From: Actinomycetota bacterium | GTDB taxonomy: Bacteria; Actinomycetota; Acidimicrobiia; Acidimicrobiales; CADCSY01 | Assembly (NCBI GenBank): GCA_004366205.1 | Contig: SIRW01000058.1 | Coordinates: 1-47,583, forward strand | Reading direction: 5' to 3' | Length of the DNA: 47,583 nucleotides | Shown here: piece after piece, positions 1 through 47,583 of the stretch | How positions within the stretch are numbered: the first letter of the stretch is position 1 | How the letters are laid out: every line of letters begins with the position of its first letter | Position numbers and translations under genes: made by a program | The notes under the pieces: model-generated | What the model was told of the DNA's origin: nothing | Database searches by the model: none | The model's input: only the letters and a program-made list of their open reading frames with translations

Positions 1-17
1 CGACACCCCTCGGAGCG

Positions 18-61
18 GACTACGGATCAGAAGGTTGGGGGTTCGAATCCCTCCGAGCGCG
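18..61 (+). other. 3' half of a tRNA-Arg(ACG) gene, probable attachment-site scar
   Basis: The stretch reads as the 3' part of an arginine tRNA: anticodon loop CTACGGA, variable region, T-arm with loop TTCGAAT, and the acceptor 3' strand CGAGCGC with discriminator G. The 5' half does not fit. The bases before the anticodon loop (GCGGA) cannot pair with the 3' side of the anticodon stem (TCAGA), and the distance from the D-stem-like GAGC to the anticodon is three bases too short. A bare tRNA 3' end is what tyrosine-recombinase integration leaves at the far end of an integrated element. The intact tRNA would then lie to the left of the window. Confidence 0.6.
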
Positions 62-119
62 CAAGAAGTCCCTGGTCAGCGGGTTCGTGACCTGAGCATC
101 GCCTCGCTTCGGACCCCTC

Positions 120-140
120 TTGGCAATCCGTTGGCAATCC
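120..140. repeat. Direct repeat TTGGCAATCC x2
   Basis: Two perfect copies of TTGGCAATCC are separated by one G, about 60 bp after the tRNA 3' end. Short direct repeats next to a tRNA 3' end can be integrase arm-type or excisionase sites, but nothing here proves that role. Apart from this repeat I see no convincing gene between 62 and about 312; a 74-codon frame from the ATG at 171 has a good SD (GGGAGG) but no recognisable product. Confidence 0.45.
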
Positions 141-321
141 CGACGGGTCGCAACCTGAGAGGGAGGTCCCATGCGAACCGCCCTGGGGATTCGAAGTTCG
201 GCGCTTCGCCTCGGCGGCCTACCGGTCTCCGGCGCGCCTCAGGTCAGAGGTGCGAGCGGTCCTGCGGCAGCGACCTGCCGCAGCTGCCGCACCAGGAGCG
301 CGATCGCCTACCGTGGCTCCC

Positions 322-814
322 GTGGCCGACCGCAGGCGGCCGGGACCGGGACAGGAATCGGTGTGGGACTACCCGCGCCCGCCTCGCATCGGTGAGGCGG
401 GGGAGCGGATCCGCGTGGTCCACGGCGGGGTGGTCGTGGCCGACAGCCGGTCGGCGCTGCGGGTGCTGGAGACGTCGCATCCGCCCGCCTACTACCTGCC
501 ACCGGAGGACGTGGACCAGTCGCTGTTGGAGCGCACCTCGACCAGCACCGTCTGCGAGTGGAAGGGCACGGCCACCTACTGGACCGTGCAGGCCGGCGGC
601 CGGGTCTCGGTCGACGCCGCCTGGTCCTACGAGGACCCGGTGCCCGCATTCGAGGCGATCCGGTCACACCTGGCGTTCCACCCTGCGAAAGTGGACGAGT
701 GCTGGGTGGGTGGCGAGCGGGCGACACCGCAACCCGGGCGGCTTCTACGGCGGCTGGATCACGTCCCGGGTCGTCGGGCCCTTCAAGGGCGGGCCCGGCA
801 CAGCCGGCTGGTAG
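322..814 (+). pseudogene. DUF427 domain protein, frameshifted near the C-terminus
   Basis: The first frame encodes a typical DUF427 body: VWDYPRPPR, a VVADS-type strand, VLETSHPPAYYLPPEDV, CEWKG and AAWSYEDP. The reading frame breaks at 736-738, in CAACCCGGGCGG. After ATPQPG the family's conserved ending (GGFYGGWIT, VVGPFKGGPGT) continues in the next frame and stops at 814. One extra G in the CCCGGG run explains the shift. Function of the family is unknown. I chose GTG 322 (GTG 313 and 250 are alternatives) because homologous proteins begin shortly before the PGPGQESVWDY segment. It may be a true decayed gene or a single-base assembly error in a GC-rich run. Confidence 0.75.
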
Positions 815-878
815 GCGGGCGCCACGCCGATTGCTGATGGCAGGTCCACCAGGCCCCGGCCGTGAGTCGCCCGGGTCC

Positions 879-1802
879 TCAGCGGACTGCGAGCGCGTGG
901 AGCTCGTCGGCGAGGGCGCGCACCCGCTCGAGGTCGGGCACCCGCTCGAGCCACGCCCGGGGGATGGCGCCTTCGCCCAGCAGCGCCCCGGCGATCGCGC
1001 CGGCCATGGACGCCACCGTGTCGGTATCGGACCCAAGGCGCACGGCGAACGTGACCACGCTGGCGAAGGAGTCCGGCTGGCGGGCGAACGCGCAGATCGC
1101 GGCGGGGACGGACTCCTGCACGGCCAGTCCTGCCCCCAGCCGGTCGGCAACCTCCTGCGGTCCGGTCTGGTCGGCAGCGACCAGCTCGACGGCCGCCGCC
1201 ATCCTCTGCTCGAGGACGGGGTCGCCCGCGGCACGCCGCGCGGCCTCGACGACGGCGCCGGCCGCGGCCCGTGCCGGCCCGAGGTACCGCACGGCGGTGG
1301 CGATTGCGACAGCCTGAGTCCGAGCGCCGGCCACGGCACCGGGATGCGGGTGGGTGACCGCCGCGCTGCGCTCCGCCAGCGTCAGCACCCGGCCGAGATC
1401 CCCGGCGGCCACGAGGGCGACCGGCGCGACCCGCATGGCCGCACCGTTGCTGGGGCGGCCGGCGCCGCGGTGGGCCTCCCGCCACGGGGTGCCGGCGTGG
1501 ATCCGGGCCAGCAGCTCACCCGTGCGGGTGCTGTAGCCGGCTTGCGGCGCCTCCGCCCAGCGGGCGGCGAAGCCGGCCGCCAGGTCGTGCTCGTCGAGGT
1601 CACCGCAGCGGACCAGCGACTCGGCGAGCGCGACCGTCATCACCGAGTCGTCGGTCCACGCCAGCGGCGCCCGGTCCCGCGCGAGCGCCGCGAACGCCTC
1701 GGCGGGCAACGGCCCGGGCGCGCCCTCGAACGGGGCACCGAGGCAGTCCCCCACCACCGCGCCCATCAGCGCACCCCGGAACCGCGCCCGGTCGAGCCTC
1801 AC
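879..1802 (-). CDS. ADP-ribosylglycohydrolase family protein
   Basis: A 307-residue protein of the DraG/ARH family, which removes ADP-ribose from proteins or small ADP-ribosylated substrates using two divalent metals. Visible family motifs are GALMGAVVGDCLGAPFEG at the N-terminus, WTDDSVMT about 50 residues in (the TDD metal ligands), a central GAAMRVAPVAL stretch, and SDTDTVASMAGAIAGALLG near the C-terminus (second metal motif). Length is normal for the family. The start is GTG 1802, just before RLDRARFRGALMG; upstream codons in this frame look like noise. The target cannot be inferred; no ADP-ribosyltransferase lies nearby. It lies downstream of, and on the same strand as, the lipoprotein gene at 1867. 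Confidence 0.85.
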   Translation of the reverse strand: MRLDRARFRGALMGAVVGDCLGAPFEGAPGPLPAEAFAALARDRAPLAWTDDSVMTVALAESLVRCGDLDEHDLAAGFAARWAEAPQAGYSTRTGELLARIHAGTPWREAHRGAGRPSNGAAMRVAPVALVAAGDLGRVLTLAERSAAVTHPHPGAVAGARTQAVAIATAVRYLGPARAAAGAVVEAARRAAGDPVLEQRMAAAVELVAADQTGPQEVADRLGAGLAVQESVPAAICAFARQPDSFASVVTFAVRLGSDTDTVASMAGAIAGALLGEGAIPRAWLERVPDLERVRALADELHALAVR

Positions 1803-1866
1803 CCGCCCATCGTGGCCCGCCTGGGCCGTCCCGGGTAGGGTCGCCCGGAACGGCCCGGCGCTGGCC

Positions 1867-2307
1867 TCAGCGCTCGCAGACCTCGACCTTGAGCCGGCCG
1901 TCGTCGATCTCGGCTTCGAGCTCGATCTCCCGGTCGCCGCTGCGGAAGTAGACCTCGACATCGTCGGCGTCGTCCTCGGTGTCGCCGGTCGCGGTCCAGC
2001 CCTCTGCGGGGCGGGTCTCGACGAGCCAGAGCGCGTTGCCCTCGCGGGTGACGACGATCTCACCCGCGTCGCGCACCGGGTACACCCCGTCGACGGCCTC
2101 GGGCAGCACGTCGCAACCGGGCTGGCGCTGACCCGTGGGCGGGGCGGTGATGCCCCTCTGTGGCGGGGCCGTGGTCGCGGCCGGCTCGTCCCGGGCCGCC
2201 TCCGGCGGGGGCTGGGCGGCATCGTCAACGGCGTCGTCGTTGCCGCAGGCGCCCAGCACCAAGGCCACGGCGGCGACGCACACGGCGAGCACGCGGGAGA
2301 AGGTCAT
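1867..2307 (-). CDS. Predicted lipoprotein of unknown function
   Basis: A 146-residue protein with a lipoprotein signal: basic start MTFSR, a hydrophobic stretch, and lipobox LGAC with Cys21, so it is expected to be anchored to the outer face of the membrane. A low-complexity acidic, proline- and alanine-rich linker (about residues 22-62) follows. The C-terminal part (about 63-146) contains GCDVLPEAVDGVYPVRDAG and an acidic beta-rich segment ending in VEVCER, with two cysteines that could form a disulphide. I do not recognise the domain. It may share transcription with the ADP-ribosylglycohydrolase gene 64 bp downstream. Confidence 0.75.
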   Translation of the reverse strand: MTFSRVLAVCVAAVALVLGACGNDDAVDDAAQPPPEAARDEPAATTAPPQRGITAPPTGQRQPGCDVLPEAVDGVYPVRDAGEIVVTREGNALWLVETRPAEGWTATGDTEDDADDVEVYFRSGDREIELEAEIDDGRLKVEVCER

Positions 2308-2370
2308 GATCGGGGATCCTCCCTCTGTCGGCTCCTTGCGGGCGCAGCCCTACCCGTTCCCCCACTCTCC

Positions 2371-2376
2371 TAGCGT
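2371..2376 (+). promoter_or_regulatory. -10 element of a leaderless promoter
   Basis: TAGCGT lies 7 nt before ATG 2384, with no SD between, placing the transcription start at the start codon of the MFS gene. Confidence 0.5.
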
Positions 2377-2383
2377 GTCGACC

Positions 2384-3571
2384 ATGCAGGCCCGCCGCCC
2401 CGATCGCTGGCTGACCCCGGGAGTGGGCGGGATCGGGGCGGCCAGCTTCCTCGCCGACGCCGGCCACGAGGTGCCCACGGCGCTGCTGCCCAGCCTGCTC
2501 ACCTCCACGCTGGGCGCCCCGGCCTCGGCGCTGGGCATCATCGAGGGCGTGTCCGATGGGCTCGCCGGCGCGGCCCGCCTCGGCGGCGGGGCCCTCGCCG
2601 ACGACCCGGCCCGGCGGCGCTCGACCGCCGTCGGGGGCTACACCGCCACGGCCGTGCTGTCCGGGGCCATCGGCGTGGCGGCCGCCCCGTGGCAGGTGGG
2701 GGTGCTGCGGGCCGGGGCGTGGGCGGCGCGGGGCCTGCGGGTCCCGGCCCGCAACGCGCTGCTCGCCGACGTCTCCACCCCCACGACCTACGGCCGGGCC
2801 TACGGGTTCGAGCGGGCCATGGACAACCTGGGCGCGGTGGCCGGGCCCCTGCTCGCCCTGGGCCTCGTGGCCGCCGTCGGCGTGCGCACCGCCATCGTGC
2901 TGTCGATCGTGCCCGGGCTCCTGGCGGCCGCCGCCATCGTCTACGCCGTCCGCCACGCACCCCGCCTGGAGGCCCGGGAGCGCACCCCGCTGCGGCTGCG
3001 GGTCGGCCCCGTGCTGCGGGGCGGGCGCGCCCGGCTGTTCGCGGGGATCTCAGCGTTCGAGGTGGGCAACGTGGCCGTCACCCTGCTCATCCTGCGGGCC
3101 ACCGAGCTGCTCGAACCCGGCCGCACCCACGACCGGGCCGTGCAGCTCGCGCTCGTGCTCTACATCGCCTACAACGTCGCGGGCACCCTGGCGAGCGTGC
3201 CCGCCGGGCGGGTCGCCGACCGGCGCGGCAGCCGGGCGGTGCTCGTGGCTGGGGTCGTGCTGTTCGGCGTGGCCTACGCCGGGTTCGCCGCCGGCCCGGC
3301 CAGCGTGCTCGGCCTCCTGCCGTGGTTCCTGGCGGCCGGCGTGGCCATCGGCTGCGTCGAGACCGCCGAGCACGCCGCCGTGGCCCGGGCGGCGCCGGCG
3401 GAGCTGCGCGGCTCGGCGTTCGGGCTGCTCGCCGCCATCCAGGCGTTCGGCAACCTGGCCGCCAGCGCCACGGCCGGCGTGCTGTGGACCGTGTTCTCGC
3501 CCGGCGTCGCCTTTGCCCACCTCGTCGTGTGGATGGCGCTCGCCGCCGCCCTGCTCGCGCGGGCCCGCTGA
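2384..3571 (+). CDS. MFS transporter
   Basis: A 395-residue membrane protein with about twelve hydrophobic segments and major-facilitator features: an N-half containing FLADAGHEVPTALLPSLL, a loop with DDPARRRS after the second segment, and a second-half loop GRVADRRGSRAVL resembling the A-like MFS motif. The HEVPTALLPSLL opening resembles drug-efflux or hexuronate-type MFS proteins, but the substrate cannot be inferred. ATG 2384 is chosen because a TAGCGT -10 box sits 7 nt upstream and the residues before it do not look coding. It diverges from the lipoprotein gene and is followed by the mgtE leader. Confidence 0.85.
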   Translation: MQARRPDRWLTPGVGGIGAASFLADAGHEVPTALLPSLLTSTLGAPASALGIIEGVSDGLAGAARLGGGALADDPARRRSTAVGGYTATAVLSGAIGVAAAPWQVGVLRAGAWAARGLRVPARNALLADVSTPTTYGRAYGFERAMDNLGAVAGPLLALGLVAAVGVRTAIVLSIVPGLLAAAAIVYAVRHAPRLEARERTPLRLRVGPVLRGGRARLFAGISAFEVGNVAVTLLILRATELLEPGRTHDRAVQLALVLYIAYNVAGTLASVPAGRVADRRGSRAVLVAGVVLFGVAYAGFAAGPASVLGLLPWFLAAGVAIGCVETAEHAAVARAAPAELRGSAFGLLAAIQAFGNLAASATAGVLWTVFSPGVAFAHLVVWMALAAALLARAR

Positions 3572-3590
3572 GCGAGGGCCGCCTGGCGGG

Positions 3591-3619
3591 TTGCCATTCG
3601 AGCCGGCATCGCGCATACT
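3591..3619 (+). promoter_or_regulatory. Promoter of the first mgtE leader
   Basis: TTGCCA (3591-3596) and CATACT (3614-3619) are separated by exactly 17 nt. The same pair with the same spacing occurs upstream of the second mgtE gene (11323-11351, minus strand), which supports its being functional. Confidence 0.65.
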
Positions 3620-3637
3620 CTGCGACGGACAACGTGA

Positions 3638-3806
3638 CCTGGGACCCGTTAGGTGAGGCTCCTGGGGGATCGACAGGTTCGCTGCCCGGAAACGTCGAGA
3701 GACGCCAACGGGTCAACTGGCACGGCCGAATCAAGGCCCTGCCTAATGCGAGCGGGAGCTCCGGTTCCTAGTGCCCCCAGTGCTGAAGCTCAACGTGGGG
3801 GACCGA
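3638..3806 (+). ncRNA. M-box (ykoK) magnesium riboswitch
   Basis: The stretch carries the consensus blocks of the M-box aptamer in order: CGTTAGGTGAGGCTCC (from 3647), GCTGCCCGGAAACGTCGAGA (from 3681), GACGCCAACGGGTCAAC, AAGGC, GCCTAATGC and finally GAAGCTCAACG (3784-3794), which closes the outer P1 helix with the first block. M-box RNAs bind several Mg2+ ions and turn off Mg2+ transporter expression when the ion is plentiful. A magnesium-channel gene lies directly downstream, and a terminator-like hairpin follows the aptamer. Limits are approximate. Confidence 0.93.
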
Positions 3807-3848
3807 GCCCTGAGACCGGCAGCCAGCCTGCCGGGAGCAGCGGTGTGC

Positions 3849-3878
3849 GGCCTCCCGCGGGAGGCCGTTTGTGGTTTT
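3849..3878 (+). terminator. Terminator-like hairpin of the M-box expression platform
   Basis: GGCCTCCC (3849-3856) and GGGAGGCC (3859-3866) form a perfect 8-bp stem with a 2-nt gap (effectively a 4-nt loop), followed by the U-rich GTTTGTGGTTTT. Its place between the aptamer and mgtE fits conditional termination. Confidence 0.6.
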
Positions 3879-3926
3879 CCGGGCCGGTGTCCGGACCAGG
3901 CGCCGTTCTGAGAGGAGGTGAGAGCC

Positions 3927-4025
3927 CTGCACGCAGACCAACCCCCGCCTGCCCGGGGGTCTGAGCCCCAACGACATCGCAACGACGCTCTCCCTCGCCG
4001 AGCCGCGCCGGTACCGGTGCGCTGA
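3927..4025 (+). CDS. Possible proline-containing leader peptide of mgtE
   Basis: A strong SD, AGGAGG (3913-3918), lies 8 nt before CTG 3927, opening a 32-codon ORF that ends with TGA 4023-4025 and begins L-H-A-D-Q-P-P-P-A-R. GTG 3918 is in frame but overlaps the SD. The weak start codon makes this uncertain. In its favour, the second mgtE leader has an ATG-started short ORF in the corresponding place, also behind AGGAGG and also with a D, Q, P-P segment. In enterobacteria, proline- and acid-rich MgtL peptides sense low Mg2+ or proline by ribosome stalling or destabilisation; a similar role here is inference. Confidence 0.4.
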   Translation: MHADQPPPARGSEPQRHRNDALPRRAAPVPVR

Positions 4026-4038
4026 CGCGCGCGGTCGC

Positions 4039-4069
4039 GGGAGAGCCCGAACCCAAGGGAGGTTCTCCC
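4039..4069 (+). promoter_or_regulatory. Hairpin enclosing the mgtE ribosome-binding site
   Basis: GGGAGA (4039-4044) can pair with TCTCCC (4064-4069), enclosing the SD AAGGGAGG (4055-4062) just before ATG 4070. The second mgtE gene has an equivalent arrangement, suggesting translational control coupled to the upstream leader ORF. Confidence 0.5.
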
Positions 4070-5431
4070 ATGACCAAGTACCAGGCCACCATCAACCTGC
4101 AGGACATCAAGGCCGAGGTGGCGGCAACCAGCCCCGAGCAGCTCGCAGTCGAGCTGCCGCAGCGGCCGCCCTCCGAGCAAGCCATCTCGTTCCGGCTCCT
4201 GCCCAAGGACACCGCACTGTTCGTCTTCGAGCTGCTCACCGCCGAGCAGCAGCAGGCCCTGCTGGAGGCCATGAACGACAGCGAGGCCGTCTCGGTGCTC
4301 GAGCGCCTCGACGACGACGACCGGGCGCGGCTTCTCGACGAGCTCCCGGCGAAGGTCGCAAAGCGACTCCTGGCCCAGCTGTCGCCCGAGACCTGTGCCA
4401 GCGTCCAGGTGATGCTCGGCTACGAGCAGGGCACCGTCGGGCGCATCCTGTCCCCGGCCTACGTGGCCGTGCGCTGGTCGGCGACGGCCGGTGAGGCGCT
4501 CGAGGCCGTCCGGTCCTCGGCGTTGCGGCCGGAGCACCTGGGGACGGTGTTCGTCATCGAAGCTGACCGGCGCTACCGGGGCCTGGTTCGCCTGGCCGAT
4601 CTGGTTCGCACCGACCCGCAGCGGTCCGTGGCCGAGCTGGTAGAGGCGCGCGACGTGTTCGCTCGCGTCACCGATGACGCTGCTGCCGCCGCGCGGCTCC
4701 TGCAGCGCCGCGACCTCGACGCCTTGCCCGTCCTCGACAGCGAGGACCGCCTCGTCGGGGCGCTCACCGTCGATGACGCCATGGACGCGCTCGACGTCGA
4801 CACGACCGCCACCATGCTGGGCATGGCCGGTATCGCCGACCCCGGGCACAGCACCGAGATCCTGCGTAGCGAGCGGCTGATCTACGGCTCGATCCTGTAC
4901 CCGGTGCGGGTCCGGATCCTCTTCCTGATGGTCACCCTTGCTGGCGGGTTGCTCGTCGGCGGGTTGATCGAGCAGTTCGAGGACACCCTGGCGGCCGTGG
5001 TCGCGCTGGCCGTGTTCATCCCGCTGGTGATGGACATGGGCGGCAACGTCGGCACCCAGTCGACCACGATCTTCGCCCGGGGCCTCGCGCTCGGACACAT
5101 CGACCTGAGCCGGATCCGCAGCCACATCTGGCGGGAGATGAAGGTCGGGCTCACCATGGGCTCGATCCTCGGCCTCCTCGGCGGCACCGTGGCGTGGCTG
5201 TGGCAGGGCATTCCCAACGGCGTGCCCGAGCTCGGGCTTGCGGTCGGTCTCGCCCTGTTCACGTCGGTGAACCTGGCGTGCTTCCTCGGCTTCGCGCTGC
5301 CGTACACGCTGCTGCGGCTCGGGCTCGATCACGCACCGGGTGCCGACCCGTTCATCACGACGATCAAGGACTTCACCGGCCTGCTCGTGTACTTCGGTTT
5401 GGCTGCCTGGGTTCTCGGGATCGCGAGCTGA
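4070..5431 (+). CDS. mgtE: MgtE-type magnesium channel/transporter
   Basis: A 453-residue protein with the full MgtE layout: a superhelical N domain (about 20-125, including AISFRLLPKDTALFVFELL and a DELPAKVAKRLL repeat), two CBS domains (about 128-250, ending in LPVLDSEDRLVGALTVDDAMD), a connecting helix, and five membrane segments from about residue 280. The pore signature MGGNVGTQST lies near 322-331. MgtE proteins form homodimeric Mg2+ channels closed by Mg2+ binding to the N and CBS domains. ATG 4070 follows a strong SD. The M-box upstream makes Mg2+ control nearly certain, and mgtC follows after 30 bp. The paralogue at 9664-10989 has a different N-terminus. Confidence 0.95.
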   Translation: MTKYQATINLQDIKAEVAATSPEQLAVELPQRPPSEQAISFRLLPKDTALFVFELLTAEQQQALLEAMNDSEAVSVLERLDDDDRARLLDELPAKVAKRLLAQLSPETCASVQVMLGYEQGTVGRILSPAYVAVRWSATAGEALEAVRSSALRPEHLGTVFVIEADRRYRGLVRLADLVRTDPQRSVAELVEARDVFARVTDDAAAAARLLQRRDLDALPVLDSEDRLVGALTVDDAMDALDVDTTATMLGMAGIADPGHSTEILRSERLIYGSILYPVRVRILFLMVTLAGGLLVGGLIEQFEDTLAAVVALAVFIPLVMDMGGNVGTQSTTIFARGLALGHIDLSRIRSHIWREMKVGLTMGSILGLLGGTVAWLWQGIPNGVPELGLAVGLALFTSVNLACFLGFALPYTLLRLGLDHAPGADPFITTIKDFTGLLVYFGLAAWVLGIAS

Positions 5432-5461
5432 TCGGGGCCTACGCAAGGAAAGGAGGGGCAG

Positions 5462-6208
5462 GTGACGACTGAGCTCGAGTTCCTGATCCGGCTGGGTGCA
5501 GGCTTCGTCGCTGGCGCCCTCATCGGGCTGGAACGCCAGTGGCGGCAGCGCGGCGCCGGGTTGCGCACCAACGCCCTCGTCGCCACCGGCGCCACCCTGT
5601 TCGTCCTGCTGTCGGAGTCCTTCGCTGACGACGAGGTGAGCCCCACCCGGGTCGCTGCCCAGGTGGTGTCCGGGGTGGGCTTCCTCGGTGCTGGGGTCAT
5701 CTTGCGGGACGGGCTCAACGTGCGGGGCATCAACACCGCCGCAACCCTGTGGTGCGCGGCGGCAGTGGGCTGCCTCGCGGGGGCGGGCCTGTACTGGCTC
5801 GCGCTGGCGGGATCCGGCGCCGTCGTGGTCGCCAACGTGATCCTGCGGCCCGTAGCCCGCCGCCTCGACCGCCGGCCGCTGGATGAGGACGACGAGGTGA
5901 TGAGCACCTACCGGTTCCGCGCAGTGTGTCGGCACGCCAGCGAGGCCCACGTCCGGGCGCTCATGCTGCAGGCCCTGGGCGGGTTTCGGCTGCGGTCGCT
6001 GCACTCGGTCGACCTCGACGAGGACCGCGTCGCCGTCGACGCCGAGCTCGTGGTCGAGGGCCGCGACGACGCTCGCCTCGAGCAGGCCGTGAGCCGGATC
6101 AGCCTCGAACCTGCCGTCACCGCTGTGCGCTGGGAGGTTGCGGACCAGAACGGGTCGTCGGAGTGGGAGGGTATGCGCGTCGGACCCGAGCGGGAGTCCG
6201 AGCGGTGA
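5462..6208 (+). CDS. mgtC: MgtC/SapB family membrane protein
   Basis: A 248-residue protein. The N-terminal half has the MgtC domain, with LGAGFVAGALIGLERQWR, GLRTNALVATGATLFVLLS, GVGFLGAGVILRDGLNVRGINTAATLW and further membrane helices. The soluble C-terminal part (from about 145) has an ACT-like beta-alpha pattern (FRAVCRHASEAHVRALML onward). MgtC proteins help bacteria grow in low Mg2+, not as transporters but probably by modulating ATP synthase or other membrane partners. GTG 5462 follows AAAGGAGG at normal spacing. Position 30 bp after mgtE places it under the M-box, and its end overlaps the next gene (GTGA). Confidence 0.92.
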   Translation: MTTELEFLIRLGAGFVAGALIGLERQWRQRGAGLRTNALVATGATLFVLLSESFADDEVSPTRVAAQVVSGVGFLGAGVILRDGLNVRGINTAATLWCAAAVGCLAGAGLYWLALAGSGAVVVANVILRPVARRLDRRPLDEDDEVMSTYRFRAVCRHASEAHVRALMLQALGGFRLRSLHSVDLDEDRVAVDAELVVEGRDDARLEQAVSRISLEPAVTAVRWEVADQNGSSEWEGMRVGPERESER

Positions 6209-6831
6209 CCGAGAACCTGGTGGAGGTCACCGCCCGGCTTCTCGACCGGACGCAGGAGGCGATCGCGCTCGCTCGCCGGCCATCGGCTCCCACCCCCAGC
6301 GCGTCCCAGCGGTTGCGAACCGTCGCTCGCGCCGCGACCGAGGACCTGGAGCGGGCCCACGAGATCGCCATGGCCTCGGCGAGGTCGCAGGCCGACGTCG
6401 GCTCCCTGGCCCGGTTGCTCCGGGTCCTCGAGGCGTGCGCCGAGGTGATCAACACCTCGGCCCGGCTCGCCGCTGCGCTCGACGACCTCGCTGGCAGCCC
6501 CCTGATGGCCGAGCGCGTGCTGAGCGAGCATCGAGAGACGATGGCGAAGACGGACGAGGCATGGCGCGCCGCGCTCGCCGAGGTCCAAGCGCCCCACCGG
6601 CGGCGCCGCGCCCCCGCTGATCTCCTGGTCGACGCCGGCGCCGCACAACCCGACACGGTTCGCCCGGGCCCGACCGGCGCGGTCACGATGCGCATCGACG
6701 ACCACCTCGCGGCGCTCGCTGACGCCACCCTAGCCGTGGCCACCTTCCCCGAAGGCGCCGGGCGCGAGGTACTGACGACCGCCGTCCAACGGATGCGCGC
6801 GCCGCGCGCGGGTGCCGCGCCGGAACCCTGA
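6205..6831 (+). CDS. Helical hypothetical protein in the mgtE-mgtC operon
   Basis: A 208-residue protein starting at GTG 6205, which overlaps the mgtC stop (GTGA). Residues 1 to about 145 are alanine-, arginine- and glutamate-rich and predicted helical (LVEVTARLLDRTQEAIALAR; LERAHEIAMASARSQADVGSL; LRVLEACAEVINTSARLAAAL). The rest is more loosely composed. There is no signal peptide or membrane segment. I do not recognise a family; the overlap suggests translational coupling to mgtC and a link to Mg2+ homeostasis, which is inference from position only. Confidence 0.65.
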   Translation: MTENLVEVTARLLDRTQEAIALARRPSAPTPSASQRLRTVARAATEDLERAHEIAMASARSQADVGSLARLLRVLEACAEVINTSARLAAALDDLAGSPLMAERVLSEHRETMAKTDEAWRAALAEVQAPHRRRRAPADLLVDAGAAQPDTVRPGPTGAVTMRIDDHLAALADATLAVATFPEGAGREVLTTAVQRMRAPRAGAAPEP

Positions 6832-6882
6832 CGAGCGCGCGGCGCACCTGTCCGCCCGGCTACCGTCTCCTTTGGCCCCAGG

Positions 6883-6975
6883 ACCGCGCGGGGTGAGGCC
6901 GGAGCCCGTAGGCCCGCCGATCACCCCGCTGAACCCGGCGTTGGCGTCACCGTGACGGACGAGGATCAGTCGCAT
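6883..6975 (-). pseudogene. 5' stub of a histidine phosphatase (phosphoglycerate mutase-like) gene
   Basis: From ATG 6975 the minus strand reads MRLILVRHGDANAGFSGV, then GGPTGSGLTPRG: the catalytic RHG motif and the start of a histidine phosphatase, ending at the usual GLTP.G segment. After about 31 residues the similarity stops and the frame runs on as arginine-rich noise toward 6730, across the 3' end of the 6205-6831 gene. The remaining three quarters of the enzyme is absent from the window. It starts 15 bp after the antiporter-NYN gene, so the two probably formed an operon before truncation. The break point coincides with the end of the mgtE-mgtC operon. Confidence 0.65.
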
Positions 6976-6989
6976 GGTCGGCGTGAGCC

Positions 6990-8498
6990 CTACCCGGGCG
7001 CGGGCGCTCGCGTGCCTCCGCCCTCCTGCGCGAGCTCGTCGAGGAACGTGCGGGCCCCGATGACGGTCGCCCCCCGGGATCGGCACCGCCGGGCGAGCTC
7101 GCGGTCCGACGTGACGACCTCGAGCGGGCCGTCGAGCTCGTCGAGCAGCTCGACGATGCGGTCGTCGGCCGCGTCGCGCCCGCGGCGGCGGGCGTACCGA
7201 ACCTCGATCCCCCCGTTGGTGCCCTCGCCCAGCCCGGGATGGGGCCGGTCGAGCACCAGCAGGACGCGCTGGGGCCGACCCCGGGCGTAGGCCTGCAGGT
7301 CGCCGGCGAGCCGCCCGGCGGCGGCGGCCGGATCGCGCCACCAGCCATCGGCCCGGGCGCCCATCACGTTGTTGCCGTCCACGACCAGCCAGCCGGAGGG
7401 CCGGGCGGCGCGCCGCGCCCGGTGCAGCTCGCGCCCGGCGACCACCACGAGCGTGACCGCGACGAGGGGGAGGACGAAGCCCAGCATCGCCAGGCGCAGC
7501 TCGTCGAGCCCGGCATGGCGCACGGCAGCGAGCACCACGTAGGTCGTGTACGCCAGGTACAGGCCGACGAACAGGCCTCCTTCCCAGCGCTCGATGGCGT
7601 AGCCGGTGAAGAACACCGGCAGGCAGGCGACGGCTACCGCCAGCATCACCGGCAGGTCGAGGCGCAGGGCGGCGTCGGCGACGGCGACCCCGCCGGGCGA
7701 GACGAGGGCGGCGCCGCCCAGCACGGCCGTGAGGTTGAACAGGTTCGACCCGACCACGTTGCCGACCGCGATGTCGCGCTGGCCCCGCACCGCGGCCAGC
7801 ACCGACGTGGCCAGCTCGGGCAACGACGTCCCCACCGCCACGATCGTCACCCCGATGACGAGCTCGGACACGCCCGCGACCTCGGCCAGGGTGACGGCCC
7901 CGTCGACGAGCCAGCGGGCGCCGAGCGCGAGCGCGCCCAGGCCGGCAGCGACGAGCCCGAGGTCCGCCCACCAGCGCCGGGCGCTACCCGGTGGCGCCTC
8001 GCCGACGGCGGCGGCGTACTCGGCGCGCACGTCGGCCTGCTCGCGCCGGCTGACGGCGACGCCCCAGGCCGTGTAGGCGACGATCCCGGCGACGAGGACC
8101 CCGCCCTCGACGCGGCCGACCGCCCCGTCGAGCGCGAGCAGCAGCACCAGCGCGCTCACGCCGATCACGAGCGGGACGTCGAAGCGGACGAGCTTCTGGT
8201 GCACGACGAGGCCGCCGACGAGCGCGCTCACCCCCAGGATCCCCAGCGTGTTGAACACGTTGCTGCCGACGACGTTCCCGAGCGCCAGCGCCGCCCGGCC
8301 GTCGAGCGCCCCGCCGACCGACACGACGAGCTCGGGCGCGCTGGTCCCGAACGCCACGACGGTGAGGCCGATGACGAGGGGCGACACGCCGAGCGCGAGG
8401 GCGAGCCGGGAGGCGCCGCGGACCAAGAGCTCGGCGCCGGCGACCAGCAGCGCCAGACCGGCGAGCAGCAGGACGATGTCGACGGCGTCCAAGCGCAC
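6990..8498 (-). CDS. Ca2+/cation antiporter fused to a C-terminal NYN nuclease-like domain
   Basis: A 502-residue protein. Residues 1 to about 350 are a CaCA-family sodium/calcium-type exchanger with two inverted alpha repeats: GTSAPELVVSVGGAL with GNVVGSNVFNTLG, and GTSLPELATSVLAAV with GNVVGSNLFNLTA. Residues 370 to about 490 form a NYN (YacP-like) domain: WLVVDGNNVMG, VLLVLDRPHPG, ADDRIVELLDEL and VVTSDRELARR, with candidate metal-binding Asp374, Asp445/446 and Asp465. NYN domains are predicted metal-dependent RNases. The junction is one uninterrupted frame with no stop or good internal start. GTG 8498 is given; TATGAT at 8501-8506 lies 8 nt before the in-frame TTG 8492, which may be the true leaderless start. 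Confidence 0.88.
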   Translation of the reverse strand: MRLDAVDIVLLLAGLALLVAGAELLVRGASRLALALGVSPLVIGLTVVAFGTSAPELVVSVGGALDGRAALALGNVVGSNVFNTLGILGVSALVGGLVVHQKLVRFDVPLVIGVSALVLLLALDGAVGRVEGGVLVAGIVAYTAWGVAVSRREQADVRAEYAAAVGEAPPGSARRWWADLGLVAAGLGALALGARWLVDGAVTLAEVAGVSELVIGVTIVAVGTSLPELATSVLAAVRGQRDIAVGNVVGSNLFNLTAVLGGAALVSPGGVAVADAALRLDLPVMLAVAVACLPVFFTGYAIERWEGGLFVGLYLAYTTYVVLAAVRHAGLDELRLAMLGFVLPLVAVTLVVVAGRELHRARRAARPSGWLVVDGNNVMGARADGWWRDPAAAAGRLAGDLQAYARGRPQRVLLVLDRPHPGLGEGTNGGIEVRYARRRGRDAADDRIVELLDELDGPLEVVTSDRELARRCRSRGATVIGARTFLDELAQEGGGTRAPAPG

Positions 8499-8615
8499 CG
8501 ATCATACGGGCGCGGGTGGATCCCGGTCGGGTGCGCCGGCCGCGCCCGCAGGGTCGAAGGTCCCCGATCGCGCGGGCGTCACCTCACGGCGTAGGTGGGG
8601 TGTCCATCGCCGGGC

Positions 8616-9545
8616 TCAACTCTTCGGCCCGGATGCCCAGGGCAGGTTGTTCGGGTCGAAGGCGCGCATCGACGCGGTCTGGCTGGCGGTGGCCATGAGG
8701 TGGCCGTCCTGGCTCCACACGTGGGCGGCGCCGTGGCCGTAGTCGCCGTGGGCCAGGTGGGGGCGCAGGTCGAGCAGCACCCACTCGGTCTGGACGAACG
8801 AGCCGATGCGGATGGTGTTGTCGAGGCTGGTGCCGAACGCCAGCACGCCGGCGGCCCGGGCCACCGCCATGGGCACCATGTCGGCGACGAACGCGGCCAT
8901 GGCCGGGGTGATCGGCTCGCGGTCGCGGCGGCGCACCCACAGGCAGATCCGGCCGGGGCCCGGGTCGGGGTGGGCGTGGATCTCGGCCGGCCGCAGCTCG
9001 ATCATGCGGTTGAAGCCGGTGTCCCTCGGCACCGGCGGTGCGGCGAGCTCGATCCCGGCGGCCTCGGCCATGCCGCTGAACGGGCTCGCCCAGGCGTCAC
9101 CCTCAAAGGGCGGGCCCACCTCGGGGCAGTTCTCGAAGTGGCCGCTGATGCCGCCCGCACGGTGATGGCCGGTGGCGCCCAGCGACGCGAACGCCACGGT
9201 GCCCTGGTCGTCGGTGCCGGTGATCCGAACCTGGCTGGTGCGCTTGGCGGCGGCGAGGATCTCGGCCCGGACCGAGATCGTCGCCTCCTGGGCGGCGGTC
9301 GACACGAACTGGGTCGTCATCCAGAGCGCCGAGCGCCGGGTGACCTGCTCGGCGGCGGCGATCGACACGGCGATGGCGGTGCCGCCGTAGAGCCGGCCGT
9401 CCATCCGGGCGAGGCGATCCTCCACGACGAAGCGGAACTCGCCGTTGCCGGCGTCGCCCTCGAGCCCGAGGAAGGCGGCGTCGGCGGCGATGCGCTCGTC
9501 GATGCCGGCGCCGGCGGCGGCCGGTGGGGAGGACGGATCGGTCAT
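8616..9545 (-). CDS. Acyl-CoA thioesterase (TesB-like double hotdog)
   Basis: A 309-residue protein with two hotdog halves. The first (about 15-125) has FLGLEG, RLYGGTAIAVSIAAAEQV and an acyl-CoA-thioesterase-like strand pattern ending in FASLGATGHH. The second (about 195-305) has RICLWVRRRDREPITPAMAAF, a LDNTIRIG segment where TesB enzymes carry their catalytic Asp region, and SQDGHLMATASQTASMR. Such enzymes hydrolyse acyl-CoA to fatty acid and CoA in the cytoplasm. ATG 9545 gives MTDPSS; upstream codons are noise. It stands alone between the antiporter gene and mgtE2. Confidence 0.82.
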   Translation of the reverse strand: MTDPSSPPAAAGAGIDERIAADAAFLGLEGDAGNGEFRFVVEDRLARMDGRLYGGTAIAVSIAAAEQVTRRSALWMTTQFVSTAAQEATISVRAEILAAAKRTSQVRITGTDDQGTVAFASLGATGHHRAGGISGHFENCPEVGPPFEGDAWASPFSGMAEAAGIELAAPPVPRDTGFNRMIELRPAEIHAHPDPGPGRICLWVRRRDREPITPAMAAFVADMVPMAVARAAGVLAFGTSLDNTIRIGSFVQTEWVLLDLRPHLAHGDYGHGAAHVWSQDGHLMATASQTASMRAFDPNNLPWASGPKS

Positions 9546-9663
9546 CGGGTTCGGGCTCCGCGGTCGGGTCGTTCGGGGCTCACATGATGCTGGAGCGGGA
9601 CCGTGCGGGCGAACCCGCGCCGTGCCGTGCACGGGGATCGTGGCCTCGGCCCCGGGAGCCCGC

Positions 9664-10989
9664 TCAGAGGTCGAGCACGGCTCCCGCGATCAGGAAGTAG
9701 ATGATCAGGCCCGTGGCATCGACCAGGGTGGTGATGAGCGGCGCTGACACGACTGCGGGGTCGATCCCGACCCGCTTGGCGAGCATGGGCAGCATCGAGC
9801 CGGCGAACGTCGCCCACGTGCAGATCGTGACCAGCGTGAGCGACACGATCATGGCGATCTCGCGGTCGAAGAAGAACGTCACGGGCACGAACATCACCGC
9901 CGCGAGCATCAGGCCCATCAGCACGCCGACCCGGGCCTCGCGCCACAGCACCCGGGGCAGGTCCCGGAAGCGCAGCTCGCCGACCGCCATGGCCCGGATG
10001 ATCACGGTGGAGGCCTGCGAACCGGAGTTGCCCCCGGTGTCGATCAGCAGCGGGATGAACAGCGCCAGGGTGACGACGTCTTCGAGCGTGTCCTCGAAGT
10101 ACTGCAGCACGTTGACGGTGAGGGCGGCGGCCACGATGAGGATGAGCAGCCACACCGCCCGGCTGCGGGCCAGACCCAGCACCGACACGGCGAGGTAGGG
10201 CCGGCCGAGGGGCTGGGTGGCGCCGTGGAGGGCGAGGTCCTCGGTCTCCTCGGCCTCGATGACCTCCATGGCGTCGTCGACGGTGATGACGCCGACGAGC
10301 CGCTCCTCGCTGTCGAGCACCGGGAGGGCGAGGATGTCGGCCTCCTGCATGAGCCGGGCCGCCACCTCCCGGTCGTCGTCGACGTGGACGTGGTGCACGT
10401 CGGTTTCCATGAGGTCGCGGACCAGGGTGCCCGGAGGGCTGAGCACGAGCTGGCGCAGCGACACGATGCCCCGCAGGCGGCGCTGGTCGTCGGTGACCGG
10501 CAGGGTGTAGATCGTCTCGGCGGTGGCGCCGGCGCGCCGCACCTTGGCGAGCGCGTCGGCCACCGTCATGTTCTCCCGCAGGTTCACGTACTCCGGGCTC
10601 ATGACCCGCCCGGCGGACTCCTCGGGGTAGCCGAGGAGCGCGGCGGTCATGGCCCGCTCCTCGTCGCTCAAGCCCGCGAGGACGCGCGTCGCCACCTTGG
10701 CGGGCAGCTCGCCGACGAGCCGGGCGCGGTCGTCGGGGTCCATGTCCTCGACGAGCTGGCGGAACCGCTCGTCCCGCAGGCCCTCGAGCACCTCGTGCTG
10801 GTGGACGGGGTCGAGCGCCTCGAACACGGCGAGCGCCCGGTCACGGGGGAGCAGCCGGAACGGGATGGCCTTCTCGGCGGGGTCGAGCCGGGCGAGCTCC
10901 TCGGCGATGTCGAGCGTCCCGGTCTCCTCCAGCCACGCCTCGAGCGCAGCCAGGTCGGGGCTGCTCGTGAGGTTGCTGAGATCGGTCAT
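9664..10989 (-). CDS. mgtE: Second MgtE-type magnesium channel/transporter
   Basis: A 441-residue paralogue of the gene at 4070. It has an N domain (about 15-120, AIPFRLLPRDRALAVFEAL and VGELPAKVATRVLAGL), two CBS domains (about 125-245, ending LPVLDSEERLVGVITVDDAMEV) and a membrane domain with TGGNSGSQAST (near 316-326) and a C-terminal pair of helices. Motifs match the first copy, but overall sequence has diverged, especially in the membrane domain, so the duplication is old or came by transfer. ATG 10989 follows AGGAGG at 9 nt. The leader resembles that of mgtE1 but carries a damaged M-box, so regulation probably differs. Confidence 0.95.
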   Translation of the reverse strand: MTDLSNLTSSPDLAALEAWLEETGTLDIAEELARLDPAEKAIPFRLLPRDRALAVFEALDPVHQHEVLEGLRDERFRQLVEDMDPDDRARLVGELPAKVATRVLAGLSDEERAMTAALLGYPEESAGRVMSPEYVNLRENMTVADALAKVRRAGATAETIYTLPVTDDQRRLRGIVSLRQLVLSPPGTLVRDLMETDVHHVHVDDDREVAARLMQEADILALPVLDSEERLVGVITVDDAMEVIEAEETEDLALHGATQPLGRPYLAVSVLGLARSRAVWLLILIVAAALTVNVLQYFEDTLEDVVTLALFIPLLIDTGGNSGSQASTVIIRAMAVGELRFRDLPRVLWREARVGVLMGLMLAAVMFVPVTFFFDREIAMIVSLTLVTICTWATFAGSMLPMLAKRVGIDPAVVSAPLITTLVDATGLIIYFLIAGAVLDL

Positions 10990-10992
10990 GGG

Positions 10993-11019
10993 GGGGAACC
11001 TCCTCCGGTGAGGCTCCCC
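10993..11019 (-). promoter_or_regulatory. Hairpin enclosing the second mgtE ribosome-binding site
   Basis: On the minus strand GGGGA can pair with TCCCC, enclosing the SD AGGAGG (10999-11004) upstream of ATG 10989; an inner CCTC/GAGG pairing is also possible. It parallels the 4039-4069 hairpin. Confidence 0.45.
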
Positions 11020-11029
11020 GCCCGACAGA

Positions 11030-11119
11030 TCAGCCCGGGAGTCGGGCGACCGCGGTCGCGGGGAGCCGGTGCGCAACGGTTCGGACGTGTGGGGGTTGCT
11101 TCGGTCTGTCGCCGCCCAT
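11030..11119 (-). CDS. Leader peptide upstream of the second mgtE
   Basis: A 29-residue ORF from ATG 11119 with an ideal SD (AGGAGG at 11127-11132, spacing 7). It begins M-G-G-D-R-P-K-Q-P-P-H and ends R-L-P-G, with five prolines. It stops 40 bp before mgtE2, just ahead of the hairpin that can hide the mgtE2 SD. The first mgtE leader has a short ORF in the same place with a similar D..PP segment. The quality of the SD argues that it is translated. A regulatory role through ribosome stalling or dissociation, as for MgtL, is inference. Confidence 0.55.
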   Translation of the reverse strand: MGGDRPKQPPHVRTVAHRLPATAVARLPG

Positions 11120-11178
11120 CGGCTCACCTCCTCGCTCGGTCGTCTGGGGTTCGGCGCCCCGACCGGAGAGCCACGAAC

Positions 11179-11197
11179 GGCCTCCCCGCAGGAGGCC
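11179..11197 (-). other. Degenerate terminator hairpin in the second mgtE leader
   Basis: GGCCTCC and GGAGGCC form a 7-bp stem, the counterpart of the hairpin at 3849. The following tract reads GTTCGTGGCTCTCC instead of GTTTGTGGTTTTCC, so the U-run needed for intrinsic termination is broken. Confidence 0.5.
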
Positions 11198-11227
11198 GTC
11201 GCCGCGCACGCTGCCCGTGCTCGAGGA

Positions 11228-11306
11228 TCGGTCCCCTACGTCGAGCTTCAACATCCGGGCAGCGAACCTGTCGATCCCCCAGGAGCCTCACCGAACGGGT
11301 CCCAGG
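11228..11306 (-). ncRNA. M-box riboswitch remnant with a 90-nt core deletion
   Basis: Read on the minus strand, the first 53 nt (11306-11254) match 3638-3690 of the intact M-box at 52 of 53 positions. The next 26 nt (11253-11228) match 3781-3806 at 23 of 26. The 90 nt between, which hold the AACGTCGAGAGACGCC, CAACGGGTCAAC, AAGGC and GCCTAATGC blocks, are missing. The P1 closing helix can still form, but most of the Mg2+-binding core is gone, so the RNA should not respond to Mg2+ in the usual way. Confidence 0.85.
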
Positions 11307-11322
11307 CCGAGTTGTCCGGGCG

Positions 11323-11351
11323 AGTATGCCCGCTGGCGGCGCGGCTGGCAA
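11323..11351 (-). promoter_or_regulatory. Promoter of the second mgtE leader
   Basis: On the minus strand TTGCCA (11351-11346), a 17-nt spacer and CATACT (11328-11323) reproduce the promoter of the first mgtE leader exactly in hexamers and spacing. Confidence 0.65.
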
Positions 11352-11369
11352 CGCGCCCGCCCTGCTGGT

Positions 11370-11738
11370 TCACGTGGCGGTGAGGACTGCGTACATCAGG
11401 CCCGCGGCGGCGGTGCTGAGCACGAGGTGGGCGGCGGCGTTGAGCGCCGCCGTGCGGCCGGCGTGCTGCTCGGCCAGCCGCACGGTCTCGACGGCGAACG
11501 TCGAGAACGTCGTGAAGGCGGCGAGGAAGCCGGCGCCGGCGACGACCCGCACGGTGTCGTCGAGCCCGTGCCGGGCGGCCAGGCCGGCCAGAGCGCCGGC
11601 GAGAGCGGAGCCGGCGGCGTTGACCAGGAGGGTCCCGCGCGGGAGCAGCCCACTTGCCCGGAGCGTGAGGGCGTGGTCGAGCACGAACCGGCTGGCGGCG
11701 CCCAGCGCGCCGGCGACGACGACGGCGAGCAGGGTCAT
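11370..11738 (-). CDS. crcB: Fluoride channel CrcB/Fluc, second of a tandem pair
   Basis: A 122-residue protein with four hydrophobic helices and the CrcB signature: GALGAASRFVLDHAL, GTLLVNAAGSALAGAL and FLAAFTTFSTFAVETVRL. The TTFSTF motif supplies the Phe/Ser-Thr residues lining the fluoride pore. Fluc channels are dual-topology dimers that export F- passively. Here two different crcB genes lie side by side, the arrangement that yields a heterodimer in several Gram-positive bacteria. The ATG overlaps the stop of the upstream crcB (ATGA), indicating coupled translation. Confidence 0.93.
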   Translation of the reverse strand: MTLLAVVVAGALGAASRFVLDHALTLRASGLLPRGTLLVNAAGSALAGALAGLAARHGLDDTVRVVAGAGFLAAFTTFSTFAVETVRLAEQHAGRTAALNAAAHLVLSTAAAGLMYAVLTAT

Positions 11739-12175
11739 GGTCGCCGCCGGTCGGGTGCCGGGGCCAGGCGCTGGGCGAGGCCGATGCCGCCGGCTGCGGC
11801 GGCGATGCCGAGAGCCATGGTGGCGGCCACGTACAGCGCGGCGGTGGTCGCGTGACCGCCGTCGACGAGGAGGACGACCTCGGTGGCGAAGGTCGAGAAG
11901 GTGGTGAACGACCCGAGCGCCCCGGTGGCGAGCAGCGGCCGCAGCCAGAGAGGCAGGTCGCGAACCACCAGCACCGTCAGGAGGAGCCCCAGCAGCGCGG
12001 CGCCCAGGACGTTCTCGACCAGCGTGACCGCCGGGAGCGCGTGCTCGTCCACGGGGAAGCGCTGGCCCAGGCCGTAGCGGGCCGCCGTGCCGGCCGCGCC
12101 ACCGAGCATCACCAGCCCGACCATCCACGCGGGCGGCAACCGTCGCCGGGGGCCTGATCGTGAGGGGGCGCTCAC
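11735..12175 (-). CDS. crcB: Fluoride channel CrcB/Fluc, first of a tandem pair
   Basis: A 146-residue protein. After a basic N-terminus come the CrcB helices with MLGGAAGTAARYGLGQRF, LVENVLGAALLGLLL and TGALGSFTTFSTFATEVVLL. The TTFSTF motif is intact. Start GTG 12175 is selected because a TAGCGT -10 box lies exactly 7 nt upstream, giving a leaderless mRNA. There is therefore no room for the fluoride riboswitch that often precedes crcB, and I see none. It probably forms a heterodimer with the overlapping downstream crcB product. Confidence 0.93.
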   Translation of the reverse strand: MSAPSRSGPRRRLPPAWMVGLVMLGGAAGTAARYGLGQRFPVDEHALPAVTLVENVLGAALLGLLLTVLVVRDLPLWLRPLLATGALGSFTTFSTFATEVVLLVDGGHATTAALYVAATMALGIAAAAGGIGLAQRLAPAPDRRRP

Positions 12176-12182
12176 CACCGCG

Positions 12183-12188
12183 ACGCTA
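12183..12188 (-). promoter_or_regulatory. -10 element of the leaderless crcB promoter
   Basis: TAGCGT on the minus strand, 7 nt before GTG 12175, with no SD between. Confidence 0.5.
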
Positions 12189-12233
12189 GGGGAGCGCCGC
12201 GGTGGCGGAGGACATCGCGGCGCCGGAGGAATA

Positions 12234-12247
12234 GTTGCGAACGCAAC
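12234..12247. promoter_or_regulatory. Perfect palindrome GTTGCG-AA-CGCAAC, candidate operator
   Basis: A 6-bp inverted repeat with a 2-nt centre lies between the divergent crcB pair and the flavin-dependent oxidoreductase, 16 nt before ATG 12263. Position and symmetry fit a dimeric repressor site; the regulator is not in the window. Confidence 0.4.
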
Positions 12248-12262
12248 GGTGTTGGCTCGGGC

Positions 12263-13297
12263 ATGGAACAGGACTTCGAGCTCGGGCTGGACACCTTCGG
12301 CGACGTCACGGCCGACGGGTCCGGCAGGAGGCTCCACCAGGCCCAGGTGCTGCGCGACGTGGTCGAGGAGGCCGTGCTGGCCGACGAGCTCGGCATCGAC
12401 GTCATCGGCCTGGGCGAGCACCACCGTGACGACTTCGCCATCTCGGCCCCCGAGATCGTGCTGGCGACGATCGCGGGGCGGACCGAGCACATCAGGCTGG
12501 GGACGTCGGTGACCGTGCTCAGCACCGACGACCCCGTCCGGGTCTACGAGCGCTTCGCCACGCTCGACGCGGTGTCGGGCGGCCGGGCCGAGGTCACCCT
12601 CGGGCGGGGGTCGTTCACCGAGTCGTACCCCCTGTTCGGCTTCCGCCTCCAGGACTACGACACCCTCTTCGAGGAGCGCCTCGAGCTGTTCACCCGCCTG
12701 CTCCGCGAGGAGGAGGTCACCTGGTCAGGCACCACCCGGGCTCCGCTCACCGGCCAGCGCGTGTACCCGCCGACGCAGTCGGGCCTGCGGGCCTGGGTCG
12801 GCGTCGGCGGCAGCCCGGAGTCGGTGGTGCGGGCGGCCCGTCACGGCCTGCCCCTGATGCTCGCCATCATCGGCGGCGAGCCCCGCCGCTTCGCGCCGCT
12901 CGTGCAGCTGTACCACCGGGCGCTCGACCAGCTCGGCCAGCCTCCCCAGCCCGTCGGCGTGCACAGCCCCGGCCACGTCGCCGACACCGACGAGCAGGCC
13001 CGCGACGAGATGTGGCCGCACTTCGCCGCCCTCCACGCCCGCATCGGTCGCGAGCGCGGGTGGCCCCCGATGACCCGCGAGCAGTTCGAGGCCGCCGCCG
13101 GCACGGAGGGCGCGATCTTCGTGGGCTCGCCCGAGACGGTGGCGGACAAGATCGTCCGCACGGCCGAGCTGCTGGGGCTGGCCCGCTTCCAGCTCAAGTA
13201 CAGCAACTACACGATGCCCCACGACCTGCTCATGCGCAGCATCGAGCTGTACGGCACCAAGGTCGCCCCGGTCGTCCGGGAGCGGCTGGCGACCTGA
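12263..13297 (+). CDS. LLM-class flavin-dependent oxidoreductase
   Basis: A 344-residue luciferase-like TIM-barrel protein: FELGLDTFGD at the start, ELGIDVIGLGEHHRDDFAISAPEIVL, RTEHIRLGTSVTVLSTDDPVRVYERFATLD and SGGRAEVTLGRGSF. The C-terminal part includes GSPETVADKIVRTAELLGLARFQLKY. These segments are typical of the luciferase-like group that uses FMN or F420. The substrate is unknown. It is transcribed away from crcB, with a palindrome (12234-12247) directly upstream that may regulate it. ATG 12263 matches the normal family N-terminus; no strong SD is visible. Confidence 0.88.
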   Translation: MEQDFELGLDTFGDVTADGSGRRLHQAQVLRDVVEEAVLADELGIDVIGLGEHHRDDFAISAPEIVLATIAGRTEHIRLGTSVTVLSTDDPVRVYERFATLDAVSGGRAEVTLGRGSFTESYPLFGFRLQDYDTLFEERLELFTRLLREEEVTWSGTTRAPLTGQRVYPPTQSGLRAWVGVGGSPESVVRAARHGLPLMLAIIGGEPRRFAPLVQLYHRALDQLGQPPQPVGVHSPGHVADTDEQARDEMWPHFAALHARIGRERGWPPMTREQFEAAAGTEGAIFVGSPETVADKIVRTAELLGLARFQLKYSNYTMPHDLLMRSIELYGTKVAPVVRERLAT

Positions 13298-13364
13298 CCC
13301 ACGAGTTCCCCCGCACCGGACCGCGGCAATAGGGTGGCCGGTGCCGACCTGGGGGGAGGAGCAG

Positions 13365-13532
13365 ATGACGGCGACCGATTGGGACCTGGCGTTCGACCCG
13401 GACGCCTTGCGGGCGCGGTACCGTCACGAGCGCGACAAGCGGCCCGCCGGCGGCGGCCCCGTCGCCTTCTTCGACCTGTTCGCCTGCTGGCGCGCCGCCG
13501 GCGCCCTCGCCGGGCTCGAGCTGAGCGGCTGA
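13365..13532 (+). CDS. Small ORF resembling the N-terminus of a flavin monooxygenase
   Basis: A 55-codon ORF with a strong SD (GGGGGGAGGAG ending 4 nt before ATG 13365). The start, FDPDALRARYRHERDKR, is very like the N-terminal helix of FAD-dependent Baeyer-Villiger-type monooxygenases. The sequence then departs from the family (PAGGGPVAFFDLFACWRAAG) and stops after another 30 residues, with no FAD-binding fold. It may be the stub of a deleted monooxygenase gene or a genuine small protein. It is followed after 17 bp by the thioesterase gene. Confidence 0.45.
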   Translation: MTATDWDLAFDPDALRARYRHERDKRPAGGGPVAFFDLFACWRAAGALAGLELSG

Positions 13533-13549
13533 GCGCCCGCCGACCGCCT

Positions 13550-14350
13550 GTGCCGCCGGGCGACGCCCTCTTCGAACCCCTCGGCGCCGGCCGCTACCAG
13601 CCGAGCCGGCTGACCGCCGGGCCGTGGACGCCCGACGCCCAGCACGGCGGAGCGCCCGCGGCGCTCCTCGCCCACGCCGTCGAGGCCGCCGCTCCCGACC
13701 AGCCGATGCAGGTCAGCCGGCTCACGTTCGGGCTGGTCCGCCCGGTCCCCCTCACCCCGCTCGCCGTGCGGGTCGAGGTGACCCGGCCGGGCCGCAAGGT
13801 CCAGCTGCTCGAGGCCACCCTGCGGGCCGGTGACAGCGAGGTGGTGCGGGCCCGGGCCCTGCGCATCCGCACCGCCGACCTGCCCGCCCTGGACGGGCAC
13901 ACCCCGCCGGAAGGCCGGCCCGAGCCCGTGCCGGACCAGCCGAGCCCCGAGGCGTTCGCCACGTCGCCCGCCACCTGGGAGGCGTTCCACAACACCGCCA
14001 TGGACGTGCGGTTCGTCGCCGGCGGCTTCGGCGAGATGGGACCGGCGACGGCGTGGTTCCGGCTCACCGTGCCGGTCGTCGCCGGAGAGCCGACCCGCCC
14101 GCTGAGCCGGCTCGTGGCCGCCGCCGACTTCGGCAACGGCATCTCCCGCGTCTTCGAGAGCACCTCGGTGCTGTTCATCAACCCCGACCTCACCGTCCAC
14201 GTCCTCCGGCCGCCCGAGGGCGAGTGGGTGGCGCTGCGGGCGGCGACCGCCACGACCGGCCACGGCATCGCCATGGCCGAGGGCGCGCTGTTCGACGAGC
14301 ACGGCCGGGTCGGCCGCTCGGTCCAGAGCCTCCTGCTGGACCGCAGGTAG
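13550..14350 (+). CDS. Thioesterase family protein (double hotdog)
   Basis: A 266-residue protein of the TesB-like thioesterase group. The N-terminal hotdog has LFEPLGAGRYQPSRLTAGPWTP, then QHGGAPAALLAHAVEAAAP, SRLTFGLVRPVPLTPLAVRVEV and a GRKVQLLEATLRAGDSEVVRARAL strand pair. The C-terminal hotdog includes LSRLVAAADFGNGISRVF and LFINPDLTVHVLRPPEGEWVAL. This is the common actinobacterial acyl-CoA thioesterase-like architecture; activity on acyl-CoA is likely, but chain length is unknown. GTG 13550 starts directly before the conserved segment. Confidence 0.82.
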   Translation: MPPGDALFEPLGAGRYQPSRLTAGPWTPDAQHGGAPAALLAHAVEAAAPDQPMQVSRLTFGLVRPVPLTPLAVRVEVTRPGRKVQLLEATLRAGDSEVVRARALRIRTADLPALDGHTPPEGRPEPVPDQPSPEAFATSPATWEAFHNTAMDVRFVAGGFGEMGPATAWFRLTVPVVAGEPTRPLSRLVAAADFGNGISRVFESTSVLFINPDLTVHVLRPPEGEWVALRAATATTGHGIAMAEGALFDEHGRVGRSVQSLLLDRR

Positions 14351-14369
14351 CGCGGGGCGTGCAGGCCGG

Positions 14370-14375
14370 TAGCGT
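14370..14375 (+). promoter_or_regulatory. -10 element of a leaderless promoter
   Basis: TAGCGT lies 8 nt before ATG 14384 of the PIG-L deacetylase gene, with no SD between. Confidence 0.5.
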
Positions 14376-14383
14376 CGGCAGCC

Positions 14384-15103
14384 ATGGCTGACCGACTCGA
14401 GGTGCTCGACGAGGAGTGGGAGCGGGGGCTGGCGATCGTCGCCCATCCCGACGACGTGGAGTACAGCGCGGGCACCGCCGTCGCCCGCTGGACGTCCGAG
14501 GGCCGGCACGTCGCCTACGTGATGGTGACACGAGGGGAAGCCGGCCTCGGCGACGACGTGCCCCCGGCGCAAGCCGCCGCAATCCGGGAGGCCGAGCAGG
14601 TCCGCTCGGCCGAGATCGTCGGGGTCCACGAGGTCGTCTTCCTCGACCACCGCGACGGCATGATCGAGTACGGCCTGCCCCTCCGGCGCGACCTGGCCCG
14701 CGAGATCCGCCGGTACCGACCCGAGCTCATCCTCGGCCTCAACCGCCACGAGACCTGGGGCGGGCCGTCGTTCAACACGGCCGACCACCGCAACGTGGGG
14801 CTCGCCGTGCTCGACGCCGTGGGCGACGCCGCCAACCGCTGGATCCACCCCGAGCTCGTCGACGAGGGCTTCGAGCCGTGGTCAGGCGTGCAGGCGGTGT
14901 GCTTCGCCAACTCGCCGCGGTCGACCCACGCCGTCGACGTCACCGGGTTCCTCGACGTCGGCATCGCGTCGCTGCGCGCCCACGAGGCCTACCTCGCCCA
15001 CGTGGGCACCGACGCCGAGGCCTGGCTGCGCGGCGGCGTGGAGGGGACCGGCCCCCGCATCGGGGTCGAGCACGCCGTCCCCTTCGAGGTCGTGCGACCG
15101 TAG
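14384..15103 (+). CDS. PIG-L/LmbE-family deacetylase
   Basis: A 239-residue zinc hydrolase. The family motif AHPDDVEYSAGTA supplies His and Asp metal and catalytic residues. It is followed by GRHVAYVMVTRGEAGLGDD, REAEQVRSAEIVGVHEVVFLDHRDG and, later, TADHRNVG with the third metal-binding His. Members deacetylate N-acetylglucosaminyl substrates (mycothiol or GPI precursors), mycothiol conjugates or antibiotics; this one cannot be assigned a substrate. A TAGCGT box 8 nt upstream supports ATG 14384 as a leaderless start. It converges with an acyl-CoA dehydrogenase gene across a palindromic repeat. Confidence 0.88.
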   Translation: MADRLEVLDEEWERGLAIVAHPDDVEYSAGTAVARWTSEGRHVAYVMVTRGEAGLGDDVPPAQAAAIREAEQVRSAEIVGVHEVVFLDHRDGMIEYGLPLRRDLAREIRRYRPELILGLNRHETWGGPSFNTADHRNVGLAVLDAVGDAANRWIHPELVDEGFEPWSGVQAVCFANSPRSTHAVDVTGFLDVGIASLRAHEAYLAHVGTDAEAWLRGGVEGTGPRIGVEHAVPFEVVRP

Positions 15104-15118
15104 CAGCGCGCAGCACCC

Positions 15119-15165
15119 CTTTCCGGACCCTCGACGCTGCCTTCGAGCGCCCAGCGTCCGGAAAG
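15119..15165. repeat. Palindromic repeat between convergent genes (copy A)
   Basis: CTTTCCGGAC (15119-15128) and GTCCGGAAAG (15156-15165) are perfect 10-bp inverted arms, followed by CGGGCGGGCT. An alternative inner stem, GACGCTG with CAGCGTC, is also possible. Related copies occur at 45087-45133 and 45160-45206, again between convergent genes. It may serve as a bidirectional terminator. Confidence 0.7.
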
Positions 15166-15173
15166 CGGGCGGG

Positions 15174-16445
15174 CTAGCTCTGCTGCTGGTAGCGGGCGAT
15201 CTCGGCGCGGCCGACGACCATGTGGTGCACCTCGTCGGGGCCGTCGGCGAGCCGGAGCGTGCGCTGGCTGATGTACATGTCGGCCAAGGGGGTCCACTGC
15301 GACACGCCGGTGGCGCCGTGGATCTGGATGGCCTGGTCGATGATCTGGCACACGCGCTCGGGCACCATCGCCTTGACCGCGCTCACCCACACGCGGGCCT
15401 CGGCGTTGCCCATGAGGTCCATGGCCTTGGCGGCCCGCAGCACCATGAGGCGCATGGCCTCGATCTCGATGCGGGCCCGGGACACCCACTCGGTGTTCTT
15501 GCCGAGGGCGATGATCGGCTTGCCGAACGCCTCGCGCGACAGGCCCCGCTCGACCATCAGCTGCAGGGCCCGCTCGGCGGCGCCGATCGACCGCATGCAG
15601 TGGTGGATGCGACCCGGGCCCAGGCGCATCTGGGAGATCTCGAAGCCCCGTCCCTCGCCCAGCAGGATGTTCTCCTTCGGGACCCGCACGTCGGTGAACC
15701 GCAGGTGCATGTGGCCGTGGGGGGCGTCGTCCTTGCCGAACACGTGCATGGGCCCGAGGATCTCGACCCCGGGCGTGTCCATGGGGACGAGGATCTGCGA
15801 CTGCTGGAGGTGCGGGGCGGCGTCGGGGTTGGTCCGCACCATGACGATCATGATCTTGCAGCGGGGGTCGCCGGCGCCGGAGATGTAGTACTTCTCGCCG
15901 TTGATCACCCACTCGTCGCCGTCGAGCTCGGCGCGGCACGCGATGTTGCGGGCGTCGGAGCTGGCCAGGTCGGGCTCGGTCATGGCGAACGCGGAGCGGA
16001 TCTCGCCGTTCAGCAAGGGCTCGAGCCACTGCTTCTTCTGCTCGGGGGTGCCGACCCGTTCGAGCACCTCCATGTTGCCGGTGTCGGGCGCGGAGCAGTT
16101 GAGGCACTCCGGCGCCAGGGGGTTCTTGCCGAGCTCGGCGGCGATGTAGGCGTAGTCGAGGTTGGACAGGCCCTGTCCGGTCTCGGCGTCCGGCAGGAAG
16201 AAGTTCCACAGCCCGTTGGCCTTGGCCTTGGCCTTCACGCCGTCGAGCAGCTCCAGCTGGCCGGGCGCCCAGCTCCACCGGTCCTCGCGGTCGGCGCCGA
16301 GGGCGTAGAACTCCTCGGTGATGGGCTCGATCTCGTCGGCGATGAACGACTTCACCTTGTCGAGCAGCGGCCGGGCGGCCTCCGACATCCCGAGGTTGAA
16401 CAGCTCGCCCCCGAAGTCGTCGACGTTCAGCGGGTTGGCAGGCAT
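15174..16445 (-). CDS. Acyl-CoA dehydrogenase (ACAD10/11-like)
   Basis: A 423-residue flavoenzyme. The N-terminal helical domain is followed by FAMTEPDLASSDARNIACRAE and DEWVINGEKYYISGAGDP, the FAD and substrate loop motifs. The C-terminal domain has FGKPIIALGKNTEWVSRARIEIEAMRL and QIHGATGVSQWTPLA. The segment LADGPDEVH sits where medium-chain dehydrogenases have YEGT; the catalytic Glu is replaced by Asp at that position, as in ACAD10/11-type enzymes. It oxidises an acyl-CoA to the enoyl-CoA; chain preference is unknown. An SD (GGAGG) lies before ATG 16445. It is transcribed divergently from a second acyl-CoA dehydrogenase. Confidence 0.92.
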   Translation of the reverse strand: MPANPLNVDDFGGELFNLGMSEAARPLLDKVKSFIADEIEPITEEFYALGADREDRWSWAPGQLELLDGVKAKAKANGLWNFFLPDAETGQGLSNLDYAYIAAELGKNPLAPECLNCSAPDTGNMEVLERVGTPEQKKQWLEPLLNGEIRSAFAMTEPDLASSDARNIACRAELDGDEWVINGEKYYISGAGDPRCKIMIVMVRTNPDAAPHLQQSQILVPMDTPGVEILGPMHVFGKDDAPHGHMHLRFTDVRVPKENILLGEGRGFEISQMRLGPGRIHHCMRSIGAAERALQLMVERGLSREAFGKPIIALGKNTEWVSRARIEIEAMRLMVLRAAKAMDLMGNAEARVWVSAVKAMVPERVCQIIDQAIQIHGATGVSQWTPLADMYISQRTLRLADGPDEVHHMVVGRAEIARYQQQS

Positions 16446-16541
16446 GGCGCGTCCTCCGTCTCGTGCGTGGTCCCGACTCTAGGGACTGCTCCTGTTCCCC
16501 TGCCCGCGGCGCGGCCCAGGGGCGCCTGGCAGGTGCTGGCC

Positions 16542-16578
16542 CCGACCGCTACGGTCGGCACTTGACTGGACGGTCAAG
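16542..16578. promoter_or_regulatory. Two palindromes between divergent acyl-CoA dehydrogenases
   Basis: CCGACCG-CTA-CGGTCGG (16542-16558) is followed directly by CTTGAC-TGGACG-GTCAAG (16561-16578). The second resembles TetR-family operators of fatty-acid regulons. A possible -10 hexamer, TACGGT (16550-16555), lies inside the first, so a bound repressor would block the promoter of the rightward gene. Confidence 0.5.
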
Positions 16579-16590
16579 AAAGGGGGGTCC

Positions 16591-17871
16591 GTGGACTTCG
16601 AGCTGCCGAAGGACCTGGCCGACTACCTCGACGAGCTGGACGAGTTCATCGAGCGCGAGATCAAGCCGCTCGAGGAGGCCGATGACAACATCCGGTTCTT
16701 CGACCACCGGCGCGAGGACGCCCGCACCGACTGGGAGCGGGGTGGCCTACCCAACCCCGAGTGGGAGGCGCTGTTGCGCGAGGCCCGGCGCCGGGCCGAC
16801 GCCGCCGGGCACTACCGCTACCCCTTCCCGAAAGAGTACGGCGGTCAGGACGGCACCAACCTGGGCATGGCCGTCATCCGCGAGCACCTCGCCCGCAAGG
16901 GCCTGGGCCTGCATTGCGACCTGCAGAACGAGCACGCCATCGTGGGCAACAACGTGGGCCTGTTGTTGATGATCCACTACGGCACCGACGAGCAGAAGGC
17001 CGAGTGGATCGACGACCTGGCCGAGGGCCGGCGGGGCTTCGCCTTCGGCATCACCGAGCCGAACCACGGCTCGGACGCCACCTACATGGAGACCACCGCC
17101 GTTCGCGACGGCGACGACTGGGTGATCAACGGCGAGAAGACGTGGAACACGGGCATCCATGCCGCCCAGTACGACCTGATCTTCGCCCGCACCAGCGGCC
17201 AGGCCGGTGACGGCGACGGCATCACCGCCTTCCTGGTGCCCACCGACAGCCCGGGCTTCGAGGTCCTCGAGTACCTGTGGACCTTCAACATGCCGACCGA
17301 CCACGCCCACATCCGCCTGACCGACGTGCGCGTGCCCGACAGCGCTGTCTTCGGCGGGGAGGGCCGGGGCCTGCAGGTCGTGCAGCACTTCTTCAACGAG
17401 AACCGCATCCGCCAGGCGGCCTCCAGCCTGGGCGCCGCTCAGTACTGCATCGACCGGGCCGTCGAGTACGCGAAGGAGCGGGCGCCGTTCGGCAAGCCCC
17501 TCGCCCAGAACCAGGGCATCCAGTTCCCGCTCGTCGAGCTCCAGACCCAGTGCGAGATGCTGCGCGCCCTGATCCACAAGACGGCGTGGTCCATGGACGC
17601 CTACGGCGCCTTCTCGCAGTCCGACAAGGTCTCGATGTGCAACTACTGGGCCAACCGCTTGTGCTGCGAGGCCGCCGACCGGGCCATGCAGGTGCACGGC
17701 GGGCTGGGCTACTCCCGGCACATGCCCTTCGAGCACATCTACCGCCACCACCGGCGCTACCGCATCACCGAGGGCACCGAGGAGATCCAGATGCGGCGCA
17801 TCGCCGGCTACATGTTCGGCTTCATGAGCCAGCAGGCCCCCAAGGGCGTGCGCGCCGAGGCGGGACGATGA
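16591..17871 (+). CDS. Acyl-CoA dehydrogenase
   Basis: A 426-residue flavoenzyme with FAFGITEPNHGSDATYMET and DDWVINGEKTWNTGIH (FAD-binding and active-site loops), the arginine-rich KERAPFGKPLAQNQGIQFPLVEL segment, QVHGGLGYSRHMPFEHIYRHHRRYRITEGTEEIQMRRIAG at the C-terminus, and the catalytic Glu in RITEGTEE. It desaturates an acyl-CoA at the alpha-beta position, passing electrons to ETF. GTG 16591 follows AAAGGGGGG. The stop overlaps the monooxygenase gene (ATGA), so the two enzymes are coupled. The palindromes upstream suggest repression by a TetR-like regulator not in the window. Confidence 0.93.
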   Translation: MDFELPKDLADYLDELDEFIEREIKPLEEADDNIRFFDHRREDARTDWERGGLPNPEWEALLREARRRADAAGHYRYPFPKEYGGQDGTNLGMAVIREHLARKGLGLHCDLQNEHAIVGNNVGLLLMIHYGTDEQKAEWIDDLAEGRRGFAFGITEPNHGSDATYMETTAVRDGDDWVINGEKTWNTGIHAAQYDLIFARTSGQAGDGDGITAFLVPTDSPGFEVLEYLWTFNMPTDHAHIRLTDVRVPDSAVFGGEGRGLQVVQHFFNENRIRQAASSLGAAQYCIDRAVEYAKERAPFGKPLAQNQGIQFPLVELQTQCEMLRALIHKTAWSMDAYGAFSQSDKVSMCNYWANRLCCEAADRAMQVHGGLGYSRHMPFEHIYRHHRRYRITEGTEEIQMRRIAGYMFGFMSQQAPKGVRAEAGR

Positions 17872-19832
17872 GGGTGCCCGACTCCGTCACCTCCAGCCCG
17901 TTCGTCACCGAGGTCGCGCCGATCACCGAGCCCGACGAGGTGATCCGCCGGCACCTCGAGGACGCCGAGCTGCCGCCGCTGCTCCCCGCCCTGGCGTACC
18001 TCACCGGCGACCTGTCGCTGCTGCGCGACGACCTGCGGCCCGACCCGATGCTCGCGGCCATGCCCCAGGCCGGGCTCACGGCCGAGCAGCAGGCCGAGAT
18101 CCGCCAGATCGCCCTCGAGGTCCTCGTCCGCTACCGCGACGGCGGGTGCGAGCCCGCGCCCGTGCCGGCCGACGAGGACCTGCTGCGGATCATGGAGTTC
18201 GCCGTCGGCGGCGCCGAGATGGAGGCGTACCTCCCCCTGCTGGAGGAGGAGCTCGCGTACCGCGGCGAGGACCGGCGCGCCCCGGGCTGGCGCCTCGACG
18301 AGGTGGCGCCGGGCAGGACGTTTCGCGTCGTGGTGGTCGGCGCCGGCATGTCGGGCATCCTCGCCGCCCACCGCCTGCAACAGGCCGGTGTCGCCTTCAC
18401 CGTCTTCGAGAAGAACGACGACGTGGGCGGCACGTGGCTCGAGAACACCTATCCCGGTTGCCGGGTCGACAACCCGAACCACAACTACAGCTACGCCTTC
18501 GCCCAACGCCACGACTGGCCCTACCACTTCTCGACCCAGCCGGTGCTGCTCGAGTACTTCCGGCGCTGCGCCGACGCCTTCGGCATCCGCGACCGCATCC
18601 GCTTCCGCACCGAGGTGGTCTCGGCCGAGTGGTCCGAGTCCGACCTGCGCTGGTCGGTCCGGGTGCGCACCGCCGACGGCGTCGAGGAGGTGCTCGAGGC
18701 CGACGCCGTCATCAGCGCGGTGGGCCAGCTGAACCGCCCGAACCTGCCCGACATCCCCGGTCTCGAGACGTTCGCCGGCCCGTCGTTCCACTCGGCCCGC
18801 TGGGACCACGCCGTGGACCTCACCGGGAAGCGGGTGGCGGTCATCGGCACCGGCGCCAGCGCCGTGCAGTTCATCCCCGAGATCGCGCCCCAGGCCGGCG
18901 AGCTGCTGGTGTTCCAGCGCACGCCGCCGTGGCTCGGGCCCACGCCCGACTACCACGACGAGGTGTCGGAGGGGCAGCGGTGGCTGTACGGGCACGTGCC
19001 GTCCTACAGCGAGTTCAACCGGTTCTGGATCTTCTGGCGCATGGGCGACGGCGTGCTCGAGACCGTGCGCGTCGACCCCGACTGGGAGCCCAAGACCCAG
19101 TCGGTCAGCCAGATGAACGAGATGGCCCGGGCTCTCCTGGCCGGGTACCTCACCGCCGAGCTGGCTGACCGGCCCGACCTGCTCGAGGCGTGCATGCCGC
19201 ACTACCCGCCGGGCGCCAAGCGGATCGTGCGGGACAACGGGGTCTGGACCCGGACCCTCAAGCGCGACAACGTGCGCCTGCTCGACGGTCGCATCCGCGC
19301 CATCACCCGGACCGGCATCGTCGACGCCCGCGGCGAGGAGCACGCCGTCGACGTGATCATCTACGGCACCGGGTTCCAGGCCTCGAGGTTCCTCGCCCCC
19401 ATGCAGGTGACGGGCCGGGGTGGCATCGACCTGCACGAGCACTGGGGCGCCGAGCCCCGGGCCTACCTGGGCATCACCGTGCCGGGCTTCCCCAACCTGT
19501 TCTGCCTCTACGGGCCCAACACCAACATCGTGGTGAACGGCAGCATCATCTACTTCTCCGAGTGCGGCGTGCGCTACATCCTCGGCTGCCTCGAGCTGCT
19601 CGCCCGCACGGGGCAGCGCGCCCTGGAGGTCCGCAAGGACGTGCACGACGAGTTCAACGAGCGGGTCGACGCCGAGAACCGGCAGATGGCCTGGGGGTGC
19701 TCGGACGTGAACAGCTGGTACAAGACGGCCCACGGCCACGTCGCCCAGAACTGGCCGTTCACCCTGCTCGAGTACTGGCAGCGGACGCTGCGGCCCGACC
19801 CCGACGACTACGAGCTGCTGGGGGACCGGTGA
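17868..19832 (+). CDS. Flavin-containing (Baeyer-Villiger-type) monooxygenase
   Basis: A 654-residue protein. An N-terminal helical extension of about 145 residues precedes the FAD Rossmann motif VVVGAGMSGILAAHRL. Next come the GGTWLENTYPGCRVDNPNHNYSY segment, the Baeyer-Villiger fingerprint FAGPSFHSARWDHAVD (FxGxxxHxxxWD type), the NADPH motif VAVIGTGASAVQ, and IIYGTGFQASRF. Such enzymes insert oxygen into ketones or oxidise related carbonyls using NADPH and O2. The extended N-terminus is typical of the large actinobacterial subgroup acting on steroids or other bulky ketones, though the substrate here is unknown. ATG 17868 overlaps the dehydrogenase stop. Confidence 0.92.
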   Translation: MRVPDSVTSSPFVTEVAPITEPDEVIRRHLEDAELPPLLPALAYLTGDLSLLRDDLRPDPMLAAMPQAGLTAEQQAEIRQIALEVLVRYRDGGCEPAPVPADEDLLRIMEFAVGGAEMEAYLPLLEEELAYRGEDRRAPGWRLDEVAPGRTFRVVVVGAGMSGILAAHRLQQAGVAFTVFEKNDDVGGTWLENTYPGCRVDNPNHNYSYAFAQRHDWPYHFSTQPVLLEYFRRCADAFGIRDRIRFRTEVVSAEWSESDLRWSVRVRTADGVEEVLEADAVISAVGQLNRPNLPDIPGLETFAGPSFHSARWDHAVDLTGKRVAVIGTGASAVQFIPEIAPQAGELLVFQRTPPWLGPTPDYHDEVSEGQRWLYGHVPSYSEFNRFWIFWRMGDGVLETVRVDPDWEPKTQSVSQMNEMARALLAGYLTAELADRPDLLEACMPHYPPGAKRIVRDNGVWTRTLKRDNVRLLDGRIRAITRTGIVDARGEEHAVDVIIYGTGFQASRFLAPMQVTGRGGIDLHEHWGAEPRAYLGITVPGFPNLFCLYGPNTNIVVNGSIIYFSECGVRYILGCLELLARTGQRALEVRKDVHDEFNERVDAENRQMAWGCSDVNSWYKTAHGHVAQNWPFTLLEYWQRTLRPDPDDYELLGDR

Positions 19833-19909
19833 GCGCCTACACCGAGCTGCCCTCCGAGGGCGTCACCGCGTTCCTGGAGAAGCGAGAACCCCGCTACGTC
19901 GGCCGCTGA
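19829..19909 (+). pseudogene. C-terminal scrap of an enoyl-CoA hydratase
   Basis: A 26-codon frame from GTG 19829, overlapping the monooxygenase stop (GTGA), reads S-E-G-V-T-A-F-L-E-K-R-E-P-R-Y-V-G-R before its stop. This is the characteristic tail of crotonase-family enoyl-CoA hydratases (EG..AFLEKR.P...GR), but the entire catalytic part is missing. It probably marks a deletion that removed most of a hydratase gene that belonged to this acyl-CoA operon. Whether the scrap is translated is unknown. Confidence 0.55.
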
Positions 19910-20276
19910 CGGCCGCCGGGGCGGGGCTCGGTTCGTCGGGGACGCACAGCAACATCGGACGGTGCCGGTCGAGCCGGCGCCGGTGGCCCGGGGATCACCG
20001 GCCTGGTCCTCGTCGCCCGCGCACGGTGGCCGCGGGATGTGGGTGGAGGGAACCGCCTGGGATGCCCGGGGCGTTCGGACCGGTGCCGCACTCGGCCGGC
20101 ACGTCCATGGACCGGTCTCTAACCGGGCGGAGCCCGCTCAGAGGTCGGTGGGTGCATATGGAGGAGCTCACCTCCTTCCACCTCGGTGGTCCGAGACCCC
20201 CATCGTCGCGAGGAGGAGCCGGCCGGTCAAGGGGCTCCTTCGACTGACTGTGAGGATCACCGTTGGGGCCTGGCGG
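19910..20276. other. Intergenic stretch without a recognisable gene
   Basis: The 367 bp hold no convincing coding frame. A short inverted motif, GGAGGAGCTCACCTCC (around 20160-20175), could form a hairpin. The gene on the right ends at 20277 and the gene scrap on the left ends at 19909, so this is a convergent gap, but it lacks the palindromic repeat found in the other two spaced convergent gaps. Confidence 0.5.
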
Positions 20277-22484
20277 TCAGCGGGAGGCGAGCCACCCTCC
20301 GAGGGAGGCCGGGTCGGTCATGGGGTCGACGCCGGGGATGCCGGCGACGGGTGGCGGACCACCGGCCGGGAGGCCGCCGGTGGAGGCAGCAGCCATCGGC
20401 GGGGTGGGCACGACCAGCACGACGTTGCCGACCGGTCGCTCACCGGCCGCGTCCGACGGGCGGTTGGCGAGCACGCCCCTGACCGCCATGGTGGTGGACC
20501 CGCCGCCGTCGAGGTTGGCGGCCGCGAACACGCCGATCGACAGGAGGAAGTCGGCGAGCTCTCGCGGTGTCATCCCGATCGAGTACCCGCTGCGACGGCC
20601 GTCGACGGTGACGAGCACCATTCGCCCGTCGGCGAACCAACCCGCGGCGGTGCGCGGCGCCCGCTCGTTCCAAAACGGCCCGTTGTTGTGGGCGACGTCG
20701 GTCGAGATCGCCCCTCGGTCGACGAGCCGGGCGTTGGCCCCCACGGCGTCGAACACGTTGTCCCAGGACGCCAGGCGCCAGATCTTCGTCAGCGAGCCAC
20801 CGGCTGGCAGGTTTCCGAGCTGGGCCGCGCCGGGGCTGCTGGCGGGGGCGACGAGCACGTCGTGCGGGCCGACATGGACCGAGGTGGCCCCGCAGGTGCG
20901 GGCGGACACGACGCTGTAGGGCTGCTGGGTGGCACCGTCGGCGGCGAGCGCCGGTGGGCCGGTCGGCCGGATGGCGACCGTGCACATCGAGCGACCGTCG
21001 CTTCGGAACGCGCTGCCGGGCGCCTCGGTGGTGAACAGGGCGATCTCGCTGCCGCCGGGCGCGCCCTCGTTGATGCGGTTGACCCGCAGCTGGGTGGCGC
21101 CACCGGCGATGAGGACGGTCGGCGCCGGTGGACCCTGGTAGTGGCTGTCCCGACGGGCTTCGTCCACGGCCACGACGCTGTTGGGCGCGCCGGGGGCCTT
21201 GAGGAGCCGGCCGAAGCTGGCCATGGCGTGGGCGGGGCGGCCGTCGGCGTGGAAGAAGTCGCCGTTGACCGCCGCCAGCGCGCCCCAGCGCCGAGCCGTG
21301 TAGGTGGTCAGGTGGCGGCCCGAGAGCTGCCCGGTGGCCGGCACGACGCGGACGTCGAGACCCCGGGTCCGGTCGACGGTGAGCACGCGCGCCACGACGG
21401 GGCCGGGCCGCAGGTGGGTGGTCAGGTGCAGGCCGGGAGCGATCTCGCCGTCGGCGACGGGCGTGCACGGCACGACGGCCAGTGCGGCCGGCGACACGGC
21501 GTTCGGGCCGCCGACGACCGTGATGTCGGGCCAGTGCAGGTCACGGAGGCGGACCACCGCGTCCTGGGGCACGCAGGTGGTGGCGGTGAGCAGCACGGGC
21601 CCGTCCAGCCGGGCGGCGAGCGGGGCGGCGGCCAGGGCATCGGGGAACGCGTAGCCCGTGGCGACGACGGCCTGGGTGGCGCCCGGGGCCCGGTCGGCGG
21701 CGATCACCGCCGCAGTGGCGAAGCGGTCGGCGCCGGCGAGGCGCCGCACCGCGGGCACCGTCGCCGCGACCTCGGCGACCACGGCTTCGCTGACGGCGCG
21801 GGGACCGCCCAGCACGGCGACCTCCGCCGGCGCCAGGCGCTCGAGCTGGGCCCGCGTCGCCGCGGGCAGCACCTCGGGATGCGTGAGCAGCAGCGGGGCG
21901 CCGGCACGGGCCGACGCCGCCCCGCCGGTGAGGGCGTCGGGAAAGTCGGTTCCGTCGGCGACGAGCACGGTGTGGGGCCCGGTGGGGAAGCGGGCGGCGA
22001 CGGCGGCGGCGGTCTCGTAGCGGTCCTCTCCGGCGATGCGCCGAGGTGTGACGCCGGTGGCCAGGCGGATCTGGGCCACCACGACCTCGCGCACCGCCGC
22101 GGTGCCGCCCAGCACGAAGATGTCGCGGGCGCCCAGCCGGCGCAGCTCGTCGCGCGTCACGTCGGGAAGGCCGTTGCGTCCGGTGAGCAGCACCGGCCCC
22201 CCGACCAGCGCGGCGAAGGGGCCGCCGACCAGGCCGTCGGGGAAGGCCTCGCCGCTGACCACCACCGCCGCCGGCGCACCGGAGGGGTGCAGCACCTGCG
22301 AGATCCGCACCGCCGTCTCCCACCGGTCGGCACCGGCGATGCGGTCGGGGGGGCGCGTCCACGCCCCCGCCGGCGGCGAACCACCGACGGCCAGGGCGCC
22401 AGCCACCATCAGTGCGGCCAGGAGCGCCGCCACCGCCGCGCGGGCGGGGCCGCGCCCGAACAGGTCCCGCCGTACTCGTCGCAC
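20277..22484 (-). CDS. Exported protein with three CWB2 repeats and a phosphodiester glycosidase domain
   Basis: A 735-residue protein. A basic start and hydrophobic stretch (AAVAALLAALMVAGALAV) form a signal peptide. Three cell-wall-binding repeat 2 units follow, each opening with the same signature: RIAGADRWETAV, RIAGEDRYETAA and RLAGADRFATAA. CWB2 domains anchor proteins to wall polymers. The C-terminal half is a phosphodiester glycosidase (NAGPA/YigE-like) domain with WGALAAVNGDFF, SFGRLLKAPGAPNSVVAVD, VDGRRSGYSIGMTPRELADFL and NLDGGGSTTM. It may trim N-acetylhexosamine phosphodiesters of wall or exopolysaccharide. GTG 22484 is chosen because TACCGT lies 6 nt upstream; GTG 22529 is in frame but longer. 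Confidence 0.88.
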   Translation of the reverse strand: MRRVRRDLFGRGPARAAVAALLAALMVAGALAVGGSPPAGAWTRPPDRIAGADRWETAVRISQVLHPSGAPAAVVVSGEAFPDGLVGGPFAALVGGPVLLTGRNGLPDVTRDELRRLGARDIFVLGGTAAVREVVVAQIRLATGVTPRRIAGEDRYETAAAVAARFPTGPHTVLVADGTDFPDALTGGAASARAGAPLLLTHPEVLPAATRAQLERLAPAEVAVLGGPRAVSEAVVAEVAATVPAVRRLAGADRFATAAVIAADRAPGATQAVVATGYAFPDALAAAPLAARLDGPVLLTATTCVPQDAVVRLRDLHWPDITVVGGPNAVSPAALAVVPCTPVADGEIAPGLHLTTHLRPGPVVARVLTVDRTRGLDVRVVPATGQLSGRHLTTYTARRWGALAAVNGDFFHADGRPAHAMASFGRLLKAPGAPNSVVAVDEARRDSHYQGPPAPTVLIAGGATQLRVNRINEGAPGGSEIALFTTEAPGSAFRSDGRSMCTVAIRPTGPPALAADGATQQPYSVVSARTCGATSVHVGPHDVLVAPASSPGAAQLGNLPAGGSLTKIWRLASWDNVFDAVGANARLVDRGAISTDVAHNNGPFWNERAPRTAAGWFADGRMVLVTVDGRRSGYSIGMTPRELADFLLSIGVFAAANLDGGGSTTMAVRGVLANRPSDAAGERPVGNVVLVVPTPPMAAASTGGLPAGGPPPVAGIPGVDPMTDPASLGGWLASR

Positions 22485-22490
22485 CGCAGC

Positions 22491-22496
22491 ACGGTA
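22491..22496 (-). promoter_or_regulatory. -10 element of a leaderless promoter
   Basis: TACCGT on the minus strand, 6 nt before GTG 22484, with no SD between. Confidence 0.45.
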
Positions 22497-22599
22497 CCGG
22501 GGGAGCGGGTGTCCGCGGCGCGCGGCCACCCCTGGGTGTGCCGCGTGAGGTCGGTGGTCCTACACTGGAGCCACCACCACGACACGCGAGGAAGGTCAG

Positions 22600-22824
22600 T
22601 TGCCGAAGCCGAAGGACGACGCGTTCCTGCTCGAGGGAGTCACCCAGGAGGCCCTGAAGGGCGGACACTTCCGGATCGCGCTCGACAACGGTCACGAGGT
22701 GCTGGGGCACCTCAGCGGCAAGATGCGCAAGAACCGCATCCGCATCCTTCCCGGCGACCGGGTGCAGGTGGAGGTCTCCGCCTACGACCTGAGCCGCGGC
22801 CGCATCACCTACCGCTACAAGTAG
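22600..22824 (+). CDS. infA: Translation initiation factor IF-1
   Basis: A 74-residue OB-fold protein matching IF-1 throughout: [34 protein letters not shown], then [31 protein letters not shown]-1 binds the 30S A site and helps IF-2 and IF-3 select the start codon. TTG 22600 is preceded by AGGAAGG, and TACACT at about 22561 is a possible -10 box. It stands alone, not in the usual ribosomal-protein or map operon. Its start ([12 protein letters not shown]) differs from the common KKDDVIEVEG, so it may be a second, divergent IF-1; the rest of the genome would decide. Confidence 0.92.
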
Positions 22825-22831
22825 GCGCCGT

Positions 22832-23656
22832 TCAGGCCCGAGGCGGGGGGACGGCGGGACCCACGATCGCGCCCCCGTCGCAGGTGATCGTCTCGCCCAC
22901 GGTGTAGGCACCGGCCCGGGAGCACAGGAAGATCGCCAGACCGGCGATGTCCTCGGGCGTGCCGACCCGGCCGCGCGGGTTCCCGCGCCCGACGAGGTCC
23001 CAGTCGGTGCCTTCCACGTCGCCGCCCGTCCCGACGCCGGTGGAGAGCATCCACGTGGGGAAGGGGCCGGGGGCGATCGCGTTCACGATGATGTTGCGAC
23101 GCACCAGGTGGGCCGCGAGCTGCCGCGTGAGGGCGTGGACCGCGGCCTTCGACGGCCCGTACGACCACGTGTCGAACACGGGGTTGCGGATGCCGTCGAT
23201 CGAGCCGATGTTCACGACCCGGGCGGGGTCGTCGGAGGTGCCGGCCGCCTCGAGCAGGGGCAGCAGCCGCTGGGTGAGGAAGAACACGCCCTTCACGTTG
23301 GTGTCCATGACCTTGTCCCAGCCGACCTCGGGGAACTCCTCGAGTGGCGCGCCCCAGGACGCGCCGGCGTTGTTGACGAGGATGTCGAGCCGGTCGGTGT
23401 GCTCGCGCAGCGCGGCGGCGAGGCCGTCGATGCCCTCGAGGTTGGACAGGTCGGCGGGCAGCGAGACGCACGTGCCGCCGTACTCGGCGGCGAGACGCTG
23501 CGCGGTGGCGTCGCACACGTCGGCCTTGCGCGAGCTGATGAGCACGGTCGCTCCGTTGGCGAGGAACCCGGCGGCGATCATCTCGCCGATCCCCCGGGAC
23601 CCTCCCGTCACCAGCGCTGTCTTGCCGTCGATGGAGAACAGGTCGTGCAGCTTCAT
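22832..23656 (-). CDS. SDR-family oxidoreductase
   Basis: A 274-residue classical short-chain dehydrogenase/reductase. It has the TGGSRGIG nucleotide-binding motif near residue 18, DILVNNAGASWG, a catalytic Ser in VVNIGSIDGIR, the active-site Tyr and Lys in SYGPSKAAVHAL, and the VNAIAPGPFPTWM loop. The C-terminus ends with GAYTVGETITCDGGAIVG. The shape is that of a 3-ketoacyl reductase or a 3-hydroxyacyl/steroid dehydrogenase; the substrate is undetermined. ATG 23656 gives MKLHDLFSIDGKTALVTGG. It converges tightly with infA (7 bp apart) and diverges from the toxin-antitoxin pair. Confidence 0.9.
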   Translation of the reverse strand: MKLHDLFSIDGKTALVTGGSRGIGEMIAAGFLANGATVLISSRKADVCDATAQRLAAEYGGTCVSLPADLSNLEGIDGLAAALREHTDRLDILVNNAGASWGAPLEEFPEVGWDKVMDTNVKGVFFLTQRLLPLLEAAGTSDDPARVVNIGSIDGIRNPVFDTWSYGPSKAAVHALTRQLAAHLVRRNIIVNAIAPGPFPTWMLSTGVGTGGDVEGTDWDLVGRGNPRGRVGTPEDIAGLAIFLCSRAGAYTVGETITCDGGAIVGPAVPPPRA

Positions 23657-23743
23657 CGTCTCGTCCTCGGCTCGTCGTCGGCGCGCATCGTACCGGTCAG
23701 CGTCCGGGCGCCCGGCGGCGGAAGTCGTCCACCACGAAGTTGG

Positions 23744-23749
23744 TACCGT
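23744..23749 (+). promoter_or_regulatory. -10 element of the toxin-antitoxin promoter
   Basis: TACCGT lies 6 nt before ATG 23756. The overlapping direct repeat TGGTA...TGGTA, spaced 11 bp (one turn), could be the binding site for antitoxin autoregulation. Confidence 0.45.
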
Positions 23750-23755
23750 GATGGT

Positions 23756-23989
23756 ATGCGCGCAACCATCGACAAGGCAGGCCGTCTGGTCATCCCGAAG
23801 GCGCTGCGCGACCGGTTGGGGATCAGGCCCGGCGAGGTCGAGCTGACCACCGACGGGTCGGCCCTGCGCATCGAGCCGGTCTCCGCCGTCGGTGTCGAGG
23901 AGCGAGGGGGGCGGCTGGTGATCCCCGCCTCGGGCGAGCGGGTCACCTTCGCCGAGGTCCAGGCGCTGCGCGATGCCGACCAGCGCTAG
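23756..23989 (+). CDS. AbrB/MazE-type antitoxin
   Basis: A 77-residue protein with an N-terminal SpoVT/AbrB swapped-hairpin domain: MRATIDKAGRLVIPKALRDRLGIRPGEVELTTDGSALRIEP. The C-terminal tail (ERVTFAEVQALRDADQR) would wrap the toxin. It is expected to bind and neutralise the PIN toxin encoded next and to repress its own promoter. ATG 23756 is preceded by TACCGT at 6 nt (leaderless). The stop lies inside the start of the toxin gene: they overlap by 17 bp in different frames, typical of a toxin-antitoxin operon. Confidence 0.88.
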   Translation: MRATIDKAGRLVIPKALRDRLGIRPGEVELTTDGSALRIEPVSAVGVEERGGRLVIPASGERVTFAEVQALRDADQR

Positions 23990-24440
23990 ACCGCCGGACC
24001 TCCTCGTCGACACCAGCGTCGCCGTCGCCTTCACCGTCGAGGACCACGAGCTGCACGAGCCGACGATCGGCGCGCTCGACGGCATGACGCTGGGCCTGGC
24101 CGGTCACGCCGCCTTCGAGGCGTTCTCCGTGCTGACCCGGCTGCCGCCGCCTGCCCGGCGCCCACCCGAGGTGGTCGCCCGGCTCCTGGCGCAGAACTTC
24201 CCCCGGAGCCGGTTCCTGTCGAGCGACGGTGCCGCTCACCTCCTTGCCCGGCTGGCCGGTGGCGAGATCAGCGGCGGGTCGGTGTACGACGCGCTGGTGG
24301 CGGCCGCCGCGGAGGAGCACGGCATCGGGCTCGCCACCCACGACCACCGCGCCCTCGCCACGTACCGGGCCCTCGGCGTCGACGTCGTCGTGCTCCCGGG
24401 CCGCTCCCCGGACGGCAGCGCCGGGAGGTGGCCGGGCTGA
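23973..24440 (+). CDS. PIN-domain toxin (VapC-like ribonuclease)
   Basis: A 155-residue PIN protein. The acidic residues of the active site are visible: Asp in LLVDTSVAVAF, Glu in AAFEAFSVL, Asp in SGGSVYDALVAAAA and Asp in ATHDHRALATYRALGVDV. VapC toxins are Mg2+-dependent RNases that cut tRNA or rRNA, and are held inactive by the cognate antitoxin. It overlaps the antitoxin gene by 17 bp. The last 15 residues are low complexity and extend to within one base of the convergent GH3 gene. Confidence 0.88.
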   Translation: MPTSARPPDLLVDTSVAVAFTVEDHELHEPTIGALDGMTLGLAGHAAFEAFSVLTRLPPPARRPPEVVARLLAQNFPRSRFLSSDGAAHLLARLAGGEISGGSVYDALVAAAAEEHGIGLATHDHRALATYRALGVDVVVLPGRSPDGSAGRWPG

Positions 24441-26843
24441 TCAGCCGGCGGTGACCGTGGTGGCCACGATGGCCGCCTGGTCGTACTCGGCCACGTCACC
24501 GGTGAGCTCGACGGTGACCGAGGCGGCCGCCGCCGCCGACGAGCCGCCCGCCCAGAACCGGAAGGCGCCGGGCTCGGTGACGAACCGCATCGCCTCGTTG
24601 TAGAACGCCAGCCGGCTGGGGTGGACCACGAAGGTGACCGTCGCCGTCTGGCCGGGGTCGAGGTGCACACGGGTGAACCCGCTGAGCTGGCGGAAGTGGC
24701 GGGCGACGCTGGCCACCTCGTCGCGCACGTAGAGCTGCACCACCTCGTGGCCGGCGCGGTCGCCGGTGTTGGTCACCTCCACGGCGAGGGTGACCGGCTC
24801 GGCGGTCGTGCCCGCGCGGGCCCGCAGCGGCCCGTAGGCGAACGTCGTGTACGAGAGCCCATGGCCGAACGGGTACTGCGGGCTCGCCGGGGCGTCGGTG
24901 TAGTCGCCGTGGAACATCGACCGGCCCCCGCCGGCGCGGTGGTTGTAGGCGAAAGGCACGTGACCGGCCGAGCGGGGCAGCGAGACCGGCAGGCGACCGC
25001 TGGGGTTCACGGCGCCGAAGAGCACGTCGGCGAGGGCGGCGCCGCCCTCCTCACCCGGCAGCCAGGCGTAGAGCACGGCGGGGGCGCGGTCGACCCCGCC
25101 GAGGGCGTGGACCCGGCCGCTGACCACGACCACCACCGTCGGCGTCCCCGTGGCCAGCACCTGCTCCACCAGCCGGGGCTGCAGGCCCGTGAGGCCGAGG
25201 TCGGTGGCGTCACGACCCTCGCCCACCGTGCACTCGGGGCGCAGGCCGGATCGGCCGCCGACCACCACCACGGCGACGTCGGCGGACCGGGCGGCGTCGA
25301 CGGCCGCGGCGATGCCGGCGCCGTCGTCACCGGTCACGGCGCACCCCGGCTGGTGGGCCACCGCCACGCCCGGCGCCGCCGCCCGGATGCCGGCGAGCGG
25401 CGTCACGTGCGGGGTGAAGTGGGGGCCGGGCTCGAACGCGCCGCCGGCCTCCGGGAGGTACCGGGTCCCGTCACCGGCCGGTGTGGCCGCGGCGTCGCCG
25501 GTGATGACGCCGGCACCCCCGCCGAGGTAGGCCAGCTCGAGGTGGGCGGGGTAGTGGTAGTCGCCCTGCAGCAGCCGCGGGTCGTCGGCGGCGGGGCCCA
25601 GCACCGCGATGCGGCGCAGCCTCGCGGCGTCGAGCGGCAGCAGGCCGCCCTCGTTCCGGAGCAGCACGATCGACGCCGCTGCGGCCCGCCGGGCGAGCGC
25701 CCGCTGCTGCGGGGTGTCGAACACCTCACATGCCCGGCCGGCGTCGACGTAGGGCTGCTCGAACAGGCCGAGCGCGAACTTCGAGCGCAGGACCCGGGCC
25801 ACGGCCCGGTCGAGCACCTCGACGGTGACGTCGCCGCGATCGAGGGCCGCCCGGAGGGGCTCGCCGTAGCAGTCCACCTGAGGCAGCTCGAGGTCGAGAC
25901 CGGCGCCCAGCGCCCGCACCGCCGCCTCGGCGCGGTCGGCAGCCACGCGGTGGTGGGTGACGAGCAGGGCCACCGAGAAGTAGTCGGCGACGACCACCCC
26001 GTCGAAGCCCAGCTCGTCGCGCAGCAGGCCGGTGAGCACGGCGGCGCTGCCGGCGCAAGGGACGCCGTCGAGGGAGGAGTACGAGTTCATCACGGCCGCC
26101 ATGCCGGCGTCGCGGATGGCGGCGGCGAAGGGCTCGGCGAACACCTCGCGCAGCTCCCGGGGCCCGAGCTGCACGGGTCCGTGGTTGAGCCCGGCGTCGG
26201 GCAGGCCGTAGGCGCAGAAGTGCTTGCCCGTGGCGATCACGCCGGCGCGCAGGTCGCCGGTCTGCAGGCCCCGCACGTAGGCGGTGCCCATCCGCCCCGC
26301 CAGGTAGGGGTCCTCGCCGTACGTCTCCTCCACCCGGCCCCACCGGGGGTCTCGGGCGATGTCGAGCACCGGCGACAGGGCGTGGCGGGCTCCGACGGCG
26401 AGCAGCTGCTCGCGGACCACGGCCGCCACCTCGCCCATGAGCGCCTCGTCCCAGGTCGCCGCCAGCCCGATGGCCTGGGGGAAGGTGGTGGCGTCGCGGG
26501 CGCAGTAGCCGGCGACAGCCTCCTCGTGCACCACGACCGGGATGCCGAGGCGGGTCCGCTCGAGGGTCACCCGCTGGATCTCGTTCATGAGCCGGGCGCT
26601 GGCCTCGGGTCGCAGGCCGGTGGATGCGCCGATGCGGGTGACGTGGCCGATGCCGTGGGGGATGGTGCGGGCGACGTGGCCGGCGTCGACGGTGTCGCCC
26701 TGCACCAGGGCGGTGATCCAGACACCGCCGATCTGGGCGAGCTTCTCGTCGAGGGTCATCCGGCCGAGCAGGTCGGCGACCCGTTCGTCGAGGGGGCGCC
26801 GGGCGTCGCGGTACGGGGCGTCGGCGGGCGGGTCGGCGGGCAC
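24441..26843 (-). CDS. Family 3 glycoside hydrolase (beta-glucosidase/beta-xylosidase type)
   Basis: An 800-residue enzyme. The (beta/alpha)8 domain contains PVLDIARDPRWGRVEETYGEDPYLAGRM, ATGKHFCAYG and the nucleophile Asp287 in GFDGVVVADYFS. The alpha/beta sandwich domain has VLLRNEGGLLPLD and VVVVGGRSGLRPE. A fibronectin III-like domain at the C-terminus (FPFGHGLSYTTFAYG-type segment to TVTFVVHPSRLAFYNEAM) completes the usual layout. No signal peptide is seen, so it acts on imported oligosaccharides or glycosides in the cytoplasm. GTG 26843 has TAGGTT 7 nt upstream, indicating its own promoter separate from the helicase gene 24 bp upstream. Confidence 0.93.
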   Translation of the reverse strand: MPADPPADAPYRDARRPLDERVADLLGRMTLDEKLAQIGGVWITALVQGDTVDAGHVARTIPHGIGHVTRIGASTGLRPEASARLMNEIQRVTLERTRLGIPVVVHEEAVAGYCARDATTFPQAIGLAATWDEALMGEVAAVVREQLLAVGARHALSPVLDIARDPRWGRVEETYGEDPYLAGRMGTAYVRGLQTGDLRAGVIATGKHFCAYGLPDAGLNHGPVQLGPRELREVFAEPFAAAIRDAGMAAVMNSYSSLDGVPCAGSAAVLTGLLRDELGFDGVVVADYFSVALLVTHHRVAADRAEAAVRALGAGLDLELPQVDCYGEPLRAALDRGDVTVEVLDRAVARVLRSKFALGLFEQPYVDAGRACEVFDTPQQRALARRAAAASIVLLRNEGGLLPLDAARLRRIAVLGPAADDPRLLQGDYHYPAHLELAYLGGGAGVITGDAAATPAGDGTRYLPEAGGAFEPGPHFTPHVTPLAGIRAAAPGVAVAHQPGCAVTGDDGAGIAAAVDAARSADVAVVVVGGRSGLRPECTVGEGRDATDLGLTGLQPRLVEQVLATGTPTVVVVVSGRVHALGGVDRAPAVLYAWLPGEEGGAALADVLFGAVNPSGRLPVSLPRSAGHVPFAYNHRAGGGRSMFHGDYTDAPASPQYPFGHGLSYTTFAYGPLRARAGTTAEPVTLAVEVTNTGDRAGHEVVQLYVRDEVASVARHFRQLSGFTRVHLDPGQTATVTFVVHPSRLAFYNEAMRFVTEPGAFRFWAGGSSAAAAASVTVELTGDVAEYDQAAIVATTVTAG

Positions 26844-26850
26844 GGCGTCG

Positions 26851-26856
26851 AACCTA
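26851..26856 (-). promoter_or_regulatory. -10 element of a leaderless promoter for the GH3 gene
   Basis: TAGGTT on the minus strand, 7 nt before GTG 26843. Confidence 0.45.
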
Positions 26857-26867
26857 CGCCGTGCCGG

Positions 26868-29800
26868 TCAGGCGGTGACGACCTCCTCGCCGGCCAGCAC
26901 CAGCCGGCGCACCTCGGCGACGGCGGTGTCGAGCTCGCCGGCCTCGAGGTGGCGCTCCACCGCCCCGTCGGGGGTGAGGAACAGGAACGTGACCCGCGCC
27001 ACCCGCTCGCCGGTGACCTCGCGGACCGCGAGGGCGTAGGCCGCCCCCTGGTTCCGGTAGGCCGCGAGTCGCCGGTCGAGCTCGGCGGGGTCGGCGGTGG
27101 CGGCCGTCTTGTGGTCCACGAGCACGAGGCCGTCGCCGGTGCGGTACAGCAGGTCGACGTAGCCCTCGAGCAGGCGGTCGCCGAGGGGGGTGCACACGTA
27201 GGTCTCCCGCCAGTGCGGGGCGGTGGCGGCGGCCCGCACCGCGGGTGACGAGAGGGCGGCGGCGGCGAGCCGGCGGACGTCGCCGGCGCGCTCGGGGATG
27301 GCCTCGGCCTCGCACTGGGCGGCCACGGCGGCGTCGAGGTCGGCGCCGCCGGCCAGGTCCACGGTCTGCAGCACACCGTGGACGGCCCGGCCCACGGCCG
27401 TGCCGTACCGGCCCTTCAGCCACGGCGGCAGGTCCAGGTCGCGTGGCCGCTTCTGCAGACCGGGGTCGGCCTCGCGGTGCGGCTCTGGTTCGACGTCGGG
27501 CGCGCCCTCGTCGGTGAGGGCGGTGGCCGCGACCGTCGTCGGGCGCCCGGCCCGGGCGAGGGCCTCGTCGCGCTCGGCCCGCCACTGGTCGCGGGGCGGC
27601 GGCGGTGGCGGCCGGTCCGCGGTGAGCGGCTCGGCCGGTTCCATCCCTGTCGCCGGCACGGCGTCGGGGACGCCGGCCAGCCCCGCCTCGCCCATGCCGG
27701 CGACGAGCAGCTCGGCGTTCGTCCGGTTGCGGGGGGCGGGCTCGGTGGCCCGCTCGCAGCGGTGCAGCGACACGACGAGGTGGTCGCGTGCCCGCGTGCA
27801 GGCCACGTACAGCAGGCGGATGCGCTCGTCGTAGCCCATCTGCTCGTCGACCGGGGCGTGCTCGGTGTACGCCTGGGTGCGGACCCGGCTGCCGAAGCCG
27901 TACCCCACCCCACCCCCCGGCGGGAACACGACCTCAGCCGCCGCCCGCCGCCCGCCGCCCGCGGTGGACAGGCCCGAGAGGATCGTCACGGGGAACTCGA
28001 GGCCCTTGGCGGCGTGGATCGTCAGGATGCGCACGGCGTCGTGGTCGGTCTCGGGCAGCACCGCCTCGGCCACCCGGGCACCCTCGGCGGTCTGCTGTGC
28101 CACCCAGTGCAGGTAGTCGCGCAGCCCGCCGTGCGTCGCGTCGCACCAGGCCCGCGCCTGGTCGACGACGAACCGCAGCCGGCGCCAGACGTCCCGGGGC
28201 CGGCCCTCGGCGAAGCCCAGCTCGAGCGCCCGCCGGTCGCGCACGACCCGCTCGAGCAGCTGGGCGGGGCTGCGCCAGCGCCGTTCAGCGTGCAGCTCCG
28301 CCAGGTACGCCAGACCGGCCCGGACGGGGTCGTCTGGGGGCACGGAGTCGGGTTGGTCGCCGAGGTACCCCCAGCGGCCCCGGCGCTCGACCTTGAACCG
28401 GAACAGGTCGTCGTCGCCGCAGGCCAGCAGGGGCGTGCGGAGGGCGGAGACCACGTGCAGGTGGTTGGTCGGGTCGTCGACGGCCCGCAGCACCATGAGC
28501 ACGTCGCGCACGGCACGGCTCGCGTACACGAGCGAGCTGGACTCGGTGCGGTAGGCGATCCCGGCGTCGTCGAGGGCGTCCTCGAGGAACGGGAGCGAGG
28601 TGCGGGCGGGGATCAGCACGGCGATGTCGCCCAGGGTCACGTCCCGCCAGCGATCGGCACCGTCGTCGCCGCGGTCGCCGACCTGCCAGCGCTCGGTGAC
28701 GGCGCGCCGGATGACGGCGGCCACGTCGGCGGCCTCGCGGGCGCGCAGCTCGTCGGCCCGCGTGCCCCCGCCGTGGGGCTTCCGGCCCATGACAGCCACG
28801 CCGGGACCGGCCGGCGGCGCCGGGCGGACGGCGTCGAGGGCGACGTACGCCGGCTGGGAGGCCACCGGCAGCTCGAGCTCGACGGGCTCGCCCATGAGGG
28901 TGGCGAAGACGTGGTTGACCCAGCCGATCACCGGCCCGCCGGTGCGGAAGTTGGCGGTGAGCTCGACGAGGCCGTCGCCCCCGAAGCGGTCCTGCGCCGC
29001 GAGGAACGTGCCGATGTCGGCGCGCCGGAACCGGTAGATCGACTGCTTCGGGTCGCCCACCACGAAGAGGTGCCCGGCGGCGACGGGGACCTCGTCCCAC
29101 GGGTCGGTCCCGGCCGCCGGGGCCTCGGGGTCGGCGGCGGCGATCCGGACGGCGAGCTCGATCTGGATCGGGTCGGTGTCCTGGAACTCGTCGAGCAGCA
29201 GGCGCCGGTAGCGCTCGTGGAGCCGGGCGCGCACGCCGGGACCGTGGTCGGGGTCCCGCAGCAGCTCCCGCCCCAGCACCAGCAGGTCGTGGAACTCGAG
29301 GCGGCCGGCGGCCTGCCGCTCGGCCGCCGCCGCCAGCGTGAAGCGCCGCAGCGCGGCGCCGATCCGCTCGGCACAGGCCCGGGTCACCCGGTCACGGGCC
29401 GCGGCCAGCGCCTCTTCGGCGGCACCGACCGCGGCGCGGGCGGCGTCGCGGACGGACTCGTCCCAGTTCGCCTTGGCTCCGGTGCCTCCGACGGCGAAGC
29501 TCGGGCGTCCCTCGGCCCGGGGGTCGATGGCGGCGAGCAGGGCGAGCTCGTCGTCGAGGCCCCGGAGGCGCTCGGCGTAGGCGGCCAGCTCGTCGAGGCG
29601 GAGGCACAGCTTGTCGGCGGCGGAGCGGCAGGCCGCGCGGTGCGCGGTGGCGGCGTCGAGGGCGGCGAGGGCCGGTTGCACGAGGGTGTGCACGTCCGGA
29701 GGTTCCGGGGCGGTGTCGGGCACGCGGTCGGCGACGAGGTCCCAGCTGCGGTCGAACGCCAGGGCCAGCTGCCGGAGGGCGTCGGGTTGCACGCCCGTGG

Positions 29801-30311
29801 CGAAGAACAACAGGAGCGTCCGCTCGAGCGATCCGTCCGCGAGCAGGCGGTCGCGGAAGGTCGCCCAGCGGCGCTCGAACTCGATGCCCGAGCTGACCTC
29901 GTCGAGCACCTCGATGCGGGGCGGTAGGCCCGCCTCGATCGGGTGCTCGGTGAGCAGGCGCTGGGCGAAGGCGTGCAGTGTGCCGATGGCGGCCCGGTCG
30001 AGCTCGTCGAGCGCGGCGCGGGCCCGCTCGGCCACCGCCGGGTCCTCGCCCCCGGCCTCACCCGCGGCGCAGCGCTCGAGCGCGCTCCGCAGCCGGTCCC
30101 GCAGCTCGGTCGCCGCCTTCTCGGTGAAGGTGATGGCCGCGATCGAGCCCAACGGGACCCCGCCGGCGGTGACGAGGGCGAGCACCCGGTTGACCAGCGC
30201 GGTGGTCTTGCCCGAGCCCGCCCCCGCCTCGACGAACAGGGTGGTCTCGAGGTCCTCGACGATGCGCCGGCGCGCCGGCGCATCGGGCGGGTCGCGGCGG
30301 CCGTCAGCCAC
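26868..30311 (-). CDS. AddA/RecB-like UvrD helicase with C-terminal nuclease
   Basis: A 1147-residue protein for double-strand-break processing. It has Walker A in EAGAGSGKTT (residues 28-37), ITFTEKAATELRDRL (motif Ia), LLLDEFQDTDPIQ (Walker B, motif II), GDPKQSIYRFRRADI (motif III), ILTIHAAKGLEFPVTIL (motif V region) and RLLYVACTRARDHLVV (motif VI). The C-terminus is a RecB-type PD-(D/E)XK nuclease with Asp1053, Asp1066 and Lys1068 (LVDHKTA). Its start (GTG 30311) overlaps the AddB-like gene by 8 bp, so the two subunits are coupled. This is the active motor; the partner lacks ATP-binding motifs. Confidence 0.93.
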   Translation of the reverse strand: MADGRRDPPDAPARRRIVEDLETTLFVEAGAGSGKTTALVNRVLALVTAGGVPLGSIAAITFTEKAATELRDRLRSALERCAAGEAGGEDPAVAERARAALDELDRAAIGTLHAFAQRLLTEHPIEAGLPPRIEVLDEVSSGIEFERRWATFRDRLLADGSLERTLLLFFATGVQPDALRQLALAFDRSWDLVADRVPDTAPEPPDVHTLVQPALAALDAATAHRAACRSAADKLCLRLDELAAYAERLRGLDDELALLAAIDPRAEGRPSFAVGGTGAKANWDESVRDAARAAVGAAEEALAAARDRVTRACAERIGAALRRFTLAAAAERQAAGRLEFHDLLVLGRELLRDPDHGPGVRARLHERYRRLLLDEFQDTDPIQIELAVRIAAADPEAPAAGTDPWDEVPVAAGHLFVVGDPKQSIYRFRRADIGTFLAAQDRFGGDGLVELTANFRTGGPVIGWVNHVFATLMGEPVELELPVASQPAYVALDAVRPAPPAGPGVAVMGRKPHGGGTRADELRAREAADVAAVIRRAVTERWQVGDRGDDGADRWRDVTLGDIAVLIPARTSLPFLEDALDDAGIAYRTESSSLVYASRAVRDVLMVLRAVDDPTNHLHVVSALRTPLLACGDDDLFRFKVERRGRWGYLGDQPDSVPPDDPVRAGLAYLAELHAERRWRSPAQLLERVVRDRRALELGFAEGRPRDVWRRLRFVVDQARAWCDATHGGLRDYLHWVAQQTAEGARVAEAVLPETDHDAVRILTIHAAKGLEFPVTILSGLSTAGGGRRAAAEVVFPPGGGVGYGFGSRVRTQAYTEHAPVDEQMGYDERIRLLYVACTRARDHLVVSLHRCERATEPAPRNRTNAELLVAGMGEAGLAGVPDAVPATGMEPAEPLTADRPPPPPPRDQWRAERDEALARAGRPTTVAATALTDEGAPDVEPEPHREADPGLQKRPRDLDLPPWLKGRYGTAVGRAVHGVLQTVDLAGGADLDAAVAAQCEAEAIPERAGDVRRLAAAALSSPAVRAAATAPHWRETYVCTPLGDRLLEGYVDLLYRTGDGLVLVDHKTAATADPAELDRRLAAYRNQGAAYALAVREVTGERVARVTFLFLTPDGAVERHLEAGELDTAVAEVRRLVLAGEEVVTA

Positions 30312-33300
30312 CGTCGGTGTCCTCCTCGGGCGGCTCCACCAGGTCGGCGTACAGGGCCAGCGCCGGGTCGTGGCGCTTGCGGTCCCAGGCCCGGCGGAGG
30401 TCGGCGACGCCGAGGCCGTCGGGCTCGCACGAGTGGCACTCAGGCCTGGGGCTGGTGCTGTTCGCCGCCGGATGCTGCGGGAACACGCCGGCCTCGATGC
30501 CGCGCACGATGGTCTGCAGGGTCGCCCCGACGCGCTCGAGCACGCCGGGCGTCACCTCGTACTCGACCCGCTTGAACTGGCCCTTGGCGGTCACGAACCA
30601 GTAGCCCGCGACGGCCCGGGCGTCGGGCTCGCCGGCGAAGGCCCGGGCGGCCTCTCCGTAGACGGGCAGCTGCAGGAAGCGCCCGGCCCGGTCGGGGTCG
30701 TCGGGCCCGAGGCCGGCGTGGTCCCGGGCGCTGCCGGTCTTGTAGTCGACCACGTACAGGGTGCCGTCGGCGGCCCGGTCGATGCGGTCGACCTTGCCCC
30801 GGAACCGCACCGCCCGGCCATCGGGCAGGCGGAGCGCGACGGGGCCCAGGGCGGCGCCGGGCAGCCCGAAGGCCAGCTCGGCGGCGAGCGGCCGGGCGCC
30901 GTGACCGGCGAGGCGGCGGGCGTCCTCGTCGAAGAAGCGGGCCAGGTCGTCGAGGATCGAACGGCGGTCGCGGTGCCAGAAGATGGGCCGGCCCGTGAGG
31001 CCCCGTTCCTCGTAGCGGTCGCACGCGGCGGCAGCCACCTCGAGCAGCAGGTCCAGGTCGTCGTCGGTCCAGGCGCCGGCTTCATCACCGGCACGCGCCA
31101 GGGCCTGCACCACGAAGTCCTCGAGGCACTCGTGCACGAGGCTTCCTCGGTCCAGGGCGTTGATCTGGAGCTGCTCCTCGGGGCTCTCGACCTGCTCGAC
31201 CCCCAGCACGTCCTGGAGCAGGTAGTCGAAGGGGCACACCGCCCAGCGCTGCAGCCGGGTGGGTGAGGTGACACCGTCGACCGGCGAGGGCACGGGCAGG
31301 CCCGCCAGGTTGCCGTCGAAGCGCGTGAAGGCAGCGGATCGTCGGGCTGCCACCACGGCGGCGCCGGCTGCGACGAGGGGGTCGCCGGCGGCGGCGCGAT
31401 CAGCCCCGGACGCCAGCATCGTCCGGAGCCGGTGCTCCTGCCCGGTCGCGGGGAAGTCGAGGTGGCGGAGCCCGGCGTCGAACGACGCCACGTGGCCCAG
31501 CCACGGCGCCGTCGAGCCCAGCAGGTCCTCGGACCAGAGGCGCCGACCTGCCAGGTGCGACGCCACCTCGAGCACCCAGCGCGACGGGACCCGCTCGCTG
31601 CTGCGGCGCAGGTCGCCGCGGGGCACGGTGAGCACCTGACGGGCGGCGCCGGCGAGCACGGCGAGCAGCTCGCGGTGCTGCGTGTCGGTACGGTCCTGGC
31701 GCAGCACGAGCTGGCCGCCGGCTGCCCGCCGCTCGTGGTCGGGCAGCAGCGCGTCGTCGCGGAAGGGGGCGGGGAACGTCCCCTCGGCGAGGCCGACCAC
31801 GACGACGAGGTCCAGGTCGAGCCCCACGCCCATGCCGACCGAGCCGACGAGCACGCCCTCGCCCAGCCGGCCGGTGCGCCCCAGGTCGCTCTCGAGCTCG
31901 AGCTCGAGGGTGCGGGTGAACACGTCGAGGCCCACCGGCCCTTCGACCGGGCCGAGGGCCGCCAGCCGGGCCAGTGCAGCCTCGACCCGTTCGGCGGCCA
32001 GCACCTCGGCGCGGGGCCAGCCCTCCCGGTCGCCGGCGCCTCCGAGCAGCCGGGCCAGCACGGTGCCCGCCCAGCGGGCGTGCTCCGGCCACGGACGGGG
32101 GGCGGCGGCCGCCGCGTCGAGCTCGTCGATCAGCTCGAGCACGAAGGCGCGCAGCGCCAGCGCCCGATCGGCATCGGTCCGATCGCGCTCGACCCGCCAC
32201 GCGGGGACCTCGGGGTCGTCGCTGTCACGCGCCGCTCGCTCGCCGAGCTCGGCGGCCAGGCGGGCCAGCAGGCGGTCCCAGTGGTCGCGCCCTGCGACGA
32301 CCGTCGCGTCCCGCGAGAGCCGCTCCCACGCCGAGAGCGGAGCCCAGCGGCCGCGGTGCAGGACGGGCGCGGCGTGGAGCCAGGCGAACACGTCCTGGCG
32401 CCGGAACCCACCCTCGGGGAGCGCCAGGAGGCCGAGGAGGGCACGTCCCGCGACCGATCCCGCCACCGGCGTCACGGCCGCGCCGTTGGCGGGGATCCCG
32501 GCGGCGTCGAGGTGGTCGTGGAGGAGGCGGGCGTAGGGCTCGGGGCTGGCGTGCAGGAGGGCCATGCGGTCGAGGGGGGTGCCGTCGCGCGCGGCCGCGA
32601 CGATCGTGCGGACAGCGGCCCTGGCCTCCTCGTCGGCGTCGGAGGTGGTGAGGATGCGCGTCCGGCCGGTGCCGGCGACGGCGCTGAGATCGGCCGGGGC
32701 CGGCGGCGCGGGCGCGTCCGGGTGGAGCAGCCCGACGGCGGCGGCGACCTCGGCGTCGGCCCGGGGATCCCCGGTCGCGCCGGCGAGCACCACCACCTCG
32801 GTGCGGGCAGCCACGGCGCGCAGCAGCGACCCGGCGTGGCGGGTGAGCCGCTGGGGCAGGTGGACGATCACGGCGCCCACCTCGTCGAGCACACCCGGGT
32901 CGGCGGTGACCGCCTCGACGGCGGCCACCATGAGGTCCTCCTCGTCGTACCAGTCCCCCTCGAGGCGCCGGCGGGCCTCGCGCACGAGGCGCACGACCTC
33001 GCCGGCGCGCCGGCCCGCGCGCCGGAGGCGGCCGGTGGTCTCGTCGTCGAGGTCGCGCAGCTCGCGGTAGGCCCCGATCAGGGCGGACTCGGTGGCGGGG
33101 TGCCGGGCGACGTTCCCGAACACGCCAGGGTCGTCCGCCAGGGCCCGGCGCAGGGCGGCGGCCAGCACCGGGGTCGAGACCGGCCGGCGCCCCGCTCCCG
33201 CCAGGCGGGCGGAGCCGAGCAGCTCGGCGAGCCGGTACGCCGTGAGGAAGGTCACCGCCGCCAGCCCGGCTCCGTGGCCGCCGACCGGCCCCAGCGCGCC

Positions 33301-33459
33301 CGACGCCAGCAGCCGGCGCGTGGCCACCCCGACGTGGTTGGACGGCACCACGACCGTGACGGGAGCGAGGGGCTCGCCGGCCTTCGCCGTGGCCACGGCA
33401 GCGCGCAACCGCTCGGCGGCCTCGCGCCCGTAGCGCACCCACTCGACCCGCGCTCCCAT
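30304..33459 (-). CDS. AddB-like nuclease with inactive helicase fold
   Basis: A 1051-residue partner of the downstream helicase. The N-terminal region (VTVVVPSNHVGVATRRLL) occupies the Walker A place without GxGKT, as in AddB. The C-terminal PD-(D/E)XK nuclease has FRGKVDRIDRA and LYVVDYKTGSA (Asp891, Asp905, Lys907). AddB normally holds an Fe-S cluster with one Cys before and three after the nuclease. Here I see Cys in RWAVCPFDYLL and only two later (Cys1008, Cys1011 in ECHSCEP), so the fourth ligand seems missing. TACCAT lies 8 nt before ATG 33459 (leaderless). Many actinobacteria use AdnAB instead, whose two subunits are both motor-like. Confidence 0.88.
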   Translation of the reverse strand: MGARVEWVRYGREAAERLRAAVATAKAGEPLAPVTVVVPSNHVGVATRRLLASGALGPVGGHGAGLAAVTFLTAYRLAELLGSARLAGAGRRPVSTPVLAAALRRALADDPGVFGNVARHPATESALIGAYRELRDLDDETTGRLRRAGRRAGEVVRLVREARRRLEGDWYDEEDLMVAAVEAVTADPGVLDEVGAVIVHLPQRLTRHAGSLLRAVAARTEVVVLAGATGDPRADAEVAAAVGLLHPDAPAPPAPADLSAVAGTGRTRILTTSDADEEARAAVRTIVAAARDGTPLDRMALLHASPEPYARLLHDHLDAAGIPANGAAVTPVAGSVAGRALLGLLALPEGGFRRQDVFAWLHAAPVLHRGRWAPLSAWERLSRDATVVAGRDHWDRLLARLAAELGERAARDSDDPEVPAWRVERDRTDADRALALRAFVLELIDELDAAAAAPRPWPEHARWAGTVLARLLGGAGDREGWPRAEVLAAERVEAALARLAALGPVEGPVGLDVFTRTLELELESDLGRTGRLGEGVLVGSVGMGVGLDLDLVVVVGLAEGTFPAPFRDDALLPDHERRAAGGQLVLRQDRTDTQHRELLAVLAGAARQVLTVPRGDLRRSSERVPSRWVLEVASHLAGRRLWSEDLLGSTAPWLGHVASFDAGLRHLDFPATGQEHRLRTMLASGADRAAAGDPLVAAGAAVVAARRSAAFTRFDGNLAGLPVPSPVDGVTSPTRLQRWAVCPFDYLLQDVLGVEQVESPEEQLQINALDRGSLVHECLEDFVVQALARAGDEAGAWTDDDLDLLLEVAAAACDRYEERGLTGRPIFWHRDRRSILDDLARFFDEDARRLAGHGARPLAAELAFGLPGAALGPVALRLPDGRAVRFRGKVDRIDRAADGTLYVVDYKTGSARDHAGLGPDDPDRAGRFLQLPVYGEAARAFAGEPDARAVAGYWFVTAKGQFKRVEYEVTPGVLERVGATLQTIVRGIEAGVFPQHPAANSTSPRPECHSCEPDGLGVADLRRAWDRKRHDPALALYADLVEPPEEDTDGG

Positions 33460-33467
33460 GACCGGGG

Positions 33468-33473
33468 ATGGTA
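33468..33473 (-). promoter_or_regulatory. -10 element of the leaderless addBA promoter
   Basis: TACCAT on the minus strand, 8 nt before ATG 33459, with no SD between. Confidence 0.5.
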
Positions 33474-33657
33474 CGTAGCGGCTGTGACAACCCCGGCGCG
33501 CCGAGCCCTACGGTGGGGCTTCGACCGGGGTGAGCTCGGCGCCGCCTGAACGCCGTGCGCCCGCGGTGGCAGAACGACCGCAACCGCGCCCTCGTCGACG
33601 CCCTCTACGGCTGCCTCTGACGCCCGCCGTCACCGCCACCGACCGGCGGACCTGAAA
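33474..33657. other. Intergenic region between the nuclease genes and the ABC operon
   Basis: I see no intact gene. One frame ending at about 33620 reads R-W-Q-N-D-R-N-R-A-L-V-D-A-L-Y-G-C-L before its stop, which looks protein-like and could be the tail of a lost gene, but no family is recognised. Confidence 0.35.
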
Positions 33658-33671
33658 GGGACCAAGGTCCC
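33658..33671. promoter_or_regulatory. Palindrome GGGACCAAGGTCCC, DosR/DevR-like box
   Basis: A perfect 14-bp palindrome upstream of the ABC operon. It fits GGGAC-N4-GTCCC, the core of DosR/DevR-type boxes (consensus GGGACTTTAGTCCC). A weak -10 candidate, TGTAGC (33694-33699), would put the box near -41. Control by a DosR-like regulator is inference. Confidence 0.45.
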
Positions 33672-33760
33672 GGGCGCGCGATACCTCCGGCCCTGTAGCG
33701 GCGGGCCGCCGTGGCGCACCGTGGGCACAGGGCCCCACGGGGGGGACCGGGGAGGAGACC

Positions 33761-34573
33761 ATGCCCGACGACGGTCACGAACCGATCCTGGCGGTGCACA
33801 ACCTCGAGGTCGTCTACAGCGACGTGATCCGGGTGCTTCGGGGCGTGAGCCTCGAGGTGGCGCCCGGCTCGATCGTCGCCCTCCTGGGCGCCAACGGCGC
33901 CGGCAAGACGACCCTGCTGCGCGCCATCACCGGCCTGCTACCAGTCCACCACGGCCGGATCACCAAGGGCACGATCAGCCTCAACGGCACCGAGGTGACG
34001 AGCTTGCCGCCGCCGGCGATCATCCGCCACGGCGTCGCCCAGGTCATGGAGGGCCGCCGCGTGTTCGCCGAGCTCACCGTGGCCGAGAACCTCCGCATCG
34101 GCGGTCTCGCCCGCCGCAACAAGCGAGGCCTGGACGAGACCTACGCCAAGGTGATGGAGCTCTTCCCGGTCCTCGCCGACCGCAAGGACCGGTCGGCCGG
34201 CCTCCTCTCGGGCGGTGAGCAGCAGATGCTGGCGATGGGCCAGGCCCTCATGGCCGGCCCGGCGATGATCCTGCTCGACGAGCCGTCCCTCGGGCTGAGC
34301 GCCCTCAACGCCCTGCAGATCCGCAACCTGATCGTCGAGATCAACCACGGCGGAACGGGCGTCCTCCTCGTCGAGCAGAACGCGCGCATGGCCCTGTCGA
34401 TCGCGGACCACGCCTATGTGCTCGACAACGGCAAGGTCGTGAAGGACGGCAGCGGCGCCGAGCTGCTGGCCGACCGGGACATCCAGGAGTTCTACCTGGG
34501 GGTCGGCGACGCGGGCCGCCTGTCCTTCCGCGACGTGAAGAGCTACCGGCGCAAGAAGCGGTGGAGTGCCTGA
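33761..34573 (+). CDS. ABC transporter ATP-binding protein (LivF type)
   Basis: A 270-residue ATPase of branched-chain-type importers: Walker A GANGAGKTT, Q-loop region VAQVMEGRRVF, signature LSGGEQQML, Walker B MILLDEPSLGLS, and the switch His replaced by Gln (VEQN), a usual LivF feature. The VMEGRRVFAELTVAENL segment is the LivF hallmark. It powers uptake together with LivG and the permeases downstream. GGGGAGGAG precedes ATG 33761. It is the first gene of a run with overlapping stops and starts (TGATG to livG). The last 25 residues (SFRDVKSYRRKKRWS) are a basic extension. Confidence 0.93.
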   Translation: MPDDGHEPILAVHNLEVVYSDVIRVLRGVSLEVAPGSIVALLGANGAGKTTLLRAITGLLPVHHGRITKGTISLNGTEVTSLPPPAIIRHGVAQVMEGRRVFAELTVAENLRIGGLARRNKRGLDETYAKVMELFPVLADRKDRSAGLLSGGEQQMLAMGQALMAGPAMILLDEPSLGLSALNALQIRNLIVEINHGGTGVLLVEQNARMALSIADHAYVLDNGKVVKDGSGAELLADRDIQEFYLGVGDAGRLSFRDVKSYRRKKRWSA

Positions 34574-35400
34574 TGACGACGATCGAACAGCCGGAGGTCC
34601 CCCTCGTCGGCGAACGAGCTGAGCACGCGATCCAGCCGCTGCTCGAGGTCGACCACGTGAGCCTGCGCTTCGGTGGGGTGCACGCCCTGCGCGCCGTGAG
34701 CTTCGACGTCCGCCCCGGCGAGCTGCTGGGGCTGATCGGCCCGAACGGCGCGGGCAAGACCTCGATCCTGAACTGCCTCAACGGGGTCTATCGACCGCAG
34801 CAGGGCTCGATCCGCCTGCGCGGCAGGGAGCTGGTCGGCCTCAGGCCGCCCGCCACCGTCGAGGCCGGCATCGCCCGCACCTTCCAGAACCTGGGCTTGT
34901 TCACGAACCTGGACGTGTTCGACAACCTCATGCTCGGCCGCCACCACCTCATGCGGTCCGGCGCGCTCAGCGGCGCCGTGTGGTTCGGCCGCACCCGCCG
35001 TGAGGAGATCGCCCACCGGCGGCGGTGCGCCGAGATCATCGAGTTCCTCGACCTGGTCAGGTACCGCTACCTGCCGGTGGGGATGCTGCCGTACGGGGTG
35101 CAGAAGCGGGTCGAGCTGGGCCGGGCCCTGGCCATGGACCCGACCCTGCTGCTGCTCGACGAGCCCGTGGCCGGCATGAACCGCGAGGAGACCGAGGACA
35201 TGGCCCGCCACATCCTCGAGATCCGTGAGGGGCTCGGGTTCGCCATCGTGCTCGTGGAGCACCAGCTCGATTTGGTCATGGACCTCGCCGACCGCGTGGT
35301 GGTGCTCGACTTCGGGGAGCTGGCCGCCATCGGGACCCCTGACGAGGTGAAGGACGACCCCCGCGTCCTCGCCGCCTACCTGGGATTCGCGGAGACATGA
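34573..35400 (+). CDS. ABC transporter ATP-binding protein (LivG type)
   Basis: A 275-residue ATPase: LRFGGVHALRAVSFDVRPGELLGLIGPNGAGKTS (the LivG opening with Walker A), IARTFQNLGLF (Q-loop), a degenerate signature (LPYGVQKRVELGRAL), Walker B LLLLDEPVAGMN, and His switch in VEHQ. It pairs with the LivF-like protein on the cytoplasmic side of the importer. ATG 34573 overlaps the livF stop (TGATG), and its own stop overlaps the acyl-CoA ligase start (ATGA). Confidence 0.93.
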   Translation: MTTIEQPEVPLVGERAEHAIQPLLEVDHVSLRFGGVHALRAVSFDVRPGELLGLIGPNGAGKTSILNCLNGVYRPQQGSIRLRGRELVGLRPPATVEAGIARTFQNLGLFTNLDVFDNLMLGRHHLMRSGALSGAVWFGRTRREEIAHRRRCAEIIEFLDLVRYRYLPVGMLPYGVQKRVELGRALAMDPTLLLLDEPVAGMNREETEDMARHILEIREGLGFAIVLVEHQLDLVMDLADRVVVLDFGELAAIGTPDEVKDDPRVLAAYLGFAET

Positions 35401-37238
35401 GCGCGGCGCCGACCATCGACCGACCGGCCGGCCCGGCCGCCATCGGGGAGGCGACCTCGCTGCCCGCGCTGCTCCTCGCCCGGGCCGACGCCGCCCCCAC
35501 CGACGTGGCCATGCGCCGCAGCCGGAGCTGCATCTGGTCCGAGATCACCTGGGCGGAGTACGCGGAGCACGTCGCCCGGGTGGGGCTCGGCCTGCTCGCC
35601 CTCGGCGTGGGGCCCGGCGACCACGTGGCCGTGCACAGCGACAACCGGCCCGAGTGGCTGTACGCCGACCTCGGGGCCCAGGGCATCGGCGCCGTGACCG
35701 TCGGGGTCTACCCGACGAGCCCCCCGGCGGAGGTCGAGTACCTGCTCGGCCACTCCGAGGCGGTGGTGCTGTTCGCCGAGGACGAGGAGCAGCTCGACAA
35801 GGCGCTCGAGGTGCGCGAGCGCCTGCCGCTGCTGCGTCACATCGTGGTGTTCGACACGGCCCTGATCGGCGCCCACCTGGACGACCCGCAGATCATGTCG
35901 TTCGCCGAGCTCGAGGCGATCGGCGGCCGGGAGGACCCGGCCGGCTACCGGGAGCGGGTCGCGGCGCTCGACCCGGCGGACGTGGCGATCGTCGTCTACA
36001 CGTCGGGCACGACCGGCCCCCCGAAGGGGGCCATGCTCACCCACCGCAACCTGCTGGCCGCCGCCGAGACCCTGAACGTCCTCAACGAGGCGGGCGAGCG
36101 TGACGAGATCCTCTCGTACCTGCCGCTGTGCCACATCGCCGAGCGGCTGCTCTCGCTCGTGAACGCCCTGTGGTTCGGGGTGGTCGTCAACTTCGGCCAG
36201 GGCAGCGACACGTTCGCCAGCGACCTTCGGGAGGTGCAGCCCACCGCCTTCCTGGGCGTCCCCCGCGTCTGGGAGAAGATGATGGCGGCCGTCGAGATCG
36301 GCATCGCCGACGCCACCTGGCTGAAGCGCCACGTCTACGCCTTCTGGATGCGCCAGGGCGCGCGGCTCGCACCCCGGCGGATGCGAAGCGCCATGCGGCC
36401 CCACCACTGGGCCTGGTACTTCCTGGGCTGGCTGATGCTCTACCGCCCCGTGCGCGACAAGCTCGGCCTGCGACGGGTGCGCATCGCCATCTCGGGCGCA
36501 GCGCCGATCTCGCCGTCGGTGCTCGAGTTCTTCTGGGCGCTCGGCGTGCCGATCCGCGAGGCGTACAGCCAGACCGAGAACACCGCCGTGGCGACCTACA
36601 CGCCGGCCGGCGACGTGCGCATCGGCAAGGTCGGGATCCCGCTGCCGGGGACCGAGATCCGCATCGCCCCCGACGGCGAGATCCTCACCCGGTCCGCTAC
36701 CACGTTCGCCGGCTACTTCAAGAACCCCGAGGCGACGGCGGCCGCCCTCGACCCCGACGGGTGGCTCCACACCGGTGACATCGGTGAGCTCGACGAGGAC
36801 GGGTACCTGCGGATCACCGACCGCAAGAAGGACATCATCATCACGGCGGGCGGCAAGAACATCGCGCCGTCGGTCATCGAGAACCGCCTGAAGGTCTCTC
36901 CGTTCGTCCGCGAGGCGATCGTGATCGGCGACGGCCGCAAGCACCTCACCGCCCTGGTCGGCATCGAGCAGGACACGGTCGGTGACTGGGCGACCCGGCG
37001 CTTCCTGCCCTACACGACCTACGAGGACCTCGCCGCCAAGGCCGAGGTGCGGACGCTGATCGCCGAGTGGGTCGAGCACGTCAACCGGGAGCTCGCCCAG
37101 GTGGAGCAGATCAAGGACTTCCGCATCCTGCCGCGGCTGCTCGACCACGAGGAGGGGCAGCTCACGGCGACCCAGAAGGTCAAGCGCCGGGCCATCAGCG
37201 ACGAGTTCGGCGACCTCATCGAGGAGATGTACCGGTGA
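35397..37238 (+). CDS. Long-chain acyl-CoA synthetase / AMP-binding ligase
   Basis: A 613-residue adenylate-forming enzyme: P-loop YTSGTTGPPKGAMLTH near residue 202, AYSQTENTAVATY (A5 region), TGDIGELDEDGYLRITDRKKD (A7-A8) and GGKNIAPSVIENRLK near the C-terminus. Length and the insertion between A3 and A5 resemble FadD15-type long-chain ligases. It activates a carboxylic acid with ATP and CoA. It sits inside a Liv-type importer operon, between the ATPases and the permeases, joined by ATGA and GTGA overlaps. That suggests the importer's cargo is the acid it activates (inference). Confidence 0.93.
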   Translation: MSAAPTIDRPAGPAAIGEATSLPALLLARADAAPTDVAMRRSRSCIWSEITWAEYAEHVARVGLGLLALGVGPGDHVAVHSDNRPEWLYADLGAQGIGAVTVGVYPTSPPAEVEYLLGHSEAVVLFAEDEEQLDKALEVRERLPLLRHIVVFDTALIGAHLDDPQIMSFAELEAIGGREDPAGYRERVAALDPADVAIVVYTSGTTGPPKGAMLTHRNLLAAAETLNVLNEAGERDEILSYLPLCHIAERLLSLVNALWFGVVVNFGQGSDTFASDLREVQPTAFLGVPRVWEKMMAAVEIGIADATWLKRHVYAFWMRQGARLAPRRMRSAMRPHHWAWYFLGWLMLYRPVRDKLGLRRVRIAISGAAPISPSVLEFFWALGVPIREAYSQTENTAVATYTPAGDVRIGKVGIPLPGTEIRIAPDGEILTRSATTFAGYFKNPEATAAALDPDGWLHTGDIGELDEDGYLRITDRKKDIIITAGGKNIAPSVIENRLKVSPFVREAIVIGDGRKHLTALVGIEQDTVGDWATRRFLPYTTYEDLAAKAEVRTLIAEWVEHVNRELAQVEQIKDFRILPRLLDHEEGQLTATQKVKRRAISDEFGDLIEEMYR

Positions 37239-38131
37239 CCGACTTCGTCCAGCTCATCTTCGCCGGTCTCGCTCTGGGCGCCCGCTACGCCCTGGTGGCG
37301 CTCGGGTTCGTCGTGATCTACCGGGCGACCGGCGTGATCAACTTCGCCCAGGGCGCCTTCGTCGCCCTCGGCGCCTATCTCGTGTACCAGTTCGGCACCA
37401 CCTGGGCGCTGCCGTTCGCGCTGGCGGTGATCCTGGCGATGCTGGTGTCCGCGGGTGTGGGCGCCGGTGTCGAGCGTGTCGTGCTGCGGCGGGTGATCGG
37501 CCGGCCGGTGTTCGCCGTGATCATGATCACCGTCGGCCTGCTGTTCCTGCTCGAGCAGTTCGTGACGAGCGTCTGGGGCCACCAGTCCCTCAACCTGGGT
37601 GATCCCTGGGGGGTCAGCACGGCGTCGATCGGGACGCTCGTCGTCTCGCACCGGGACGTGTGGACGCTGGTGCTCGCCGGAGTCGTGCTGGCCGGGTTCT
37701 TCGCCGTGTTCCGTTACTCGGGGTTCGGCCTGGCCATGCGGGCCACCGCCCTCGATCAGGAGGCCGCCATGGCCCGGGGCATCGACGTGCGGCGGGTGTT
37801 CGCCGCCTCGTGGGCCATCGCCGGCGCCGTGGGCGCCCTGGCCGGCATCACCATCGCCTCGGGTGCCGCGGGCCTGAACCCCGGCATCGGCCTGATCGCC
37901 CTGGCGGCCTTCCCGGCCATGATCCTCGGCGGGCTCGACTCGCCGCTCGGCGCGGTGCTGGGCGGGCTGATCATCGGGGTCACCCAGACCCTCACGGCCG
38001 GCTACCAGCCGCAGTACGCGGCGTGGCTCGGCGAGAACTTCTACGTGGTCATGCCCTTCGTGGTGATGATCCTGATCCTCATGGTGCGGCCCTTCGGGCT
38101 GTTCGGCACGAAGGAGGTCGCACGGCTGTGA
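37235..38131 (+). CDS. ABC transporter permease (LivH type)
   Basis: A 298-residue membrane protein with about eight hydrophobic segments. It opens with the LivH signature FAGLALGARYALVALGFVVIYRATGVINFAQG and has GFGLAMRATALDQEAAMARGIDVRRVFAASWAIAGAVGALAG, the cytoplasmic coupling loop for the ATPases. The GLDSPLGAVLGGLIIGVTQTL segment is also typical. With LivM it forms the membrane channel. GTG 37235 overlaps the ligase stop (GTGA), and its own stop overlaps livM in the same way. Confidence 0.93.
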   Translation: MTDFVQLIFAGLALGARYALVALGFVVIYRATGVINFAQGAFVALGAYLVYQFGTTWALPFALAVILAMLVSAGVGAGVERVVLRRVIGRPVFAVIMITVGLLFLLEQFVTSVWGHQSLNLGDPWGVSTASIGTLVVSHRDVWTLVLAGVVLAGFFAVFRYSGFGLAMRATALDQEAAMARGIDVRRVFAASWAIAGAVGALAGITIASGAAGLNPGIGLIALAAFPAMILGGLDSPLGAVLGGLIIGVTQTLTAGYQPQYAAWLGENFYVVMPFVVMILILMVRPFGLFGTKEVARL

Positions 38132-39228
38132 GCAGGTCGTCCGCCAACCCCGTCATGGTCCGCCGCCACGGTGACGACCTCCGGCTCTTCCCCACCCGCC
38201 AGAAGAAGGTCGTCTACGCCGCCCTTGTCGTCGCGGCGCTGGCGCTGCCGTTCCAGCTGTCGGGGTTCTGGACCTCCGTCGCCGTCTACGCCGGCATCGC
38301 CGCGATCGGCGGGATCGGCCTGAACCTGCTGACCGGCTTCACCGGGCAGGTCTCGCTCGGGCACGCGGCGTTCCTCGGGGCCGGGGCCTACGCCGGCGCC
38401 TACGTCGGCAGCGAGCTCGGCATGCCCTTCGTCGTGTGGCTGGCGGCGGCCGCGCTCGTCGGCGCCGTCATCGGTGGCGTGATCGGTCCGTTCGCTCTCC
38501 GGTTGCGGGGCAGCTACCTCGCCATCATCACGCTCGGCCTGGTGTTCCTCGGCCAGCACGTCTTCCAGAACTGGACGTCGGTCACCGGCGGCCTGAACGG
38601 TCGCTCGATCCGCATCCCCGTCGCCATCGGGCCGGTCGACTTCGCCGACCTCGAGGTCCTCGGCCACCAGCTCACCCGGGACCAGGGGTACTTCATCCTC
38701 GTCTGGGCCCTGGTCGCGCTCGTCGCCCTCACCGCCAAGAACATCGTGCGCTCGCGGGCGGGCCGGGCCATGCAGGCCGTGCGCGACCGGGACCTCGCCG
38801 CCGAGGCGATCGGCGTGCACCTGGCCCGCACCAAGGTCCTGGCCTTCGTGCTGTCGAGCTCGCTGGCGGCGGCCGCCGGCGCGCTGCTCGGCTCCTACCA
38901 GCGGTTCGTGCACCCGGGCGAGTTCAGCCTCGTGCTGTCGATCATGTACATCGCCATCATCGTGGTGGGCGGCGTGGGCACCACGTTCGGCCCGATCCTC
39001 GGCGCCGTGTTCATCACCGGCGTCCCCCGGCTCATCGAGTCGGTCAGCGACCGCCTCCCCTTCGTGGCCACGGACACGGCGGGCGGCGGCCTCATCACCG
39101 TCTACTCGCTCAACTGGGCGATCTTCGGCCTGCTGATCATCCTCTTCCTCGTCTTCGAGCCGCGCGGGCTGGCCGCCATGTGGATCCGCCTGCGCCTCTA
39201 CTTCAGATCCTGGCCCTTCTCGTACTGA
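38128..39228 (+). CDS. ABC transporter permease (LivM type)
   Basis: A 366-residue membrane protein with about nine hydrophobic segments: AGIAAIGGIGLNLLTGFTGQVSLGHAAFLGAGAYAGA (the LivM signature), RLRGSYLAIITLGL, the coupling loop RSRAGRAMQAVRDRDLAAEAIGVHLARTKVLAFVLSSSLAAAAGAL and GGVGTTFGPILGAVFI. It is the partner of the LivH-like permease. GTG 38128 overlaps the livH stop. The last residues (LYFRSWPFSY) are cytoplasmic. Confidence 0.93.
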   Translation: MSRSSANPVMVRRHGDDLRLFPTRQKKVVYAALVVAALALPFQLSGFWTSVAVYAGIAAIGGIGLNLLTGFTGQVSLGHAAFLGAGAYAGAYVGSELGMPFVVWLAAAALVGAVIGGVIGPFALRLRGSYLAIITLGLVFLGQHVFQNWTSVTGGLNGRSIRIPVAIGPVDFADLEVLGHQLTRDQGYFILVWALVALVALTAKNIVRSRAGRAMQAVRDRDLAAEAIGVHLARTKVLAFVLSSSLAAAAGALLGSYQRFVHPGEFSLVLSIMYIAIIVVGGVGTTFGPILGAVFITGVPRLIESVSDRLPFVATDTAGGGLITVYSLNWAIFGLLIILFLVFEPRGLAAMWIRLRLYFRSWPFSY

Positions 39229-39264
39229 CACACGCACCGACCACGGACACAAGGAGGCACACCG

Positions 39265-40563
39265 ATGACCAGGCATCCGAGGTGGGGACGGGCGCTCGCC
39301 GGGCTCGCCGTGCTGGCCCTGCTCGTCGCCGCCTGCGGGAACGGCGACACCACCGGTGACACCAGCGCCCCGACCGCCAGCGACCCGTCGGGCACCCAGC
39401 CGGCGGGTGACCCCGAGCCGGTCCCCGGCTTCGACGGGACGACCATCAACGTCGGCATCCTCGTGCCGCTCAGCGGCCTGCCCGCCATCATCGGCAACCC
39501 GCTCGCGGCCGGGCAGGAGACCTACTGGTCGTACGTGAACGACGACCTCGGTGGCGTCGCCGGCAAGTACCCGGTGCGCCCCGTCGTGGAGGACACCCTC
39601 TACGAGACCGGCGTCACCGTGCAGAAGTACAACCGCATCAAGGACGACGTCGTGCTGTTCGCCCAGGTGATGGGCACCCCCCACAACCTGGCCCTGCTGC
39701 CGCTGCTGGAGGACGACAACATCGTGGCCTCGCCGGCGTCGCAGGACGCGATCTGGGTGCGGGAGCAGAACCTCCTGCCGGTGATCCAGCCGTACCAGAT
39801 CGACGTGATCAACGCCATGGCGTACTACATCGAGGAGGCCGGCGGCCGGGGCAGGACCGTGTGCGCCATCATCGAGAACGACGTCTACGGCGAGGCCGGC
39901 CTCGAGGGGCTCCGGTTCGCGGCCGAGCGCCTCGACTTCGACATCGCCACCGTCACCCGGTTCGCCCTGGGCGACCAGGACTTCACCGCCCAGGTCACGT
40001 CGCTTCGCTCCAACGGCTGCGAGGTGGTCTGGGTGAACGCCCTGCCGAGCGAGTTCGGCGCCATCCTCGGCAAGGCGGCCGAGCTGGGCTACACGCCCCA
40101 GTGGATCGCCCAGTCGCCGGCGTGGGTGGACGTGCTCGGCGCCGGCGACCTGCGCGGCTACCTCGAGGAGCACGTCTGGATCGCCGCCGTCGGCACGGAA
40201 CCCGACGACACCTCCGACCCGAGCATGGCCCAGCTCGTCGAGCTCCGGAACCGCTACCGCCCGGATCAGAAGCCGGACTACTACTTCAACTTCGGCTACT
40301 ACCAGGCCATGGCGGTCCACCAGGTCCTCGAGCGGGCCGTCGAGCGCGGTGACCTGAGCCGCGACGGGATCATCGAGGCGATGAACAGCCTGGACAAGCT
40401 CGACTACGGCGGGCTCATCGGCGAGTACGCATGGGGTCCCCCTGAGGCCCGCAAGCCGGCGCCGATGAGCACCGTGTTCAAGATCAACATGGACAAGCCC
40501 TTCGGGCTCGAGGCGCTCAAGGTCAACTTCGAGACCCCGCACGCCGCCGCCTACGAGTTCTGA
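39265..40563 (+). CDS. ABC transporter substrate-binding lipoprotein (LivK type)
   Basis: A 432-residue periplasmic-binding-like protein. Basic start, hydrophobic stretch and lipobox LVAAC with Cys24, then a threonine- and serine-rich linker (about 25-55). The type I binding fold begins at TTINVGILVPLSGLPAIIGNPLAAG, with the VEDTLYETGVTVQKYNRI and FRF-type domain-swap segments and VVWVNALPSEFGAILGKAAELGYTPQWIAQSPAWV. It delivers the substrate to the LivHM channel. The ligand cannot be read from sequence. AAGGAGG precedes ATG 39265; the gene follows livM by 36 bp. Confidence 0.92.
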   Translation: MTRHPRWGRALAGLAVLALLVAACGNGDTTGDTSAPTASDPSGTQPAGDPEPVPGFDGTTINVGILVPLSGLPAIIGNPLAAGQETYWSYVNDDLGGVAGKYPVRPVVEDTLYETGVTVQKYNRIKDDVVLFAQVMGTPHNLALLPLLEDDNIVASPASQDAIWVREQNLLPVIQPYQIDVINAMAYYIEEAGGRGRTVCAIIENDVYGEAGLEGLRFAAERLDFDIATVTRFALGDQDFTAQVTSLRSNGCEVVWVNALPSEFGAILGKAAELGYTPQWIAQSPAWVDVLGAGDLRGYLEEHVWIAAVGTEPDDTSDPSMAQLVELRNRYRPDQKPDYYFNFGYYQAMAVHQVLERAVERGDLSRDGIIEAMNSLDKLDYGGLIGEYAWGPPEARKPAPMSTVFKINMDKPFGLEALKVNFETPHAAAYEF

Positions 40564-40602
40564 CGGCGGCTCCGTCAACCCCGCCGGAAGGGAGGCCCCT
40601 TG

Positions 40603-42003
40603 ATGGACCGCATGAACCCGCTCGACGCCTCGTTCCTCCACATCGAGGACGGCACCACCCACATGGCCATCGCGTCGTGCGCCGTGTTCGAGGGGCCTCC
40701 CCCCGCGTTCGCCGAGCTGCGGGCGGCGCTGGGCTCGAAGCTCCCGCTGGTGCCCCGCTACCGGCAGCGGGTGCGCTTCGTGCCCTTCGACCTGGGGCGC
40801 CCCGTGTGGGTCGACGACCCCCACTTCGACCTCGACTACCACGTCCGCCACACCGCCCTGCCCCCGCCCGGTGGCGAGGCGGCGCTGCGGGCGCTGATGG
40901 GCCGGGTGATGTCCCAGGAGCTCGACCGCAACCGCCCCCTCTGGGAGGCGTGGATGGTCGAGGGCCTGGAGGAGGGGCACTGGGCGCTCATCAGCAAGGT
41001 GCACCACTGCATGGTCGACGGCATTGCCGGCACCGACCTGCTCGCCGTCATGCTCGACGTGACGCCCGAGCCCGCGCAGCCCCCGGTCGACTCGTGGGCG
41101 CCCCGGCCCGAGCCGTCCGACCTGGCCCTGGCGGCCCGCGCCCTCGCGGACCTGGTCCGCAGCCCCTACGAGCAGTACCGGGCGTTGCGCGCCGCCACCC
41201 GGGCGCCGCGCCGGGTGGTGGGGCGCGCCGCCGACGTGGCCCGCGGCCTGTGGGCGTACGGCAGCCTGCTCCGCTCCCCGCCGCCCACCTCGCTGACCGG
41301 GTCGATCGGGCCCCACCGGCGCTGGGCGCCCGCCCGGGCGAGCCTGGCCGACGTCAAGCTCATCCGCCAGGCGCTCGGCGGCACCGTGAACGACGTGGTG
41401 CTCGCCGCCATCAGCGGCGGGTTCCGCGAGCTGTTGCTGGCGCGGGGTGAGGACCCCGACTACGTCGAGCTGCGCAGCCTCGTGCCGGTGTCGGTGCGGG
41501 ACGCGGGCGCCCGGGGTGTGCTCGACAACCGGGTCTCGGCCATCTTCCTGCGCCTGCCGATCGACGTCGGCGACCCGCGCAAGCGGCTGGCCGAGGTCCA
41601 GGCCCGCATGGCGGAGCTCAAGGGCTCGCACGAGGTCGACGCGGGCGACGCGCTCGTCGCCGGCATCGGCCAGCTGCCCGCCCTCGTCGTGGGGCCCACG
41701 ATGCGCCTGGCCACCCGGCTGATGCACCGGCGCCCGCAGCAGATGATGGGCACGGTCACCACCAACGTGCCCGGACCGCAGTTCCCGCTGTACGCCGCAG
41801 GCCGGCAGATGCTCGAGTACCTGCCCTACGTCCCGCTCGGGCCGGGGGTGCGGGTGGGCGTGGCCATCATCTCCTACAACGGGATGATCACCTTCGGGGT
41901 CACCGGTGACTGGGGCACGGCGCCCGACGTCGACGTCGTCGCCCGCGGCATCGAGTCGGGCATCGCCGAGCTCTGCAAGCTCGCCGAGGCGGCTGCCGCC
42001 TGA
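40603..42003 (+). CDS. Wax ester synthase/diacylglycerol acyltransferase (WS/DGAT)
   Basis: A 466-residue acyltransferase. It opens with MNPLDASFLHIEDGTTHMAIA, and the catalytic HHxxxDG motif is HHCMVDG at 134-140. Later motifs include NDVVLAAISGGFRELLL, LVPVSVRDAGARGVLDNRVSAIFLRLP and GTVTTNVPGPQFPLYAAGR. WS/DGAT enzymes esterify acyl-CoA with a fatty alcohol or diacylglycerol, giving wax esters or triacylglycerol stored in lipid bodies. GGAAGGGAGG precedes ATG 40603, 39 bp after livK, so it may belong to the import and activation operon upstream, giving a path from uptake to storage. Confidence 0.92.
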   Translation: MDRMNPLDASFLHIEDGTTHMAIASCAVFEGPPPAFAELRAALGSKLPLVPRYRQRVRFVPFDLGRPVWVDDPHFDLDYHVRHTALPPPGGEAALRALMGRVMSQELDRNRPLWEAWMVEGLEEGHWALISKVHHCMVDGIAGTDLLAVMLDVTPEPAQPPVDSWAPRPEPSDLALAARALADLVRSPYEQYRALRAATRAPRRVVGRAADVARGLWAYGSLLRSPPPTSLTGSIGPHRRWAPARASLADVKLIRQALGGTVNDVVLAAISGGFRELLLARGEDPDYVELRSLVPVSVRDAGARGVLDNRVSAIFLRLPIDVGDPRKRLAEVQARMAELKGSHEVDAGDALVAGIGQLPALVVGPTMRLATRLMHRRPQQMMGTVTTNVPGPQFPLYAAGRQMLEYLPYVPLGPGVRVGVAIISYNGMITFGVTGDWGTAPDVDVVARGIESGIAELCKLAEAAAA

Positions 42004-42077
42004 GGGATGGGCGCACCGAAACACGATGTTCACCCGCCGGTGACACCCGCGACGATCCCGCCGGGCACAGTCGCGTC

Positions 42078-42395
42078 GTGACCGCGGCCGCGACGCACGT
42101 CGTTCTGCGGGTGCGCCTGCCCGACCGGCCGGGCGCGCTTGGTGCGGTGGCATCCCGCATCGGGGCGCTGGGCGCCGACATCACCGACGTCACCGTGGCG
42201 CGCCGCAGCCCCGGGCTCGCCGTCGACGTGTTCCACCTCTCGCTGCCCGCTACCTCCACGAGCCTCGACCTCATGGCGCTCCTGCGCGACGAGCTGGCCG
42301 AGGTCGACGGCGTGCGCATCGAGTCGTGGCACACGTCGTCCTGTTGTGATGCCGTGACGGCGGCCGCGCCGGACGAGGAGCGGCCCACGGGGTGA
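42078..42395 (+). CDS. ACT-domain protein
   Basis: A 105-residue single ACT domain: VVLRVRLPDRPGALGAVASRIGALGADITDVTVARR, then a strand-helix-strand with VFHLSLPATSTSLDLMALLRDELAEVDGVRIESWHTS. ACT domains bind amino acids or other small ligands, usually as dimers, to regulate metabolism. With no attached enzyme, it is a stand-alone regulator of unknown target. A CACAGT hexamer 6 nt before GTG 42078 might be the -10 of a leaderless mRNA, with low certainty. Confidence 0.82.
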   Translation: MTAAATHVVLRVRLPDRPGALGAVASRIGALGADITDVTVARRSPGLAVDVFHLSLPATSTSLDLMALLRDELAEVDGVRIESWHTSSCCDAVTAAAPDEERPTG

Positions 42396-42426
42396 GCCGG
42401 GCTCCGCCCGCCCCCGTGCTGGCGGA

Positions 42427-42452
42427 CCGCCAAGATGTGCAAGCCTTGGCGG
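42427..42452. promoter_or_regulatory. 8-bp inverted repeat immediately before the P450 start
   Basis: CCGCCAAG (42427-42434) and CTTGGCGG (42445-42452) are perfect arms around a 10-nt spacer, ending 1 bp before ATG 42454. It may be an operator or an RNA hairpin blocking initiation. Confidence 0.45.
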
Positions 42453-42453
42453 C

Positions 42454-43710
42454 ATGGAGACCGACACGAGCCTCTCCGTCGCCGAGGCGGGCCTGGTGTT
42501 CGTCGATCCGTCGGCCTACGCCGACGAGCGGCGGCTCCACGACGCCCTCGCCCTGTTGCGCCGCGAGTCGCCCGTCCACCGAGTCGAGCACCCCGACTTC
42601 GATCCGTTCTGGGCGGTCACCCGGCACGCCGACGTCATGCACGTCGAGACGCACCCCGAGGCGTTCGTCAACGAGCCGCGACCGATCCTCGCCGACAGCG
42701 AGTCCGACCGGCGGCGTCGCGAGCAGGGCCAGCACCTGCTGCGGACCCTCATCCACATGGACGACCCCGACCACCGCGCCTACCGCGCCGTCACCGCCGA
42801 CTGGTTCCTGCCCAAGAGCCTCAAGCGGCTCGAAGGCCGCATGGCCGAGCTGGGGACCCGCTACGTCGACCGCATGGGCGAGCTCGGCGGCGAGTGCGAC
42901 TTCGCCCAGGACGTCGCCGTGCACTACCCGCTGCACGTCATCCTGTCGCTCCTCGGCCTCCCCGAGTCCGACTACCCCACGATGCTGAAGCTCACCCAGG
43001 AGCTGTTCGGCAACGCCGATCCCGAGCTGCAGCGGGGCACCACGCTCGAGGACCTGGCCGCCGTGGTGATGGAGTTCTTCCAGTACTTCGGGGCGCTCAC
43101 CGCCGCACGCCGCGAGACGCCCACCGACGACCTGGCGTCGGTCATTGCCAACGCCACCATCGACGGCGAGCCCCTCGGGCCGGCCGAGACCCTCTCGTAC
43201 TACGTCATCATCGCCACGGCCGGCCACGACACGACCAGCTCAGCCATCGCCGGCGGGATGCTCGCCCTGCTCGAGCACCCCGACCAGCTCGAGCGCCTGC
43301 GGGCAGACCGGTCGCTGCTCACCTCGGCCATCGACGAGATGATCCGCTGGGTCACCCCGGTGAAGCACTTCATGCGCACCGCCACCGAGGACCGCCAGGT
43401 CGGTGGCGTCACCATCCCCGCCGGCGACGCGCTGCTCCTGTCCTACCCGTCGGCCAACCGCGACGAGGACGTGTTCGCCGAGCCCTTCCGGTTCGACGTC
43501 GGCCGCCATCCCAACCGCCACCTCGCCTTCGGGTTCGGGATCCACTACTGCCTCGGCGCTCAGCTGGCGAAGATGGAGATGCGCGCCATGTTCGACGAGC
43601 TGCTCGACCGCGTCGACCACATCGAGCTGGCCGGCGAGCCCCAGTTCACCCACACCCTGTTCGTGGGTGGCCCCAAGCACGTCCCGGTGCGCTACACCCT
43701 GCGCCGCTGA
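42454..43710 (+). CDS. Cytochrome P450
   Basis: A 418-residue soluble bacterial P450. The oxygen-activating I-helix motif is AGHDTTS (256-262), the ExxR pair is Glu295 and Arg298 (EMIRW), and the heme loop FGFGIHYCLGAQLAK places the heme thiolate at Cys366. It hydroxylates a substrate using ferredoxin-delivered electrons; no ferredoxin or reductase gene is adjacent. The overall pattern resembles actinobacterial P450s acting on steroid or lipid side chains (CYP125/142 kind), but the substrate is unproven. A palindrome lies directly upstream. Confidence 0.92.
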   Translation: METDTSLSVAEAGLVFVDPSAYADERRLHDALALLRRESPVHRVEHPDFDPFWAVTRHADVMHVETHPEAFVNEPRPILADSESDRRRREQGQHLLRTLIHMDDPDHRAYRAVTADWFLPKSLKRLEGRMAELGTRYVDRMGELGGECDFAQDVAVHYPLHVILSLLGLPESDYPTMLKLTQELFGNADPELQRGTTLEDLAAVVMEFFQYFGALTAARRETPTDDLASVIANATIDGEPLGPAETLSYYVIIATAGHDTTSSAIAGGMLALLEHPDQLERLRADRSLLTSAIDEMIRWVTPVKHFMRTATEDRQVGGVTIPAGDALLLSYPSANRDEDVFAEPFRFDVGRHPNRHLAFGFGIHYCLGAQLAKMEMRAMFDELLDRVDHIELAGEPQFTHTLFVGGPKHVPVRYTLRR

Positions 43711-43775
43711 CCCCCGGCGGCCCGGTCCACGCCAGCGAGCGGGCGCCGGCATGGCCCCCGAGGCGGCGTCCGGCG

Positions 43776-45068
43776 ATGATGGGGCGCTTGAGCGAGACCT
43801 CGGTCCACCCCTCCACGCCTCGGCAGTCGTCGCCCAGCGGCCGCACGTCGACGTTCGCCGCCCTCCGGATCGCGCCCTACCGGCGCCTGTTCCTGAGTGG
43901 GCTCCTCGGCTTCCTCGCCGTGCAGAGCCAGATGATCGCCCGCGGCTGGCTGGCGCTGGAGCTCACCGGCTCGAACAGCGGCCTGGGTGGCGTGTTCCTG
44001 GCGTTCGGCATCCCGATGTTGATCGCCACACCGTGGGGTGGTGTCGCCGCCGACCGGCTCTCGAAGCGGGCGGTGCTCGCTGCGTCGCAGTTCGCGCTGG
44101 CAGCCAGCGCGGCGTGGATCGGCGCCGCCGTCGCCTTCGACTTCATCGAGTACTGGATGCTGCTGGCCGCCAGCGCCATCCAGGCCGTCGCCTTCTCGTT
44201 CCTCGGTCCCGCCCGCATGGCCTTCACCGGCGAGCTCGTCGGGCGCGAGACGCTGCCCAACGCCATCGTGCTCGGCCAGATGAGCATGAACGGCACCCGC
44301 ATCTTCGGACCGTCGCTGGCCGGGGTGCTCATCGGCGTGGCCTGGGTGGGCATGGCGGGCGTGTACTTCATCACCGCCGCCCTGTCGCTCCTCGCGCTCG
44401 TCGTCGTGCTCTTCCTCCCGCCCGGCCGGCCCAACCCCGACCGGCCGGCCCGCTCACCCGGCCAGGAGCTCGTCGACGGGCTGCGCCACGTGCGGGCGAA
44501 CCCGCCGGTGCTGCTGCTCGTGGTCATCTCGTTCGTCGTGGTGATGGCGGCGTTCCCCTACATCGCCTTCCTGCCGTCCGTGGCCGACGGTCTCTTCGAC
44601 GTCGGGCCCAGCGGCTACGGCGTGATGTCGGCGGTCAGCGCCGTCGGCGCCCTGGCGGCCTCGCTCTTCATCGCCGGCCGGGCCGGCGGGCCCACCGTGT
44701 GGCGCCTCCAGGCCGGGGCCGGGGTCGGGTTCGCCGTGTTCGTCGGCCTGCTCGGGATCAGCCCCTCCTACGGAGCGGCGTTGGCGGCGGTCTTCCTCAT
44801 CGGCGCCAGCGCCTCGGCGTTCCAGTCGCTCAACAACTCGCTCGTGCTCTCGCTCAGCGACTTCGAGTACCACGGCCGCATCCAGTCGCTCATGATGCTG
44901 AGCTTCTCCGGCTTTGGCATGGCCGCGCTGCCGCTCGGCGTGCTGGCCGACGCCGTCGGCCTGCGCACCACGCTGGTGGGCATGGGGGCGGTCGCCGCGG
45001 TGGCCATGCTCGTCATGCTGCTGGTGCGGCGCCGCCAGCGGGCCGTCGAGACCGCGGTCCTCGGCTGA
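43776..45068 (+). CDS. MFS transporter
   Basis: A 430-residue membrane protein with about twelve hydrophobic segments. It has LRIAPYRRLFLSGLLGFLAVQSQMIARGWLALELTGS at the start, then PWGGVAADRLSKRAVL (motif A-like), AFSFLGPARMAFTGELVGRETLPNAIVLGQMSMNGTRIFGPSLAGVL and a C-terminal half with YHGRIQSLMMLSFSGFGMAALPLGVLADAVG. The pattern is that of the DHA3/enterobactin-exporter (EntS-like) branch; cargo unknown. ATG 43776 is the chosen start (43779 is equally possible). It follows the P450 gene by 65 bp and ends in a repeat-bearing convergent gap. Confidence 0.88.
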   Translation: MMGRLSETSVHPSTPRQSSPSGRTSTFAALRIAPYRRLFLSGLLGFLAVQSQMIARGWLALELTGSNSGLGGVFLAFGIPMLIATPWGGVAADRLSKRAVLAASQFALAASAAWIGAAVAFDFIEYWMLLAASAIQAVAFSFLGPARMAFTGELVGRETLPNAIVLGQMSMNGTRIFGPSLAGVLIGVAWVGMAGVYFITAALSLLALVVVLFLPPGRPNPDRPARSPGQELVDGLRHVRANPPVLLLVVISFVVVMAAFPYIAFLPSVADGLFDVGPSGYGVMSAVSAVGALAASLFIAGRAGGPTVWRLQAGAGVGFAVFVGLLGISPSYGAALAAVFLIGASASAFQSLNNSLVLSLSDFEYHGRIQSLMMLSFSGFGMAALPLGVLADAVGLRTTLVGMGAVAAVAMLVMLLVRRRQRAVETAVLG

Positions 45069-45086
45069 GCTCCCCACGCCGCAGCG

Positions 45087-45133
45087 GTTTCCGGGCGTTC
45101 GACGTCACATGGGCGCGCTCAGGGTCCGGAAAG
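45087..45133. repeat. Palindromic repeat between convergent genes (copy B)
   Basis: The arms GTTTCCGGGC and GTCCGGAAAG are slightly imperfect. The middle (45098-45122, starting TTCGACGTCACATGGG) is identical over 25 nt to copy C, 73 bp downstream. The CGGGCGGGCT tail is shared with copy A at 15165. Confidence 0.7.
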
Positions 45134-45159
45134 CGGGCGGGCTCGTCGTGGCGCAGCGC

Positions 45160-45206
45160 CTTTCCGGACGTTCGACGTCACATGGGCGCGCTCAGAGTCC
45201 CGAAAG
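45160..45206. repeat. Palindromic repeat between convergent genes (copy C)
   Basis: CTTTCCGGAC (45160-45169) pairs with GTCCCGAAAG (45197-45206), with one mismatch. The 25-nt core at 45171-45195 is identical to copy B. It ends 12 bp before the stop of the SnoaL-like gene on the opposite strand. Confidence 0.7.
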
Positions 45207-45217
45207 GGTTGTGGGAG

Positions 45218-45595
45218 TCAGGCGGTCCAGTCGACGTCGCGGGCGAACAGCACCCACGTCTCGGCGAGCCGTCCCCCCTCGACCCGGTGCACCTGCAACC
45301 AGGTGATCGTGGTCTGCTCGCCCGTCTCGGGGTTGACGCCGCGCATGGTGAGCCGGGACCACACCCGGTCGCCGTCGACGGTCTGATCGTCGATCGTCGT
45401 GACGGCGTGGCGGATCACCCGCTGGTACTGCACGAAGTCCTCGCGCACCTCGGCGAGGGTGCGCGTGACGGTGCCCTGCTGCGAGTGGCGCACGAACGGC
45501 TCGGCGACGAGCTCGTCGATGAGCTCGAGGCGCCCCTCCCCCCAGACCTCGTCGTACCAGCGGCGGACCAGCTCCCGCGCCGCGTCGGCGTCCAT
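45218..45595 (-). CDS. SnoaL-like / NTF2-fold protein
   Basis: A 125-residue protein of the SnoaL ester-cyclase-like group: LVRRWYDEVWGEGRLELIDELVAEPFVRH, LAEVREDFVQYQRVIRHAVTTIDDQTVDGDRVWSRLTMRGVN and a C-terminal sheet, TWLQVHRVEGGRLAETWVLFARDVDW. This cone-shaped fold includes polyketide cyclases, isomerases and many uncharacterised proteins, so the reaction cannot be assigned. TACACT lies 7 nt before ATG 45595, supporting a leaderless start. It ends in the repeat-bearing convergent gap and follows the deacylase gene on the same strand by 24 bp. Confidence 0.85.
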   Translation of the reverse strand: MDADAARELVRRWYDEVWGEGRLELIDELVAEPFVRHSQQGTVTRTLAEVREDFVQYQRVIRHAVTTIDDQTVDGDRVWSRLTMRGVNPETGEQTTITWLQVHRVEGGRLAETWVLFARDVDWTA

Positions 45596-45602
45596 CGCGG
45601 CG

Positions 45603-45608
45603 AGTGTA
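45603..45608 (-). promoter_or_regulatory. -10 element of a leaderless promoter
   Basis: TACACT on the minus strand, 7 nt before ATG 45595, with no SD between. Confidence 0.5.
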
Positions 45609-45619
45609 GGGCTGCGCCG

Positions 45620-47338
<1,719 letters not shown>

Positions 47339-47402
47339 GGTTCGCCTCCCCAGTCGGGTCCTGCCCCTGCGCGCGGCAGCGTAGCGGTCGACCCCGCGGG
47401 CG

Positions 47403-47583
47403 TCAGCGGGGCCGGCGGCGGGCTGACGCGTCCGCCACGGCGGGTGGCGTCCAGCCCGCGTCGGCGGGGTTGACGTTCGTCCCCGGCGGGACGAGCTCGT
47501 CGATGCGGTCGAGCACCTCGGCGTCGAGGCGGACGTCGCCCGCCGGCAGCTGGTCGACGAGCTGCTCCATCGTGCGGGGCCCG
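47403..47583 (-). CDS. Aldo/keto reductase, C-terminal part
   Basis: The last 59 codons of a gene cut by the window end. The frame opens with GPRTMEQLVDQLPAGDVRLD, the typical end of an aldo/keto reductase barrel (the GPRT..QL segment binds the NADPH phosphate). It continues with EVLDRIDELVPPGTNVNPADAGW, close to the common actinobacterial AKR tail. The catalytic Tyr, Lys, Asp and His lie outside the window. It ends 64 bp before the deacylase start. Confidence 0.85.
   Translation of the reverse strand, partial: GPRTMEQLVDQLPAGDVRLDAEVLDRIDELVPPGTNVNPADAGWTPPAVADASARRRPR

Follow-up and report, generated by a model that had tools for sequence, protein, structure and literature searches.

In the usual layout of the M-box riboswitch (ykoK leader, RF00380), which works as an “off” switch, locking of the aptamer allows a terminator to form. 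The known conservation of this family marks columns 52 to 140 of the RF00380 model as needed for Mg2+ binding. Genes for Mg2+ transporters may also be preceded by a leader peptide with an acidic and proline-containing start, as is the case for MgtL of mgtA. In Salmonella, the mgtQ ORF, which has acidic codons early in its sequence, releases the hidden ribosome-binding site of mgtB (PMC8092293). In Mycobacterium tuberculosis, the pe20 M-box controls uORF2 (Rv1805A), which is translated, carries a conserved proline at position 7, and has been termed mycobacteria-specific, with no role reported (PMC12810186). A search of the available literature for defective M-boxes found none.

The window analyzed here is a contig of 47,583 nucleotides from a draft assembly of 119 contigs and 3.44 Mb. 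It contains two mgtE genes, the products of which are about 40% identical. The leader of mgtE1 (453 amino acids; 4070 to 5431, + strand) holds a full M-box at 3638 to 3808 (+), which in the Rfam search spans the whole RF00380 model (columns 1 to 169) with a score of 112.7 bits, above the gathering cut-off of 44. It is preceded by a promoter-like TTGCCA-N17-CATACT found by the promoter scan (3591 to 3619, +). The 3′ strand of its outer helix, GGGGGACCG (3797 to 3805, +), is complementary at 8 of 9 positions to CGGCCUCCC, the 5′ arm of the terminator, and is, judging from the letters and the fold energies, a putative antiterminator strand. A terminator-like hairpin with its tail, recognized by the terminator scan and by its stability relative to shuffled sequences (z of −2.4), follows at 3847 to 3878 (+). 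Given that the next gene, directly 3′ of mgtE1, is of the MgtC/SapB family (5462 to 6208, +), the two genes probably form an mgtE1-mgtC operon under full M-box control. The pe20 M-box of M. tuberculosis likewise controls an operon whose last gene is mgtC.

The second gene, mgtE2, encodes an intact MgtE transporter of 441 amino acids (9664 to 10989, − strand), and its leader carries a paralogue of the mgtE1 M-box that is reduced to 81 nucleotides (11226 to 11306, −). The first-pass annotation of this DNA had described two leaders sharing promoter hexamers and spacing, a 53-nucleotide 5′ block with one mismatch, and a 26-nucleotide 3′ block with three, with exactly the 90 nucleotides at 3691 to 3780 (+) and most of the conserved elements missing from the second. 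All of this is borne out. The promoter-like TTGCCA-N17-CATACT recurs at 11323 to 11351 (−) with identical hexamers and spacing and is, in each leader, the sole promoter-like match of its region (shuffle mean, 0). The two arms retained by the short copy lie at 11254 to 11306 (5′ arm, −) and 11228 to 11253 (3′ arm, −). They meet at 11253/11254 (−), where the equivalent of 3691 to 3780 is absent from an alignment that is gap-free on the other side. The missing segment corresponds to columns 52 to 140 of RF00380, the core between the arms, and takes with it 33 of the 60 aptamer columns that are most strongly conserved.

Running the Rfam model on both regions, as had been proposed, gave the short copy 26.3 bits, which is below the gathering score. 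The corresponding E value of 0.0012, obtained in a search of 601 bases, indicates that its likeness to the M-box is not due to chance. The short copy resembles an mgtE-type M-box in its arms, in its position in the leader of a metal transporter gene, downstream of a promoter and before mgtE, and in the outer-helix 3′ strand GGGGACCG (11229 to 11236, −), which by its letters is complementary at 7 of 8 positions to the terminator 5′ arm and thus a putative antiterminator. It differs from the family in the absent core columns, in the sub-gathering score, and in the loss of the U-tract. The outer helix, which had been reported as kept, persists as complementary letters but is not the predicted fold: a structure of the mgtE2 leader that includes it has −63.2 kcal/mol, about 12 above the minimum free energy of −75.5 kcal/mol, and the M-box remnant alone folds no better than shuffled sequences (z of +0.63).

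The terminator-type stem of the mgtE2 leader, ACGGCCTCC/GGGGAGGCCGT (11177 to 11199, −), has a z of −4.0 over 11165 to 11206. Both this stem and the hairpin over the ribosome-binding site described below are more stable in the short leader than in the full copy. The tract 3′ of the stem (11178 to 11165) reads TTCGTGGCTCTCC and has CUCU where mgtE1 has UUUU. UUUU is also found in L038, an M-box leader from another genome that precedes an MgtE1 gene whose product is 65% identical to that of the window and that was used as the outgroup. Polarized in this way, the replacement of UUUU by CUCU falls on the lineage of the short copy alone. The terminator U-run is indeed broken, as the first reading of the letters had it, and since the short copy has CUCU for UUUU, the terminator scan matches the full copy alone. 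The UUCGUGG that comes right after the stem is shared with the intact L038 and does not count as a defect. When the terminator and antiterminator folds were enforced, their energies were −118.9 and −117.2 kcal/mol for the full copy (1.7 apart) and −115.2 and −115.0 kcal/mol for L038 (0.2 apart), near-equal values as expected of a switch, versus −75.5 and −68.2 kcal/mol for the short copy (7.3 apart).

The two leaders of the window are 86% identical over 3585 to 3690 and 70% identical over 3781 to 3922 (blastn). When L038 serves as the outgroup, the two window leaders are grouped together by 37 sites and each alternative pairing by 19, which shows that the cassette was copied or converted within this lineage. 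A cassette of promoter, M-box, and terminator was thus passed between the two mgtE genes, with the core lost from one copy afterwards. The idea that the mgtE2 leader was freshly copied from that of mgtE1 was rejected, since 33% of flank positions are different between the two and the short copy retains outgroup states where mgtE1 changed. Within the 3′ arm, the short copy has the L038 state at all three differing sites. On the short lineage, 1 of 81 arm positions changed versus at least 18 of 147 in the flanks (P = 0.002), which would be explained either by a recent deletion or by arms that are still constrained.

M-boxes are rare in the class, where 5 of 395 genomes have one above the cut-off. 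The closest relatives of MgtE2 come from two Acidimicrobiia metagenome-assembled genomes (79 to 81% identical), in which mgtE2 has no M-box leader, and the mgtE2 relatives of Nitriliruptoraceae in L006 and L009 have full M-boxes. The two closest relatives, one of which has its locus in common with a genome assigned to that class, make Acidimicrobiia the most likely class of the genome analyzed here. Other M-boxes of the class (L035, L036, and L037, at about 1500 to 2100) precede an NRAMP-like transporter gene, also with a uORF, and have on their upstream side a gene with MgtE_N/CBS-like sequence. Besides the window, a gapped pattern for the short form matched five places in 296 genomes of the class, and Rfam recognized no M-box in any of them at E values up to 0.1. 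The one most like the short form, L090, is part of a formate dehydrogenase-like gene. A blastn search with the leader in 298 genomes of the order yielded, outside its own genome, just short GC-rich matches. In G020, a weak M-box hit of 24.8 bits was discarded, as it falls within a lysine- and alanine-rich coding repeat.

Beyond what had been noticed originally, the deletion spared a second module, made of a small upstream ORF (uORF) and a hairpin over the ribosome-binding site. The order is the same in both leaders: the terminator, then AGGAGGTGAG with its small ORF, and then a hairpin on the ribosome site of mgtE. In the mgtE2 leader, AGGAGGTGAG at 11123 to 11132 (−) is a perfect Shine-Dalgarno sequence for an ATG-initiated uORF of 29 amino acids (11030 to 11119, −; MGGDRPKQPPHVRTVAHRLPATAVARLPG*), and the hairpin over the mgtE2 Shine-Dalgarno sequence lies at 10990 to 11023 (−; z of −4.03). 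In the mgtE1 leader, AGGAGGTGAG is at 3913 to 3922 (+), the uORF is at 3927 to 4025 (+; (L)HADQPPPARGSEPQRHRNDALPRRAAPVPVR*), with a start at CTG, judging from the spacing, or at the in-frame GTG at 3918, and the hairpin over the Shine-Dalgarno sequence of mgtE1 is at 4039 to 4069 (+; z of −2.5).

This layout recurs in the M-box leaders of Mycobacteriaceae-like genomes, Acidimicrobiia, and Nitriliruptoraceae. The uORFs that follow M-boxes begin with MSSSDSP, MSPDDSP, MNDDQPPS, (L)HADQPPP, (L)SADCWLPDQP, or VPEDGERP, and that of the short leader begins with MGGDRPKQPP. Across 19 leaders with a uORF behind a Shine-Dalgarno sequence, proline plus aspartate or glutamate make up 33% of uORF residues 2 to 13, a share that falls to 19% and 16% when the two remaining frames are read (Wilcoxon P = 1.9 × 10−4), a figure to be taken as a lead and not as proof, because the start codons were picked by Shine-Dalgarno spacing and are CTG in 7 of the 19. 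Leaders of mgtE that have such a uORF without an M-box match are found in Millisia brevis (L013; VSADPVSPSPHRFAVSPD) and in L043 (beginning with VENPPQPQGAMRP). In L013 (4829 to 4885) and in L043 (about 130 nucleotides before mgtE), the acidic and proline-rich uORF sits behind a perfect Shine-Dalgarno sequence.

Compared by position and composition, given how short and divergent the peptides are, these uORFs resemble uORF2 of the M. tuberculosis pe20 leader. They stand behind a strong Shine-Dalgarno sequence about 90 to 120 nucleotides past the aptamer and have acidic and proline residues near the N terminus (MSSSDSP in L058 and L060). As for the conserved proline at position 7 of uORF2, the short copy has prolines at 6, 9, and 10, and mgtE1, numbered with the CTG as its first codon, has them at 6, 7, and 8. 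In contrast with the pe20 M-box, the gene here is mgtE, the full copy has an intrinsic-terminator-like hairpin, and the short copy has no aptamer core. The likeness to Salmonella mgtQ is one of layout, not of sequence, in that a short, early-acidic ORF is followed by a hairpin hiding the ribosome site of the transporter gene; the uORF of the short copy is, however, 29 amino acids long versus 8 for mgtQ, and the alternative pairing is weakly supported here. MgtL belongs to another phylum, gene, and RNA.

That pairing was looked for in both leaders. One able to free the ribosome site spans 10 bp in the short copy (matched by 15 of 1,000 shuffles) and 8 bp in mgtE1 (114 of 1,000 shuffles), both weak. 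Such an antisequestor pairing is confined to the two copies of the window and absent from four other leaders. Placing a ribosome at each uORF codon in an equilibrium fold left the ribosome sites of mgtE1 and mgtE2 closed.

Our preferred reading, held with slightly better than even confidence, is that an M-box leader cassette was duplicated and that the copy in front of mgtE2 is without its sensor, so that M-box control has been lost there, transcription is probably constitutive, and the translational module may still regulate. Without the core, the RNA would be unable to lock the outer helix on Mg2+, so that M-box control of premature termination would be gone. With a broken U-tract, RNA polymerase would mostly read through, and mgtE2 would thus be transcribed at any Mg2+ level. 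Less certainly, what control remains would fall to the translational module, which is intact. In this module, a leader peptide whose first codons specify acidic residues and proline would be translated just 5′ of the hairpin hiding the mgtE2 ribosome site, and ribosomes faltering on the uORF at low Mg2+ might alter access to this site, by analogy with Salmonella mgtQ. The conservation and predicted stability of the uORF and hairpin are consistent with mgtE2 possibly being under Mg2+ control of this kind. Against this reading stand the equilibrium ribosome model, which gave no effect, the weak support for the freeing pairing, and the need for a CTG start in several uORFs. Moreover, given arms that are free of drift, the deletion may not be old enough to reveal what selection makes of it, and the strong terminator stem might still stop or pause RNA polymerase.

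The first-pass annotation had suggested a decayed switch that makes mgtE2 constitutive. For M-box control this is supported, with the core absent and the U-tract hit. The decay goes no further: the terminator stem, the uORF and its perfect Shine-Dalgarno sequence, and the ribosome-site hairpin are intact, so “constitutive” may fit transcription but not translation. Plain decay would go further and leave a broken riboswitch and an unregulated mgtE2, with the uORF and hairpin as inherited baggage or chance. We regard this as possible but doubtful. It accounts for the lost core and the broken U-tract, and the closest mgtE2 orthologues manage without an M-box leader. It fits poorly, however, with a terminator stem and a ribosome-site hairpin that are more stable than those of the intact copy and far from shuffled sequences, with a uORF that retains a perfect Shine-Dalgarno sequence and has gained or kept an ATG, and with arms that have a single change in 81 positions.

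A leader locked off, in which the sensor-less outer-helix strand antiterminates too rarely to keep the strong stem from forming and mgtE2 from being largely silenced, seems improbable. The 7.3 kcal/mol by which the terminator fold of the short leader is favored over the antiterminator and the z of its stem would suit such a locked leader, but the U-tract required for intrinsic termination is gone, and mgtE2 has an intact, conserved coding region. It is very improbable that the organism has the 90 nucleotides and that they were dropped by the draft assembly or vary between strains. Although the short form comes from a single genome, and an exact match of about 40 nucleotides between the copies could mislead a short-read assembler, the sequence to the right of the junction differs from the other copy at 3 of 26 positions, no repeat spans the junction, and more changes specific to the short copy lie downstream. 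Least credible of all is the other original suggestion, a minimal RNA with new, Mg2+-responsive behavior, since, despite conserved arms whose four differences are all states seen in other M-boxes, the 81-nucleotide remnant is no more stable than shuffles and would form its outer helix only far above the minimum free energy, more than half of the most conserved columns are gone, and no relative with the short form appeared in the pattern (class) and blastn (order) searches.

Returning to the preferred reading of a cassette without its sensor, one genome with an intact and a core-less M-box leader that share promoter and uORF/hairpin layout makes the aptamer and the translational module separable. 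Comparison of the uORFs further suggests that the conserved peptide located downstream of the M-boxes in M. tuberculosis is one instance of a wider actinobacterial feature. That this feature occurs even where the M-box is absent speaks for a leader peptide that senses Mg2+ and against a small protein peculiar to mycobacteria. The fuller proposal, that Actinomycetota have a Mg2+-sensing leader peptide, both after M-boxes and alone before mgtE, which at mgtE2 is still in charge with the aptamer deleted, is offered tentatively and is in our estimate unlikely. If true, mgtE2 would be a natural experiment in which the two layers of control within a single leader are set apart.

Just 5′ of the short leader, and on its strand, lies the end of a pair of adjacent crcB-type (fluoride channel) genes (11370 to 12124, −); the window yielded no fluoride riboswitch. 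In L090, a SECIS-like match below the cut-off (821 to 879) lies where the formate dehydrogenase-like frame starts, and this frame is split by a stop at the match, which suggests a selenocysteine codon. Elsewhere in the window, a single open frame at 6993 to 8498 (−) that matches a Na/Ca exchanger and whose end matches a YacP-like NYN domain may represent a fusion.
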